Assembly (NCBI GenBank): GCA_944327245.1
Contig: CALVHD010000010.1
Coordinates: 1 to 58,671, forward strand
Reading direction: 5' to 3'
DNA from: Candidatus Gastranaerophilales bacterium
GTDB lineage: Bacteria; Cyanobacteriota; Vampirovibrionia; Gastranaerophilales; Gastranaerophilaceae
DNA length: 58,671 nucleotides
The notes below the pieces were generated by a model, which saw only the letters and a list, made by a program, of their open reading frames with translations, ran no database searches and was not told the DNA's origin. Within the stretch, counting starts at the first letter, position 1, and every line of letters begins with the position of its first letter. Positions 1-58,671 of the stretch are shown piece after piece. The position numbers were made by a program, and so were the translations under genes.

Positions 1-362
1 AAACCGCTGCCCACAATCCCTTGGCGAACTTGTGAGCCTTAGGGATTGGAAACACCCTTGGGGTGCGTAGGATAATTGAGGCTGTTTGGCGACTATAGCC
101 AAACAGAGCCGAAATACCCACAGGCGGAAAACCCTAAACAAGCGAACTTAGCCAGACTTGGCTTAGTGAGCGAAGTTTGGGGCATAGGTGTGTGAAGCTC
201 GTGACGGCAGAGCGTTGAGCTCTGGCGGACAGAGCGAATACCTTACCACATAAACGAGCGAGCTTGAAAGCGTATTTCACTGCACAAACGAATTTTCATT
301 TATAAAGCGCAAAGCCAAAGTGAAAGCCGTTAAATAAAATATTTACTATTTCAATAATACTC
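1..362. other. GC-richer hairpin-rich intergenic region
   Basis: No credible gene is seen in this stretch downstream of the ATP synthase gamma gene. It is about 50% GC where counted, far above the surrounding DNA. It holds several inverted repeats: CAATCCCT/AGGGATTG (14-21 with 41-48), CACCC/GGGTG (53-57 with 61-65), CTGTTTGGC/GCCAAACAG (82-90 with 98-106, a perfect 9-bp stem) and CAGAGC/GCTCTG (208-213 with 219-224). The part at 14-78 recurs at 32159-32208. I found no match to RNase P, tmRNA, SRP RNA or tRNA signatures that I could recall. It may be a structured RNA or a dispersed palindromic repeat cluster. Confidence 0.5.
14..78 (-). repeat. Dispersed GC-rich repeat, copy 1
   Basis: Read on the minus strand from 78, this matches 32159-32208 on the plus strand at roughly 46 of 50 positions by eye, with one single-base gap. 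It contains the hairpin CACCC-CAA-GGGTG and the arm CAATCCCT. This copy also carries the matching arm AGGGATTG, which copy 2 lacks, so copy 1 is the longer version. The role is unknown. Confidence 0.7.
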
Positions 363-1331
363 TTAATTAAGCGCACCGGCACCGGAAATAACTTCTGTTA
401 TTTCTTGAGTAATCTTTGCTTGACGCACCTTATTAAACTCAACAGTTAAAGTATTTATCATATCACTTGCGTTATTTGTTGCCGCGCTCATTGCAGTCAT
501 TCTTGAAGCCAATTCACTAGCTTGGGCTTCTAACAACGCCTGATATACAACATTTGTAATAAACATCGGAACAATTGCAGATAAAACCGTCTGAAGATTT
601 GGCATAAACTCACTCAAAGGCTCAATTTTATGAGCATCATGTTTAATTTTTAATTCATCATCAAGCTCTTTATTTCTAAATTCTCTGACTCTTTCATCAT
701 CGGTTACAGCAGGCAATAATTGCCAAGATTCGGCTATATAAGTCATCATATTTTTATATCTTGTTGTTACCAATTCAATTGAATCAATATCGCCTTTTAT
801 AAAATCATCTGCCAATAGTGAAGCTATAACATAAGCAGAACTTGAATTTACATCATCTAAAATATCGACATATGTTTTTTTAATTTCAAAGCCATATTGC
901 GCTTGGGCATTTTTGATTGCAGGAACAGCTTTTTGTCCAACGAGATAAACGCAAACATTTTTGCCTTCATTTTGCAATTTCTTAATTAAATTTAAGCTAT
1001 AGCGAACAATATTTGCACAGTATGCTCCGGCTAAACCCTTATTTGACGAAATAATAACCAAGCCAACATTCTTAACTTCCCTTTTTTCCAATAATGCAGG
1101 AAAATTATCGATATTGTTTTCTGTTCTTATTTTATCACACTTATTTTTAAGGGTTTCTTTATATGCCCAGCAAAACATCTCATACAACTCCAAAGTGAAT
1201 GGGCGAGAAGCCTTAACGGCGTTTTCAGCTTTTTTCACTTTAGCTGCCGCAACCATCTTCATGGCTTTTGTGATTTTTTGAGTATTTTTAATGCTGTTTA
1301 TTCTGTCTTTTATGTTTCTTAAATTTGCCAT
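363..1331 (-). CDS. atpG: ATP synthase F1 subunit gamma
   Basis: Central rotor stalk of the F1 ATPase, coupling the c-ring to the catalytic head. The N-terminus (MANLRNIKDRINSIKNTQ) and the C-terminal ITQEITEVISGAGAL are the two family signatures. At 322 residues it is longer than the E. coli protein (287); the extra sequence lies in the middle, between the LLP motif and the segment before MPNLQTVLSAI, where cyanobacterial gamma subunits also carry an insertion. It is the last gene of the atp operon, 19 bases after atpA. No beta or epsilon gene follows in the 362 bases before the window edge, as in cyanobacteria where those two genes sit elsewhere. Cyanobacterial nomenclature calls this gene atpC. 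Confidence 0.97.
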   Translation of the reverse strand: MANLRNIKDRINSIKNTQKITKAMKMVAAAKVKKAENAVKASRPFTLELYEMFCWAYKETLKNKCDKIRTENNIDNFPALLEKREVKNVGLVIISSNKGLAGAYCANIVRYSLNLIKKLQNEGKNVCVYLVGQKAVPAIKNAQAQYGFEIKKTYVDILDDVNSSSAYVIASLLADDFIKGDIDSIELVTTRYKNMMTYIAESWQLLPAVTDDERVREFRNKELDDELKIKHDAHKIEPLSEFMPNLQTVLSAIVPMFITNVVYQALLEAQASELASRMTAMSAATNNASDMINTLTVEFNKVRQAKITQEITEVISGAGALN

Positions 1332-1350
1332 TTTTTTCTTTCCGAATTAA

Positions 1351-2877
1351 TTATTCAGGTTTAAAAATATTTTCTTTGAAATTTTTAATATGTTTGATTA
1401 ATTCTTCTTTATCAGAATCTTCAAGCTTAGCTCCGTCATTCAATTTTGCTTCCAATTCAGGGCAATTTGATGAGAAATATTCAAAGAATTGTTTTTTGAA
1501 CTCTTGAATATCCTTATTCTCAACATCATTTACAAACCCTTCATTTCCACAGAAAAGAATTGCAACCTGTTGAGCAACTGATAGCGGATTATACTGAGGT
1601 TGAATTAAAATTTGAGTCAATTTTTCACCTTTTACCAATTGTGCTTTTGTTGCAGCATCAAGGTCTGAAGCAAACTGAGCAAACGCAGCAAGTTCTCTAT
1701 ATTGTGCTAAATCCAAACGCAATTGCCCTGCAACTTGCTTAATGCCTTTTGTTTGAGCAGCACCCCCAACACGAGATACTGAAATACCAGCATTAATTGC
1801 CGGTCTTTGACCTGCATTAAATAGGTTTGATTCAAGGAATATTTGACCGTCAGTAATAGAAATTACGTTTGTCGGAATATATGCTGAAACATCCCCCGCT
1901 TGAGTTTCAATGATAGGAAGCGCAGTAATTGAACCGCCGCCTCTTTCGTCAGACAATTTACAAGCACGCTCTAATAATCTTGAATGCAAATAAAATACAT
2001 CCCCAGGGTATGCTTCACGTCCCGGCGGTCTTTTTAACAATAAACTCATAGCACGATAACTTTGCGCGTGTTTAGTTAAATCATCATATATTATTAAAAC
2101 GTGTTTACCTTGTTCTAGAAATTCTTCTGCTACGGCACAACCTGCAAAAGGCGCAATATATTGCAAAGGTGCTGAATTATCAGCAGTTGCTGAAACTATT
2201 ATTGAATAATCCATTGCCCCTTTTTCTTCTAAAATCTTAGCTAAATGCGCTACAGTTGAAGTCTTTTGACCAATAGCAACATAAATACAGATTACATCTT
2301 TGCCTTTTTGGTTAATTATTGTATCGATTGCAATAGCAGTTTTTCCTGTTTGTCTATCACCAATAATCAATTCACGTTGTCCTCTGCCGATTGGTGTAAG
2401 CGCATCAATTGCTGTCAAACCTGTTTGCAAAGGTTGATGAACTGATTTTCTTTCAATAATCCCAGGGGCAATACGTTCAATCGGGCGAGTTCTATCTGTG
2501 TGAATATCGCCTTTGCCGTCTATTGGAATACCTGTTGGGTCAATAATTCTTCCGATTAGAGCATCCCCTACGGGAATTGAAGCAATTTTACCTGTTGATT
2601 TAACGCTCATTCCTTCTTTTATTTTTGTATAATCACCAAGAATTACCACACCCACATTATCTTCTTCAAGGTTTAGAGTAATTCCCAGAGTCTTATTTCC
2701 ATCATCAAACTCAACAAGCTCTGATGCCATAACATTATTCAGACCGTAAATTCTTGATATACCGTCTGAAATTTCAATAACACTGCCTACATTATCAACT
2801 TCTAATTTTTCTGAATAATTCTCGATTTTAGATTTGATAATTGCTGTTATTTCGGAACTGTCTATTGCTGGTGCCAT
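1351..2877 (-). CDS. atpA: ATP synthase F1 subunit alpha
   Basis: Non-catalytic nucleotide-binding subunit of the F1 hexamer. The 508-residue protein has the usual family length, a Walker A motif GDRQTGKT at residues 173-180, and the alpha/beta family signature [10 protein letters not shown]. It lies between delta (17-base gap) and gamma, the standard order. All features are ordinary for the family and the call is secure. Confidence 0.98.
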
Positions 2878-2894
2878 ATATTTTGCCTTTCATG

Positions 2895-3440
2895 TTATAA
2901 ATTAATTTTTTTGAGTCTGTCGAATTTAGTTTTTAAACTCAAATCAATAACTTTATCTTCAAATTTAATAACCAAACCGCCTAAAATATCTTCATCTTTT
3001 TGATAATTTAGAATTACCTCTTTATTAAATTTATTTGATAATTTATCTTTTAATCTTGTTTTTTGTTCGTCATCAAGCTCATAAGCATAATAAACATCCA
3101 AGATTTTAATATTTTTCAAATTATTTCTTTCTTTTTTGAAAACATCATAAATTGTTGAAAAAATATTAAATCTGCTTTCATCTAATAATGTTTCCAAAAA
3201 ATTTAGTGTAGTTTTGTTTATTTTGTTTTGAAATGTTTCTTTTATTGTTTCTTTTTTATCGCTCAAGGAAATAACAGGATGTGAAAAAAACATTCTGAAT
3301 GCATCATTTTTAAAAATTGTATCACTGATTAATTCCAAGTCATTTGCAACATCATCAATATTATCTTGAGATGCTTCAATCAAAGCTTTGGCATACCTTT
3401 TTGCAACTTTTAAATTTTTTATATCTAAACTTTTATTCAC
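2895..3440 (-). CDS. atpH: ATP synthase F1 subunit delta
   Basis: Peripheral-stalk subunit linking the b/b' dimer to the top of the alpha-beta hexamer. At 181 residues it is close to the usual 175-185. The N-terminal AKRYAKALIEAS and the C-terminal EDILGGLVIKFEDKVID fit the OSCP/delta family. Its start codon overlaps the atpF stop by 4 bases, so the two are translationally coupled. Sequence conservation is weaker than for alpha or c, but operon position makes the call firm. Confidence 0.95.
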   Translation of the reverse strand: MNKSLDIKNLKVAKRYAKALIEASQDNIDDVANDLELISDTIFKNDAFRMFFSHPVISLSDKKETIKETFQNKINKTTLNFLETLLDESRFNIFSTIYDVFKKERNNLKNIKILDVYYAYELDDEQKTRLKDKLSNKFNKEVILNYQKDEDILGGLVIKFEDKVIDLSLKTKFDRLKKINL

Positions 3441-3937
3441 AATAAACTTCCTTCAATTTTATCCAATTCATCAATTGAACAATTGATTAATTTTTTATGA
3501 ACATCATCATTCAATCTATTCAGAGTTTCATCTTTAGCCAACTCGACACAAGCCTTATAAATATCGTTTGTTGTCATTTTTTTATATTTTTCTTGTTGAC
3601 TTTTATATATTTTTTCAAGCCCTGACTTAATTTCCTGTTCTTGCAGCCTAGTCTTTTGTTCAAATTTATCTTTCAAATTTTGTGCATTTAATTTTGCATT
3701 TGAAATTATTTCTTCTTGAAGCTTTGGAGTATCCTTTGTTGATTTTTTTGTTTGCTTATACTCAGAAATTGCACTTTGAGCATTTTTAGAACTCTTTTCA
3801 ACAGATTCTTTAACATCATCAGCCATTTTTTGAATAAAATCACCAAGATGTGCTTTTTTAAATATCAAAACCAACGTTGATATTACAATTATAAAATTTA
3901 TTAAATTAGTATTTAGAATTTGTTCAAATAGAGTCAT
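3437..3937 (-). CDS. atpF: ATP synthase F0 subunit b
   Basis: Peripheral-stalk subunit: one N-terminal membrane segment (about residues 13-27, LINFIIVISTLVLIF) followed by a long charged helical domain. It is the second of two b-type genes; by the cyanobacterial order c-b'-b-delta this one is b. Sequence identity to canonical b is low, and the basic/proline turn after the membrane segment is unlike the canonical one, so the b versus b' assignment rests on position. It is 166 residues long, and it overlaps atpH by 4 bases. Confidence 0.88.
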   Translation of the reverse strand: MTLFEQILNTNLINFIIVISTLVLIFKKAHLGDFIQKMADDVKESVEKSSKNAQSAISEYKQTKKSTKDTPKLQEEIISNAKLNAQNLKDKFEQKTRLQEQEIKSGLEKIYKSQQEKYKKMTTNDIYKACVELAKDETLNRLNDDVHKKLINCSIDELDKIEGSLL

Positions 3938-3949
3938 GTCAATAGCTTT

Positions 3950-4423
3950 CTAAATATTCAAATAATGATTTATTTTTTCATCCGACAAATCTACGCTCAC
4001 TTCTTCATTTAAAACCCTTGAAACCATTGATTGAACAATTGAATTAACTTCTTTTTTAGCCTCATTTTTTGCTTTTCTTGATAATTCATCCAATTGAGTT
4101 TTATTTTCATCAATGAGCGACAAAACTTCTTGTTTTACTTGTTTAATTTTTAGCGCATTTTGTTCTTTTGCTTCTTGAGTAGTATTTTTAACTATATCAG
4201 AAGCTTCTTTTCTTGAAGTTTTTAAAGCTTTTTCTTTTTCGTCCAACAAAGCGCGAGATTTTTCTTTTGATTCTGTTTCCATTTTTAAATTTTTTGCATA
4301 AAAACCATTTCTTTCATCAATTATTTTAGTAATTGGATTAAAAAGAATTGCTTTTATTATTAACAAAAATATTATGAAACTTATTGCAACAAAAATGAAT
4401 GTGCCGTCAATTTGCATTAACAT
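3950..4423 (-). CDS. atpF2: ATP synthase F0 subunit b' (second b-type)
   Basis: A b-type stalk protein of 157 residues with one membrane segment (about residues 9-29) followed by the canonical NPITKIIDER turn and a long helix rich in K and E. Together with the neighbouring atpF it gives a b/b' heterodimer, the arrangement typical of cyanobacteria, chloroplasts and some alphaproteobacteria. It is named atpG in cyanobacterial literature. GGAG lies 11 bases before the chosen ATG; a second ATG two codons later is less well placed. Confidence 0.9.
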   Translation of the reverse strand: MLMQIDGTFIFVAISFIIFLLIIKAILFNPITKIIDERNGFYAKNLKMETESKEKSRALLDEKEKALKTSRKEASDIVKNTTQEAKEQNALKIKQVKQEVLSLIDENKTQLDELSRKAKNEAKKEVNSIVQSMVSRVLNEEVSVDLSDEKINHYLNI

Positions 4424-4456
4424 CTGAAAAAATCTCCGCTTTTAATTATACTTCAA

Positions 4457-4690
4457 TTATTTAAGTACAAAACCGATTAAAATTACAACCAACAGAGCAT
4501 ATATAGCACAAGCTTCGATTAAACCTGCACCAATATAAAAGTATTTTGAAATTTGTCCTTCAACTTCAGGTTGTCTTGCAATGCTTTCAATAATTGCTTT
4601 TGTTGCCAAACCAAGACCAATACCGGGGCCTACAACACCAAATCCGATTGCTAAACCCATAGCGATAAATTTTAGTACTGATAAATCCAT
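4457..4690 (-). CDS. atpE: ATP synthase F0 subunit c
   Basis: Ring-forming proteolipid of 77 residues with two membrane helices and the conserved ARQP loop at 38-41. The ion-carrying carboxylate is Glu59 in helix 2 (GLIEACAIY). Positions that hold Gln and Ser/Thr in sodium-dependent c subunits are Leu (GIGLG) and Ala here, so the ring is expected to carry protons; this is an inference from the motif. The gene has the strongest ribosome site in the operon (AAAGGAG), fitting the high copy number of c. It overlaps nothing and sits between a and b'. Confidence 0.97.
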   Translation of the reverse strand: MDLSVLKFIAMGLAIGFGVVGPGIGLGLATKAIIESIARQPEVEGQISKYFYIGAGLIEACAIYALLVVILIGFVLK

Positions 4691-4706
4691 ATTTTTCTCC
4701 TTTATA

Positions 4707-5507
4707 TTAATGTTTTGCTACTGCACCGCTTATATATGCGCTTGTCAAAAGCGTAAATACCAACGCTTGGATAAACGCAACAAATATTTCAAAAAACATT
4801 ATGGGCAAAGGTAATAATGAACCTAAAAATAAAGTTATATTATATACCCAGCTTGATGGCAAAATGCCGCCTAATGTATTTTGACAAAATATGCTTATTG
4901 CTTCGGGACTTATTAAAGATGCAATTAATCCACCCAAAACCATAATTAAAATTTCACCTGCCAATATGTTGGCAAAAAGCCGTAGAGCCAATGTCAAAGG
5001 TCTTACAATATCTTCCAGCATATTAAAAGGTGTCATAAACCAAACAGGTTGAAAATAATGTTTAAAATAACCGATACCTTTTAAACGAACACCTGAAGCA
5101 ATATAATAAATCAAAACTATAATTGCTAATGCTGCTGTTACGTTTATATCATTTGTTGGAGAAGCAAATTCTCCTTCGGTTGCTTTAATAAACGGAAAGA
5201 AATTCAACAATTTCCATGGCAGTTGACCAATTAAATTACCTGTTATTATAAATAAAAATAAGGCAATCAATATTGGCGTATGTTTTTTTCCTTCAGGCCC
5301 CATGTCTTTTGTTAAAGACAAAAATATAGTTACGATATTTTCAAAAACTGCCTGCAATTTTGAAGGAATTAATTTTATATTTCCTACTGCCAATAATGCA
5401 AAAAATATTATTATTGCCATAGTAATCCATAAGGTTATCAATGTATCCATATGCACATTCAAACCAAATATATTTACTATCCAATGCTGTCCTATATGAA
5501 ATTCCAT
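4707..5507 (-). CDS. atpB: ATP synthase F0 subunit a
   Basis: Integral membrane stator that forms the two proton half-channels against the c-ring. The protein has 266 residues and five to six hydrophobic helices; the essential arginine is Arg176 in PLTLALRLFANILAGE. It is the first gene of the operon; no atpI-like gene precedes it. The order a-c-b'-b-delta-alpha-gamma that follows is the cyanobacterial one. Confidence 0.97.
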   Translation of the reverse strand: MEFHIGQHWIVNIFGLNVHMDTLITLWITMAIIIFFALLAVGNIKLIPSKLQAVFENIVTIFLSLTKDMGPEGKKHTPILIALFLFIITGNLIGQLPWKLLNFFPFIKATEGEFASPTNDINVTAALAIIVLIYYIASGVRLKGIGYFKHYFQPVWFMTPFNMLEDIVRPLTLALRLFANILAGEILIMVLGGLIASLISPEAISIFCQNTLGGILPSSWVYNITLFLGSLLPLPIMFFEIFVAFIQALVFTLLTSAYISGAVAKH

Positions 5508-5666
5508 TTTACTTCACCTTTTCAATGAACACAATTATATTAACTCAATCTTTTCTTTCTTAGTTAAGCCAAATGGATGATTTTAATTCCAACACATTTA
5601 ATAAACCACAACACAAACACTTTAAGCAAATTAATTTTTTTAAAATTATTAATACTTTAAAGCTCA

Positions 5667-5682
5667 ATCTAAAGATTTAGAT
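5667..5682. promoter_or_regulatory. 7-2-7 inverted repeat, putative operator
   Basis: ATCTAAA-GA-TTTAGAT is a perfect inverted repeat of two 7-base half-sites with a 2-base centre. The right half-site overlaps the putative -35 of the response-regulator promoter. NarL-family regulators are known to bind 7-2-7 heptamer pairs, and the gene downstream encodes such a regulator. The heptamer sequence differs from the E. coli NarL consensus, and short palindromes are common in AT-rich DNA, so autoregulation is only a hypothesis. Confidence 0.35.
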
Positions 5683-5704
5683 AAAAAGAACCAATGCATA
5701 TAGG
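5676..5704 (+). promoter_or_regulatory. Putative promoter of the regulator/flagellar operon
   Basis: TTTAGA (5676-5681) and TATAGG (5699-5704) are separated by 17 bases, each matching four of six consensus positions. The start would be near 5711, leaving a leader of about 108 bases that contains the inverted repeat ending at the ribosome site. Confidence 0.35.
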
Positions 5705-5739
5705 GTAAATTTCAACCTTAATATTGATGAATAAACCGC

Positions 5740-5810
5740 CCAAAAAAAGTATATTCATAATGTAAGTTAGTTTAATCGAATTAAAAAAAAGAAAAAAATA
5801 TACTTTTTGG
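5740..5810 (+). promoter_or_regulatory. Leader inverted repeat next to the ribosome site
   Basis: CCAAAAAAAGTATAT (5740-5754) can pair with ATATACTTTTTGG (5798-5810) with a two-A bulge. The right arm includes the first two G of the GGAGGGG ribosome site (5809-5815) of the response-regulator gene, so folding could hide it. Much of the stem is A-T, so stability is modest. Confidence 0.3.
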
Positions 5811-5818
5811 AGGGGTTA

Positions 5819-6532
5819 ATGAGAAGAACAGTAGATTTCAAAAGAAAGCAAAAAGTCATCGTGGTTGATGACAAGTATGAACACGCTTCAGGCGTTCGTG
5901 AATTGGTAAATTTAGAAAACGATTATGAAGTTATTGCAAATGCAGGGAATGCCAATGTTGCAATTTCTTTAATCAAAAAATACCAACCCGATATAGTATT
6001 AATGGATATTAATATGCCTGAGATGGATGGCATAAATGCAATTGCTGAAATCCAAAAGCTAAGCGTTAAAACAAGAATTATTGTTTTAACTGCATATGAT
6101 GATGCCGATTTAATCTATAGAGCAATGAAAGTCGGAGCTTGCGGCTATGTATTAAAAACAATGGTTTCAGCTCAATTAATTAAAGCTCTTGATGAAGTTT
6201 CAATGGGTAAAATTTATCTTCCTAACATTTTATGCTCAAAATTCTTTGAATATTTCCAAGATTTCGAGAAAAACGGAAATGCTAAACAAGAAGATGAAAA
6301 TGAAGAAAATCTTTTACACTATCTTACAAACAGAGAAGAAGAAGTGCTTTCATTATTGTTAGAAGGTGCTACTTATAAAGATGTTGCAAGAGAATTATTT
6401 ATCTCTGAAACAACAGTTAAGACACACGTAAACAATATTTTCCAAAAACTTCAAGTAAGAGAAAAAACTCAAGCAGTTCTATATGCAATCAACAAAGGCT
6501 TCAAACCAAAAGCTAAGAAAATTGCAGTATAA
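5819..6532 (+). CDS. NarL/FixJ-family response regulator
   Basis: Two-component DNA-binding regulator of 237 residues. The receiver domain (about 10-130) has the acidic pair VVDD, the phospho-acceptor Asp63 in LMDINMP, Thr91 and Lys113. A LuxR-type helix-turn-helix (about 166-226) carries LTNREEEVLSLL and TVKTHVNNIFQKLQV. The ATG at 5819 is chosen over an in-frame TTG at 5807 because GGAGGGG lies four bases upstream of it. The next gene is a histidine kinase, and both run into the flagellar basal-body operon, so it may control motility; that link is inferred from position only. Confidence 0.93.
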   Translation: MRRTVDFKRKQKVIVVDDKYEHASGVRELVNLENDYEVIANAGNANVAISLIKKYQPDIVLMDINMPEMDGINAIAEIQKLSVKTRIIVLTAYDDADLIYRAMKVGACGYVLKTMVSAQLIKALDEVSMGKIYLPNILCSKFFEYFQDFEKNGNAKQEDENEENLLHYLTNREEEVLSLLLEGATYKDVARELFISETTVKTHVNNIFQKLQVREKTQAVLYAINKGFKPKAKKIAV

Positions 6533-6570
6533 AATTGCTCGTAAAATCAAAATGGTAAGTTAAAAAATAA

Positions 6571-7794
6571 ATGAATAAAACAAAGAAAAATTTCAATACA
6601 TATTTTGAAAAAAAGGATTTAAGCGGAAATGAATTGTATTCATCCACAATCATTGAATCCCTGACAAGAAGTATTTTAGAGCCGATAGCCAAGGAAAACT
6701 CCAAGGCTATCGTCTTTGCTCGTTTAAAAAATGTCAAAGGAACAGACAGCTTAATTAAAAGACTGGAATATTCAAAAGATATTATTTTAAGGGAATTCTC
6801 AGACTTTGAATTTTCAAAATTCGATATTGAAGAAACAGGCTTTGTTGTATTGACTACCCAAAGATATAATTGCGCATTTTTATTTAGAGAAACAGAAGAA
6901 AATAAATATGAGATTTATTTTAAAATTAATTCCAAAATGGTAAACGATGTTTATGAAACACTAAAAACAATATTTTTAATTGATTACGACGAAGAATTTT
7001 ATGCGCACAAACCCGAACGCCGAGATAACGAAATGATGAATGAGGCAGTTGGGAACATTATTAAATATTTTGAAGAAACAATAAAAGAAAACGAATATAA
7101 TTCAAAAATTCAAGAAAACTACAGAACAGTAAACGAAACAAATACATCACTAAGAAATGAAATATATCAAAATGCACGCCAAATTGCCCATGAAATAAAA
7201 AATCAACTAAGCATTCTTGATATTTATACAAGAATTTTCGAAAAGAAAACACAAGACTACGAAACAATTAAGCCAATAAGAAAATCAATAGAATTAATAA
7301 AATCACAAATTGAACAATTTAAAAACATAGATGTAATTAATCTTCAAGAAAAAAATATAAAATCAATTTTACAAGACTCAATTAAAATGTATGGAAACAT
7401 TTTAAAAGAAAAAAATAATAAAATTATTCTGATTGATGAAATGGCAGGATTTGAAGCTAATGCATTTGTTGATGAAGAAAAATTCTTAATTGTTATTAAT
7501 AATATAATTAAAAATGCAAATGATTCCACTAAAAATGACGAAATAATAATCAAATTAAAACAAGTTGAAGAGCAAATCAAAATTTCAATAATAAACCATG
7601 GTGAAATGATTGAAAAAGAAAATCAGGATAAAATTTTCGAACAAGGTTACACAACAAAAAAAGACGGATGGGGAGTAGGATTATCTGTTTGCAAAAAATT
7701 CATAGGCTCACAATTTGGCACCTTTGAATTAACCAAAAGCGATGAAAAAGAAACAATTTTTACACTAACCCTGCCTTTGGCGCAAACAAAATAA
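6571..7794 (+). CDS. Soluble sensor histidine kinase
   Basis: Likely partner of the response regulator 38 bases upstream. The 407-residue protein has no membrane segment, so it probably senses a cytoplasmic signal. Its first 190 residues match no domain I recognise. The phospho-acceptor is His207 in IAHEIKNQLSIL, followed by the N-box Asn315 (NNIIKNAND) and the G2 box GWGVGL at 366-371. The motif that is usually DxGxG reads NHGEM here, replacing the Asp that contacts adenine, so ATP binding may be atypical. Placement before flgB resembles flagellar two-component systems such as FlgS/FlrB. Confidence 0.9.
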   Translation: MNKTKKNFNTYFEKKDLSGNELYSSTIIESLTRSILEPIAKENSKAIVFARLKNVKGTDSLIKRLEYSKDIILREFSDFEFSKFDIEETGFVVLTTQRYNCAFLFRETEENKYEIYFKINSKMVNDVYETLKTIFLIDYDEEFYAHKPERRDNEMMNEAVGNIIKYFEETIKENEYNSKIQENYRTVNETNTSLRNEIYQNARQIAHEIKNQLSILDIYTRIFEKKTQDYETIKPIRKSIELIKSQIEQFKNIDVINLQEKNIKSILQDSIKMYGNILKEKNNKIILIDEMAGFEANAFVDEEKFLIVINNIIKNANDSTKNDEIIIKLKQVEEQIKISIINHGEMIEKENQDKIFEQGYTTKKDGWGVGLSVCKKFIGSQFGTFELTKSDEKETIFTLTLPLAQTK

Positions 7795-7814
7795 TCTAAA
7801 ATAAGGATAGAATT

Positions 7815-8282
7815 ATGGATTTAATTAATAACAGAACAAAAGAAATAGCCGCAATGGCTCTTGATGGCTTGTATGAACGCTCTAAAGCAATTTCAGCCAA
7901 CACTGTTAATGCACTAACTCCCAACTACCAAAGAAAAGAAGTTTCTTTCGAGGGAAGTTTGAGAGATATTATTAAAAGAGAAGATGAAAAAGAAAATCTG
8001 AAAGTTCAAAACTCAATGAACTACGATAAAAATCCAAATATCGTATTAAAAGGACAAAGTCCTGAGCAAATTGCCCTTTTAAGTACAGATATTAAAGACA
8101 ATTATTTTATTGATGTTCAACAGGATTTAAGAGAGCCAACAGGGACTGACGGGAACAATGTTGTATTAGAAGAAGAAATGATGGATGAAGCCAAAAACGG
8201 CATGCAATACCAAGTTGTAGCTTCTTTATTATCAAAGTCATATTCGCTTTTAAGCAGCATAATTAAAGGACAAAATCAATAA
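7815..8282 (+). CDS. flgB: Flagellar basal-body rod protein FlgB
   Basis: Proximal rod protein of the flagellar basal body, exported by the flagellar type III apparatus. The N-terminal helix carries ISANTVNALTPNYQRKEVSF, matching the family pattern NxAN-xxTPxY. At 155 residues it is slightly longer than typical. A clear AAGGATAG ribosome site precedes it, and a near-identical leader precedes flgC. It opens the structural part of the operon. Confidence 0.92.
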   Translation: MDLINNRTKEIAAMALDGLYERSKAISANTVNALTPNYQRKEVSFEGSLRDIIKREDEKENLKVQNSMNYDKNPNIVLKGQSPEQIALLSTDIKDNYFIDVQQDLREPTGTDGNNVVLEEEMMDEAKNGMQYQVVASLLSKSYSLLSSIIKGQNQ

Positions 8283-8297
8283 TAAGGATAGAATAAT

Positions 8298-8789
8298 ATG
8301 AGTTTTAGTGTTTTTGACATAGCTGCCTCAGGAATGAGTGCACAAAGAATTAAAATGGATACTGTTTCATCAAACATCGCCAATGTAAACACAACAAGAA
8401 ATGAATTTGGCGAAAAAGAAGTATACAGAAAAAAGCAAGTCAATTTTAAAGAAATGACCATGCAAAAAGGATTTAACTTTCCTAATGGAAATGCTTCAGT
8501 CGAATTTGACCCTCCCAATGCGCCATATTTAAGAGGAGGAGTTACAATAAATGACAATGCTATAGCCAAAGGTGTTATGGTAGATTCAATAACCGATGCC
8601 AATAACCCGACAAGAATGGTATATGATCCAAATCATCCCGATGCTAATGAAGACGGTTATGTTGAACTTCCAAATATTAATGTTGTAGAAGAAATGGTAA
8701 ATATGGTTAACGCTTCAAGAGCCTACGAAGCAAACGTTACCATAGCACAAACTACAAAAACAATGATACAAAGCGCAATTAATATATAA
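8298..8789 (+). CDS. flgC: Flagellar basal-body rod protein FlgC
   Basis: Proximal rod subunit of 163 residues. Both ends are typical: IAASGMSAQRIKMDTVSSNI at the N-terminus with NIANVNTT, and the C-terminal NMVNASRAYEANVTI helix. The middle (residues 60-120) is the variable region. It sits 15 bases after flgB and 9 bases before fliE, with its own AAGGATAG ribosome site. Confidence 0.95.
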   Translation: MSFSVFDIAASGMSAQRIKMDTVSSNIANVNTTRNEFGEKEVYRKKQVNFKEMTMQKGFNFPNGNASVEFDPPNAPYLRGGVTINDNAIAKGVMVDSITDANNPTRMVYDPNHPDANEDGYVELPNINVVEEMVNMVNASRAYEANVTIAQTTKTMIQSAINI

Positions 8790-8798
8790 AGGTAACTT

Positions 8799-9284
8799 AT
8801 GAGCAGTAATTTTAATATTAATACCAATTTTCAAATGGGTAATTTTGATAATTCAATAAATGAATTTAATAAAGCATTTTCAAACTCAATTAACAATACA
8901 AATAAAGCACTTGAAAACGGTGGTAATTTTAATGAAATATTCAATTCCATAGGACAAAACAATGAACAAATGGCACCTATGCAATTAGGAGCGCAATATT
9001 TTAGCGGAGTTGATGCAATTAATTCTCAAAAAGTTGAAAATTTATCTCCAACCGCGCAAGTTGCAAAAGATATCGGCTCTGGTTTTTCCAACAGTTTAAA
9101 TGAATTAAGCGGAATTGAAAAAAAAGCGGAACAAGACTTTGAAACATTTGCTTCAGGAGGAGATATAAGTGTCCATGAAGTAATGATTTCCGCTCAAAAA
9201 TCAAATTTAGCCATGCAAATGGCAATTCAATTAAGAAGTCAATTGCTAAATGCCTATAATGAATTTAAAAATATGAGCATTTAA
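8799..9284 (+). CDS. fliE: Flagellar hook-basal body protein FliE
   Basis: Joins the rod to the MS ring and is the first rod component exported. The C-terminal 60 residues (SVHEVMISAQKSNLAMQM, then LRSQLLNAYNEF) are typical. At 161 residues it is longer than most FliE proteins (about 100-110) because of an N/Q-rich, low-complexity N-terminal extension of about 60 residues. It is third in the flgB-flgC-fliE set. Confidence 0.92.
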   Translation: MSSNFNINTNFQMGNFDNSINEFNKAFSNSINNTNKALENGGNFNEIFNSIGQNNEQMAPMQLGAQYFSGVDAINSQKVENLSPTAQVAKDIGSGFSNSLNELSGIEKKAEQDFETFASGGDISVHEVMISAQKSNLAMQMAIQLRSQLLNAYNEFKNMSI

Positions 9285-9310
9285 GCAAATATTCATATTT
9301 CTTAACAGTG

Positions 9311-9338
9311 TTGAAATTGCCGACAAGTAAGATATTAT
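9311..9338 (+). promoter_or_regulatory. Possible internal promoter before fliF
   Basis: The only sizeable gap in the flagellar operon (117 bases, 9285-9401) contains TTGAAA (9311-9316) and TATTAT (9333-9338), 16 bases apart. The nearby GCCGACAA resembles a sigma-28 -10 element, but no TAAA is found 15 bases upstream, so a sigma-28 promoter is not supported. Confidence 0.3.
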
Positions 9339-9401
9339 ATTATTATTGGGGAGCGGTCTTGCTTGGATAAAATTAGTTAGAATTAGTATTGGATAAGTTA
9401 A

Positions 9402-11144
9402 GTGAACGAACATATTAAATTATTAATAGAAGACATTAAAAAACTTTGGTTAAAACTTGATATAAATCAAAAATTTTCAATTGCGGCTCTGTTAGTTGCA
9501 ATGTTTGTTGTGGGAATATTTTTCATAGTCAAAGCAACAGAGCCTAATTGGAGCGTTTTATATTCTGATTTATCCAAACAAGATGTTGCAGCTATAACAG
9601 AAAGCTTGAAAAAAAGCGGTTATGCCTATAAACTTTCTGATGACAAAACAACAATTCTTGTTAAAAACCAAGACAAAGAAGATTTAAGAATGTTTGTTGC
9701 AGAAAACGACCTAATTAAAGACACAACAGGAGGTTTTGAGCTTCTTGATGATTTGCAACTAGGTTCAACTGATTTTAAAAATAAATTAACAAAACAAAGA
9801 ATATTCCAAGGAGAATTAACTCGCTCAATCGAAAAAATAAACGGCGTTTCGAAAGCAAGAGTACAATTGGCAGAACCTGAACGCTCAATTTTTTCTGATG
9901 AAGATGAAGAACCGTCTGCAAGCGTTGTGTTAATACTTGAACCCGGAGTTAAATTAAAAGCAAGTCAAATCTTGGCAATTAAAAATTTAGTTGCATATTC
10001 TGTTCCGAGATTAACCAATGACAGAGTCTTTTTAACAGACCAAAACGGAAATGTACTGTCTGAAGATGTTGCTAAAAATTCATCTGATATGCAAACATAC
10101 AGAACAAACTTCGAAAAAGAAGCAGCAAAAAAAATCAAAGATACTCTTGAAACAATTATGGGCAAAGATAATGTTTCCGTTCAAGTTTCAACTGTTATGG
10201 ATTTCAATCAAACAAGAGCAACAATTGAAAGCTATACTCCAAACAAAGACTCTAATTCCGGTATAATTGTTGCTCAACAAGGCGAAAAAGAAGTTTATTC
10301 AAATCCTCAACAATTACCTTCCAACAATAAAGAAAAAGAAACAACTCAGCAACAAGATAATCAACAAATTGAAAATACCGGAGTAAACCCCGCTCAGGAT
10401 AATATGCAGCAGGCTCAACAAGCTCAAGTTCAAGACCCTGCGTCTTTACCATTAAACCAAACTCCCGTTAAAACAGTAAACTATAACGATAACGAAAATG
10501 CAAAAACTGATAACGACGTTAGAAAATTAAGCTATGAAAAAGAAAAATCAGCTACAACTTACGCTGTAACAAAAGAAGTAAAACAAGTTGTTTACGCCCC
10601 CGGAGCTGTTACAAGAATGAGTGTAGCGGTTGCAGTTAATAAAATATTAACAGATGAAGAAAAAAGCGAAATTGAAAATCTTGTTATAGCGGCAACAGGC
10701 ATGGATAAAACAAGGGGGGATGTTGTAAATGTAACAAGTCTTAAATTCACAGGTATTGATAATACACAAGAGCTTGAACAGGATAAGGCCGCTCAACAAG
10801 CAATGACTATGGAAATTTTAACATTCATCTTTAAAAATGTTTCACCTGTGTTTATAATACTTCTATTAGGTTTAATAGCACTGCACAATTTTGGAAATAT
10901 ATTTAAAACTCCAAAACCAACTGAAGACGAGCTTGAAGATTTAGATACGCAAGATGACACTTCACTGCCGACATTTGACCCGTATTTAATGCTTCAACAA
11001 AACAAAACCAATTCTGAAGATTTTTATCAACAAGACATTCAATACACTTCAGCCGTTGATAAAAAGAAAAGTGAAATCATCAATTCAATTTTAGGAAATC
11101 CTGAAGAAGCAGCAAGAATTTTAACTTCATATATTAAAGAATAA
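9402..11144 (+). CDS. fliF: Flagellar MS-ring protein FliF
   Basis: Forms the membrane-embedded MS ring on which the basal body and export gate assemble. The 580-residue protein has the expected two membrane segments, at about 26-46 and 475-494, with YscJ-like ring-building domains between (YSDLSKQDVAAI, GELTRSIEKINGV). Residues about 300-345 form a Q/N-rich low-complexity stretch. The cytoplasmic C-tail (NSILGNPEEAARILTSYI) is the FliG-binding segment. It starts with GTG; the ribosome site is weak. Confidence 0.96.
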   Translation: MNEHIKLLIEDIKKLWLKLDINQKFSIAALLVAMFVVGIFFIVKATEPNWSVLYSDLSKQDVAAITESLKKSGYAYKLSDDKTTILVKNQDKEDLRMFVAENDLIKDTTGGFELLDDLQLGSTDFKNKLTKQRIFQGELTRSIEKINGVSKARVQLAEPERSIFSDEDEEPSASVVLILEPGVKLKASQILAIKNLVAYSVPRLTNDRVFLTDQNGNVLSEDVAKNSSDMQTYRTNFEKEAAKKIKDTLETIMGKDNVSVQVSTVMDFNQTRATIESYTPNKDSNSGIIVAQQGEKEVYSNPQQLPSNNKEKETTQQQDNQQIENTGVNPAQDNMQQAQQAQVQDPASLPLNQTPVKTVNYNDNENAKTDNDVRKLSYEKEKSATTYAVTKEVKQVVYAPGAVTRMSVAVAVNKILTDEEKSEIENLVIAATGMDKTRGDVVNVTSLKFTGIDNTQELEQDKAAQQAMTMEILTFIFKNVSPVFIILLLGLIALHNFGNIFKTPKPTEDELEDLDTQDDTSLPTFDPYLMLQQNKTNSEDFYQQDIQYTSAVDKKKSEIINSILGNPEEAARILTSYIKE

Positions 11145-11162
11145 GAAAGATAAATCATAAAA

Positions 11163-12185
11163 ATGGCCAATATCCGCATAGAACAAATGACACCTACACA
11201 AAAAGTTGCAGCTCTTTTAATTACATTAGGGCCCAGTGCAGCATCTGAAATTATGAAAAACATTGAAGATGATAATGCACTTGAACAAATAACAATTGAA
11301 ATTGCGGGTATGTCAAAACTTCCCCAAGAAGTAATTGAAGCAATTGTTGATGAATTTCATACAGTATTTCAAGCTTCCTCTATGCTTGCAGCAGGAGGTA
11401 TGGGCTATGCAAGAGAGCTTTTAGAAAAAGCTTACGGAGCTTCTGAAGCAAATAACATTTTAAATCGCTTAGTTACAATATTAAACTCAAACCCGTTTCA
11501 ATTTTTTAATGAGGCAGATCCTGCACAATTAGCAACCTCATTTCAAAATGAAAATCCGCAATTGATTGCTCTTATTCTTGCATATTTAAAGCCTGAACAA
11601 TCAGCAAAAGTCTTAAACTATCTTGCCCCCGGCGTACAGCATAAGGTTGCTTTAAAAATTGCTCAAATGGAAACAACAAATCCTGAAGTTATATCGGAAG
11701 TGGAAAAAATAGTTGAATCAAGATTTTCTAATGTTGTTGCCACAGATTTTTCAAAAGCGGGAGGCACAAAAGCTCTTGCAAGCATTTTAAACAGCACAGA
11801 CAGAGCCACAGAAAAAAACGTAATAGAAATGATGGAAATAGAAACTCCGGAATTAGCAGAAGATGTAAGAAGCTTAATGTTTGTGTTTGAAGATATTGTT
11901 CAGCTTGATGATGCTTCTATCCAAAGAGTTCTAAGAGAAGTAGACTCAAAAGACCTGGCAACAAGCTTGAAAGGTGCAAAAGAAGAAGTTAAACAAAAAA
12001 TTCTCAAAAATATGTCTGAACGTGCTCAAGGAGTGCTGTTAGAAGATATCGAATACATGGGCCCTGTAAGAACAAGAGAAGTTCAAAAAGCGCAATCTAA
12101 GATTGTTGGAGTAATTAAAGCACTTGAAGCAGTCGGAGAAGTAACTATTTATCGTGGCGGTCAAGAGGATGAATTAATTGAGTAA
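11163..12185 (+). CDS. fliG: Flagellar motor switch protein FliG
   Basis: Rotor protein that binds FliF and interacts with the stator through its C-terminal charged helix. The protein has 340 residues. The N-terminal LITLGPSAASEIMKNI, the middle ENPQLIALILAYL (EHPQ-type motif) and the C-terminal MFVFEDIVQLDDASIQRVLR are all canonical. Its stop overlaps the fliH start by 8 bases. Confidence 0.97.
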   Translation: MANIRIEQMTPTQKVAALLITLGPSAASEIMKNIEDDNALEQITIEIAGMSKLPQEVIEAIVDEFHTVFQASSMLAAGGMGYARELLEKAYGASEANNILNRLVTILNSNPFQFFNEADPAQLATSFQNENPQLIALILAYLKPEQSAKVLNYLAPGVQHKVALKIAQMETTNPEVISEVEKIVESRFSNVVATDFSKAGGTKALASILNSTDRATEKNVIEMMEIETPELAEDVRSLMFVFEDIVQLDDASIQRVLREVDSKDLATSLKGAKEEVKQKILKNMSERAQGVLLEDIEYMGPVRTREVQKAQSKIVGVIKALEAVGEVTIYRGGQEDELIE

Positions 12186-13116
12186 GCTCAAAGCAAATAA
12201 TATAAATTTTGATAATGACGATTTTGTTGTCGAAATAAAAGAAGAAACAAAAAAAGATGATAATAAGTCAGCCAAAAAAAGAACCGCTCATCAGGAAGAA
12301 TTTCCTGATGAAAGTGAGCTTATTTTAAACAGAGCAAAAGACGAAGCAGCAAAAATTTTAGAAACTGCCGCCAAAAAAGCTGATGAAATAATTAAAAATG
12401 CAAAAGACGAAGCAATAAAAAAAATAGACGAAGCAACACAAAGAGTTGACGAAATAACCAATAACGCCCAAATAGCAGCGCAAGAAAAACTAAATGAAGC
12501 AGCAAAACAAAATGAAGAATTAATCAATTCATCTAAAGAACAAATTGAACAAGAAAGAATAGAAAAAGCAAAGCAGGGCTACGAAGAAGGTTATTCTGAC
12601 GCTCAAGAAAAGATACAAGAAGAATTATCCGAAAAATTAAAAGATTTTGATAAATTTATCGAAAGACAATTTGAAATTAAGGAAAAAATAATTAAATCAG
12701 CCTCAAAAGATATTTTAAACATTATAGAAAATATCTCAAAAAAAATACTCTTAAAAGAACTCGACTCTGAAACACTTGAAAAAATAATCAAAAACACAAT
12801 TTCGCTTTTCGAAAAAAAAGAAAATATTAATATAATTTTAAGCGAAAAATATGCAAGGCTACTTTTTGAAATACAAAATAAATCACTAAATCAAGAAAAT
12901 GATTATAATTTTGAAAATTTCAAAAAATATGATAATTTCAATATTATATACAATCCAAAATACAGCGATGACACAATTATTATAGAAAATCTTGAAGAAA
13001 GATATTGCGCTTCAATTAATCTGCAATTAGAAAACATAATAAGAAATATCTATGAAAACTCAAACAACGGGCAGATTGAACTAAATCAATATATAGAAGA
13101 AAATGAAACTAAATGA
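12178..13116 (+). CDS. fliH: Flagellar export ATPase regulator FliH
   Basis: Peripheral-stalk-like protein that holds the FliI ATPase at the export gate. It is 312 residues, with an Ala/Lys/Glu-rich coiled coil (about 45-140), the FliH-type segment GYEEGYSDAQ, and a C-terminal helical domain. The start is TTG, supported by AGAGGAT seven bases upstream and by tight coupling: it overlaps fliG by 8 bases and fliI by 14. Sequence similarity across FliH is low, so the name rests partly on position. Confidence 0.88.
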   Translation: MSKLKANNINFDNDDFVVEIKEETKKDDNKSAKKRTAHQEEFPDESELILNRAKDEAAKILETAAKKADEIIKNAKDEAIKKIDEATQRVDEITNNAQIAAQEKLNEAAKQNEELINSSKEQIEQERIEKAKQGYEEGYSDAQEKIQEELSEKLKDFDKFIERQFEIKEKIIKSASKDILNIIENISKKILLKELDSETLEKIIKNTISLFEKKENINIILSEKYARLLFEIQNKSLNQENDYNFENFKKYDNFNIIYNPKYSDDTIIIENLEERYCASINLQLENIIRNIYENSNNGQIELNQYIEENETK

Positions 13117-14410
13117 AATAAATAACATCGTTAATAATACAAACTCTGTTATAGAAATGGGCAAAATAATTGAAATCATAGGTTTAACAATTATTGCAGA
13201 CGGCCCTGTTTCTTCCATAGGAGATTTATGTCACATTATTGAAGATGACAATGACAATATAATTTATGCCGAAGTAGTAGGTTTTAAAAAAGATTGCATT
13301 TTATTAATGCCTCTAGGGTCAATTGAAGGCTTAAAAGCCGGAGCTAAAGTTATTAATACAGGTACTCATATGAAAGTAAAAGTATCTGATTCACTTTTGG
13401 GCAGAGTTCTTGATGGGCTTGGAAATCCTATTGATAATAAAGGCCCTGTAATTGCCGATGATTATTATCCTACAAGTGCTGAAATAATTAACCCCATGGA
13501 AAGAAAGCCAATTGACGAGGTTTTATCTTTAGGACTCCGAGCAATAGACGGTCTAAATACAATAGGAAAAGGTCAAAGAGTAGGAATTTTTGCAGGTTCC
13601 GGCGTTGGAAAATCAACAACTCTTGCAATGATAGCCAAAAATACATCAGCAGATATTAATGTTATAGCCTTAATTGGAGAACGGGGCAGAGAAGTTAGAG
13701 AATTTATTGAAAACACCATGGGTATTGAAGGCATGAAGCGCTCTATTGTTGTTTGTGCAACATCAGAACAACCTGCACTGGTTAAAATCAAAGCTTCATT
13801 TGTTGCTTGTGCTATAGCAGAATATTTTAGAGATAAAGGAAAAGATGTTCTTTTCATGCTTGATAGTGTAACTCGTATTGCTCTGGCTCAAAGAGAAGTA
13901 GGGCTTGCCACAGGCGAACCCCCTGCAACAAGAGGATATACTCCGTCTGTTTTTGCGCTGTTGCCTAAGTTTTTAGAACGCGCCGGCGCAAATAAAAACG
14001 GCACCATTACGGGCTTATATACTGTTTTAGTTGAAGGGGATGATATGAATGAGCCCATTGCAGATGCTGCAAGAAGTATTCTGGATGGACACATTGTTCT
14101 ATCAAGAGCTTTAGCGCATAAGAACCATTATCCTGCTATTGATATTCTATCCAGCATTTCAAGGGTTATGAATTCTATTGTTGATGATGAACAAAAACAA
14201 GCAGCAGGTAAAATCAGGAACTTAATGGCAAGTTATGCCAAAAATGAAGACTTGATTAATATAGGAGCTTATGCAAAAGGGTCAGACCCCACCACAGATA
14301 AAGCTATAGCGCTCCATGAAAGAATAGAATCATACTTAATTCAAGGCTTAGATGATAAAACAGACTTTGAAATAACCAAAAATGAACTTATAAATCTTGC
14401 AAAGATGTAA
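13103..14410 (+). CDS. fliI: Flagellum-specific ATPase FliI
   Basis: ATPase that energises export of flagellar proteins and is related to F1 beta. It is 435 residues with Walker A GSGVGKST at 165-172 and Walker B in VLFMLDSVTR; the segment GEPPATRGYTPSVFALLP is diagnostic for FliI. It is the last gene of the operon; fliJ is not found. Its last 23 bases overlap the end of the convergent nuclease gene, leaving no room for a terminator. Confidence 0.96.
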   Translation: MKLNEINNIVNNTNSVIEMGKIIEIIGLTIIADGPVSSIGDLCHIIEDDNDNIIYAEVVGFKKDCILLMPLGSIEGLKAGAKVINTGTHMKVKVSDSLLGRVLDGLGNPIDNKGPVIADDYYPTSAEIINPMERKPIDEVLSLGLRAIDGLNTIGKGQRVGIFAGSGVGKSTTLAMIAKNTSADINVIALIGERGREVREFIENTMGIEGMKRSIVVCATSEQPALVKIKASFVACAIAEYFRDKGKDVLFMLDSVTRIALAQREVGLATGEPPATRGYTPSVFALLPKFLERAGANKNGTITGLYTVLVEGDDMNEPIADAARSILDGHIVLSRALAHKNHYPAIDILSSISRVMNSIVDDEQKQAAGKIRNLMASYAKNEDLINIGAYAKGSDPTTDKAIALHERIESYLIQGLDDKTDFEITKNELINLAKM

Positions 14411-14990
14411 TTTTATATTTTTTAATTATTTCATCAATTCTATTTTTATAACTAAAGTTTTCATCATACAAAACATCAATAAAATCTAGTTTTTCAAGAG
14501 AAATATAGCGCATTTTTATATTCTTTGTATTAAAAATTTTTGATAGTGCATAAATATAAACAATGCTCTGCAAATCGTCTTTTGGGTTTTTGGGGAGATT
14601 TAGAGTTTTCCAATCATAGATGATATATTTGTCATCTTCTTTATAAATGGCATCAAATCTTCCCGTAAGATAATAATTTTCATCATTTAATTTTTCTTTA
14701 ATTAAAAAAGGATATTCTGTTTCAATAAAAAATTCTTTTTTATCCTTTAATTTATCTATGAAATTAAGATAAGTTCTTTTTTCTTTATCTTCTAAATCCA
14801 AAAGCATTTTTGAAACATCAAAACCCTTAATATAAGCACAAATTAAACTATGAAATTTTTTACCTAAATCAGTTCTATGGTCTTTTTTATATAAAGATAA
14901 ATGATAGATAAATTTATCAATAAATTCTTCAGGATTTTTATCTAAAATTTTAAGAGAATGGGCGCTAAATGTATCAATTATTTTAGGCAT
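14388..14990 (-). CDS. RecB-like PD-(D/E)XK nuclease
   Basis: Predicted DNA exonuclease of 200 residues with the core motif GRFDAIY (about 109-115), YIIYDWKT (Asp and Lys of the catalytic D-x-K) and the following Q...Y helix, as in the nuclease domains of AddB, RecB and Cas4. It has no iron-sulphur Cys pattern. It overlaps the end of the giant helicase gene by 8 bases, so the pair likely works together in double-strand end processing. It also overlaps fliI convergently by 23 bases. Confidence 0.82.
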   Translation of the reverse strand: MPKIIDTFSAHSLKILDKNPEEFIDKFIYHLSLYKKDHRTDLGKKFHSLICAYIKGFDVSKMLLDLEDKEKRTYLNFIDKLKDKKEFFIETEYPFLIKEKLNDENYYLTGRFDAIYKEDDKYIIYDWKTLNLPKNPKDDLQSIVYIYALSKIFNTKNIKMRYISLEKLDFIDVLYDENFSYKNRIDEIIKKYKITSLQDL

Positions 14991-17900
14991 ATTCAGCTAA
15001 TCCTTTCAATATTTCAGAATTTTTTTGTTCCTCTATTTTTGAAAAACGCTTATACTTATTGCTTGCGGTTAAATATAGTTTTTTCTTTGCACGAGTAATA
15101 CCGACATAAATCAACCTATAATTTTCTTCAATTATATCTTTTTTAAGCTCAAAATCACTTTTTGGCTCTTTTTTAACCTTTTGAATAAATTTTGAATTAT
15201 CTTTTAATTTATATTCATTTATATCAAAACAAAAGTTTTTTTGAGTCATTTCAGGAATAAACACCCAATCAAACTCATCCCCTTTTGATTTATGAAGTGT
15301 CATAATCTGAACAGCATTTTCTTTTTGAGTTGTATCATCGGTAGTAAAAAATTTGATATTCGAAAAATTATTTTTATTTTGAATTTCCCTTAAACGATTC
15401 ACGGTATTTTCAAATGTTTTTTGGCTTAATTGAATTTTAGCTGCAATTTCTGCAACAAGCGAAATATTATCTTTTTGTTTTGAATTTGAAAAATAATATG
15501 AGCCGATTTCAGCAACCAATTCATAAATTGAAGTTGTATTTTTAAACAGAAAATAATTCAAATCCCACCATAATTGGCTATCAAAATCATCTTTTAAAAA
15601 TATTGCCTCGTCCAATGATAGTGCATATTTTACTTCATCATATTTATAGTAACCGTACTCAAAAAGTTCACGAGCTATTTCAGATACCTTTTTATTATCA
15701 TAAGGATTTAAAATAAATTCTAAAATCAAAAGCGTAATTCTATAAATCGGATTATTAATTAAATTATCAGAATTTTTATAAGTTTTAATAGAGTTTTCTT
15801 TTAACAATTTATCCCACTTATTTATTGCAAAATTGCTTCTTAAAAGAATACCTATGGTTGCATTTTTGTCAGTTTTTAAAATCTCTTTTATTTTATTTAA
15901 AATAAATTGATTTTCGAGATTTTCATCTTCAAAAATTTCTGTTTCAACAGCATTTTTATCAACAATATTAACTCCATCCACCGGCTTCATAACTAAAGAC
16001 GAAAAAGCATCAATCTTATTTTTCACTGCAAATTTAACAGTATTATTAGCGCAATCTAAAACCCCTGTAGCACATCTTTGGCACCTATCCATAACAACAT
16101 TTTTAGATTTTTTCATAAATTCTCTAAAACCTTTTACATCAGAATTTGTAAAAGTTGAAGTTATTGCTTGGTTAATATCTCCACAGCGTATTATATTTTT
16201 ATGTTTACCCCCTAAAAGAGCAATAAGGGCTTGCTGAGTGAAACTTGAATCTTGCGCTTCATCTTCGATTATTACCTTAACAACATCTTGATAATATTCT
16301 AAAATATCCTTATTTTCTTTTAAAAGTTTTAAACTTAATAACAACAAATCATCGTAATCAATTAAATTTTGTTCTTTTAATTTCAACTGATAAGCATTAT
16401 AAACATTTATAAAAAGCTTGTTTTTACAATCAAAATCACCATAAATTGATAGTTCATTTTTATATGCTGAAATTGCAGAATCATATAAATCAGTTTTATC
16501 TGGAGCTATACCTAATGAATAAGTGATTTCAGCTAAAATTGCGCTTCTTTTAATTTCATCTATAATTTCAAAATCATAATCAAGCCCAAGACGGGAAAAA
16601 TTATTATTTTCTTTTATTATTCTTAATGCAAGCCCGTGGATTGTTGAAATATTAGGCAGCTCAATTAAATCAGGATATTTTGCTTTTATTCTTTCTTTGA
16701 AGTTTCTCGCTGCCGATTCCATAAAAGTTAAAACAAAGATGTTTTTAGGCTCAATATTTGATAAAATCTCGCCTGATAAAATTTTTTCTACCAATAAAAG
16801 CATTATTGTTGTTTTGCCTGAACCTGCTGTTGCACTTACAGACATTAAACCGCCCTTATAATTTAAAACTTCTTTTTGGTCATCTCTTGGAATTATAGGT
16901 TTTATTTTAGTTGTTTCTTTGATTTCAGAATTAATTTTATAGTATTTATCAATCCCTGAAAAATTTTCTTGACCCAATGAATCATATGAACTTTGATATA
17001 GGGTTATTTTATCAGCCAACAAATAAAGCTTGTATAATATTCTTGCTGTTCTATCTAGAGTTAATTCAATATTATCTTCCAATTCAAAAGTATCTTTTGA
17101 CCAAGTTTTTTGCATAACCCAAGCATTATATAAAGGCCCTATATCTTGTCTTAGCCAATTTTCGTTATTGATATCCAATAAAAACTGATATTTTGTTTTA
17201 TATGAATAATCAATTATTTTTTGCGCAGATGAAACAACAATCGAATTTTCATCAATTTCATCATCAGACAAAGGGTTTTCTGAAATAATTGTGTTTTCCA
17301 ATTGGATTATTAAATCATTATTTGAAACGGAATTTTTAAAAACTTCTTCAAAATCATTAATTTGTTTTAACAATTGCGCAATTTTAATATAATCTTTCGA
17401 TAAATCTCTGTCTACAGGAAGAAAATTAGAAACTATTTTATATAGCTGAATTGACAATTTTTCAAATCTTATTTTTTCATAAATTTCAATTAATTTAATA
17501 AATTCATCATTGTTTTTATTTTTAATAAAATCAAAAATATTAGAACCTTTAAAATCTCTTTCAAGCTTATATTCTTGAATTATTTTAACTGATTCTTTTT
17601 TATCTAAATTTAAAAGTTCAATAAAAATCCCTTTTAAAATATAAGGTGAAATATCTTCATTATTTTTATCATTTATTATTTTTAAAAGCTCTAAGATATA
17701 TGTAATTATTTTATTTTGGTTTAATTTTTCATTCTTAGTTAAAAAATTAAATTTAAAACCGGATTTTTCTAATGAAATTTTTAAAAATTCATCGGATAAA
17801 GGAGTTATTAAAGAAATATCACAAGGTCTTATGCCTGAATTAATCAAAATTTTAATATCTTTTAAAACTTCATCTATCATTTCATTTCTTTTTAAAAATG

Positions 17901-18774
17901 ATTTTAAATTTATATTATCAAATTCAATTTTTTGATTATTTTTAACCAAATTTAATATTTCTTTTGCATTTAAAGTTTTTTTATCTTCTATTTTTGGACT
18001 GATTTCTTTTTGAGATAAAAATTCTTCAAAATTAACATTTATTGCACCCAAATAGCCTAATCTGGATGAACCATCTGAATCATAAGCAATAAAAAACTCC
18101 TTAACGCTTGGTTTAATGTGTTCTAAATAAGCTAAAACAACAGGAGTTATTTCATCTCCGTCATCAACAAATACATAACTAAATTCATTTTTCAATTTTT
18201 TATATAAAAACTGAAAAATATTCATCTGCCTTGTATAATCAAAAGCCCTTAATTGAATAGATTTTGATTTATACTTATTAATTGCTAAATTAGCTTCAAT
18301 TGAATAACTTTCTTTTAAAATTTTTGCTCTTTTTTCGACTTCTTCATCAGATAAATTATTTAGATTAATTAAAGCATTTCTTCTAAAAAGCTGGTGCAAC
18401 AGACTTGTTTTAGAATTATATCCAACAAAATCAACTTCTTTTATACATTCTTTAAAAATATATTGACTAACCTCTAAACCGCAAAGATTAGGAATAATCT
18501 TTCTATTAGTATTACTTTTAATTGAATTTTCAACTATTGCCCAATTATCCAGAATATAATTATAGATTAATCCTTCAAAACTATAGATTTTAAGATTACC
18601 TATGCTGCCTAGCGGAGAATTTTTTTTAATTTCCTCAATAAAATCTTTTTTCTTTTTTGAATTTCTCAATAAAACGAGAATTTCTTTTGCTTTTATTCCG
18701 TTTTTTAAAAGTCTTAAATACTCATCAACTAGAATTTTTGTTCTATTATAGCTAAAAGGCGCATTAATAATCAT
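14983..18774 (-). CDS. Tandem SF1 helicase (AddB-like + AddA/UvrD-like)
   Basis: A 1263-residue protein made of two SF1-type halves. The C-terminal half is an active UvrD/AddA-type helicase: Walker A ATAGSGKTT at about 648-656, Walker B with EDEAQD, TLHKSKGDEFDWVFIPEM (motif V) and YVGITRAKKKLYL (motif VI). The N-terminal ~630 residues follow the same motif order in degraded form: INAPFSYNRTK in place of Walker A, YVFVDDGDEIT, then a motif V/VI-like region (YKTKYQFLLDIN; RTARILYKLYLLAD). This resembles the dead helicase of AddB or RecC. The nuclease is the separate next gene. The ATG at 18774 is preferred over an in-frame TTG at 18801. It likely acts in recombination repair, by analogy. Confidence 0.85.
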   Translation of the reverse strand: MIINAPFSYNRTKILVDEYLRLLKNGIKAKEILVLLRNSKKKKDFIEEIKKNSPLGSIGNLKIYSFEGLIYNYILDNWAIVENSIKSNTNRKIIPNLCGLEVSQYIFKECIKEVDFVGYNSKTSLLHQLFRRNALINLNNLSDEEVEKRAKILKESYSIEANLAINKYKSKSIQLRAFDYTRQMNIFQFLYKKLKNEFSYVFVDDGDEITPVVLAYLEHIKPSVKEFFIAYDSDGSSRLGYLGAINVNFEEFLSQKEISPKIEDKKTLNAKEILNLVKNNQKIEFDNINLKSFLKRNEMIDEVLKDIKILINSGIRPCDISLITPLSDEFLKISLEKSGFKFNFLTKNEKLNQNKIITYILELLKIINDKNNEDISPYILKGIFIELLNLDKKESVKIIQEYKLERDFKGSNIFDFIKNKNNDEFIKLIEIYEKIRFEKLSIQLYKIVSNFLPVDRDLSKDYIKIAQLLKQINDFEEVFKNSVSNNDLIIQLENTIISENPLSDDEIDENSIVVSSAQKIIDYSYKTKYQFLLDINNENWLRQDIGPLYNAWVMQKTWSKDTFELEDNIELTLDRTARILYKLYLLADKITLYQSSYDSLGQENFSGIDKYYKINSEIKETTKIKPIIPRDDQKEVLNYKGGLMSVSATAGSGKTTIMLLLVEKILSGEILSNIEPKNIFVLTFMESAARNFKERIKAKYPDLIELPNISTIHGLALRIIKENNNFSRLGLDYDFEIIDEIKRSAILAEITYSLGIAPDKTDLYDSAISAYKNELSIYGDFDCKNKLFINVYNAYQLKLKEQNLIDYDDLLLLSLKLLKENKDILEYYQDVVKVIIEDEAQDSSFTQQALIALLGGKHKNIIRCGDINQAITSTFTNSDVKGFREFMKKSKNVVMDRCQRCATGVLDCANNTVKFAVKNKIDAFSSLVMKPVDGVNIVDKNAVETEIFEDENLENQFILNKIKEILKTDKNATIGILLRSNFAINKWDKLLKENSIKTYKNSDNLINNPIYRITLLILEFILNPYDNKKVSEIARELFEYGYYKYDEVKYALSLDEAIFLKDDFDSQLWWDLNYFLFKNTTSIYELVAEIGSYYFSNSKQKDNISLVAEIAAKIQLSQKTFENTVNRLREIQNKNNFSNIKFFTTDDTTQKENAVQIMTLHKSKGDEFDWVFIPEMTQKNFCFDINEYKLKDNSKFIQKVKKEPKSDFELKKDIIEENYRLIYVGITRAKKKLYLTASNKYKRFSKIEEQKNSEILKGLAEYA

Positions 18775-18778
18775 AGTT

Positions 18779-20803
18779 CTATAATATATCAGATGGGTCA
18801 ATATCTACAACCATTTTAATATCTGATGGCAATTTAATTGATTTTAAAAATCTTAAAATCGTTCTATGTCCATTTTCAGACAGCTTATTTTTAATTATTA
18901 TATTATATCGATATTCTTCTTTAATCCTGTTAATCACGCAAGGACAAGGCCCTAAGATTAATATTGTTTCATCTAAAGATAATTTTTTAATATATTCACT
19001 TAGCGCAAGTTCAATTTCCAATGCTGATTTTTCAGCCCTATAATCATCTTTTGATGATAAAACTATTCTAATCATCTTTGAATACGGGGGATAGTCAAGC
19101 ATTTGACGTAATTCAATTTCGTTTTTATAAAATTCTTCATAATTCTGCTCTTGTGCATTTTTTAAAAATACATTATCGCAATTATACGTTTGAAAAATAA
19201 CTTTCCCTTCTTTATCTCCTCTGCCTGAGCGACCTGCAACCTGTGTTAAAATTGAAAACCCTCTTTCTGAACTTCTATAATCAGGCAAATTAAAACTTAA
19301 ATCCGCATTAATTACGCCCACCAAAGTTACATTTTTATTATCCAAACCTTTTGCTATCATTTGAGTGCCGACTAAAATATCAATTTCGCCTTTTTGAAAT
19401 CTTTTCAATATTTCAATGTGTTCATTTTTTTTGGTTAAACTATCAGAATCAAGCCTTTCAATTCGATAATCAGGGAACATTTTTTTTGCCGCAATTTCAA
19501 CTTTTTCACTTCCCAATCCAAAATGTTCAAGAGCTTCGCTATTACATTTAGGACATTTCGGATTTATTATTTCATAATTACAATAATGACATTTATAAGA
19601 ATTTGTTTGATTATGATAGATTAAAGGAATTGCACATTTTGGACACTCTAATACAGTTCCGCATTCAAGGCATTGAGTGTATGAAGCAAAACCCCTTCGA
19701 TTAATTAAAAATATTACTTGTTCACCTTTTTCAATTGTTTCTTTGACATTTTTTTGCAAAGTTTTTGAAAAAAGAGTGTAATTTTTTTCTGCTCTTTCTT
19801 CTTTCATATCAATTACAACTACTTTAGGCAATAGCGCATTATTATACCTTTCTTTTAAAATAAATAATGAATTAGTATTAATTGCCTCATAATAACTTTC
19901 AATAGATGGCGTAGCTGAACCTAAAACAAGCTTTGCATCATATAATTCGCAAAGTTTTTTTGCAACATCACGAGCATGATACCTTGGATTTGGCATGGTT
20001 TGCTTATAACTTGAATCATGTTCTTCATCAATTATAATAAGTCCTAAATTTTTCATAGGCGCGAAAACAGCACTCCTTGCTCCAAAAAGAATTTTTATTT
20101 CATTATTTCTTAATTTTTTCCAAGTTTCATATTTTTGAGCTTCTGTTATTGAACTATGCCATATTGCCACACAATCAGCGCCAAAACGTTCTATTGTTCT
20201 TATGGTTAATTGCGAAACAAGAGCTATTTCAGGCGCCAAAAATATGACATTTTTACCCTCATTAATCGTATCTTCAATTAATTTAAAATAAATTTCAGTT
20301 TTTCCTGAACCTGTAATTCCATATAATAAAGAGGTTTTAGCATTTACTTTTTTAATTTCATCATAAACTTTTTTTTGCGCTAAAGATAATTCAAAATTAG
20401 AATTTCTTTTTTCAGTATCAAAAATTTTATCTTTAATTTTAGGTGTTCTATATTTTTTGACATTTTTTTCAAAAAATTTTTGAGGCAGCGCAGTATTTAA
20501 AACCGTCTGAATATCGCAAAAATAATAACTTGAAACCCACTCCAAAAGTTTTAAATACTCAAGAGAAAACAATGGAGTATTGTCTAAAATTCCTCCTATT
20601 TCTTTTGCTTTAATACCGGCTTCAAGGTAATTTGTAAAACCTACAACGTAGGCTTTTAATTCTTCTTTTCTTCTGCCAAAAGGAATTGAAACAGCCTGAC
20701 CTACCTTAATTTCATCTTTTAAACTATCAGGAATTAAGTAGCTGAATGTTTTAGTACCCAATTTATTTATATCAACCAAAACTTGAGCATATTTTAAATT
20801 CAT
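18779..20803 (-). CDS. priA: Primosomal replication restart helicase PriA
   Basis: SF2 helicase that reloads the replisome at stalled forks. It has 674 residues with an N-terminal 3'-end-binding domain (LGTKTFSYLIP), Walker A GITGSGKT at 162-169, DEEH in IIIDEEHDSSYKQ, and the eight-cysteine zinc domain (CLECGTVLECPKC to PKCPKC). It is somewhat shorter than E. coli PriA (732). Its start shares one base with the stop of the upstream gene (TAATG), and the helicase follows at once, so the operon joins fork restart to end processing. Confidence 0.97.
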   Translation of the reverse strand: MNLKYAQVLVDINKLGTKTFSYLIPDSLKDEIKVGQAVSIPFGRRKEELKAYVVGFTNYLEAGIKAKEIGGILDNTPLFSLEYLKLLEWVSSYYFCDIQTVLNTALPQKFFEKNVKKYRTPKIKDKIFDTEKRNSNFELSLAQKKVYDEIKKVNAKTSLLYGITGSGKTEIYFKLIEDTINEGKNVIFLAPEIALVSQLTIRTIERFGADCVAIWHSSITEAQKYETWKKLRNNEIKILFGARSAVFAPMKNLGLIIIDEEHDSSYKQTMPNPRYHARDVAKKLCELYDAKLVLGSATPSIESYYEAINTNSLFILKERYNNALLPKVVVIDMKEERAEKNYTLFSKTLQKNVKETIEKGEQVIFLINRRGFASYTQCLECGTVLECPKCAIPLIYHNQTNSYKCHYCNYEIINPKCPKCNSEALEHFGLGSEKVEIAAKKMFPDYRIERLDSDSLTKKNEHIEILKRFQKGEIDILVGTQMIAKGLDNKNVTLVGVINADLSFNLPDYRSSERGFSILTQVAGRSGRGDKEGKVIFQTYNCDNVFLKNAQEQNYEEFYKNEIELRQMLDYPPYSKMIRIVLSSKDDYRAEKSALEIELALSEYIKKLSLDETILILGPCPCVINRIKEEYRYNIIIKNKLSENGHRTILRFLKSIKLPSDIKMVVDIDPSDIL

Positions 20804-21165
20804 TATTTAACAAGCCCCATAGGAGTCTTAATTTCATTATCGATTAACAAAAAAATATCTTTTGCAACTTCGCTTCCTTGGCTAAATTCGCTGTTTTGAG
20901 GAAGAATTTTTATTTCTGTTTGATTTTGATACCTTTTAGTTAAAGTTAAAAGATAATATTTTGAACCTGATAAAAATAATATATAACCGTTTTTTGTTTG
21001 AATTTCAGATATTTCATATTTATCTGACGAACTAATTGCGCTTAGAGCACTCATAAAAAGACTGTCAGCGTCTTTAGAATATATTTTATAACATTCATTT
21101 AATACATTTGCCAATGCACAATTAAAAGACAATATTAAAGCTAAAAACAATATTATTTTTTTCAT
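20803..21165 (-). CDS. Small secreted protein of unknown function
   Basis: A 120-residue protein with a signal peptide (MKKIILFLALILSFNCALA, probable cleavage after ALA) and a short mixed alpha/beta domain. I recognise no family. It is wedged between polA (one-base gap) and priA (TAATG overlap), so it is co-transcribed with DNA replication genes although it appears to be exported to the envelope. A Cys after cleavage is absent, so it is not a typical lipoprotein. Confidence 0.75.
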   Translation of the reverse strand: MKKIILFLALILSFNCALANVLNECYKIYSKDADSLFMSALSAISSSDKYEISEIQTKNGYILFLSGSKYYLLTLTKRYQNQTEIKILPQNSEFSQGSEVAKDIFLLIDNEIKTPMGLVK

Positions 21166-21166
21166 T

Positions 21167-23788
21167 TTACTTTTCCATCCAAGTTTTTCCGAGTCCTATT
21201 TCAACTTTCAAAGGAACTTTTAAAGGTTGATTTTGCTCCATTGATTCAAGTGTCAATTTTTTAACTTCATCAAGTTCATCTTTATAAACATCTAAAACAA
21301 GTTCATCATGGATTTGAAGAATTATTTTAGATTTAAAACCTTTTAATTTTGAAAATAACTCCACCATTGCCATTTTAATAATATCAGCACTTGACCCTTG
21401 TAATGGAGCATTTATTGCAGCTCTGGCAGCAAATTCTCTAATATTAGCATTCCTTGAATTTAGTTCAGCTCCTAAGTATCTTTTTCTGCCATAAAGTGTC
21501 TCAACCCAGCCGTTTAATTGCGCACATTCAAGCGTTTCATTTATATAAGTCGAAATTTTTGGATACGTCATAAAATATTTATTAATTAAATCTTGGGCTT
21601 CAAATGGTGTTATATTAAGAGTTTGTGCTAAACCATATCTTGTCTGACCGTAGATTATACCAAAATTAACGGTTTTTGCTTTTCTTCTCATTTCTTTTGT
21701 TACTTCATCCAATGAAACATTGAAAATTTTAGATGCCGTAATTTTATGAACATCCATTTCTTCACAAAATGCTTTAATTAGACCTTCATCGCCTGAATAA
21801 TGGGCCAATAATCTAAGCTCAACTTGAGAATAATCAGCACTCATAATTAAATAATCTTCATTTGTCGGAACAAAAGCAGCTCTGATTCTGTTTGAAAAAT
21901 CTGTTTTAATCGGAATATTCTGCAAATTTGGATCAGATGACGATAATCTTCCTGTTGTTGTAACCGTTTGATTAAAATGCGTATGGATTTTTCCGTCACT
22001 TTTAACTAATTTAGGCAGAGCATCAATATATGTTGTTTTTAGTTTCATTAATTGACGATGTTCTAAAATATCTCTTGCTATTTTATATTCAAGCGCTAAT
22101 TCATCCAAAATTTTAGCGTTTGTTGAATAATTACCAGATTTACCCTTTTTCTTTGGTTTTATTTGCAATTTATCAAACAAAACTTCAGCCACTTGTTTTG
22201 GAGAATTAATATTAAATTGCATGCCTGCTTGAGCATAAATCTTTTGTTCAAAATCTTTTACTTTAACAATAATTTCTTCATCAATTGTTTTTAAGTAATT
22301 AACGTCTAATTTTACTCCTGTTTTTTCCATGTCCTTTAAAACAAAAGCCAAAGGAAGTTCAACTTCATTTAACAACTTTAATTCTTTTTCATTTAAAACT
22401 TCATTATAATATTCATATAAATCAAAAAGATATGAAGCTAAAAGAAAATAATCCTTTTCATCAGGAATTATGCTAAAACTTTCGTTAATTTGCGTAATTA
22501 TATCATGTTTACGTGATGAATCTTTAATATAGCTTGCAAGCTGAGTATCCGAAATCACCCCTTTTATATCATAATTAATATTTTTAACATCATAAGTTAT
22601 TTTTTTAATTTCAGGATTATTAAGTATATCTCCTGTTTCATTTAAAGGCAATTTTAAAACAGTATTGTTTCTATATGCAATATAGCAATAGTTGCTATCT
22701 TCAAAATCCGATAAAAAACCTATCTCGCTTGGTTTATTATCTTTTAAATATTTTTTTGCTTCAACACCGATTAGTTTATTAATTTCTTTTGTCTTTTTTT
22801 CTTCAACTTGACTAAATAAACCAAGCTGTGTTTGTTCTTGTTCAAGAGGCAAAAATTGAACAATATTATCGCAAGAATTTTTTGAATTAAAAGGAACTAA
22901 TAATTTATCTATATTTTTAACAAATGAATAAAACTGCATTTTAGCTAAAAATGCCTTAACAACCTCATGATTAGGAGTTGTTAAACAAGCACCTTCAAAA
23001 TCAAACTCGATATCCAGATTTGTTACTATAGTTGCTAAAAACTGCGATAAATATGCATCTTCTTTTCCTTGAATAAGTTTTTCTTTTAGGGCTTTTTTTG
23101 TTATATTTTCAATATTTTCATAAACTCCATCAAGAGTTTTATATTCATTTAATAATGCCGAAGCAGATTTTGGACCTATTCCTCTAATGCCTGGAATATT
23201 ATCGGAGCTATCCCCGCACAAGGCTTTATAATCCACAATTTGATTAGGATAAACCTCCATTTTTTCATAAACTTCTTGTTTGTTATATTTTATCATTTCA
23301 CCTTTAGAAGGAATTAAAACAGTCGTTAAACCATCATCATCAATAAGCTGAAAACTATCCTTATCACCTGTTAAAATGTATGTTTTATGTCCTTTTTTTT
23401 GAGCTTGAAGCGCAATTGTCCCTATTACATCATCACCCTCGTAGCCCTCTTTTGTATAAATCGGTATATCAAGAGCACAAAGTCCTTCTTTAATTAATTC
23501 CAGTTGAGTTCTTAAACTATCGGGCATGGTTAATCTGTTTGCTTTATAATCTGAATATTTTTCTAATCTAAAGGTTGCTTTTGAAACATCAAAAGCAACA
23601 GCTATTGAATTAGGTTTAATATTTAACTTTTTATCGGATAACAAGTCAAATATCGCTTTGAAAAAACCATAAACTGCCCAAGTCGGAATATGATTTGTTG
23701 TTTGCATATTAGTTCGCTCAAGCGCAAAAAACATGCGAAAAGCTAGTGCGTGTCCATCAACTAAAATTAAAGTCTTTTTATCTTCCAT
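21167..23788 (-). CDS. polA: DNA polymerase I
   Basis: Repair and Okazaki-fragment polymerase of 873 residues. The N-terminal 5' nuclease domain (LILVDGHALAFRMFFAL; GDSSDNIPGIRGIGPKSAS) and the C-terminal polymerase domain (DYSQVELRLLAHYSGD; RRKAKTVNFGIIYGQ; QIHDELVLDV) are intact. The central 3'-5' exonuclease-like domain is short: carboxylates like DxE (SDFED) and NINYD can be aligned, but the usual YxxxD seems to read YFLLA. Proofreading may be weak or lost; this is my alignment by eye. AAGGAG lies before the ATG. It is the first gene of the operon. Confidence 0.97.
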   Translation of the reverse strand: MEDKKTLILVDGHALAFRMFFALERTNMQTTNHIPTWAVYGFFKAIFDLLSDKKLNIKPNSIAVAFDVSKATFRLEKYSDYKANRLTMPDSLRTQLELIKEGLCALDIPIYTKEGYEGDDVIGTIALQAQKKGHKTYILTGDKDSFQLIDDDGLTTVLIPSKGEMIKYNKQEVYEKMEVYPNQIVDYKALCGDSSDNIPGIRGIGPKSASALLNEYKTLDGVYENIENITKKALKEKLIQGKEDAYLSQFLATIVTNLDIEFDFEGACLTTPNHEVVKAFLAKMQFYSFVKNIDKLLVPFNSKNSCDNIVQFLPLEQEQTQLGLFSQVEEKKTKEINKLIGVEAKKYLKDNKPSEIGFLSDFEDSNYCYIAYRNNTVLKLPLNETGDILNNPEIKKITYDVKNINYDIKGVISDTQLASYIKDSSRKHDIITQINESFSIIPDEKDYFLLASYLFDLYEYYNEVLNEKELKLLNEVELPLAFVLKDMEKTGVKLDVNYLKTIDEEIIVKVKDFEQKIYAQAGMQFNINSPKQVAEVLFDKLQIKPKKKGKSGNYSTNAKILDELALEYKIARDILEHRQLMKLKTTYIDALPKLVKSDGKIHTHFNQTVTTTGRLSSSDPNLQNIPIKTDFSNRIRAAFVPTNEDYLIMSADYSQVELRLLAHYSGDEGLIKAFCEEMDVHKITASKIFNVSLDEVTKEMRRKAKTVNFGIIYGQTRYGLAQTLNITPFEAQDLINKYFMTYPKISTYINETLECAQLNGWVETLYGRKRYLGAELNSRNANIREFAARAAINAPLQGSSADIIKMAMVELFSKLKGFKSKIILQIHDELVLDVYKDELDEVKKLTLESMEQNQPLKVPLKVEIGLGKTWMEK

Positions 23789-23806
23789 TACTGCTCCTTA
23801 ATAGCT

Positions 23807-23834
23807 ATTTTACAATAAAATTCAGCCCTTGTAA
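23807..23834 (-). promoter_or_regulatory. Putative polA operon promoter
   Basis: On the minus strand TTACAA (23834-23829) and TAAAAT (23812-23807) are 16 bases apart, each close to the consensus. The start would be near 23800, giving a leader of about 12 bases with AAGGAGC just before the ATG. Confidence 0.45.
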
Positions 23835-23847
23835 AAGTTTTATATGT

Positions 23848-23876
23848 TTGACATTAAAGAATAATAATTTTAGAAT
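23848..23876 (+). promoter_or_regulatory. Strong vegetative promoter of the HD-GYP gene
   Basis: A perfect TTGACA (23848-23853) and TAGAAT (23871-23876, five of six) are separated by exactly 17 bases. The start would be near 23883, leaving only about ten bases before the ATG at 23893. It is the best sigma-70 promoter seen in the window. Confidence 0.65.
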
Positions 23877-23892
23877 GTTTATGGGATAGAAT

Positions 23893-25647
23893 ATGAACAA
23901 GGTGCTAAATAATTCTGATAAAATTAATTATCAAGAAATGAAAGAGTTTCTTTTGAACTCTTTTTTTGAGCATATTTGTAAAGAAAAACTCTTTAAGCAA
24001 GCCGATTTAAATAAAATTCATAAATGCTCTATTGCAATAAAAGCCTTTGATTTAGTTTCAATTTCAATGTCATATCTTGCAATTAATAACTATAGACAAG
24101 GCGCAAGATATTTTCAAACTCTGACTTTATTAAATGATGCAAAATATCTTGCAAATTCATCCAACAGCCCCATTGCACAAAAAATTAATCTATTTTGTTT
24201 TGCCCTTGTTGAATATCTTGAAAAAAATATCGAACCGGCGCTAAATCTTCTAAATGCCAGCCTGTATATTAAAACAGACAATGTCAGATTTGAAGAAGCT
24301 ATCCTCAATTATAAGAAAAAAATTGATAATGAATATCAAAAAAAGACAATTTCGGCTGCACCTCCCTCTTTTATCCCAAATGAAATCAAAGATGACGCTC
24401 TTTTAGCACTTTTACAAGTCGGAAGAACTATCGCAGTTGAAACAAATATAGATAGCCTCCTAACTATAATAGCTCAACAAATTCAACAAGCCCTAGGAGC
24501 AGACAGGTGTACTGTTTTTCTATTAGACACAGAACACGATGAATTATGGAGCAAAGTTGCTCTAGGACTTGAAATGCAAGAAATAAGATTTAGTGCAAAC
24601 AAAGGTTTAGCAGGTCACGTTGCGACAACTGGCGAAACAGTTAATATATCTAATGCTTATGAAAGCGAATATTTCAACAAAGAAATCGACCTTAAAACAG
24701 GTTATAAAACAAGAAACATTTTGTGTATGCCTATAAGAAATCTATCCCATCAAATTGTCGGCGTGTTTCAAGTTTTAAACAAATTTGAAGGCGATTTTAC
24801 TCAAAAAGACGAAGATTTATTGATTGCAATAGGCTCATCAGCAGGAATTGCGCTTGAAAACGCTAATTTATTCAACAAACAAAAAAAATTAATTGAAGAA
24901 CAAAAAATGCTTTTCTCAAGTTTCATTGATACCCTTTCAGCTTCCATTGACGCAAGAGATAAAATAACATCAGGTCATTCAAGACGTGTTACAGCATACG
25001 CCGGACTGATTTGTGATGAATGCGGATTATCAGATAGTGAAAAAGAAATAATTAAAAACGCAGGTTTATTGCATGATATAGGAAAAATAGGCATAAAAGA
25101 TTCAGTTTTACAAAAAGAAGGAAAATTAACTCCGGAAGAATATGAACACATTAAAGAACACGTTCGTTTTACCCATAATATCCTAGGTAAAGTTTACATT
25201 TCAAAAAACTTCAAAGATGTAGCAAAAATTGCCTCCTCCCACCATGAAAAATATGACGGTACAGGATACTATAAAGGTTTAAAAGGTAAAGAAATTCCTT
25301 TAGGCGGAAGAATTTTAGCGGTTTGCGATGTGTTTGATGCAATAACATCAAAAAGGCACTATAGAGATAAAATGGATATAAAAACCGCCCTTGAAATTAT
25401 TATAGAAGGCAAAAACAAACACTTTGACGAAAACATAGTAAATGCGTTTTTCAATATAAATACATTCAATATTTTAAATGTTATGGTAGATAATTTAGAA
25501 AATATTATTGAAAAACAAGAAGAAAATTTGTTAAGACAGTTTAATTTGGGCGAATTATATGTTATTCTAAATAATAGAGAAGATGCCATCGTTAATCATA
25601 AAAAATTAACAGATACATTTAATAAATATTATAAGTGCAACTTATAA
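23893..25647 (+). CDS. GAF and HD-GYP domain protein
   Basis: Predicted cyclic-di-nucleotide phosphodiesterase of 584 residues without a membrane segment. Residues 1-150 are helical and repeat-like, followed by a GAF sensor (about 170-325; LGADRCTVFLLD to LENANLF) and an HD-GYP domain (about 345-520). The metal site includes His394-Asp395 in GLLHDIGKIG and the HHE at 450-452. The GYP signature reads DGTGYY, with Tyr in place of Pro, so activity on c-di-GMP is likely but not certain. It could influence motility given the flagellar genes, but nothing here proves it. Confidence 0.9.
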   Translation: MNKVLNNSDKINYQEMKEFLLNSFFEHICKEKLFKQADLNKIHKCSIAIKAFDLVSISMSYLAINNYRQGARYFQTLTLLNDAKYLANSSNSPIAQKINLFCFALVEYLEKNIEPALNLLNASLYIKTDNVRFEEAILNYKKKIDNEYQKKTISAAPPSFIPNEIKDDALLALLQVGRTIAVETNIDSLLTIIAQQIQQALGADRCTVFLLDTEHDELWSKVALGLEMQEIRFSANKGLAGHVATTGETVNISNAYESEYFNKEIDLKTGYKTRNILCMPIRNLSHQIVGVFQVLNKFEGDFTQKDEDLLIAIGSSAGIALENANLFNKQKKLIEEQKMLFSSFIDTLSASIDARDKITSGHSRRVTAYAGLICDECGLSDSEKEIIKNAGLLHDIGKIGIKDSVLQKEGKLTPEEYEHIKEHVRFTHNILGKVYISKNFKDVAKIASSHHEKYDGTGYYKGLKGKEIPLGGRILAVCDVFDAITSKRHYRDKMDIKTALEIIIEGKNKHFDENIVNAFFNINTFNILNVMVDNLENIIEKQEENLLRQFNLGELYVILNNREDAIVNHKKLTDTFNKYYKCNL

Positions 25648-25661
25648 AGGATAATCAGAAA

Positions 25662-27293
25662 ATGAGAGGAATAAAAAATAAAATCATTTTATCTTTATTC
25701 TTAGGGTTGATTGCAACGTTTAGCGCACAAGCAGCAAACGAAGACAATCTGCTTGAACCTGTTTCTGAAATTAAAATCCACAATGAACCAAAGCAAAACA
25801 CAAACTATTTCAATTTAGCTAATATTGTTGACACTCTTTTGACAAACGACAATAAAAACCAAGAAATAACCGTAGATAAAAAATCTCAAATAAGAAAAGA
25901 TTTTATAGATGCAACTTCTAAATTCAATCAAGGGAATGCCAAAGTTGCATATGATGAGTATAGCATTTTAATTAATAAAGTTGAAAATGACTCCTCATTA
26001 TTAGCACTATCAAAAGTTTTTTATGAAATCGGATATTTTTCTCTGGCCAATAAAGCAATAGAAAAAATTGTCTATAAAAATCAATTCTATGACAACATAA
26101 ATGACCTTGAAAAAAGCTATAAACCAAAATCAACTCTTACTTATGATGATGAAATTTATTTTGCAAAATTATATTCAAGCATTTATTTCGATAATTCTGC
26201 TCAAGAAGCAATTAACGATTTAGTTGAGAATAAAACAACTTATCAAAAAAATGATTACTACAACTACATTTTATCTTGTGCAAATTTAGAATTAAAACAA
26301 TATTCAAAAGCTCTTGATTTTATAAATAAAGCAATTTCAATTAATCCTGATAATGTTTCATTTAAAATTCACAAGCTGGATATTTTAATCAATTCAAAAA
26401 AATATAAAGATGCGCAAAATCTAATAGAAAAGCTTGAAAAATCTAATTCCAGTGTCGTTTTTGCAAACACAATCGCTCTTAAAAAAGAACTAATACTTGC
26501 AAACACGGTTAACAACGATAAAGAAAAAAAATATCATATTGCAAACAAAAGTTTTCTTGAAGGCAACTATGAAAAAACAAAAAAAGATTGTCAAAACATC
26601 CTGAATTTCGATAAAGACAATGATAAAATTATAACTTTATATGCTAAAAGTGAACTTGCACTTAATAATATCGAAAGAGCAAATGTTTATTTTGTAAATT
26701 CATATAAAGAAGAAAAAAATAATATTGAAACTTTAATTGGTTTAGGTGATATAAAATATCTGCATGGCGACTATAAAAACGCTGTTAAAACATATAAAAA
26801 AGCCTACAACAAAGATAAAGATAATTATGAAATACTGATTAAACTTGCAACAGCTCAAAGACAATATGCTCAAAACCCTAAAGAATTAAAAAAACTTGAA
26901 CTAAAACTGGATAAAATGCCAAAAACCAAATATATAAGCTACTACAACAGTGCAATCAGTATCGCTCAGAAAAATGATGTTTTAAAGGAAGAATTTTTAA
27001 AAAGAGCTTTAGAGATTAACCCAATGTATGAAAATGCACTTGGTGAATTAGTTAAGCTTAACCTAAAAAATAAAAACTATAAAAATGCCAGAGGTTTAAT
27101 TTACAATGCGGCATTTACTTTAGAAAAAAACTATTATTATTACTATCTTTGCGGACTCTATAGCCAAGCGATGAACAAAAAACAAGATGCTATTCACTTT
27201 TATAAAACTTCTCTAAATTTAAATCCAAATTTTGAAATCGCAAATACAAAACTTTTAAAACTGATTCCCAATGTATCCGATGAGGAAATATAA
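25662..27293 (+). CDS. Secreted TPR-repeat protein
   Basis: A 543-residue protein with a signal peptide (MRGIKNKIILSLFL, then ATFSAQA) and many tetratricopeptide-like repeats from about residue 85 to the end (for example YSKALDFINKAISINPDN, YKNAVKTYKKAYNKDKDN and KKQDAIHFYKTSLNLNPN). It probably scaffolds protein complexes in the periplasm. The ATG at 25662 is chosen over an in-frame GTG at 25635 because AAAGGAT lies nine bases upstream and the signal peptide begins there. Its stop shares one base with comM. Confidence 0.85.
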   Translation: MRGIKNKIILSLFLGLIATFSAQAANEDNLLEPVSEIKIHNEPKQNTNYFNLANIVDTLLTNDNKNQEITVDKKSQIRKDFIDATSKFNQGNAKVAYDEYSILINKVENDSSLLALSKVFYEIGYFSLANKAIEKIVYKNQFYDNINDLEKSYKPKSTLTYDDEIYFAKLYSSIYFDNSAQEAINDLVENKTTYQKNDYYNYILSCANLELKQYSKALDFINKAISINPDNVSFKIHKLDILINSKKYKDAQNLIEKLEKSNSSVVFANTIALKKELILANTVNNDKEKKYHIANKSFLEGNYEKTKKDCQNILNFDKDNDKIITLYAKSELALNNIERANVYFVNSYKEEKNNIETLIGLGDIKYLHGDYKNAVKTYKKAYNKDKDNYEILIKLATAQRQYAQNPKELKKLELKLDKMPKTKYISYYNSAISIAQKNDVLKEEFLKRALEINPMYENALGELVKLNLKNKNYKNARGLIYNAAFTLEKNYYYYYLCGLYSQAMNKKQDAIHFYKTSLNLNPNFEIANTKLLKLIPNVSDEEI

Positions 27294-28810
27294 TGGTAGT
27301 ATCTACTAAAAGTGCGGCAGTTATCGGCTTAAATGTTTATGAAATTAATGTTGAAGTAGACACAATAAATTCAATTCCTCAAGTCGTTATTGTAGGTTTA
27401 CCCGATACAGCAATTTCAGAAGCAAAAGAAAGATTAAGACTTGCAATTAAAAACTCAGGATACTCTTTCCCTTCGACCAAGGTTGTTATTAATCTTGCAC
27501 CCGCAGATTTAAAAAAAGAAGGCTCAAACTACGATTTAGCAATGGCAATTGGCATTCTATCAAGAGAAGGCATAATTAAAGAATTTAATAATGAAAAAAT
27601 TGCTTTTGTTGGAGAATTATCTCTTGATGGCTCTATTAGAGCAGTCAAAGGGATTTTACCAATTGTTAGTTCTTTATTGGAGCTTGGAATAGAAAAAGTC
27701 ATCGTTCCATCTTCAAACCTTGAAGAAGCAAGTTTTATCGGCGGCATTGAAACACTCGGCGCAGATAATCTATCACAAGTTGTTGAATATCTAAATCAAA
27801 ATTCAGACCTTAAAAAATTAAAACAAAATATTGATGATTTTTTAAATAAAGAAATAAATTTTCCAATTGATTTTTCAAACATAAAAGGGCAAGCTCAAGC
27901 TAAAAGAGCGCTTGAAATTGCGGCAGCAGGCGCACACAATGTTTTAATGTCAGGCTCACCAGGATCCGGCAAAACCATGCTTGCAAGAGCTTTTATGTCA
28001 ATTCTGCCGCCTCTGACAGCTAAAGAAGCAATTGAATTAACTAAAATTTATTCTATTTCAGGTTTATTAGATGACAAAAACCCTCTAATCACAACTCGTC
28101 CTTTTCGCTCACCACACCACAGTTCAAGTGCTGTCGGGATAATTGGAGGCGGCTCAAATCCAAAACCCGGCGAAATTACTCTGGCTCACAGGGGCGTGTT
28201 ATTTTTAGATGAAATGGTTGAATTTCCAAGAAATGTACTTGAAGTTTTAAGGCAGCCTTTAGAAGATAATATTGTTACAATTTCAAGAGCACAAATAAGT
28301 GTTCAATATCCGGCTAATTTTATTTTAATAGGAGCTATGAATCCTTGTCCTTGCGGATTTCTGGGCGACAGCAAAAAACAATGCAAATGCAGCGAATTTC
28401 AAATAAATCGCTATAAATCAAAACTTTCAGGTCCATTATTAGATAGAATTGATATTCAGCTAAAAATTCAAAGATTATCAGATGATGAATTATTGCAAGA
28501 CAATAAAAACACGGAAACTTCGGCAGAAATAAGAAAAAGAGTAATTAAAGCAAGAAAAATCCAACTAGAAAGATATAAAAACGAAAATATACTAACAAAC
28601 AGCGAACTAAATGCCAAGTTAATTAAAAAATATTGCAAAATTGATGATAATACTAAAAAATTTCTAAAAGATGCAATAAATAAATTTAATTTATCAGCCA
28701 GAGCCTACGATAGACTTCTTAAAATCTCAAGAACAATAACCGACCTTGAAGGAAAAGAAGACATTTCCATCTCTCACATTGCTCAAGCACTCCAATTAAG
28801 AAGTTTTTAA
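27293..28810 (+). CDS. comM: ComM/YifB-family AAA+ ATPase
   Basis: Mg-chelatase-like AAA+ protein; the characterised homologue ComM is a branch-migration helicase in natural transformation. It is 505 residues: an N-terminal Lon-like fold (VVIVGLPDTAISEAKERLR), Walker A GSPGSGKT at 221-228, LFLDEMVEF (Walker B), a four-Cys zinc knot in NPCPCGFLGDSKKQCKC, and the C-terminal Mg-chelatase domain. It begins in a TAATG overlap with the TPR gene. It implies, but does not prove, competence. Confidence 0.95.
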   Translation: MVVSTKSAAVIGLNVYEINVEVDTINSIPQVVIVGLPDTAISEAKERLRLAIKNSGYSFPSTKVVINLAPADLKKEGSNYDLAMAIGILSREGIIKEFNNEKIAFVGELSLDGSIRAVKGILPIVSSLLELGIEKVIVPSSNLEEASFIGGIETLGADNLSQVVEYLNQNSDLKKLKQNIDDFLNKEINFPIDFSNIKGQAQAKRALEIAAAGAHNVLMSGSPGSGKTMLARAFMSILPPLTAKEAIELTKIYSISGLLDDKNPLITTRPFRSPHHSSSAVGIIGGGSNPKPGEITLAHRGVLFLDEMVEFPRNVLEVLRQPLEDNIVTISRAQISVQYPANFILIGAMNPCPCGFLGDSKKQCKCSEFQINRYKSKLSGPLLDRIDIQLKIQRLSDDELLQDNKNTETSAEIRKRVIKARKIQLERYKNENILTNSELNAKLIKKYCKIDDNTKKFLKDAINKFNLSARAYDRLLKISRTITDLEGKEDISISHIAQALQLRSF

Positions 28811-28836
28811 ATTAGACTTTTATCTAATGACTTTTC
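28811..28836 (+). terminator. Weak hairpin after comM
   Basis: ATTAGA (28811-28816) pairs with TCTAAT (28823-28828), followed by GACTTTTC. Only six mostly A-T pairs and a short T run, so termination may be inefficient. Confidence 0.25.
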
Positions 28837-28862
28837 TATAAAAACAATTTATTATTATAAAC

Positions 28863-28938
28863 GGGTCGGGGCCTATCACCTTAATTAGCGTATATGATTT
28901 TTGCTTTGGGATAGTTTGATTTCATCTTAAACCCGACC
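28863..28938. other. Nested inverted repeat in convergent gap
   Basis: Between two convergent genes, GGTCGGG (28864-28870) pairs with CCCGACC (28932-28938), and CTATC (28873-28877) with GATAG (28910-28914) inside it. The outer arms are GC-rich in a very AT-rich gap. It has no T run on either strand, so it is not a usual terminator. It could be a small RNA or a 3' UTR element; no known riboswitch was recognised. Confidence 0.35.
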
Positions 28939-28941
28939 TCC

Positions 28942-29532
28942 TTAATCAAAAAGCAAATTATACCAATCAAGAAGCTCATCAACATTTTTATTTGCTAATG
29001 CTTTTTCTATTTTTTCATTCAACTTATCTTTTTCATTATCAGACAACTGTTTAATACTTTTGGGTAATACTATTTGATTAGTATTCTCACATTCAACAAA
29101 GCCTTTATTTAAAACCAAAAAATCTCTGTAAGTTTTTAATATTGGCAAATATCTTTCATCAGGAAGATATTTTTTACTTTGATAATATTTACAATCTCTT
29201 GGCAATTGATTTTCTATAAAATCAATTAAAAAATCAATCTCGCTTGTGTATTCTTCTTCTTTACAATCTTCACCAAAAAGCTTATTTCCCTCAATTTGAT
29301 AATTATCAAATTTTTTTATATAGCTTGCCCACATCAAACAACCAAGGTAAAAAGCAATGTTTGTCTTCAGTAATTTTTGCAATTTGTTAAAGATATGTAA
29401 AAAATTTAGACGTTTCAACTTAACATCAGGTACAGCGCAAAACATATAATATGTATAACCGACTTGCCCTATAGAATCAATCACTAAAGGCGCATACCCC
29501 GGATCGAATAAAATTTTATTTTCAGATTTCAT
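28942..29532 (-). CDS. Hypothetical protein
   Basis: A 196-residue soluble protein that I do not recognise. It is mixed in charge, with aromatic N-terminal part (YTYYMFCAVPDV) and a helical, charged C-terminus (SDNEKDKLNEKIEKALANK). It has no signal peptide, no clear membrane segment and only scattered cysteines. No good ribosome site precedes the ATG. It is a lone minus-strand gene between comM and the GH57 gene. Confidence 0.6.
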   Translation of the reverse strand: MKSENKILFDPGYAPLVIDSIGQVGYTYYMFCAVPDVKLKRLNFLHIFNKLQKLLKTNIAFYLGCLMWASYIKKFDNYQIEGNKLFGEDCKEEEYTSEIDFLIDFIENQLPRDCKYYQSKKYLPDERYLPILKTYRDFLVLNKGFVECENTNQIVLPKSIKQLSDNEKDKLNEKIEKALANKNVDELLDWYNLLFD

Positions 29533-29769
29533 ATAAATATTCTACTTAAAAAAAATTAAATTAACATAATTTTATTAAAATAAAACCGTATTTTTTAAAA
29601 TGCACCAAAATAAAGACATATCAACTGCCCAATTTATTAATACTTATTAACTATATTAACTTTAGTAAATTTATACAAATGTACTAATTCTAAATGATTA
29701 TTTTTTATTATAATTTATGGTATAAATATAAACATAAATATAATTACTTAAAGTCGGAGGCAATAAAAA

Positions 29770-31506
29770 ATGGTACAAAAAATAGGACAATTTGTCTTTA
29801 TGCTGCACTCGCATCTGCCGTATTACAGAATGGCGGGTATGTGGCCTTTTGGGGAAGAATGCTTGTATGAATGTATGGAAGAAACATATGTTCCTTTACT
29901 AAATATGATTTCAGAATTATATGATGAGGGAATTAAAGCAAAATTAACTGTTGGCATTACTCCGATTTTAGCAGAACAATTAAATGACGCCCATCTTCAA
30001 CAAGGATTTATTGATTATCTCGATTCAAGAATAAAAGCAGTTTCAGAAGATCTTGAAAGATATCCTGACCCTGAAGTTGCACATAGCCAACATCTTAAAT
30101 ATTTAGCAAAATACTACTTTGATTGGTATAACAGAATTAAAGATTTATTTATCAATAAATTCAATAAAGATTTAATCTCTGGCTTTAAAAAATACCAAGA
30201 TTTAGGTTGTATTGAAATAACTACCTCCGGCGCAACACACGGTTTTTCGCCGCTACTTGCCACTGATACAAACCTAAACGCACAATTTAAAGTAGGCTCA
30301 GACACAACAAAACGCCTTTTCGGCAAAAAAGCAAAAGGTTGCTGGCTGCCAGAATGCGCTTATAGACAAGGTTATGAATACATTGGAAAAGATGGTAAAA
30401 AGAAATGGCGTCCAGCTATTGAAGTTACTCTTCAAAACAATGATATAGAATATTTCTTCACCGAATCACACGTAATCGAAGGTGGGAACTCTATCGGAAA
30501 CCGTAGAAATATAGGAGTTTACGGAAATATTGAGTATATACCATTACCAAAAAGAGAGGCAACCGGATATGACACATATAGTGCCTATTGGTTACCTGAT
30601 GCACAAGTTGCCGTGATGGGTAGAAACGATAGAGCAGGATTCCAGGTATGGTCAGCGGCAGACGGATACCCTGGAGACGGTTGTTATAGAGAATTCCACA
30701 GAAAAGATTGCAACTCAGGAATGCATTATTGGAGAATTACATCATCTACAACAGATTTAGGCGATAAGATGTTGTATGATCCTGTATTAGCAATGAATCA
30801 AGTAAATTCAAATTCAGATCACTACACTAATTTAATTTATCATTTATTAAATGATTACAAAAATTCTCACAACGGCAAAGAAGGTCTTGTAATGGTTTCA
30901 TTTGACACTGAATTATACGGACACTGGTGGTTTGAAGGTATTGAATTTATTAAACAGGTAATTCGTAAATTAAACAAATACGTACCTGAAGTTAAAATGA
31001 TGACAGCAGGTGAATACTTACAAGCTCATCCGCCAACAGAAGCAATTCAAATTCCTGAATCATCTTGGGGACAAGGCGGACATTTCTGGGTATGGCAAAA
31101 CCATTTAACAGAATGGATGTGGCCGATTATTCATGCATGTGAAAAACGTATTATAGATATCGTATCAAAATACGAAAATATTCCATCAGACAAAGTGCTG
31201 CATAGGGCTCTAAATCAATTAGCAAGGGAAAATCTATTGTTGCAAAGCTCGGATTGGCCGTTCTTAATTACTACATGGCAAGCAAAAGATTATGCTACAG
31301 ACAGATTTAGAGAACATGTACAACGCTTTGAGCAAATTGCAGATATGATTGATAATAATGCAATAGATGAAGCAAAGTTATCAGAAATTGAATCTATTGA
31401 CAATTGCTTCGCTGATATCGATTATAGAGTTTATTCACCGATAGAAGAAGGGGTAATACCTCAACAGGAAAAACGACTTGCCCCTTTGTATGCAGACAGA
31501 AAATAA
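29770..31506 (+). CDS. GH57 glycoside hydrolase, branching-enzyme-like
   Basis: Family GH57 (beta/alpha)7-barrel enzyme of 578 residues acting on alpha-1,4-glucans; many homologues are 1,4-alpha-glucan branching enzymes for glycogen. The nucleophile is Glu195 in CWLPECAY and the acid/base is Asp379 in SFDTELYGHWW. N-terminal FVFMLHSHLPYYR is typical. The C-terminal helical domain (about 430-550, WGQGGHFWVWQNHLTEWMW) matches the GH57 branching-enzyme type. It lacks a signal peptide. GGAGG precedes the start and a strong terminator follows. Some GH57 members are hydrolases, so substrate use is inferred. Confidence 0.9.
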   Translation: MVQKIGQFVFMLHSHLPYYRMAGMWPFGEECLYECMEETYVPLLNMISELYDEGIKAKLTVGITPILAEQLNDAHLQQGFIDYLDSRIKAVSEDLERYPDPEVAHSQHLKYLAKYYFDWYNRIKDLFINKFNKDLISGFKKYQDLGCIEITTSGATHGFSPLLATDTNLNAQFKVGSDTTKRLFGKKAKGCWLPECAYRQGYEYIGKDGKKKWRPAIEVTLQNNDIEYFFTESHVIEGGNSIGNRRNIGVYGNIEYIPLPKREATGYDTYSAYWLPDAQVAVMGRNDRAGFQVWSAADGYPGDGCYREFHRKDCNSGMHYWRITSSTTDLGDKMLYDPVLAMNQVNSNSDHYTNLIYHLLNDYKNSHNGKEGLVMVSFDTELYGHWWFEGIEFIKQVIRKLNKYVPEVKMMTAGEYLQAHPPTEAIQIPESSWGQGGHFWVWQNHLTEWMWPIIHACEKRIIDIVSKYENIPSDKVLHRALNQLARENLLLQSSDWPFLITTWQAKDYATDRFREHVQRFEQIADMIDNNAIDEAKLSEIESIDNCFADIDYRVYSPIEEGVIPQQEKRLAPLYADRK

Positions 31507-31520
31507 TCTAAACGTACAAA

Positions 31521-31545
31521 AGCCTCGCACAATGCGAGGCTTTTT
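31521..31545 (+). terminator. Intrinsic terminator after the GH57 gene
   Basis: AGCCTCGCA (31521-31529) and TGCGAGGCT (31533-31541) form a perfect 9-bp GC-rich stem with a three-base loop, followed by TTTTT. An A run before it means it may also terminate the minus-strand coiled-coil gene. Confidence 0.92.
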
Positions 31546-31565
31546 ATTGTAGTTATTAACAATAA

Positions 31566-31982
31566 TTATTGGAAATAACCGAATTGGTCTTCAATATCTT
31601 CTTTTCTTGCTTCTTCAAGCCCTTCTCTATCGGCTTGAACTGCTTGCAATTGAGTTTCTAAAGACGCATTTTCATTTTGAATTTGAGTTTCCATATCGGA
31701 CTGAGCCTGCTCAATTGCTTTTAATTCTGCATCTTCAGCATCTTTTAACTCAAGCATTTCAGCCATTAAATCCTGATACTCGTCATTAGTCTTATCCCCA
31801 ATTTGATCCATTTGTTCTTGGATAGCGTCTTCCTGCATATCATATTCTTTAGTTATGCCGGCTTGTTCATCGCTTGCATACTTTTGCTTTAACCTTAAAT
31901 CCATAGAATTATCGGTTAACTCTGCCTGCAAGTCTTGCTCTTTTGCGATGTAGTTTTGAATTGTAATCCAGCTTCCTAACAT
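31566..31982 (-). CDS. Acidic coiled-coil protein
   Basis: A 138-residue protein that is almost entirely helical and rich in E, D and Q (for example LMAEMLELKDAEDAELKAIE), predicted to form a long coiled coil. It has no signal peptide; the N-terminus is MLGSWITIQNYIAKEQ. The function is unknown. AAGGAAAA precedes the ATG. Its upstream region carries two copies of a 14-15-base direct repeat. It shares the terminator at 31521-31545 with the convergent GH57 gene. Confidence 0.7.
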   Translation of the reverse strand: MLGSWITIQNYIAKEQDLQAELTDNSMDLRLKQKYASDEQAGITKEYDMQEDAIQEQMDQIGDKTNDEYQDLMAEMLELKDAEDAELKAIEQAQSDMETQIQNENASLETQLQAVQADREGLEEARKEDIEDQFGYFQ

Positions 31983-32010
31983 TTTTGTTTTCCTTAACTT
32001 TTAAAAGTCC

Positions 32011-32077
32011 TATACATACCCTATAACTTTGTGGCACGTACTTTTATAATCATCACAATCGTATATACCACCCTATA
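32011..32077 (-). promoter_or_regulatory. Paired direct repeats upstream of the coiled-coil gene
   Basis: TATACATACCCTATA (32011-32025) and TATACCACCCTATA (32064-32077) on the plus strand differ by a single indel plus a substitution and start 53 bases apart. They lie upstream of the minus-strand gene at 31566-31982. They could be operator sites or duplicated promoter elements; no function is known. Confidence 0.3.
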
Positions 32078-32158
32078 TGTATAATTCCACGATTTAAAAA
32101 TGTATAGCATAAAGATTGTGTTATGTTACAATTTGCAACAAAAAATCGTTCTTTTGCT

Positions 32159-32208
32159 CAATTATCCTACGGCACCCTAAGGGTGTTTTCAATCCCTAAG
32201 GCGCACAA
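32159..32208 (+). repeat. Dispersed GC-rich repeat, copy 2
   Basis: Matches the minus strand of 14-78 at about 46 of 50 positions by eye, including the CACCC-TAA-GGGTG hairpin and AATCCCTAAGGC. The match ends after CACAAG, so this copy is shorter than copy 1. It lies between the coiled-coil gene and the 3' end of bamA. Confidence 0.7.
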
Positions 32209-32237
32209 GCGCTGTAAGAAAATTACATCATTCCCTT

Positions 32238-34466
32238 TTAATACATTTCGCCCATGCCAAATGTAAAGAAGCCTGATTTTCTATCAACTCCGCAAGTATT
32301 TGTCAAAGGAATACCGTAATCTAAATTAATTGGTCCAAGTCCCGGAATAAATACTCTCAAACCAACACCGGCTGTAATTGCATAACCCGGTTTATCAAAC
32401 ACATCTGAACCTATTGATTTATTAAATAAAGTACCTGCATCTACAAAAGCAGCCAATCTTAAATTATTCAAGAATGAATTAGATGTTAATCTGTCTATAA
32501 ATGGAATTGGAGCCCTATATTCAACACTACCCATCATATAGCCATCGCCAACACCAACTTCTGATATATTAAAGCCTCTGATTGTATAAGGTCCGCCAAG
32601 AGCAAAACCGGCAAACTCAGGCATATCTCCATGGAGCTTTCCGCCTGCTTTAGCAGTAACAACCAAAGAAGATTTCTTTCCTATAGGCATAAATTTTCTT
32701 ATCATACCATGCAATTTTCCAAAAGTATCACCTGTTATACCAAGATTTTCTTCAAAAGTAATTCTTGCTAATACACCTCTTCTTGCATTAACTGCACTAT
32801 CTCTTGTGTCATATGTTAAAGCAGGGGTTATCTTTACATAAAAACCGCCATCCAACTCTTTATCACGATATGCCCAGTCTATTCCTCTTTGAGCATATCT
32901 ATTTCTCATGCCTGTTTCATCACCCTCATCAAGAGTAACACTTTCAACACCTAATCCGATTGAACCTGAAAGATTTTTAAACGCCACAAACTTACGAGCA
33001 ACTGTTACTTCGCCGCCAAAACGTTTTTCAATTGCCATGGGAACTTGATAGCTGCCGTAATATCTTGCAAAAACTCTAGCTCCTAAAGATTGATTTTCTC
33101 TTTTAAACATTGGCTCTAAAAAGCTGATTTCACCCTGTAAATTTGCTTTTTGAACTACAGAGCTATCATTCATCAAAATACCGGTACCTGCTAAAAGATT
33201 TAAGTTAAGTTTTTGTCCTAAGCCTCTAAAGTTGTTTTCGCCAAAGCCCACAGAACCAAAGAAACCTGAAGCCGAATCAATACCAACCCCAAGAGAAATT
33301 TTACCTGTTCTTTGTTCTTCCAATGCGACATAAACATCATACAAGCCTGTTCTTTCATCTTTTTTCAATTCTCTTTGAACATCTTTAAATGCTTGCGTAC
33401 CCATTAATCTTAAAATATCAGAGCGCATTGTGTTTTCGTTATATACACACCCGGGCTGCAAAAATATATTTCTTTTTACAATAAAATCTTTTGTTTTATT
33501 ATTTCCCTCAACAATAATATCGCCGATTATACCTTCATCAATTAAAAAATTAACATATCCATCGGGATCATCTGAAACTTTTGAAACACGAGCTAAAATA
33601 TAACCTCTTGTTGAATATAATTCTTGAATTTCATTTATTGCATTGTTAATATTCAGAATATTTTGCGGTTGACCTTTATATCTGTTTAAAATATTCATTA
33701 TTTCGCTTGTTGAAATGCTTTTATTTCCAACAACATTAAACCCAGCTACAGGAGGGTTTTCCTCTAAGATAATTCTTAATTTTACATTGTTATTATCAAT
33801 TTTAATCGGCAAAGCTCTTAAATTTTGAGTAAAATAACCTGTATTATATAATGTTCTTAAATCGTTTGAAACTTCAGAACGAATATATTGATAACCTTCT
33901 TTTGAATTTATTTGTTCTCTGATGTAATTTGTATCCAATAGATTATTTCCAAAAATTTCAAGCTCTTTTATATAAACAATATCTGTATCGTTTATATAAG
34001 TATGTTCAAAATTTTCATCCTTTGTTATTTCCTGCTCAGTAGGGGTTTCTTCAAGAATTTCATCCTTAGGCTCAACTTTTTTTGTTTTATTTCTTTGGAA
34101 AAAATTAAAAATATTTTTCTTTTTTGTTTTCTTTTGTTTTTCTGCCTTTACCTCTTGTTCTGCACCATCATCTCCCATTGGAGAATAAACAGAAGTATCC
34201 GCATCTTCAAACATAGAAAAATCAGATTTATCAAGCGGAACTTCTTTAACTTTTAATTTTTTTTCTTTTTTCTTTTCTTCTTTTTGTTTTCTTTTAAAAA
34301 TAGACTTGAAATCCTTAACTTTTTTAAGGTCTTTTATATCAACCCTTGAGGCTGTAGCAGGGTCTACACCTGAAATAGGATCTTCTGTAGAAGCAAAAAC
34401 TCCTTGTCCTAATAATAAAGACAAAGATAAAAATATTGTAAATGTGAATACAAATAATCTTCTCAT
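32238..34466 (-). CDS. bamA: Outer-membrane assembly protein BamA/Omp85
   Basis: Outer-membrane beta-barrel insertase of 742 residues, showing that the cell is diderm. It has a signal peptide (ending near GVFAS), an unusual Lys/Glu-rich linker (about residues 45-150), then POTRA-like repeats from about 165 to 390, which I read as three as in cyanobacterial Omp85. A 16-stranded barrel of the surface-antigen type follows, with the IRGF motif. The protein ends FFTFGMGEMY. TATAAT with an 18-base-spaced TTGGCT precedes the gene. Confidence 0.94.
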   Translation of the reverse strand: MRRLFVFTFTIFLSLSLLLGQGVFASTEDPISGVDPATASRVDIKDLKKVKDFKSIFKRKQKEEKKKEKKLKVKEVPLDKSDFSMFEDADTSVYSPMGDDGAEQEVKAEKQKKTKKKNIFNFFQRNKTKKVEPKDEILEETPTEQEITKDENFEHTYINDTDIVYIKELEIFGNNLLDTNYIREQINSKEGYQYIRSEVSNDLRTLYNTGYFTQNLRALPIKIDNNNVKLRIILEENPPVAGFNVVGNKSISTSEIMNILNRYKGQPQNILNINNAINEIQELYSTRGYILARVSKVSDDPDGYVNFLIDEGIIGDIIVEGNNKTKDFIVKRNIFLQPGCVYNENTMRSDILRLMGTQAFKDVQRELKKDERTGLYDVYVALEEQRTGKISLGVGIDSASGFFGSVGFGENNFRGLGQKLNLNLLAGTGILMNDSSVVQKANLQGEISFLEPMFKRENQSLGARVFARYYGSYQVPMAIEKRFGGEVTVARKFVAFKNLSGSIGLGVESVTLDEGDETGMRNRYAQRGIDWAYRDKELDGGFYVKITPALTYDTRDSAVNARRGVLARITFEENLGITGDTFGKLHGMIRKFMPIGKKSSLVVTAKAGGKLHGDMPEFAGFALGGPYTIRGFNISEVGVGDGYMMGSVEYRAPIPFIDRLTSNSFLNNLRLAAFVDAGTLFNKSIGSDVFDKPGYAITAGVGLRVFIPGLGPINLDYGIPLTNTCGVDRKSGFFTFGMGEMY

Positions 34467-34502
34467 CTATTCCAAGTCAATATAAGATAATTATCTAAAT
34501 AT

Positions 34503-34532
34503 AATTATATATCTAAAAAGCTACAAAGCCAA
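34503..34532 (-). promoter_or_regulatory. Putative bamA promoter
   Basis: On the minus strand TTGGCT (34532-34527) and a perfect TATAAT (34508-34503) are 18 bases apart, with a predicted leader of about 30 bases before the ATG at 34466. Confidence 0.45.
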
Positions 34533-34650
34533 AAATTTTAACAAAATCCGCCAATCGTTTTAGTTTTTAGAATAAAAATGTTACAAAAATTATTACAAAC
34601 TGTCATATTGAAAAAATTTATACTAATATTTTATTAAAGAGAAAAGATAT

Positions 34651-35319
34651 ATGAAAAAACTTCAAATAAACAAAGACCATAGAGCTTTAATTGAATCCGT
34701 CATCAGAGAAAGTTCAAAATTCAAGGGAAATGAAGAATTAATTGAGCTTTTTTGTGAAGCCATATACAAAAAATCATATCTTCTAATTGATGCAATTAGA
34801 GATATGTCAAGACTTAGACGCCATCTGCAAATGATATGCGACGGCTGCATGGAGCATATAATCAAAGAAAAGCAAAAATTTGACGAAACAAGAATTTATA
34901 AACAAATTGAACAAAATGCAAAATTAAAAGACGAAATTGTAAGCGTTAAAAAGAAATCCCCGCTTGATGAAAAAGAATTGATTGAACAAGAAATCGAACG
35001 CCACAGAATTAACGAACAAATTGTTAATTTAAAAGAAGAAATTCAAAAAAGCGAAAAATATGATGCAACTGATGGGCTAATTGATCCTATTGAATTTTGC
35101 CCTCAAAAAAGAGTATCAGAACACACAATTGAAAAGCTCATAAAACTCATCAAAATAATTGATGAACAACATCCCACAAAAAAATATTACGATATCTTCT
35201 ATGCAAGATATGTAAAAAAGCTAAATCAAGTAGAAATCGCCCACGAGCTTAAAATTTCACAAGTCGAACTATCCAAGCGATTTGTTGAATTAATTAAACT
35301 TGTTAAAGATAATACTTAA
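34651..35319 (+). CDS. Coiled-coil protein with sigma-4-like HTH
   Basis: A 222-residue protein I do not recognise as a whole. Residues about 1-75 are helical, residues 75-140 form a charged coiled coil, and the last 45 residues (YYDIFYARYVKKLNQ, then VEIAHELKISQVEL) look like a sigma-70 region 4 helix-turn-helix. It lacks region 2 motifs, so it is not a classical sigma factor. It could be a regulator binding DNA or RNA polymerase. It is divergent from bamA and convergent with the membrane protein at 35320. Confidence 0.65.
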   Translation: MKKLQINKDHRALIESVIRESSKFKGNEELIELFCEAIYKKSYLLIDAIRDMSRLRRHLQMICDGCMEHIIKEKQKFDETRIYKQIEQNAKLKDEIVSVKKKSPLDEKELIEQEIERHRINEQIVNLKEEIQKSEKYDATDGLIDPIEFCPQKRVSEHTIEKLIKLIKIIDEQHPTKKYYDIFYARYVKKLNQVEIAHELKISQVELSKRFVELIKLVKDNT

Positions 35320-36042
35320 CTATATTTTTAAGCCTCTATTTGTAAAAGCCATATAATTTTTCATTGATAACGGCTGTTTTTTATAGTGCCCGTATCTTCT
35401 GCTTTCAATGTGTGCAGGGTCAAAATATGGTTTGTATGGTTTTTCTTTAAATTCAGGGTTTCTTTTTTCCATACCTTTTTGCACAAAATAAGCGCTGATA
35501 TCTCGAATAATCGGAGTAATTATAGCGCAGCCTATTACAGCACCTGCAAAAGCACCCATAACAGAAGCGCCGTCTTTAAGTTTTCCTTTAAATTCTTTAA
35601 TAGCAAAATCAGAAGCAACATTATCTTTAGTAAGCAAAGTATCCTTCATGCTTTGTATCATTTCAGGAGACTTTTTAAATAAACCTGTATTAAAAAGACC
35701 TTTTTCAGCTTTAGATATCTTTGCCTTTGCAACCTGAGTTGCTTTTTGTGCTATATCCATATCAGATAAATTACTCAAACGTTTATCAGTAACGTTTTTT
35801 AATTTATCAATAATTTTTTGAGTCATCATATAATACAAAGCTATGTTTGCAACCCCTGTTGCAATTCCTGATGGCACTAAAAACTTTTTATCTTCAGCTG
35901 ACGTATTTTTATCAGCAGCAGCAGCAAAAGTATTACTTGCAGCAGCAAAAAGCATACCTGCAGCATTTAAAACCAATAAAACCTTGCCTGTGTTTCCTTC
36001 AGGATTTAATTGTTTTACAAATTTAGCTAAATTAAATGCCAT
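35320..36042 (-). CDS. Small membrane protein, unknown family
   Basis: A 240-residue basic protein with hydrophobic stretches at about 18-45, 57-75 and 160-180 (GAFAGAVIGCAIITPIIRDI) and a long polar helix between. It has no signal peptide. No family was recognised. Its start shares one base with the upstream stop (TAATG) and uses the AAAGGAGG inside that gene, so the two are translationally coupled. The style (basic, Ala/Gly-rich membrane helices) is like the membrane proteins at 54938-58368. Confidence 0.7.
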   Translation of the reverse strand: MAFNLAKFVKQLNPEGNTGKVLLVLNAAGMLFAAASNTFAAAADKNTSAEDKKFLVPSGIATGVANIALYYMMTQKIIDKLKNVTDKRLSNLSDMDIAQKATQVAKAKISKAEKGLFNTGLFKKSPEMIQSMKDTLLTKDNVASDFAIKEFKGKLKDGASVMGAFAGAVIGCAIITPIIRDISAYFVQKGMEKRNPEFKEKPYKPYFDPAHIESRRYGHYKKQPLSMKNYMAFTNRGLKI

Positions 36043-36662
36043 TATTTAGCCTCCTTTGCATTTTGGATAGTTTTATTCTGATTATTATTTTGAACTTGGG
36101 GTTTTTTGCAAAACTTTTTTGTAACACCCTTATTAATATAATTAATCAAAGGTGCATCAATAAGGAAATTTGTTCCCATCATAACAACAGTAGCTAAAGC
36201 GCCGCCTATTGCTTTTCCCCAAGCAGACATTTTTTCGCTGTATTGATATTTTTTAGTTTCATTTGATAATTTATCAGGATTTAAGACTCCGGCCAATTCA
36301 CTGCCTGCCTTAGAACCAATTTTCATACAGGCAGCAACAGCACCTGTAATACAAATTGCTCTTACTGCTACACCAACAATGGTTCCGCCTACTGATTGAG
36401 AAAACGTTCTTATTGCTTGAACTTTAGAACTTTGATTTGTTCTTCCGTCTTTTTCTTTTGTAACTTTAGTTATTGCTTTTCCGATACCAATATCCACAAC
36501 AGGTCCAATTATTGCTTCTGAACCTGACATAACAATTTTTTGAGCAATAACAGAACTTCCTGCAAGCCCGGCCACAGCAACAGGATGATTCATAATAAAA
36601 TCACCTGCTTTATTGATAATTCTTCCTTTAAAATTTTGTTGTTGTACGCTGTTAATTTTCAT
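36042..36662 (-). CDS. Small membrane protein with N-terminal FKG motif
   Basis: A 206-residue protein with Gly/Ala-rich hydrophobic segments at about 28-60, 95-115 and 150-170 and no signal peptide. The N-terminus is MKINSVQQQNFKGR; a related SFEG motif is seen in the large GH13 protein at 49108-52992. The Lys/Asn/Gln-rich tail ends NAKEAK. Function unknown. It is first in a two-gene operon with the 240-residue protein. Confidence 0.7.
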   Translation of the reverse strand: MKINSVQQQNFKGRIINKAGDFIMNHPVAVAGLAGSSVIAQKIVMSGSEAIIGPVVDIGIGKAITKVTKEKDGRTNQSSKVQAIRTFSQSVGGTIVGVAVRAICITGAVAACMKIGSKAGSELAGVLNPDKLSNETKKYQYSEKMSAWGKAIGGALATVVMMGTNFLIDAPLINYINKGVTKKFCKKPQVQNNNQNKTIQNAKEAK

Positions 36663-36834
36663 ATAGACTCTTTTAATACATAATTTCTAACAATGATGAA
36701 TAAAAAAATTTGCCCCTATTAAAATACGCTTTAACAAATTTTTACAAATCCCCATTTGCTCATTAATGTTTTTTAGACTAAAATTTATTATAACAAAAAT
36801 TACTTGAAAATAAACCCTTGGGGATATTAAGATT

Positions 36835-38388
36835 ATGCAAAGAAATACAAAACACGCTTCAATTGAGCTTAAACAACCGTTCTTTTATGACATAACTTTA
36901 AGAGATGGAAACCAATCACTCAAAAAACCATGGAGCTTAAAAGAAAAATTATTTATTTTTGATAAAATAGTTGAACTTGGTATTCCCGCTATCGAAATAG
37001 GTTTTCCTGCTTCATCGCAAATGGATTTTGATTCTTGCACCACTTTAGCTCAAAGAGCAGATGAAAACACAAAAGTTTCAGTCTTGGCCCGTGCCAATAA
37101 AAATGATATAAATAGAGCGCTTGAAGCACTTGAACAAGCTAAAAACCCAAGATTACATACTTTTATTACGCTATCGCCATTTCATATGGAACACGTATTA
37201 AATAAAAAACAAGATGAAGTAGCAATGCTTGCAATTAATGCGGTTGAATATGCAGCGCAACATCTTTTAAAAACAAACAAAAAAGCTGATATTGAATTTT
37301 CAGTTGAACATTTTGGAGATTGCTTTGAAAATCTTGATTTTGTAATTGAAGTTTTAAAAGAAATTGTTTCAAAAGGGGCAACCACAATCAATCTTCCAAA
37401 CACAGTTGAAAGATATCGCCCCAAAAGATTTTTGGATATGATGGTTAAAGTAAAAGAAAACCTGCCAAAACACGCTATAATTTCTGTTCACAACCATAAT
37501 GATTTAGGTATGGCAACGGCAACAACCGTTGAAAGCTATTTTTTAGGTGCAGGTCAATTGGAATGCTGTCTTAATGGTCTTGGCGAAAGAGCAGGAAACA
37601 CAGATTTTAACCAAGTTGCTGTTGCACTTCATAATTCAGGAGTAGAAACAGGAATTAATTTATCTAAAATTTATGAAACAGCTCTTACAATTTCGCAAAT
37701 GTCCCATGTAAAAATATATGAAAAAGCACCTTTGATTGGTCCTGAAGCTCTTGCGCACCGTTCAGGAATACATCAAGACGGCGCAATTAAAACAAAAGAC
37801 ATGGATTTTGGAGCTTATAGACCGATTAATCCAAGTTTAATCGGACGATATGACGATGAAAAAATCGGCTTTACTTCTCAATCGGGAAAAACTGCAATTT
37901 ATGATATTATTAAAGCTCTTAAATATCCGATTACAATTCAAGAATCTATATATTTGACTCCTATAGCTAAAAAATTAGCAGAACAAAAAGGCGAACTGAC
38001 TCAAGAAGAAATACTCGATTTGTATTTCAATAAAATATGCAATATTGAAGGAGCATTTGAATTAATTTCATTCAAACAAATAGAAAAAGGTATTTTTGAT
38101 TTATTCTTTAATTTTAAAGGAGAAAGAAAAGAAGTAATAGGGCAGGGAAACGGCCCATTAGATGCTTGTTTAAACGGCTTAGCCAAATTAGGATTTAAAA
38201 CAACGCTTTCATACTATAAGCAATATTCTCTTGACGGAGATGAAAAAGGTTCAAGCGCAAGAGCAATGAGCGCAATATCTATGCTTGATGACAACAATAA
38301 CGTAATTATAGGCAGAGCCATAGATACTTCAACCGCTCTTGCTAACGTTAAAGCAATCTTTAATGCCCTAAATCAAATAATTAAATAA
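36835..38388 (+). CDS. leuA: 2-isopropylmalate synthase
   Basis: First enzyme of leucine synthesis, joining acetyl-CoA and 2-ketoisovalerate. The 517-residue protein has a catalytic TIM barrel with TLRDGNQSL (Arg23, Asp24), metal-binding HNHND at 219-223 and CLNGLGERAGNTD at 245-257. A C-terminal LeuA dimer/regulatory domain (about 395-515) is present, which favours LeuA over homocitrate synthase. LRDGNQ is the spelling seen in type 2 enzymes. The gene stands alone; no other leu gene is nearby. GGGGAT precedes the ATG. Confidence 0.9.
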   Translation: MQRNTKHASIELKQPFFYDITLRDGNQSLKKPWSLKEKLFIFDKIVELGIPAIEIGFPASSQMDFDSCTTLAQRADENTKVSVLARANKNDINRALEALEQAKNPRLHTFITLSPFHMEHVLNKKQDEVAMLAINAVEYAAQHLLKTNKKADIEFSVEHFGDCFENLDFVIEVLKEIVSKGATTINLPNTVERYRPKRFLDMMVKVKENLPKHAIISVHNHNDLGMATATTVESYFLGAGQLECCLNGLGERAGNTDFNQVAVALHNSGVETGINLSKIYETALTISQMSHVKIYEKAPLIGPEALAHRSGIHQDGAIKTKDMDFGAYRPINPSLIGRYDDEKIGFTSQSGKTAIYDIIKALKYPITIQESIYLTPIAKKLAEQKGELTQEEILDLYFNKICNIEGAFELISFKQIEKGIFDLFFNFKGERKEVIGQGNGPLDACLNGLAKLGFKTTLSYYKQYSLDGDEKGSSARAMSAISMLDDNNNVIIGRAIDTSTALANVKAIFNALNQIIK

Positions 38389-39475
38389 AGAAATCTTCTT
38401 TTTTATTTATAAGTTCTTGTGTTTCAAAATCAAAAAAGTGCAAATTTTTTGTATCAACAGAAAAATCTATATTTTCACATTTTGGAACATTAGAGCTTAC
38501 TATTGAACAAAATTCCTTATCTTTAAAATTAAAATATATATTCTTTTGAGAACCCAGATTTTCCTCAAAGGTTACTTTTGATGAAAATTTTATTAAATTA
38601 AAAGGATAAGATGGGTCATATGAAGAAATAATATGTTCAGGCCTTATTCCTATATATAATTTTTTATTATCCTCCAAATTACAAGGAAGAGTGTCTATTC
38701 CTATTATGACATTTCCAAAAGTCAAAAATCCGTTTCTTACTTCCGCTTCTATTATATTCATCGGAGCAGACCCCATAAAAGTAGCCACAAAAACATTTTT
38801 CGGATAATTATAGATATTATAAGGAGTATCAACCTGTTGGACTTTGCCGTTATTCAACACAACAATTCTATCCCCCATGGTTAAAGCTTCCGTTTGATCA
38901 TGGGTTACATATATAAAAGTTGTTTTTAATTTCTGATGCAGTTTTTTAATTTCTGAACGCATATACATTCTAAGCTTTGCATCTAAATTAGATAACGGTT
39001 CATCCATTAAAAAAACTTTTGGCTCTCTTACCATGGCTCTTGCTAACGCAACTCTTTGTCTTTGACCGCCGGACAGTTCCTTTGGCTTTGCCTTTAGGTA
39101 ATCTTCTAAAACAAGAATTTCCGCCGCTCTTTGAACACGTCTTTGAATTTCACATTTTGCCATGTTCCTAACTTTTAAACCAAGAGAAATGTTCTCCTTA
39201 ACATTTAAATGAGGGTAAAGTGCATAATTTTGAAATACCATAGCAATATTTCTATCTTTAGGTGCAACTTGATTAACCAATTGATTATCAATATAAATAT
39301 CACCTTCAGACTGAACTTCAAGCCCTGCTATCATTCTTAACAATGTAGATTTTCCGCAACCGGAAGCCCCAACAAGAACAATAAATTCACCATCTTTGAT
39401 GTCTAGATTTATATCTTTTAAAATTTCTCTGTCGCCAAAGCTTTTTGAAATATTTTTTAAAACTACCTCTGCCAT
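38381..39475 (-). CDS. ABC transporter ATPase, UgpC/MsmK type
   Basis: Energising subunit of a carbohydrate-uptake ABC transporter, 364 residues. Walker A GASGCGKST at 36-44, signature LSGGQ at 134-138, Walker B VFLMDEP at 154-160, His192 in the H-loop, and a C-terminal TOBE domain fit the MalK/UgpC/MsmK group. No permease or binding protein is adjacent, so it probably serves several importers, as MsmK does. The start at 39475 (MAEVVLKNI) matches the family and has GAG five bases upstream; an in-frame ATG at 39493 is also possible. It overlaps leuA at the 3' ends. Confidence 0.92.
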   Translation of the reverse strand: MAEVVLKNISKSFGDREILKDINLDIKDGEFIVLVGASGCGKSTLLRMIAGLEVQSEGDIYIDNQLVNQVAPKDRNIAMVFQNYALYPHLNVKENISLGLKVRNMAKCEIQRRVQRAAEILVLEDYLKAKPKELSGGQRQRVALARAMVREPKVFLMDEPLSNLDAKLRMYMRSEIKKLHQKLKTTFIYVTHDQTEALTMGDRIVVLNNGKVQQVDTPYNIYNYPKNVFVATFMGSAPMNIIEAEVRNGFLTFGNVIIGIDTLPCNLEDNKKLYIGIRPEHIISSYDPSYPFNLIKFSSKVTFEENLGSQKNIYFNFKDKEFCSIVSSNVPKCENIDFSVDTKNLHFFDFETQELINKKEDFFI

Positions 39476-39485
39476 CTGAGCTCTT

Positions 39486-40631
39486 TTATCCATCCATTCT
39501 AATTGGTAATACGAATGTAATCATTGTACCAAAATTTTCTTTCGAATACACCCACATATCTCCACCAAAATCTGTTGTGTATATTTTTAAAATATTAAGT
39601 GTGGCTCTAAGCCCTATAGGACGCCTTGTCAGACTCTTATAATAGGTATTAAATATATTGTCTAATTCTTCTTGATTAAATACAATATCAGTAATTTTTG
39701 CTTCAAAAAGAACATATTTTGTACCATCCAAAGAATCATTTGCAGCAAAATCTCTTGTTTTCAAAAAATCTACAGGAGGATGACCTATATTTAAAAAGCA
39801 TTTTCCCAAATTTGAAAACCTCAAAAATATATCCATTATACATCTTAGGATATATTCAACTGCTTCAGAATCAAGACAACAATCTCTTTGAGTCAAAGAC
39901 CTATAGTCAAGAGAGAAAATAATTTTTCTGTCTTGAAAATCCTTTTGATAAACACGCTCTATTGATTTTATTAAGCTAATTAAATCAAAAGTTTTATTGT
40001 TATATTCAATCTTTTTAGATTCCAATTTGAATAAAGCAAACAATTTTTCCAAATCATAACTTAAATTATTAGAATTTGTATTAATTATATTCAGATATTT
40101 TTCTTGTTTTTCTGATAACGCCCCGCCTATCCCATCTAAAAGAGCTCTTGAAAAACCGCTTATTGAAACCAAGCTGGACAATATTGAACCTGAAGAATCT
40201 ATTAAAAAATCATTTTTACCATCTATGATTTTTTGTGCGGCTGCATATTTTTCATTGATATTTTTTTGTTCTTTTTGCTTATTTGTAATATTTCTAACGC
40301 AAACGAGTACTTTTGAATTTTCAACTATTCTTTTTGCAGTCATTTCAAGAAAAATTCTTTTTTCTTCATCATCTTCTTCATTCTTAACAATCGCCTTGAC
40401 ACAAGCGCTTAAATCATCTTGAATGATTTTATTTAAAATTGCAGTACCGTTTTCAACAAAATCAGAAAAATAATGTCCGATAATATTAAACTTGGTGGTT
40501 TTATATATATCAAGAATTTTATTATTTACATCTACAATTTTTCCGTCTTGTTCTAAAGTAAACACACCGTCAGGCAATAAATCAAAATTTTCAACTTCTT
40601 TTGGCTTTTTAAAATAATCTAATAATTTCAT
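39486..40631 (-). CDS. Degenerate PAS histidine-kinase-like protein
   Basis: A 381-residue soluble protein with a PAS-like domain (about 15-115, DGVFTLEQDGKIVDVNNKIL) and a region that aligns with a HisKA/HATPase kinase core. In the ungapped match to the usual KxEFLxxxSHELRTPL the His is Gly148 (KNDFLIDSSGSILSSL). The N-box Asn is not seen (YILRCIMDIFLRF), and no DxGxG motif is found. It therefore looks like a kinase fold kept for binding or scaffolding. Its end meets the ABC ATPase gene, which may be co-transcribed. An alternative is a divergent kinase with an unusual acceptor. Confidence 0.78.
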   Translation of the reverse strand: MKLLDYFKKPKEVENFDLLPDGVFTLEQDGKIVDVNNKILDIYKTTKFNIIGHYFSDFVENGTAILNKIIQDDLSACVKAIVKNEEDDEEKRIFLEMTAKRIVENSKVLVCVRNITNKQKEQKNINEKYAAAQKIIDGKNDFLIDSSGSILSSLVSISGFSRALLDGIGGALSEKQEKYLNIINTNSNNLSYDLEKLFALFKLESKKIEYNNKTFDLISLIKSIERVYQKDFQDRKIIFSLDYRSLTQRDCCLDSEAVEYILRCIMDIFLRFSNLGKCFLNIGHPPVDFLKTRDFAANDSLDGTKYVLFEAKITDIVFNQEELDNIFNTYYKSLTRRPIGLRATLNILKIYTTDFGGDMWVYSKENFGTMITFVLPIRMDG

Positions 40632-40768
40632 CTATTTAAACACTCTTTTTAAACCAATATTACCATGATTTTTATCTAAACAAAAGTTATAGAAATGCCA
40701 TTCTTTGTAATAATTAACATTTTATTTTTTGTAAATTAATATGATAATAGAAAATTATAGGGTGACTG

Positions 40769-41098
40769 ATGAATTTTATTGAAACAATTCAAAACAAAGA
40801 AATTGTTCTTGTTATCGATGAAAAAATAATTGACGACAATTTTTGCGAAAAAATATTGAACAAAATTCAAAACAACAAAAAAATCGGACTTGATATGACA
40901 AAAGTTCAAGACATTTGTTCTCAAAAATTTATCTCTTGCCTTATCAACAATAAATTTAGACTTTTTAATCTGCAAAGCGAATTATTAGCATATTTGGCAA
41001 TTGTTTTAAAAGACGGATTTTTAAAATCTTACATAAACTATGAAGATTTCAGCAAAAATAAACGAGAATTAATTAAAAGACATTTGCTTATTACATAA
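40769..41098 (+). CDS. Small STAS-like protein
   Basis: A 109-residue soluble protein. The beta-strand KKIGLDMTKVQDICSQKF and the following helices resemble a STAS (anti-anti-sigma-like) domain, though the conserved Ser/Thr pattern is weak (QDICSQKF). AGGGTG precedes the ATG. It is divergent from the pseudo-kinase. A regulatory partner-switch role is only a suggestion. Confidence 0.6.
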   Translation: MNFIETIQNKEIVLVIDEKIIDDNFCEKILNKIQNNKKIGLDMTKVQDICSQKFISCLINNKFRLFNLQSELLAYLAIVLKDGFLKSYINYEDFSKNKRELIKRHLLIT

Positions 41099-41137
41099 AT
41101 CTTGCAAAAATTAATTAAATTAATGTAAAATTGCCTT

Positions 41138-43225
41138 ATGTTTTTAAGTGCAATTTTATTTAATTTCTTTTCTTCTTATTTAATTGCATCCTTATGCAAT
41201 AACTTTTTAATTATTTTTATTGCATATTTTGCTCTTATTGTACTTAATATGGAAATTTTATCCTTTTTTAGTGCAATAAATGAAATTAATCTTTTATTTT
41301 TTTCATTTTTAAATTTCATTTTAAGTTTTTCTTTTTTTAAACTAAAAAAAGGTGCAATCCTAAAACCGAATTTTGATATTAAAAGACTGATTAATTCTCT
41401 TAAACTTGATAAATCGCTGATTATTCTTTTAATATCTTTTATTATTTTAAATTTTGCCGTATTATTTCTTGCTATTGTAATTCCAGCCATTGAACCGGAC
41501 AGCCAAACATATCATTTTTTAAGAGCTTGGGAATTTGCAAAAAATCAAAATCTTCTTCATTTTGAAACAAATGACATAAGAGCTTTAATAATGCCGATTA
41601 ATTCTGAAATTGTTTATGCTTGGATGTTAATTTTCAAAAAAAATGTATACGGATATGGAATTGTATCTTATCTTAGCTATATTTTAACAATTTTTGCAGG
41701 CTGGCAAATATTTGAGAAATTCAAATATTCATTCAGAAAAAGACTTTTTGCCATTTTCATTTTTTCATCATTAAGCGCAATCATAATCCAAATTCCGAGC
41801 ATGCAAACAAATATTTTAATCGGAGCATTATTAATAAGTTCACTTAGCTTGTTTTTATCCAATTCAAAAAAATCTCTTTATTTTTCTTCTTTGGCGCTGA
41901 GCCTTGCAATAGGCACAAAAACTACGGCGATTATCTCTCTTTTTGGATTTTTTATCTTAATTATTTTCTATGAAATTTTAATTGATAAAAATAAAGAACT
42001 TAAAAAAACTAAATTTTTTACTGTTTGTCTTATAATCAATTTCATTATATTTGCAAGCTATAACTACATCCTAAACTTTATTCAATTTCACAGTCTTTTT
42101 TCAAATAATGCTGCTTATCAAGGACACAAGTTTTGGGGCGGCTTTAAAGGTTATATTTCAAATCTTATTAATTTTGCGGTTCAAACATTTGATTTTACAG
42201 GATTTAAGTGGGGAATGTATCTAAACAAAAAAATCTTGCTAATCAAAACCGACATATATAAATTTCTAAAAATTCCTATTGATTACGGTACAAATGTCAC
42301 TTTGTATGAAATAAATATAGGAACAGATGAACAAATAGCAGGTTTTGGAATATTAGGTTTTTTGGCGTTTTTACCTATGATATTTTTCAACTTTATTAAA
42401 TTTTTCTACAATAAAAACAAAAGAACTGTATTTCTTTTTTTGCTGTCTTGCACTTTTTTAATTAATATCCTTATACTTGCCCGTTCGTGCGCATTTATGA
42501 TTTTTTCTGTTCGGTTTATTGTTTCTTTTGTATGCTTAAGTTTTGGAATACTTCTTCCTTTATATTGCAAAAAAAGCATTCTAAAACCAATAATTATTTT
42601 ATTTTGCATTTTTTACATGACACTAATCCCCTTTCATATACAAAGAATGCCTTTTGAAAGAACACTAAAAAATTTAAAAGAAAACAACTATAGCTTAAAA
42701 AAATTATCCGATGATTATTTTTCAAACAAAATTATTCCTGTTTATAAAGCAGGCTATGTAATAAAAAATACAATAGAAAAAAAATATAAAAACAGCAAAA
42801 ATATAGCAATAATAAAACCTCTTGAATCAGCGATTTTCTACACAAAAACACTTGAATTTAAAGGCTATAATGTTGATTTTTTAAACGGAGCCTTGCTAAA
42901 TAAAGAAAAATTAAAAAAATATGATTTAATTATTGCAATAGATGACAGTCAAAGCGACAATGTATTTAACCCAATCGATGTTTTAAATACAAAATATACA
43001 GTTGATGAACATAACAACGTAAAATTTGATATAGATAATAAACTAAATTGTTATTTTCAATTTATGAAATTACCAAACTCGGATATTATAAATGAAAAAA
43101 ACGCAATTGAAAGAGTTTGTATTACAACAAATTATCTAAACAAACTCTATAAACCGGACTATGTAGAATATACTGATATATTAATCGGCTTTAAAAAAGT
43201 TAAATTACTCTATTTTAAGGGTTAA
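41138..43225 (+). CDS. Multi-pass GT-C-like membrane glycosyltransferase
   Basis: A 695-residue protein with about 11-12 predicted membrane helices in its first 520 residues and a soluble C-terminal domain (about 540-695). The first extracytoplasmic loop holds Asp121 in IEPDSQTYHFLRAWEF, like the catalytic-acid loop of GT-C enzymes that use lipid-linked sugars. This is a fold-level guess; no family name is secure. It may modify envelope glycans. No ribosome site is obvious. Confidence 0.7.
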   Translation: MFLSAILFNFFSSYLIASLCNNFLIIFIAYFALIVLNMEILSFFSAINEINLLFFSFLNFILSFSFFKLKKGAILKPNFDIKRLINSLKLDKSLIILLISFIILNFAVLFLAIVIPAIEPDSQTYHFLRAWEFAKNQNLLHFETNDIRALIMPINSEIVYAWMLIFKKNVYGYGIVSYLSYILTIFAGWQIFEKFKYSFRKRLFAIFIFSSLSAIIIQIPSMQTNILIGALLISSLSLFLSNSKKSLYFSSLALSLAIGTKTTAIISLFGFFILIIFYEILIDKNKELKKTKFFTVCLIINFIIFASYNYILNFIQFHSLFSNNAAYQGHKFWGGFKGYISNLINFAVQTFDFTGFKWGMYLNKKILLIKTDIYKFLKIPIDYGTNVTLYEINIGTDEQIAGFGILGFLAFLPMIFFNFIKFFYNKNKRTVFLFLLSCTFLINILILARSCAFMIFSVRFIVSFVCLSFGILLPLYCKKSILKPIIILFCIFYMTLIPFHIQRMPFERTLKNLKENNYSLKKLSDDYFSNKIIPVYKAGYVIKNTIEKKYKNSKNIAIIKPLESAIFYTKTLEFKGYNVDFLNGALLNKEKLKKYDLIIAIDDSQSDNVFNPIDVLNTKYTVDEHNNVKFDIDNKLNCYFQFMKLPNSDIINEKNAIERVCITTNYLNKLYKPDYVEYTDILIGFKKVKLLYFKG

Positions 43226-43279
43226 AAAATATTCAAATATGCGCTATCATGTATAAATAAATCATAAAAAGGAATTGTT

Positions 43280-43984
43280 ATGTTTAAAAAAGCTTTATCA
43301 TTATCACTTATAACTCTTTGTTTGAATACTTTTGTGCCATTTTACGCCCTTGCTTTTGACTATCAGGATAACGATGTTGAACATCTTACTCCCGTAGTAA
43401 AAAATGCAAAAATTGACTTGGTTAAAATTACCCCCGGCGGAAATATAATACAAAAAGAAAACTATATCGTGGTTAATTTTGCTCAAAATTTTAATTCAAA
43501 GTACTATAAAACAGGAGATTATGTACAATTTAATTTTGATAAAGACCTAAAAACTCAAGAAGGAACTCTTTTAATTCCTTGCAATTCCTCTCTCATTGCC
43601 AGAATAAGCTGTATTGAAAAACCAAAATGGTTTTCAAGAAACGCTAAAGTGTTTATGGAATTTACACACATATTGCTTCCTGATGGCACAAACATTCCCG
43701 TATGCGTACAATTGGCGGATAAAAAATATCTAAAAGAAGGCGCTAAAGAAACAGCAGGCAAAATTGCAGCCTATACCCTTTCAATAGGTGCTGTAGGTTC
43801 AGGTCTTGGTGCTGCAATAGGGGTTGCCGCAGGGCACACTATTACAGGATTAATCATAGGCGGCTCGGTTGGAGGCGGAGTTGGCTTAGTTTCAGGTATT
43901 GTTTCTCCTGGGCTGCATTTTAAGGCCAAAAAAGGCGAAAAAATAATCCTTGAATTACAGGATAACCTAAAACTTCCAAACTAA
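43280..43984 (+). CDS. Secreted glycine-zipper protein
   Basis: A 234-residue protein with a signal peptide (cleavage near ALA-FDYQ), a beta-rich middle (LTPVVKNAKIDLVKI, then NYIVVNFAQNF) and a Gly-rich segment at about 165-205 (GSGLGAAIGVAAGH; GGSVGGGVGLVSG), a pattern of outer-membrane-inserted glycine zippers. AAGGA precedes the ATG. Its function is unknown; it probably acts in the envelope. Confidence 0.75.
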   Translation: MFKKALSLSLITLCLNTFVPFYALAFDYQDNDVEHLTPVVKNAKIDLVKITPGGNIIQKENYIVVNFAQNFNSKYYKTGDYVQFNFDKDLKTQEGTLLIPCNSSLIARISCIEKPKWFSRNAKVFMEFTHILLPDGTNIPVCVQLADKKYLKEGAKETAGKIAAYTLSIGAVGSGLGAAIGVAAGHTITGLIIGGSVGGGVGLVSGIVSPGLHFKAKKGEKIILELQDNLKLPN

Positions 43985-44000
43985 TTGTTAAATAATTTTA

Positions 44001-44035
44001 ATTTTAGCATTTTTATTTTACAAAAGTGCTAAAAT
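44001..44035 (+). other. AT-rich hairpin after the glycine-zipper gene
   Basis: Bases 44001-44014 pair with 44022-44035, giving a 14-bp stem with a single T-G pair and a 7-base loop (44015-44021). It is A-T rich, and no T run follows, but the next start codon lies only a few bases after it. It might attenuate or terminate transcription. Confidence 0.4.
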
Positions 44036-44041
44036 ATCATT

Positions 44042-44266
44042 ATGCAAAGTTTTTTTCAAGATGAATTTATGTATAAAAAACTTCTGAAACGCATGAAACA
44101 TGAAGTTTTAAAAGAGCAACTCAATAAAACAATTGATGAAATTGATTATCTGAATGAACTTCAAAGTCACCTTGCAGAAAGAAATGACTTTATTTCATTA
44201 CATTCAAAAGAAATTGATTACATTAAAAAAATAAGTAATGTCGGAAGAAAAAATATACAAATATAG
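44042..44266 (+). CDS. Small helical protein
   Basis: A 74-residue, Lys/Glu-rich helical protein (LKRMKHEVLKEQLNKTIDEI) with no recognised family. No ribosome site is visible and an ATG at 44069 is an alternative start. Its end overlaps the DUF2344 gene by 29 bases, which favours a real coupled gene over chance, but evidence is limited. Confidence 0.45.
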   Translation: MQSFFQDEFMYKKLLKRMKHEVLKEQLNKTIDEIDYLNELQSHLAERNDFISLHSKEIDYIKKISNVGRKNIQI

Positions 44267-44927
44267 GCTTAAAATCACTAAAAACAAAGAGCTTCGCTTT
44301 ATATCACATTTAGATTGGCAAAATTTAATTTTAAAAATTTTTAGAAGGTGCGAATTAAAGCTTGCTTTGTCGCAAGGTTTTAATAAAATGCCAAAAGTTT
44401 CATATTCGCCTGCACTGCCCATCTTTATTGAATCAAATTGCGAACTTGTTAATTTTCAAACGCTAGAACCACTGAAAAGTGATTTTTTAGACAAATTTAA
44501 AAAATTTTCTCCTAACGGAATTAATGTTATTTCTCTAAAAGAAATTACAGAAAATGTAAATGAACCTAAATCTCTTGAAAATTACGTTCAATGGGCAAGA
44601 TATGAGGCAGTTTTAAATAATAAAAAAAATCATGTTTACAATTTAGATAAAATAAGATATATTATAGAAAAGTGTTTATCTTCGGATGAATTATTAATCA
44701 CGAAGAAAACTAAAAAAGGTATAGAAAAAACGATTAATTATCGAAATTCCCTAAGAAGTTTTGAAATTCTGGATGACAATGTTTTAAGCTTTGTTTTAAA
44801 AGTGGGACAAAATGAGGAAATTCCCTCATTAAGAGCGGATGAATTTATAAAAACCTTATTTGAAGACAGCAACATTTTCAAAATAAAAAGAGTGGAATTT
44901 TTCGATACCAACTTGAGAGTTATTTAA
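44238..44927 (+). CDS. DUF2344 (TIGR03936) family protein
   Basis: A 229-residue protein whose first 80 residues match the DUF2344 pattern: YRLKITKNKELRFISHLDW, then LALSQGFNKMPKVSYSPALP. The family is usually attached or next to a B12-binding-domain radical SAM protein and near rne/rng. Here the RNase E/G gene follows at 20 bases but the radical SAM protein is not in this cluster. It may act on rRNA or tRNA, but its reaction is not established. Confidence 0.85.
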   Translation: MSEEKIYKYRLKITKNKELRFISHLDWQNLILKIFRRCELKLALSQGFNKMPKVSYSPALPIFIESNCELVNFQTLEPLKSDFLDKFKKFSPNGINVISLKEITENVNEPKSLENYVQWARYEAVLNNKKNHVYNLDKIRYIIEKCLSSDELLITKKTKKGIEKTINYRNSLRSFEILDDNVLSFVLKVGQNEEIPSLRADEFIKTLFEDSNIFKIKRVEFFDTNLRVI

Positions 44928-44946
44928 GTTTAAAGGAATTTTTACC

Positions 44947-46752
44947 ATGACAAAAAAAATTGTAATATCAGAAAAAGATAATATTGCTGCCTTAACCGAA
45001 GACAACAAAGTTTGTGAATTTTTTGTTTCAAAAGGTGATGTTTTATTAGGCGATGTTTATTTATCAAGAGTAGACAACATACTTCCATCTATTGAAGCTG
45101 CATTTGTCGATGTAGGCATGAATGATAAAATGGGCTTTATCCATACCGATGATATTATGGGAAAAGGAACCCTAAAAGAAAAAGTTAAACCCAATCAAAA
45201 ATTAATTGTACAAGTTGTAAAAGAACCTACAGGTCACAAAGGTCCAAGAGTAACAACAGCACTTTCTTTGCCGGGAAGATTTTTAGTTTTGCTTCCTGAT
45301 GAAAAAGGAGTAAATGTTTCAAAAAAAATTACTTCTCAAAAAGAAAGAGCAAGATTAAAATCTATCGTTAGCCTATTAAAGCCGGTAGGCGTAGGTGTTA
45401 TAGTAAGAACTGAAGCCGAAGGACAAACAGATGCTGAAATTCAAGAAGACTTAGAAATATTGTTGGAAAAATGGAATTCAATAGTGAACGCTGCAGACAG
45501 TGCTCAACCTCCAACATTGTTATATAGAGATCAAGATTTATTATACAGAGTTATAAGAGAAGCTTGTGATTCTAACGTTGATGAAATTATTGTTGATACT
45601 GCCTTTGCACTTCATAGAACTACTCAATTATTACAACATTGGAACATGCAAGTAAAAGTTACAATGCACAAAGGAAATGAACCTTTGCTAGTTGCAACGG
45701 GCATAAACAAAGAAATATTAAATTCCCTAAACACAAGGGTCAATTTACCATTAGGCGGATATTTATTTATCCAACAAACAGAGGCGCTTACAGTAGTTGA
45801 TGTAAACTCAGGTAAATTTACAAGCTCATCAAATCAGGCAGAAACTATATTAAAAACCAATATGCAAGCGGCAGACGAAATAGCCAGACAACTAAAACTA
45901 AGAAATATCGGCGGCATGGTTGTGATTGATTTCATTGATATGGCTTCAAGAATGGATAAACTAGCGCTTTTGGAACATTTTGAATTAGTTTTAGAAAAAG
46001 ATAAAGCAAAACCTCAAATCGGTCAATTGTCTGATTTAGGTCTGGTTGAGCTGACAAGGCACAGACAAGGTCAAAGTTTAGCTGAAATATTCACTAAAAA
46101 ATGCGATAAATGCCAAGGTCAAGGTTTTATCATTGATGAATTAAAATTCTCAACACCAACTAATATTGGTGAATCAAGAGCAAAAATGAACAAAATCAAA
46201 GGGCCTTTCAACTCTAATTTTAACCAAGAAAGCCCCAACAACCAAAATCAAAGAAATCATAAATTTGATAAAAATCAAAAAAGAGATAAAAGAAATCAGC
46301 AAAATTATCAAAACAACAATCAACAACAAAATCCTCAACAAACACCTGCTCAAGAACTTACAAAAGCACAGGTTAATGATATAATTGATGATTTAATTAA
46401 AGATGTTGAATTGAACAATTCAGCTGAGCCAATTGAAGAAAAAACAAAAGAACCAAAAACAACTAACGAAGATACACAAATTAAAGAAGCTGTTGAAGAA
46501 GTTGCTATCGATATGGCTCAACAAAAAGTTCAAGAATTAAAAGAAACTCCCTCTGAAGTTAAAGAAGAAACAACAGAACAAAAAGAAGAACCTAAAAAAT
46601 TATCAAGAAAAGCAAAGAAAACAAGAAAAAAATCAGAAATTATTTCTGAAGTTAAAGAAGAAACAACAGAACAAAAAGAAGAAACAACAGATATAAAAGA
46701 AGAAAAACCAAAAAGAAGAACAAGGAGAACAAAAAGTGCTAAAACAAATTAA
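44947..46752 (+). CDS. rne: Ribonuclease E/G
   Basis: Endoribonuclease for mRNA decay and rRNA processing. The catalytic core (residues 1-400 of 601) has an S1 domain, catalytic Asp285 (VVDVNSG) and Asp328 (VVIDFIDM), and the zinc-link Cys pair at 386 and 389 (CDKCQGQG). The C-terminal 200 residues are low complexity: an N/Q-rich stretch, then K/E-rich segments with a perfect 39-base DNA repeat (46552-46590 and 46645-46683), ending in a basic RRTRRTKSAK tail, as in tails that bind partners or RNA. AAAGGA precedes the ATG. Confidence 0.96.
   Translation: MTKKIVISEKDNIAALTEDNKVCEFFVSKGDVLLGDVYLSRVDNILPSIEAAFVDVGMNDKMGFIHTDDIMGKGTLKEKVKPNQKLIVQVVKEPTGHKGPRVTTALSLPGRFLVLLPDEKGVNVSKKITSQKERARLKSIVSLLKPVGVGVIVRTEAEGQTDAEIQEDLEILLEKWNSIVNAADSAQPPTLLYRDQDLLYRVIREACDSNVDEIIVDTAFALHRTTQLLQHWNMQVKVTMHKGNEPLLVATGINKEILNSLNTRVNLPLGGYLFIQQTEALTVVDVNSGKFTSSSNQAETILKTNMQAADEIARQLKLRNIGGMVVIDFIDMASRMDKLALLEHFELVLEKDKAKPQIGQLSDLGLVELTRHRQGQSLAEIFTKKCDKCQGQGFIIDELKFSTPTNIGESRAKMNKIKGPFNSNFNQESPNNQNQRNHKFDKNQKRDKRNQQNYQNNNQQQNPQQTPAQELTKAQVNDIIDDLIKDVELNNSAEPIEEKTKEPKTTNEDTQIKEAVEEVAIDMAQQKVQELKETPSEVKEETTEQKEEPKKLSRKAKKTRKKSEIISEVKEETTEQKEETTDIKEEKPKRRTRRTKSAKTN
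46552..46683 (+). repeat. 39-base in-frame direct repeat in rne
   Basis: Bases 46552-46590 and 46645-46683 are identical and encode SEVKEETTEQKEE twice, 93 bases apart and in frame. Such slippage-prone duplication would change tail length without a frameshift. Confidence 0.85.
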
Positions 46753-47158
46753 TAAGATATTTGTTCTTATATATGTTCTTTTATCCTTTCTGTTTTGTCC
46801 TGTTGTTATGGCGGATTTGGCAAACACAAATCAAACAGAAAACAACAAAATGGAACTTATTCAAAACGATGTCAGAGTTAACGATTTAGACATCGAACCG
46901 ATTAATGTTCAAGACGTAAAAAAAGATGTAATTCCCGATCCGCACAAAGAAAGCAAAAAAGTTATGGCACTTTTTTTAAAAACCATGCTGGGAGTAGCAA
47001 TTTGTGCAGTATTATTGTATATTGTTCTTTTATTTGTAAAAAAATTCTATAGCAGCGCTTTTGTTTCTGAAGAAGATGAATATGAAAATCTTGATTTATC
47101 TACGCCTGACAACAAACAAGAAGCTCTTAAATCATTTTTAAACAGAAGCATTAAATAA
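46736..47158 (+). CDS. Small bitopic membrane protein
   Basis: A 140-residue protein with a signal peptide-like start (IFVLIYVLLSFLFCPVVMA) and a second membrane segment at about residues 75-97, ending in an acidic then basic cytoplasmic tail. The topology resembles FliO-like proteins, but the sequence does not allow a call. It starts with GTG, supported by AAGGAG nine bases upstream, and overlaps rne by 17 bases, so it is coupled to it. Confidence 0.7.
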   Translation: MLKQINKIFVLIYVLLSFLFCPVVMADLANTNQTENNKMELIQNDVRVNDLDIEPINVQDVKKDVIPDPHKESKKVMALFLKTMLGVAICAVLLYIVLLFVKKFYSSAFVSEEDEYENLDLSTPDNKQEALKSFLNRSIK

Positions 47159-47164
47159 AAACTC

Positions 47165-47246
47165 TAAGGATTGCCTTTTTATGCAACAATATCATCCTGA
47201 ACATCATGTTCATTTTGACAAATTGCGTTTTCATCAGGCAATCCTT
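47165..47246. repeat. Inverted repeat at the 3' end of the Cys-rich gene
   Basis: AAGGATTGCC (47165-47174) and GGCAATCCTT (47237-47246) are perfect 10-base inverted arms 62 bases apart. The first lies between the two convergent genes, the second inside the coding end of the Cys-rich gene. TTTTT follows the first arm on the plus strand. It may form a long-loop hairpin in either transcript. Confidence 0.4.
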
Positions 47247-47457
47247 GTGTTTTTAAAAGAATATCAACAATGTGTTTCATTTGACATTTGAATGAATACT
47301 TTGCCTTCGTAATCGGACAAATTTCACAATTACAATTAATTTTATAACATTCCAAAGCTTGTTGTGTCCAATTCTGCACAATAGAATCGGAAATTATTCC
47401 GTTGGTCTGGCATACAAAATGTTCATCTTCAAAGTTATAAGCATAACTTTTAAACAA
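47179..47457 (-). CDS. Small cysteine-rich protein
   Basis: A 92-residue protein with clustered cysteines: CYKINCNCEICPITKAKYSFKC spans residues 36-57 and could bind a metal or iron-sulphur cluster. No family was recognised. TTG at 47457 is preferred because GAGGGG sits six bases before it; the longer TTG start at 47481 lacks a ribosome site. It is convergent with the small membrane protein gene. Confidence 0.6.
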   Translation of the reverse strand: MFKSYAYNFEDEHFVCQTNGIISDSIVQNWTQQALECYKINCNCEICPITKAKYSFKCQMKHIVDILLKTQGLPDENAICQNEHDVQDDIVA

Positions 47458-47608
47458 AATATTCCCCTCAAATCGTAGCAAATCTTATATACAATTATAT
47501 TATGCACCAATTTTTGAATTTTATCAAATAAATCCTATGAATGTAGTACTTGAATAAATTATTCTTTTCGGCAATTAAAAAACTTAAAAAATAAAATAAA
47601 CTTTTATT

Positions 47609-49075
47609 ATGTTTGATTATTTTAAAAATATTGCGGAAAAAAACTCATGCCAGTCTATTGGCGTATGTTCGGTTCATCCGAGCGTAAACTCTTTATATGA
47701 AATACTTTTAATGCAATTAAGAGATATATCATATTATCTTGTTAAATTAAAAGAATTTGGCTTTTTGAACAACAACATCATGAATGTTGTAATAGAAACT
47801 CTATCAACATTTTTAATAAATACAAATTTCAATCAAAGCAAATATCTTAATTTAATAATAAAATTGCACAACATTAAAGAAGAAACAAAAGATAAATATA
47901 TAAATTATTGCTCTGTGCATAAATTCCCTTGCGAAGTTATTAATACTGATTTCAAAATCAACGAGAAAACAACAATATCTGAATTAATTAATTATTCTCA
48001 AAATACAATCATGAACAAGCAAAAAGACTGCGATAGAAAAAAACAACGTCTTTTTGAACTTATTACACTTCAAGCAAAATTATGCGCAATTACCATATCA
48101 AAAATAAAAAAACTTGATATAAACTTTAATGAATATGATTATGAAGTTATAAGATTTTTTGCTCTTACAAACGGATATTCAATTAGAGATGAAAAAATCA
48201 TAAGAAGAATAAAAGAATTTTCTAATATTTCAGCCCAATCAAAAGAAAAACTTAATTTAATATATAAAGAAAAATATGGAAATAAAGAAACTGCTTCTAT
48301 TCTAACTTCTGCACAAAAAGGGCACTCTATCCTTGTTTCAGGAGATGATCTTGATGAACTTGAAAAAGTTTTAAAAACTCTTGAAGAATATGACCCCAAA
48401 ACCCCAATAAACGTATATACAAACGGCGCATTGATTTTGGCCCATTTTTATCCATATTTTAAAAATAATAAATTTTTAAAAGGACACCTCGGAAAAGATA
48501 ACACAGAATATGAATTTTCAGTATTTCCGGGGTCAATTTTAATAACAAAAAATTTCGTCCAAAAAATAGACACCTTATATCGTGGTGAAATATTTTCCAA
48601 TAAACTCATTTCATTTGAAAAAGTTTTTGATATAGAAAATAACGACTACAAACCCCTGATTAATTCTTGTTTAAACACAGAGGGATATACCAAAAATCAA
48701 GAAAAAAAATATCTTAAAATCACATATGATATTCAAGAAATACAAAAAGCTCTTGAAAATATAGAAAACGAAGAAGTAGTTTTAATTGCAGGAAAACCTG
48801 ATGATAACTACATTGGAGAATATAAAAATAAAAAAATAATTACCTTCAACTGGCCTTTAGAAGAAGATATCATGATAAAATCAATAAAACATTTAAAAAA
48901 TAAAAATATAAAAACTTCAATCTTCTTCTCTCAATGCAACCTTTCAAGCATAGACACAATTCTTTCTTTGTTAAACGAAGAAATTAATATCTATCTTGCG
49001 CAATGTTCTTCATTTTTAATTAACCCTCATGTTATTGAAGCCTTAAAAGAAGATTTCAAGGTTAACATAATATAA
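47609..49075 (+). CDS. Hybrid-cluster-protein homologue lacking metal ligands
   Basis: A 488-residue relative of hydroxylamine reductase (HCP)/CO dehydrogenase-type proteins. The N-terminus CQSIGVCSVHPSVNSLYEIL, the ILVSGDDLDELE and INVYTNGALILAH segments, and the C-terminal FLINPHVIEALKEDF match HCP in order. Yet the hybrid-cluster ligands are altered: Asp246 where HCP has His, Ala274 where it has Glu (GEML becomes GALI), Phe316 where it has Cys (TTNCI becomes TKNFV), and only two of four N-terminal Cys remain. So it probably does not reduce hydroxylamine. Its role is unknown; a related group with this form may exist in other anaerobes. Confidence 0.82.
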   Translation: MFDYFKNIAEKNSCQSIGVCSVHPSVNSLYEILLMQLRDISYYLVKLKEFGFLNNNIMNVVIETLSTFLINTNFNQSKYLNLIIKLHNIKEETKDKYINYCSVHKFPCEVINTDFKINEKTTISELINYSQNTIMNKQKDCDRKKQRLFELITLQAKLCAITISKIKKLDINFNEYDYEVIRFFALTNGYSIRDEKIIRRIKEFSNISAQSKEKLNLIYKEKYGNKETASILTSAQKGHSILVSGDDLDELEKVLKTLEEYDPKTPINVYTNGALILAHFYPYFKNNKFLKGHLGKDNTEYEFSVFPGSILITKNFVQKIDTLYRGEIFSNKLISFEKVFDIENNDYKPLINSCLNTEGYTKNQEKKYLKITYDIQEIQKALENIENEEVVLIAGKPDDNYIGEYKNKKIITFNWPLEEDIMIKSIKHLKNKNIKTSIFFSQCNLSSIDTILSLLNEEINIYLAQCSSFLINPHVIEALKEDFKVNII

Positions 49076-49077
49076 AA

Positions 49078-49109
49078 TAAACCTCCTATATTTAGGAGGT
49101 TTATTTTTT
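49078..49109. terminator. Bidirectional intrinsic terminator
   Basis: TAAACCTCCTA (49078-49088) and TAGGAGGTTTA (49093-49103) form a perfect 11-bp stem with a four-base loop, followed by TTTTTT on the plus strand and preceded by an A run. It separates the convergent HCP-like and GH13 genes and can serve both. Confidence 0.88.
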
Positions 49110-52100
49110 AATGTGCTCCGTTATATACAGAATTATATTTCCATTTTTCCAAATTCGGATTTGGTACATAAAAAGTTAAAACAGTATCATCAATTTTTAT
49201 TTTTCCCTTTGGTGACATAATTTTTCCATCTTTTACTATGTAATTTATGCCATCGTCAACATATTTTTCTTGTTTATCATCATAAACTTTTCTTCTCAAA
49301 ACAGTGTTGTCGGGAAGTCCGCCAAGACCTTTTTCGTCTTTAATTTCAATTGAATTAACACTATGAACTTCATCAAAATCTGCACCAAGTCTAGATTCAT
49401 TGCCTTTGGGCAAACGATTTGAAGTTACGACACTTATAACTTTTGAACCATTTTCATCATATTTCAATATCGGCCACATTTCTAAATCATCTTGTTTATC
49501 AACATTTAACGATATCGGATAGCCTTCTCTTAAAGCTCTTAATTGAGGGTCTTTATATAATGAAGAAATAGCTTGCATTTTGTTATAATAAGAGCTATAT
49601 CTGGAGTCATTCTTCAATCCGTGAAGAATTTCTCCCCTATTTCCAACATACACATTCTTAGACGGTGTTTCATAACCCGTTTGAGCAAATTCAGCACCAT
49701 TATACAATGTTGGAGTTCCAACTAAAGCATTTACTACTTGCCACAATGATTGTTGTATATTCATAGATTTTGACAACATTCCTTTATGGAAATCAAGCAT
49801 TTTTTCTTTATCATCAATTCCTGCTCTTTTAAATAACATTTGTATTGTAATTTCATATGGAGTTACGCCGAATGCCTCAGCTGTTCTAAAATCAGGTTCA
49901 TCACCTTCTTTAACGACCCCATTTGCTAAATCTTTCAAAGAAGCTAATAATTTTTCTTTTACTTCAGGATTATTGGCATATTTTTTGTCAATTTCTTTTT
50001 TCATAACCTGAGCAACAGCAATAGCTTTAGAATTAATTTCTTCATAATCATCTCTGCCGGTAATTTCAGTTGCAATTTTCTTGTCTTCATCTGAACAATT
50101 TGCCAAATTACCGGATAGATATAACTTCATATCTAAAGGTAGTGCATGCAATAAGCGAGGTTTATCATGGTTTTCATAGAATACATGCGAATACATAACA
50201 GTATGAGGCTGACTATGTTCCATTAAATGTTTTGTTTGTTCTTTTAAAAATGAAACATTTCCCGCCTTATCGCCGACGCCTTCATATCTTTCGGGATTTA
50301 CGCCTGCAAACATGGATAATCTGTTGAAATACTTGTCGTAATTTGAACCTGTTGTTGCGCCAACCTTTTCCAAGAACTGTTGTTCTTTAACATAAGCAAC
50401 GTGGTTTTCATAATCTGAAGCGTAGTAATCTTTTGAAAATCCTGCTTGTGAAACCAAACCACCAAATAAATTTAAAACTTTAGTTCTGTTATCATCGGGA
50501 ACACCGGATTCTTTAAAATAATCTATTCTATTAGCATCTTTGTCATAATATTTTTCAGCAATTTCAAGAACAGCTTTTCTATCTTCATCAGTTATATTAC
50601 CTGTTTTTAAAACATTAGCTGCGGCCATAAAACCCTGTTTATCAATTGAATCACCTGATTTTTTAGCAATCTCGACAAGCGAATTAGCCGTTCTTTCCAA
50701 AAAATCATTTGTTATATCTGGAGCAAATCTTCTCATAGAAGCAACATTGTTCCAATCATAAAAACTGCCAAAATCAGTTATTTCAAGAACAGTATAAGCT
50801 GACGGATTATATTTTTTAACATTTTTTATAAAATCAGACCAAAAATCTGCAACACTGGGCAATATACCACTCTCATCCCAAACTTCATGAAGCGTAGAAT
50901 AGCCGTTTCTAACAGAATCTAAATCAGCAATATCTTTTGCAGCATCAAAACGCCAATTTAAACCACCCTTGCCCATTTCAACAATAGCTTCCGCTTGTCT
51001 AAAATCTTCAAGCGAAATATGGGATAATTCTTTTTTAATTTTATTTCTGATTAAATAAACGTCACGAGATGTAATAGATTTTTGCAATTTTCTTACAACT
51101 TGTTCTCTTTCATCTTTAACATTTATGGGTCTGTGCTTTAACAATGAATTTAAAGTAACTTTTTTCAAGGCGTCTAAATCTATTAAACCCTTAGAATCAA
51201 TTAAATCAGGCTTAAATGAGCTTACTATAAGGCTTTTTAATATTTCGTTTGCATAAACCTTAACAACATAAGTTCTATATTTATCATCACCTTTATACTC
51301 ATCAGGTATTACTTCACTAATAGTAGTTTCAACAATATCATTCAATTTATTAAAAGTATCTTCATTTAAATACTCTTCCCTAAATTGAGGTTCAGAAAAT
51401 ACTGCAGCCAGCTCAGGGCTAACTTCAATTGATTGCAAAGGAAACTCTCTGATATAATCAGCAACTTTTTTACCTTCAGATAAAACTCTTGAAGGTATCT
51501 GTTCAGGATTTTTTTCAATTTGTTCCATCTGCTCAGCCGTAATATCGTTGTTCAATGCAATTTGTTTTTTAGTATTTTCATTAGCCATAGCGGTTCTTAA
51601 AATGAAATCACTTTGAATTGCTTCAGTCCAAAATGAAGCAACACCAAGAAGATAATTTCTTGCATTTCTTATGCCGTCAATATTTTCTTTAGTATTTTCA
51701 GGATTAGACAAATTCATTTTAACAAGATCGACATTACCATCCCAAAAAGAAGCCCCTGCAACGTGTTGTCTATCTGATATTTTAAAATTATCAAATGATA
51801 AAAATTTATTTAAATCTCTAAAATCTTTGATATACACAAAATTTTTATCATTAAAAATCTTCATTCTGGAATCATCCGGATCTACTTCAAAATAGAAAGG
51901 ATGAACAGAATCAGGATAACCTATTACTTCAAAATCTTCTTTTGGTGTAATATCATAACTTGAAATTAATTCTCTTTCATTATTTATTTGCTTTTTGCTT
52001 GCCATGCGGCTGTCAAAAAACTGAATATAAGTTGGCTCTTTTCTGTTATAGCCTTCTTTTTTAGGATTAACAACCCTAATACCCAATGTAGGATATGGAT

Positions 52101-52992
52101 ATTCCTTGCCCTCTTCAGGCATTTTTGGCAATACACCAAGTACAATATTATCTTGTAATTTTAGCATATTATAAAACGGTGAATTTTTGCCCCATTTTAA
52201 TACATGTGCTACCAAAGGCGACTGAATACCTTGAGAAGTAAAAGCGCCATCTGCCACATAACCCTTGCCCAATTTAAACAAATCAAAATTTAAGTCTTTA
52301 AAATCTTCAATATTATTACATTGATATAAATTATTAGACCAATATTTATGTGGAGAAATCGGGTCAACACCAATATCAGGAGTTGTAATTATATATCTAT
52401 AAGGATCTAACTCACCCGTTTTTAAAAGCGCATCAAGACCTTTTAGGCTGCCGCCCAGCTTATTAAAATGATTTCTTCTAAAATCGCTTACTTTTGTTTT
52501 TCTAACCTTGTTATCTATATAAACAGCATCAGAATCAACAAAGCTATGGCGCATTGTTCCTGCTTTAGGAGAAATTCCGTAATTTCTTCCGAGTTCAATT
52601 ATATTTAATTTTGCACCATCTTCTGTTTCAAGACTTTTAAACCCGTCAGTTAAATATCTTGAAGAAGAGCCGTCTTTTTTTGCTATTTTATATCTATATA
52701 CAAAAGCTGGAATTTCTATTTTGTCTACAATATCTTTATTAATTTGAATTTTGCCGTTTTCATCAAACTGAATTAATCTAAAGTCCTCTTTTTTCGGCAT
52801 TATATAGCCGCTTGAATCTTCTTTTTTAGCTAGAAAAGCAAGCTCTAAATATGCATCTTCTTGCAAAGGATTATATGGAGGGGCAGTAAAATCAAACACA
52901 GGAAGACCTGTTTTATGGTATGTGCTTTTAACCCCTTCAAACGAAATTTGTTTTTGTTTAGCTTTTTCAAGTTTATTAATTGATAAATCCAT
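49108..52992 (-). CDS. Giant GH13-type protein with long insertion
   Basis: A 1294-residue protein with alpha-amylase family motifs: region I-like YVADGAFTSQ (Asp248, but the usual Asn-His is Ser-Gln), region II GGLNWRFDAAKD (Asp683), region III TVLEITDF (Glu737) and region IV ENHDKPR (Asp943). All three catalytic acids are present. About 430 residues separate regions I and II, far more than usual, and the inserted part is helical and charged. No signal peptide is present; the N-terminus has the ISFEG motif. GTPTLYNGAEFAQTGYE near 1065 is amylase-like. It is last of a four-gene operon and may act on alpha-glucan inside the cell. Confidence 0.82.
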   Translation of the reverse strand: MDLSINKLEKAKQKQISFEGVKSTYHKTGLPVFDFTAPPYNPLQEDAYLELAFLAKKEDSSGYIMPKKEDFRLIQFDENGKIQINKDIVDKIEIPAFVYRYKIAKKDGSSSRYLTDGFKSLETEDGAKLNIIELGRNYGISPKAGTMRHSFVDSDAVYIDNKVRKTKVSDFRRNHFNKLGGSLKGLDALLKTGELDPYRYIITTPDIGVDPISPHKYWSNNLYQCNNIEDFKDLNFDLFKLGKGYVADGAFTSQGIQSPLVAHVLKWGKNSPFYNMLKLQDNIVLGVLPKMPEEGKEYPYPTLGIRVVNPKKEGYNRKEPTYIQFFDSRMASKKQINNERELISSYDITPKEDFEVIGYPDSVHPFYFEVDPDDSRMKIFNDKNFVYIKDFRDLNKFLSFDNFKISDRQHVAGASFWDGNVDLVKMNLSNPENTKENIDGIRNARNYLLGVASFWTEAIQSDFILRTAMANENTKKQIALNNDITAEQMEQIEKNPEQIPSRVLSEGKKVADYIREFPLQSIEVSPELAAVFSEPQFREEYLNEDTFNKLNDIVETTISEVIPDEYKGDDKYRTYVVKVYANEILKSLIVSSFKPDLIDSKGLIDLDALKKVTLNSLLKHRPINVKDEREQVVRKLQKSITSRDVYLIRNKIKKELSHISLEDFRQAEAIVEMGKGGLNWRFDAAKDIADLDSVRNGYSTLHEVWDESGILPSVADFWSDFIKNVKKYNPSAYTVLEITDFGSFYDWNNVASMRRFAPDITNDFLERTANSLVEIAKKSGDSIDKQGFMAAANVLKTGNITDEDRKAVLEIAEKYYDKDANRIDYFKESGVPDDNRTKVLNLFGGLVSQAGFSKDYYASDYENHVAYVKEQQFLEKVGATTGSNYDKYFNRLSMFAGVNPERYEGVGDKAGNVSFLKEQTKHLMEHSQPHTVMYSHVFYENHDKPRLLHALPLDMKLYLSGNLANCSDEDKKIATEITGRDDYEEINSKAIAVAQVMKKEIDKKYANNPEVKEKLLASLKDLANGVVKEGDEPDFRTAEAFGVTPYEITIQMLFKRAGIDDKEKMLDFHKGMLSKSMNIQQSLWQVVNALVGTPTLYNGAEFAQTGYETPSKNVYVGNRGEILHGLKNDSRYSSYYNKMQAISSLYKDPQLRALREGYPISLNVDKQDDLEMWPILKYDENGSKVISVVTSNRLPKGNESRLGADFDEVHSVNSIEIKDEKGLGGLPDNTVLRRKVYDDKQEKYVDDGINYIVKDGKIMSPKGKIKIDDTVLTFYVPNPNLEKWKYNSVYNGAH

Positions 52993-53042
52993 AACTCATC
53001 CTTTACTGTTTAATTTCCCTTTTGATGAAATTTTTTAACCTT

Positions 53043-54938
53043 TTACAGATAATTTTGCTGTAATACATTTTCAGGCTTAGATAATTTTTCAATATCTTTA
53101 TCATCAATTTCAAAGACACAAGCCCTGCCTGCGCCCAATTCCGTTATCAATGAACCTTCACCGTCATTTTGAAATTTGCATTCAGCGCCATAACTCGGCA
53201 TTAAATTTGCGAATTTTTGTTCGGGTTTAAGTCCCGGTATTTCAATCTTTCCGCCAACTTTAAGATTAATATTTCTATTGCCGACAAACACCAAGGTTTT
53301 ACCGTCTTTATGTCTTGCAAAAGCAATAATTTCGGGGTTATTTGTAGGCAACACTATAAATGAACCTTTTGTAATAACATCTTGAGCGTTTGTCATCGAC
53401 AATTTATTTTTATTATTTAATTCATTATATTTTCCATCTCTAAGTGCAAATGCTGCTTTGACAACTTCTGATATTTCAGGAGAATTGCCTCCCGGTTTTC
53501 TGGATTTATTAAATATATCTATTCTGCCTGAATGAACCTTGCATTCATGCTTATCAGTTTCAGAATCTCTTACAAGAGCATGTTCATAAGGATATAAATA
53601 ATAATCGCCCGTTTGCGTACCATCAACCATATATGGGTTAACTTGAGGCAGCATACTTTGTAATATAGTTGTAAACATTACCCAAGGAGCACCGCCATAC
53701 AACATTGGAGATTGGTCATCATGGGTTGCAAAAGAACCTATTAAAGACTTAGGACCGCATTTTGCACCTATTTCATTATTTAAATTAATATTTTCTTTTA
53801 CATAATCATATAAAACATCCGCTTTTGTCCAATCGCTATAATTATGATATTGACCATAATAGCTGTCAAAACCAACTTCTAAAAGCTCTTTTGGTCTATC
53901 ATAAGGCATATTTAATTGCGGAGAAGCATCTTCATGGGTGTATGTTTCAGCTAACCAAGCAAATTGCGGATCTTTAGCCCTTGAATAATTAATAATTACA
54001 TGCCAAAACTCAACAGGTCTTGCCCTGCCTACGTCTGCTCTTATGCCATCCATGCCTAAATCAACTGACATATCAACGTACTTTTTAAGCATATCTACAA
54101 GAGGCTTATTCAAAACACGATTTTGTTCATCCTCAAACGATTTCAACATTCTAATATCTTGCCAGCCTTGAGGAACTTTTTCTTTTCCATCGGCGCCAAT
54201 TTCCATTAATTCAGGATGATCTTTTGCAAAATCAACACTTGCACAAGATGGTAAATCAAGCATTACCTTAATACCACGCTTATGACATTCGTCAATATAA
54301 TATTTGCATTGAGCAAAAGCTACATCGGGGTCATTTTTATCCATTTTCTCAAGCTTTTTGCCCGTTTTTTGTTCATATAATTCTTCTATTCTTTTTCTTG
54401 CTTCAATAGGCGGATTTTCGTCAACCAATTCAGGGTCAAGCGCTAAAAAGTCTTTTGGTGCATATAATGAACCCGCTGTACCCATAGCATGGGTTTTTCC
54501 TGTAGGATGAATGGGTAGAACATGCAGAGTATTAAAGCCTAAGTTTTTGATTTCATCCAATCTATCAACAGCGTTTACAAAATTTCCTGAAATTTCATCG
54601 CCTTGAATTAGTTCATTTCCGTCTTTATCTTGAGCATTCATTGTCCTTAAAATTACAGCTAAAATATTAGCTTTATTATGAGTCAACATATCTCTTAAAT
54701 CGTTTTTATAATTGGGAACTCTTTTTTGAGCTTCCGTAACATTTTGAACAGAAGAAACATCGGTCTTAGGAAGTATTGTTTTACTTTGCGCCAAAAGCAT
54801 TTGAGCCAAAAGAGGACTTACCATTGATAATTGATAATCGTCTTTTATTTCTTGTTTTTCTTTTGTTTGCACTGTCGGAGTTGATGTGTTAACCGTTTGA
54901 GCAGGCATTTGCGCCAACCTTACATTATTTATTGACAT
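53043..54938 (-). CDS. GH13 alpha-amylase-family protein
   Basis: A 631-residue alpha-amylase-family enzyme. Residues about 90-480 form the barrel with region I IKVMLDLPSC (Asp228), region II GMDGIRADVGRARP (nucleophile Asp302), region III FAWLAETYTHED (acid Glu331) and region IV SFATHDDQS (His406, Asp407). A C-terminal beta domain (about 530-610) follows. The N-terminal 60 residues are Gln/Thr-rich and disordered-looking, with no signal peptide. It starts in a TAATG overlap with the upstream gene, with GGAGGTG upstream. Substrate specificity is not clear from sequence. Confidence 0.88.
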   Translation of the reverse strand: MSINNVRLAQMPAQTVNTSTPTVQTKEKQEIKDDYQLSMVSPLLAQMLLAQSKTILPKTDVSSVQNVTEAQKRVPNYKNDLRDMLTHNKANILAVILRTMNAQDKDGNELIQGDEISGNFVNAVDRLDEIKNLGFNTLHVLPIHPTGKTHAMGTAGSLYAPKDFLALDPELVDENPPIEARKRIEELYEQKTGKKLEKMDKNDPDVAFAQCKYYIDECHKRGIKVMLDLPSCASVDFAKDHPELMEIGADGKEKVPQGWQDIRMLKSFEDEQNRVLNKPLVDMLKKYVDMSVDLGMDGIRADVGRARPVEFWHVIINYSRAKDPQFAWLAETYTHEDASPQLNMPYDRPKELLEVGFDSYYGQYHNYSDWTKADVLYDYVKENINLNNEIGAKCGPKSLIGSFATHDDQSPMLYGGAPWVMFTTILQSMLPQVNPYMVDGTQTGDYYLYPYEHALVRDSETDKHECKVHSGRIDIFNKSRKPGGNSPEISEVVKAAFALRDGKYNELNNKNKLSMTNAQDVITKGSFIVLPTNNPEIIAFARHKDGKTLVFVGNRNINLKVGGKIEIPGLKPEQKFANLMPSYGAECKFQNDGEGSLITELGAGRACVFEIDDKDIEKLSKPENVLQQNYL

Positions 54939-57337
54939 TATTTAACACCTCCATTTTTATTTTCTTCCTCAGGAAATTCGTTTTTAATCTTTCCAAAGAA
55001 CGGTTGAACCAACAATGTTACCGCAATTAAAGCAGCCGTCATAGGAACAAATATCCTTGCCCAGCTCTTATTGTTATAAATCTCAGTTGCACGTTTTCTA
55101 ATTGCATCGGAAAAACTCAAAGATCTTAGATAATCTTTTTCTTTATTTGGATCTATTTTTCCTAAATTTTCAACTACTTCTTTTATATTAAAACCTGAGG
55201 TTTCATAATCAAATTTTTTAGAGTCATAAATAAAACCTTTTAGCACATTAAATTCTTCTTCATTACCAAGATTAGCTTTATTTGCATATACTGAAGAAGA
55301 TCCATCGTAAACTAATAAACGTGCAGCACTAAGCAACTTCTCAAAGTTACCTTTAATTTGTTCAGGATTACCGCTTAACAACCTTGCATCTTCAAGAGCA
55401 GTTTTAAATTCACCGTTTGCAACTCTTCTTTCAAAATTACTGCAAATTAATGCTTTTGCTTTTATTGCTTCAATAGAAATTATTTTTCCATTTTTGAAAT
55501 TAGTTAAAAATCTTAACAAATCGCTATCTTCACCTTTTTTTATTCCAATTAAGGCATTATTTAAATTTTTAAATACCTCATTATCACTTGCAGATTTTGC
55601 ATTAGTTACAATGCTTTCAATATTTTTTCTTTTAACAAATTCTCTAGTAGTTTCTAAAAGATCAGCATCCATTGAAACTGATAAGAAATTACCAAGTTCT
55701 TTTTGATATTCTTCTTTAGATAAATTTTTTGTTCTTTCTGCAAAAGCTTTAAAATAATCAGTCAAATATTCTTGTGCTTTAGTATTTCCAACACCTTGAT
55801 TGATAATTTTTCCTAAATCATCATAGCTAAAATCAAGCCTTTTCATTAATTTATCTAACTCGGCAAGATATTCTTTAGTTGTCATAGATTCTGTTTTTGA
55901 ACCCATAACGGAATTAAATAAATTCATATAAGCTTTAAATCTGCCTCTAACTTCAGGTAAAACAGATTTATTATATTCTTTTATTGTTTCAAAGAATGTT
56001 GAATTATCAAATGTCAACCTTTTTTCTACAGAACTGATTTGAGAACTGCTCAAGCCCTTGTTTTCTAGAATTTTTCTTAAACCGTTTAGTGTTTTATCGG
56101 CGCTTTTGCTAAAGTCTTCTAAAATTTGTTTTACATCTATTGTCTTTGATGTAGCTGGTGGAATACCGGCTCCTGATAACAATAAATTATCTGCAGCTTC
56201 AACAGATTTAATATTTTCAAGAGCTTCTGATAAACTATCTTGTTTAACAATTGCAGTAGCAGACTGGATATTCCTTAGAGCATCCACTAAAGTATTAGGA
56301 TGGAAATTTTTTATTGCTTCATTACTATCCTGATCTTTAAACATTTGATAAGACCTTTTTACAACTTCACCGCTTTTTGTCTTAACATTGTCATACGGCG
56401 TATTTATTTGAAGCATTTCCCCTAATCTTTTAAAGAATAAATCATCAACATTTTTAGTTGAATATTCTTTAAATAAATTTTCTATTCCGTCAACATTTCT
56501 GACATCTGCCTTAGCATTACTTAAATACTCTTCTAAACCTGATTTTAGAATTACATTAGAACTTTGTTCCATAAACGGTTTTGGTGTAATTATATCCCTT
56601 GCCTTTTTATAATCTCTATCAATAACCGCATTTTTAATTTTTGGTTCTATAATATTACCTGTCATTGCAGTCAATAATGGAGTTGCAAAACCTGCTGTTG
56701 CCATCCATAGAGTCCTATTTTGAAGCGCAAGTTTTTGTTTTTTTCTTAAGATTTTTTCTTTACCGTTTGGACTATCATAATCTATGCCCGTTCTTTTGCC
56801 CATTTCTCTTAAATCTTTTTCAGAATATACATCGGTAGGATAAAACTGATTATCTAAATGGATATCTTTTTCATCCCCTTGAGCACTAATATATCTATCG
56901 CCTATATCAAGACCATGTACAATCTTTGCTGGCAAATTAATAAACAATTTCGGCCATAAACTCATAGAGGCAAAAAAGGTAGTTCCGCCGACAAATTGCA
57001 TTATTGCGTCTGTCTTTGTTTTTGCTCTGCTTGCTAAAAATGAAGCAATTACAAGCGCACCAAGCTTCATGCCAAGATCGTTTATTCTGCCTAAATTATT
57101 GTCGCTTAGTTTACCGTCTTTAACCGCTACAAAAAAGTTTTTACCGTCTTTTAAAGTATTTTTAATTGAATGAGAAACACCGCCTTTTACCAATCTTGCC
57201 TTTGGGGCATTAGGTTTAACATCGTTTGCATGACGGGTCAAATCATCATAAACTTTATCAAAATTATTTTCTTTATGAATACCGTTTTTATTGTTATGTT
57301 TTAAAGAATTACTTAATATCGGGCTTATATAACTCAT
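54938..57337 (-). CDS. Large membrane-anchored protein of unknown family
   Basis: A 799-residue protein I do not recognise. Hydrophobic segments lie at about 90-135 (LGALVIASFLAS, then FVGGTTFFASMSLW), 205-225 (LWMATAGFATPLL) and near the C-terminus (about 760-785, MTAALIAVTLLVQPFFG). The long middle (about 240-750) is helical and charged, probably cytoplasmic. No signal peptide. The ATG at 57337 is chosen over 57343 because GAGG lies seven bases upstream and it makes a TAATG junction. Its stop overlaps the GH13 start the same way. It may anchor or organise the GH13 proteins; that is inferred. Confidence 0.72.
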   Translation of the reverse strand: MSYISPILSNSLKHNNKNGIHKENNFDKVYDDLTRHANDVKPNAPKARLVKGGVSHSIKNTLKDGKNFFVAVKDGKLSDNNLGRINDLGMKLGALVIASFLASRAKTKTDAIMQFVGGTTFFASMSLWPKLFINLPAKIVHGLDIGDRYISAQGDEKDIHLDNQFYPTDVYSEKDLREMGKRTGIDYDSPNGKEKILRKKQKLALQNRTLWMATAGFATPLLTAMTGNIIEPKIKNAVIDRDYKKARDIITPKPFMEQSSNVILKSGLEEYLSNAKADVRNVDGIENLFKEYSTKNVDDLFFKRLGEMLQINTPYDNVKTKSGEVVKRSYQMFKDQDSNEAIKNFHPNTLVDALRNIQSATAIVKQDSLSEALENIKSVEAADNLLLSGAGIPPATSKTIDVKQILEDFSKSADKTLNGLRKILENKGLSSSQISSVEKRLTFDNSTFFETIKEYNKSVLPEVRGRFKAYMNLFNSVMGSKTESMTTKEYLAELDKLMKRLDFSYDDLGKIINQGVGNTKAQEYLTDYFKAFAERTKNLSKEEYQKELGNFLSVSMDADLLETTREFVKRKNIESIVTNAKSASDNEVFKNLNNALIGIKKGEDSDLLRFLTNFKNGKIISIEAIKAKALICSNFERRVANGEFKTALEDARLLSGNPEQIKGNFEKLLSAARLLVYDGSSSVYANKANLGNEEEFNVLKGFIYDSKKFDYETSGFNIKEVVENLGKIDPNKEKDYLRSLSFSDAIRKRATEIYNNKSWARIFVPMTAALIAVTLLVQPFFGKIKNEFPEEENKNGGVK

Positions 57338-58368
57338 TAGCATACCTCGTATTCTTTATTAGTATCAACTTTAGTTTTAACAGTGTTCGGATTTGACTTA
57401 AATCCGATTGTAGGAACAATCCATGCCAATAAAGTTGCTATCGCACTCGCACCAATTAAAACTTTTCCGTAATTTCTTGTTATGATATTTCTATCAGTGC
57501 CCTCCCACAATTGTTTTCCTGCCTCAACAGTAGCTTTTGCAACGCCTCTTAGAAAATCTGCAACATTTTTTAAGCTGGTCATTTTTGGTAACCTCAACTC
57601 TTCAAATGCCTTTTGAGCCCCAAAAGCAACTCCTGTAGCAGCTACAATATATTTTGATATATTTTCCATTGCGGTTGCTCTGATTTTTAATTTCTTTGTT
57701 TTTTCATTTATTAACTGTCCGGGATTATTCAATTTTTCTTTAAACCCTGCTTTTTTAGCCTTTTCATCATCAAGAGCAAATACATTGCCATGATTTAATT
57801 CTGCATCTTTTGCAAGCAAGTCTTTTCTGAAAAATTCAGCAGAATCATAGACTCCGGGGTATTGTATTCTGACAAGTCCCTTTTCTTGACCCGGCTCAGG
57901 AAGTTCATTGACTTTTTTAATATATTTTAAATCCAAATCCACACCCGTTGAAGCGTTTATCATTGTTCTTGATAATTTTGTTGAGGCCCATTTACCTATT
58001 CCATAGGCAATAACACCGGCTGTCATTTTTCTAAAGCCCCTGCCTGCAGCATGTGCATCGGTTGCATTAAATTTACCCCTTGCAGCACCATATAAAGCAA
58101 TTAACATTGCACTTCCCACAATATAAGGAACCATGCCTAAGGATAAATATTCATAAAAATCGCTATTTTTAGAACCTGCAAACCCCTTTGGAAAATAAGT
58201 TAAAAAATCATTTGTTAATTTATGAGCTCCTGCTTTTACACCTGATAAAGGACCTTGTTTATGTATATGAGATTCCTCTTCAAAAAATTTCTGTTTTTGT
58301 TCTTCTTTCGATACGTAATAACCTATTCTTGGAAGACTGTCAACGCTGGGACTTTGGATTTGTTGCAT
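57337..58368 (-). CDS. Membrane protein of unknown family, operon start
   Basis: A 343-residue protein with membrane segments at about 75-100 (GMVPYIVGSAMLIALYGA), 115-135 and 300-325 (GKVLIGASAIATLLAWIVP), and basic loops. No signal peptide and no family recognised. The ATG at 58368 is preferred over an in-frame GTG at 58392, because GGAG lies seven bases upstream. It is first in the operon and shares a base with the next gene. The style matches the proteins at 35320-36662. Confidence 0.72.
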   Translation of the reverse strand: MQQIQSPSVDSLPRIGYYVSKEEQKQKFFEEESHIHKQGPLSGVKAGAHKLTNDFLTYFPKGFAGSKNSDFYEYLSLGMVPYIVGSAMLIALYGAARGKFNATDAHAAGRGFRKMTAGVIAYGIGKWASTKLSRTMINASTGVDLDLKYIKKVNELPEPGQEKGLVRIQYPGVYDSAEFFRKDLLAKDAELNHGNVFALDDEKAKKAGFKEKLNNPGQLINEKTKKLKIRATAMENISKYIVAATGVAFGAQKAFEELRLPKMTSLKNVADFLRGVAKATVEAGKQLWEGTDRNIITRNYGKVLIGASAIATLLAWIVPTIGFKSNPNTVKTKVDTNKEYEVC

Positions 58369-58582
58369 AATTACTCCAAAACAACTACACACTTATATAA
58401 ACAACACTAAATTGCAATTTTTGCCTTTTTATATTAAATATTCTTAACAATTTGTAATATTAACAACAATCCGAAAAAGCACGCCCAATACGACTTTTAA
58501 ACTTATGAAAATATTTTCATCAACACATTGTTCGAATACTTAACCTATTGCCAACACCATAAAAAATTTCTAAAATAGTAAT
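58369..58582. promoter_or_regulatory. Divergent intergenic promoter region
   Basis: This 214-base AT-rich gap separates the GH13 operon from the truncated + strand ORF. On the minus strand TTACAA and TATAAA are about 18 bases apart, a fair promoter for the operon, followed by a leader of about 70 bases. A near-palindrome TTGTAATATTAACAA lies close to the -35. The exact start is not known. Confidence 0.3.
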
Positions 58583-58671
58583 ATGACTCAAGGCTTTTTT
58601 CAATTTAATAATTCTATTATAAATGAAATAATAAATTTTGCCACATCATCTTTTGACCTACTCTACATGAG
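58583..58671 (+). CDS. Possible 5' end of a truncated gene
   Basis: An open frame begins at the ATG at 58583 (MTQGFFQFNNSIINEI) and remains open to the window edge, 29 codons. No ribosome site is visible, and the sequence is too short to assign. It is divergent from the GH13 operon. It could be chance, as stop codons are common in AT-rich DNA but 29 open codons is not rare. Confidence 0.35.
   Translation, partial: MTQGFFQFNNSIINEIINFATSSFDLLYM

Follow-up and report, generated by a model that had tools for sequence, protein, structure and literature searches.

Two membrane proteins without known family and two GH13 enzymes encoded by a conserved gene set of Gastranaerophilales: a candidate membrane platform for alpha-glucan processing

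Bacteria of the order Gastranaerophilales are common, poorly understood gut bacteria. These non-photosynthetic cyanobacterial relatives possess a conserved gene set that has apparently gone undescribed so far. It joins two membrane proteins, here called A and B, which are well modelled and match no entry of Pfam, NCBIfam or the PDB, to two GH13 enzymes, C and D, whose catalytic residues are intact. The reading that we prefer, and that we hold to be somewhat more probable than its contrary, is that A and B would make up a scaffold with C and D docked on it, and that alpha-glucan would be processed at the cytoplasmic face of the membrane.

The window, that is the whole stretch of DNA that was analysed, is 58,671 nucleotides long and corresponds to an entire contig of a 1.7 Mb genome. 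ORF calls place four genes on the minus strand within 49108-58368, transcribed in the order A, B, C and D, in agreement with the original prediction made for this DNA. The genes and their overlapping junctions are the following:

57337..58368, minus strand: gene A, membrane protein of 343 aa with four conserved hydrophobic helices (ORF, hydropathy, AlphaFold)
54938..57343, minus strand: gene B, membrane protein of 799/801 aa with four conserved hydrophobic helices (ORF, hydropathy, AlphaFold, A-B profile homology)
53043..54938, minus strand: gene C, GH13 enzyme of 631 aa without signal peptide (PDB profile matches, catalytic residues)
49108..52992, minus strand: gene D, very divergent GH13 enzyme of 1294 aa with large insertions and without signal peptide (PF00128 in homologues, PDB profile)
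57335..57339, minus strand: A/B stop/start overlap TAATG (read from the sequence)
54936..54940, minus strand: B/C stop/start overlap TAATG (read from the sequence)

Gene A has an alternative GTG start at 58392, giving 351 aa, and gene B encodes 801 aa, or 799 aa if it starts at the TAATG. The TAATG overlaps and a gap of 50 bases between C and D had also been pointed out beforehand, and the junction sequences agree. In relatives, the median gap is 0 between A and B (130 junctions), -1 base between B and C (122 junctions) and 57 bases between C and D, and these values make the junctions far more than a matter of chance. The start of gene A lies about 280-300 bases from the contig end. Since the gene upstream of A is divergent in three same-genus relatives (L038, L076, L077), the operon most likely begins here, with A probably its first gene. 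At the other end, D converges on a hybrid-cluster/prismane-type gene (47609-49075), which encodes a prismane/hydroxylamine-reductase-like protein of 488 aa that scores far below the curated cut-offs; in same-genus relatives, a gene related to it adjoins D.

The original prediction had named a neighbourhood survey as a check, and a finding that the four genes are not conserved together as the result that would speak against it. The survey shows that A-B-C is conserved across families and that D co-occurs with it, though often moved. In a sample of 117 genomes of the order, A is present in 109, B in 110, C in 112 and D in 107; B directly follows A in 108 of the 109 genomes with both, and C directly follows B in 107 of 109, counts that overstate the independent evidence, as many of the sampled genomes are close relatives. 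The order A>B>C recurs in loci of families f1 and f3-f7, although almost all of the surrounding genes differ, and the adjacency is kept over several families at 20-30% identity for A and B. D follows C in the genus of the window, in two other genera of the same family and in several deeper families, and is located elsewhere in most genera of the window's own family; most parsimoniously, the four genes once formed one A-B-C-D cluster that D later left. Across 13 loci from the class and 80 taken from named genomes, which are for the most part metagenome assemblies of Gastranaerophilales and 'Melainabacteria', 47 read ABC and 31 ABCD.

The gene set extends beyond the order. Specifically, a search for B in 146 genomes of the class placed it, besides the window's own family, in two further families outside the order, f9 and f15, where A>B>C is again intact and where D lies beside A, on the other strand, in 7 of 13 loci. 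In this class sample B and C occur together in 65 of 65 genomes and are both absent from 81, and D accompanies them in 63 of the 65 and is absent from all the others; as all positives fall within three families, and the Fisher test of the co-occurrence takes no account of phylogeny, the independent evidence is smaller than these counts suggest. The two genomes with B and C but without D are G045 and one that is 56% complete, and a single B match in family f10 (G119, 19.9 bits) was left out of the counts. In the rest of the phylum sample, the A profile retrieved nothing credible. The independent evidence does include, however, that D stays with the A-B-C set also in genomes where it is no longer linked to it.

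A and B had been described as membrane proteins with multiple hydrophobic segments and of no recognised family, for which HMM and structure searches were recommended. In hydropathy profiles averaged over homologues, each has four helices, at residues about 74-92, 115-133, 233-251 and 304-322 in A (66 homologues) and about 87-105, 117-135, 211-229 and 765-783 in B (67 homologues), the third helix of B being separated from the fourth by a long variable helical region. Profile comparison shows the two proteins to be distantly paralogous (hhalign 97%, E 1.7e-11, 190 columns), and they follow a common plan, in which two close helices, a conserved segment of 60-80 residues and a third helix precede a C-terminal last helix. 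AlphaFold models reach a pLDDT of 85 and a pTM of 0.80 for A, and 85.5 and 0.80 for B. Pfam and NCBIfam models gave no match above cut-off to A and B of the window, the 66 homologues of A no meaningful match to family models, and PDB sequence searches with A and B no usable one. Moreover, Foldseek with the two models returned nothing at E<=0.001 among solved structures, and VIA-align of A reached a Z of at most 5.9, with generic helical bundles; the Foldseek and VIA-align rows that name V-ATPase, ClyA and BAR-domain proteins were judged to be of this generic kind. In the PDB, the B profile matched coronavirus spike and designed helical proteins; these matches fall in its long helical region and are treated as coiled-coil artefacts. 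Positive-inside charge counts around the helices of A and B gave no decision on topology. The description of A and B as being of no recognised family stood up to Pfam, NCBIfam, PDB sequences and PDB folds, with no family match and no convincing solved fold.

Enzyme C has neither a strong hydrophobic segment nor a signal peptide. Its profile matches solved GH13 enzymes in the PDB, in particular 4gkl (E 8e-27) and 1gju (E 5.2e-23), and also 3dhu, and GlgE (PDB 3zss) aligns to profile positions 123-314 (E 9.3e-16). R300, D302, E331, H406 and D407 do not vary among 25 homologues of the order (25 of 25) and are nearly invariant outside it, where the catalytic D302, E331 and D407 are kept in 11 of 12 sequences. 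From the GH13 region II/III/IV motifs, these three residues are located as follows:

54033..54035, minus strand: C catalytic nucleophile D302
53946-53948, minus strand: C acid/base E331
53718-53720, minus strand: C D407

With the catalytic Asp/Glu/Asp present and homology to solved members of the family, C is a GH13 enzyme with intact catalytic residues, and it looks catalytically competent. Its best two-part profile match is the Thermotoga maritima maltosyltransferase / maltodextrin glycosyltransferase (1gju, GH13), extending over the catalytic region, the C-terminal part and, towards the N-terminus, the 'RT..A.D..G' segment. The GH13 catalytic residues are retained in C, but identity is low, region I reads DLPSCAS and not the usual D...NH, and the gene of C accompanies that of a membrane protein or is fused to it. 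The 'HPE' and 'W/YQDI' segments of GlgE (alpha-maltose-1-phosphate:glucan maltosyltransferase) have similar counterparts in C; however, GlgE PPKKYQDI corresponds to PQGWQDI in C, with Gln/Gly and not Lys at the aligned positions, and this difference makes it unlikely that C is a plain GlgE. The lysine of the GlgE motif presumably helps to bind phosphate, a role that was not mentioned in the literature checked for it. Within GH13, C probably belongs near maltosyltransferase and GlgE, as a transferase/amylase.

In three genera of f9 (L199, L200 and L202), B and C form a single ORF of 1030, 986 and 1082 aa, respectively, with B in the N-terminal half (profile E 3e-41 to 5e-50), C in the C-terminal half (profile E 6e-128 to 2e-154) and the last hydrophobic helix of B just before the GH13 domain. 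The fusion directly shows that a covalent bond between C and B can occur, and with it a tethering of C to the membrane. The three fused sequences are one clade in the C tree (support 100/98) and thus derive from one fusion event, in a clade that lies outside the order of the window. In unfused genomes B and C overlap by a base or a few, and, by analogy with the fused form, contact between the two proteins is likely there as well; we regard it as likely that B tethers C to the membrane. The original proposal that the membrane proteins hold the enzymes is supported for C by the fusions, the strict gene order and the co-occurrence; as for D, we infer its attachment. One genome that carries the fused form has a second A-B-C cluster (L201; G138:C12), and its C homologue, with P and Y at the aligned columns, seems to lack the His-Asp of region IV, which may reflect an inactive enzyme or a misalignment.

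A second GH13 of the C kind, C2, is present in nearly every sampled genome of the window's own family (L222-L233 and, in the own genome, L220:3345-4883). With 422-506 bits against the C profile, its homology to C is clear, and it belongs to the same GH13 branch, in which it forms a separate clade with a support of 100/100. In contrast to C, C2 is exported, with a signal peptide in 13 of 13 proteins examined (N-termini judged by eye), and has no linkage to A/B. As the original prediction had it, neither C nor D has a signal peptide; set against C2, this indicates that both enzymes are most likely cytoplasmic, and they would probably operate at the cytoplasmic face of the membrane.

Enzyme D, again with no strong hydrophobic segment, is recognised through its family. 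The window's D has no Pfam match at E<=1, and single-sequence NCBIfam and PDB searches returned nothing usable; PF00128, the alpha-amylase model, is found in 13 of 26 D homologues (best 5.4e-25), and the best PDB match of the D profile is 1ea9 (E 3.2e-26). R681, D683, E737, H942 and D943 are invariant in 33 sequences (26 of 26 of the order and 7 of 7 outside it). The catalytic positions, taken from the GH13 region II/III/IV motifs, and an N-terminal motif, taken from conservation and position statistics, are located as follows:

50944..50946, minus strand: D catalytic nucleophile D683
50782-50784, minus strand: D acid/base E737
50164-50166, minus strand: D D943
52933..52947, minus strand: D N-terminal motif I-S-F-E-G, residues 16-20

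D thus has the catalytic Asp/Glu/Asp and matches the alpha-amylase model via its homologues, not by its own sequence; it is a very divergent GH13 enzyme with intact catalytic residues, visible by family profiles only, and appears catalytically competent. The initial assignment of both enzymes to GH13 was correct, with the proviso that D needs its family to be recognised. A direct C-D profile comparison was weak as GH13 evidence for D, and the family Pfam and PDB profile matches were used in its place. The nearest solved relatives of D are cyclomaltodextrinase, maltogenic amylase and neopullulanase (1ea9, 1sma, 1vfm), which we take to be members of subfamily GH13_20. Motifs of regions I to IV are found in D as well, the likeness being one of barrel sequence only; however, D has about twice their length, with large insertions, carries an invariant F-x-G motif at its N-terminus and is, in the window's own case, missed by the Pfam alpha-amylase model. 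The probable activity of D is that of a maltogenic/neopullulanase-like hydrolase or transferase.

The N-terminus of D consists of a polar leader followed by hydrophobic-x-F-x-G. F18 is present in 26 of 26 and G20 in 25 of 26 sequences of the order, and both in 7 of 7 from other families of the class, a conservation on par with that of the catalytic residues. Within the first 40 residues, the strict motif occurs in 46 of the 68 D proteins and in 40 of the 127 A proteins, and it is nearly absent from other stretches. Among 1433 neighbouring proteins there was no N-terminal excess of the motif, and a general feature of the proteome was dismissed, as the strict pattern has 7 matches in the own genome and 6 in the reversed control; these two results make F-x-G specific to D, part of A and few others. 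That it acts as a docking or sorting signal linking D to the A/B platform is a guess.

A hydrophobic-x-F-x-G/A after a polar leader is also seen in L123:79-2199, L106:2321-3955, L092:3062-4549, L033 and L036. Besides D, it is thus found in many homologues of A and in a few unrelated proteins, and it may be a sorting or docking signal.

In the model that we propose, A and B would constitute a dedicated membrane scaffold, C would be docked directly on it, and D would probably be docked via its N-terminal F-x-G segment or via A. C and D, as complementary GH13 enzymes, would lie side by side on the cytoplasmic face of the membrane and would together remodel or mobilise alpha-glucan of the cell itself, or else maltodextrin that it imports. 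We infer the substrate, the direction of the reaction (to build or to digest) and the identity of the membrane; the original prediction had suggested storage glucan and an internal membrane or granule surface. Gene order, co-occurrence, the fusion, the intact catalytic residues (kept throughout in C and D, with one exception outside the order), the lack of signal peptides in C and D and the A-B paralogy all speak for the model. On the other side, the fusion is a single event outside the window's own order and D is unlinked in most genera of the family. The attachment of D therefore rests on co-occurrence and ancestral adjacency, and for its docking on the same platform as C we see the balance as even. 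As to the substrate, the original prediction had cited a GH57 enzyme and a sugar ABC ATPase as fitting a glycan economy. Both are present in the window, the GH57 enzyme being of the branching type and the ATPase MalK-like, and the genome also encodes a GT5 glycogen synthase and several GH13 proteins; with these genes alpha-glucan is made or handled, and the setting is plausible. It is likely that C and D both act on alpha-glucan.

A further point against the model leads to a different role. In many genera of the window's own family, genes like kdsD, kdsC, queD and uppP (names read from the Pfam matches SIS+CBS, HAD, PTPS and BacA) stand directly upstream of A on the same strand (e.g. L051:2123-4822), and could indicate the envelope and not storage glucan. 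As kds and uppP are envelope genes, and A and B membrane proteins, C and D might be placed at the cell-envelope membrane, where they would build or trim alpha-glucan or another sugar of capsule, LPS or peptidoglycan. Such a role appears unlikely, as only some genera of a single family have these upstream genes, and A-B-C has other neighbours in the deep families, in the genus of the window and in the class families outside the order; besides, C and D have no signal peptide, unlike the exported C2, and the solved GH13 relatives act on alpha-glucans. To a similar degree improbable is a coupling to uptake, in which A/B would keep C and D close to a sugar transporter of the inner membrane and maltodextrin would be broken down on entry. 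In these gut bacteria the exported C2 of the same genomes could supply oligosaccharides, the window holds the MalK-like ATPase, and the nearest solved relatives of D degrade maltodextrins and cyclodextrins; however, the loci that were compared have no conserved gene for a transporter linked to the cluster.

That A and B are themselves a channel or transporter, with C and D as co-expressed enzymes acting on the cargo, we consider decidedly improbable. Four membrane helices in each protein and a paralogous pair would fit a heteromeric transporter equally, but the B::C fusion and the large variable helical region of B favour a scaffold, and no similarity to a transporter fold rises above generic helical bundles. 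Linkage conserved passively, with no functional coupling, might gain from the overstated counts among closely related genomes; the persistence of A-B-C adjacency over several divergent families while the flanks change, the fusion, and the joint absence from the rest of the class render it hardly credible.

Bacterial glycogen and maltodextrin enzymes are normally regarded as soluble. The gene set suggests, instead, that glucan is processed at the membrane and not free in the cytoplasm. A and B are new families and the arrangement is new, whereas the enzyme chemistry (GH13) is known. The original prediction had singled out this operon as the best candidate for an undescribed system; the survey fits this view, and literature searches for the gene cluster found no description of it. 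In the passages found of two early genome papers on the group (PMC3787301, PMC4040986), starch and glycogen use is treated in general terms and the cluster is not described, and none of the words transmembrane, membrane-bound and membrane-anchored appears in the part consulted of a long review from 2024 on alpha-glucan enzymes of prokaryotes (PMC11046441). If the preferred reading is true, a near-universal operon of the lineage that ties two GH13 enzymes to the membrane would represent a new way to localise carbon metabolism and a signature system for Gastranaerophilales, for which its absence from other families of the class offers a ready comparison; moreover, two uncharacterised, well-modelled protein families are put on the map. 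A broader proposal, that A/B are a new membrane platform, restricted to part of the class, which organises cytoplasmic alpha-glucan enzymes and recruits D through F-x-G, is conceivable though doubtful. Should A/B be a general metabolic platform, their importance would be greater.

A fragment of D, 66% identical to the D of the window, was also observed in a genome of another genus that has its own D (G070:C17:10-2460); it begins at the very end of a contig, which we ascribe to contamination or recent transfer.
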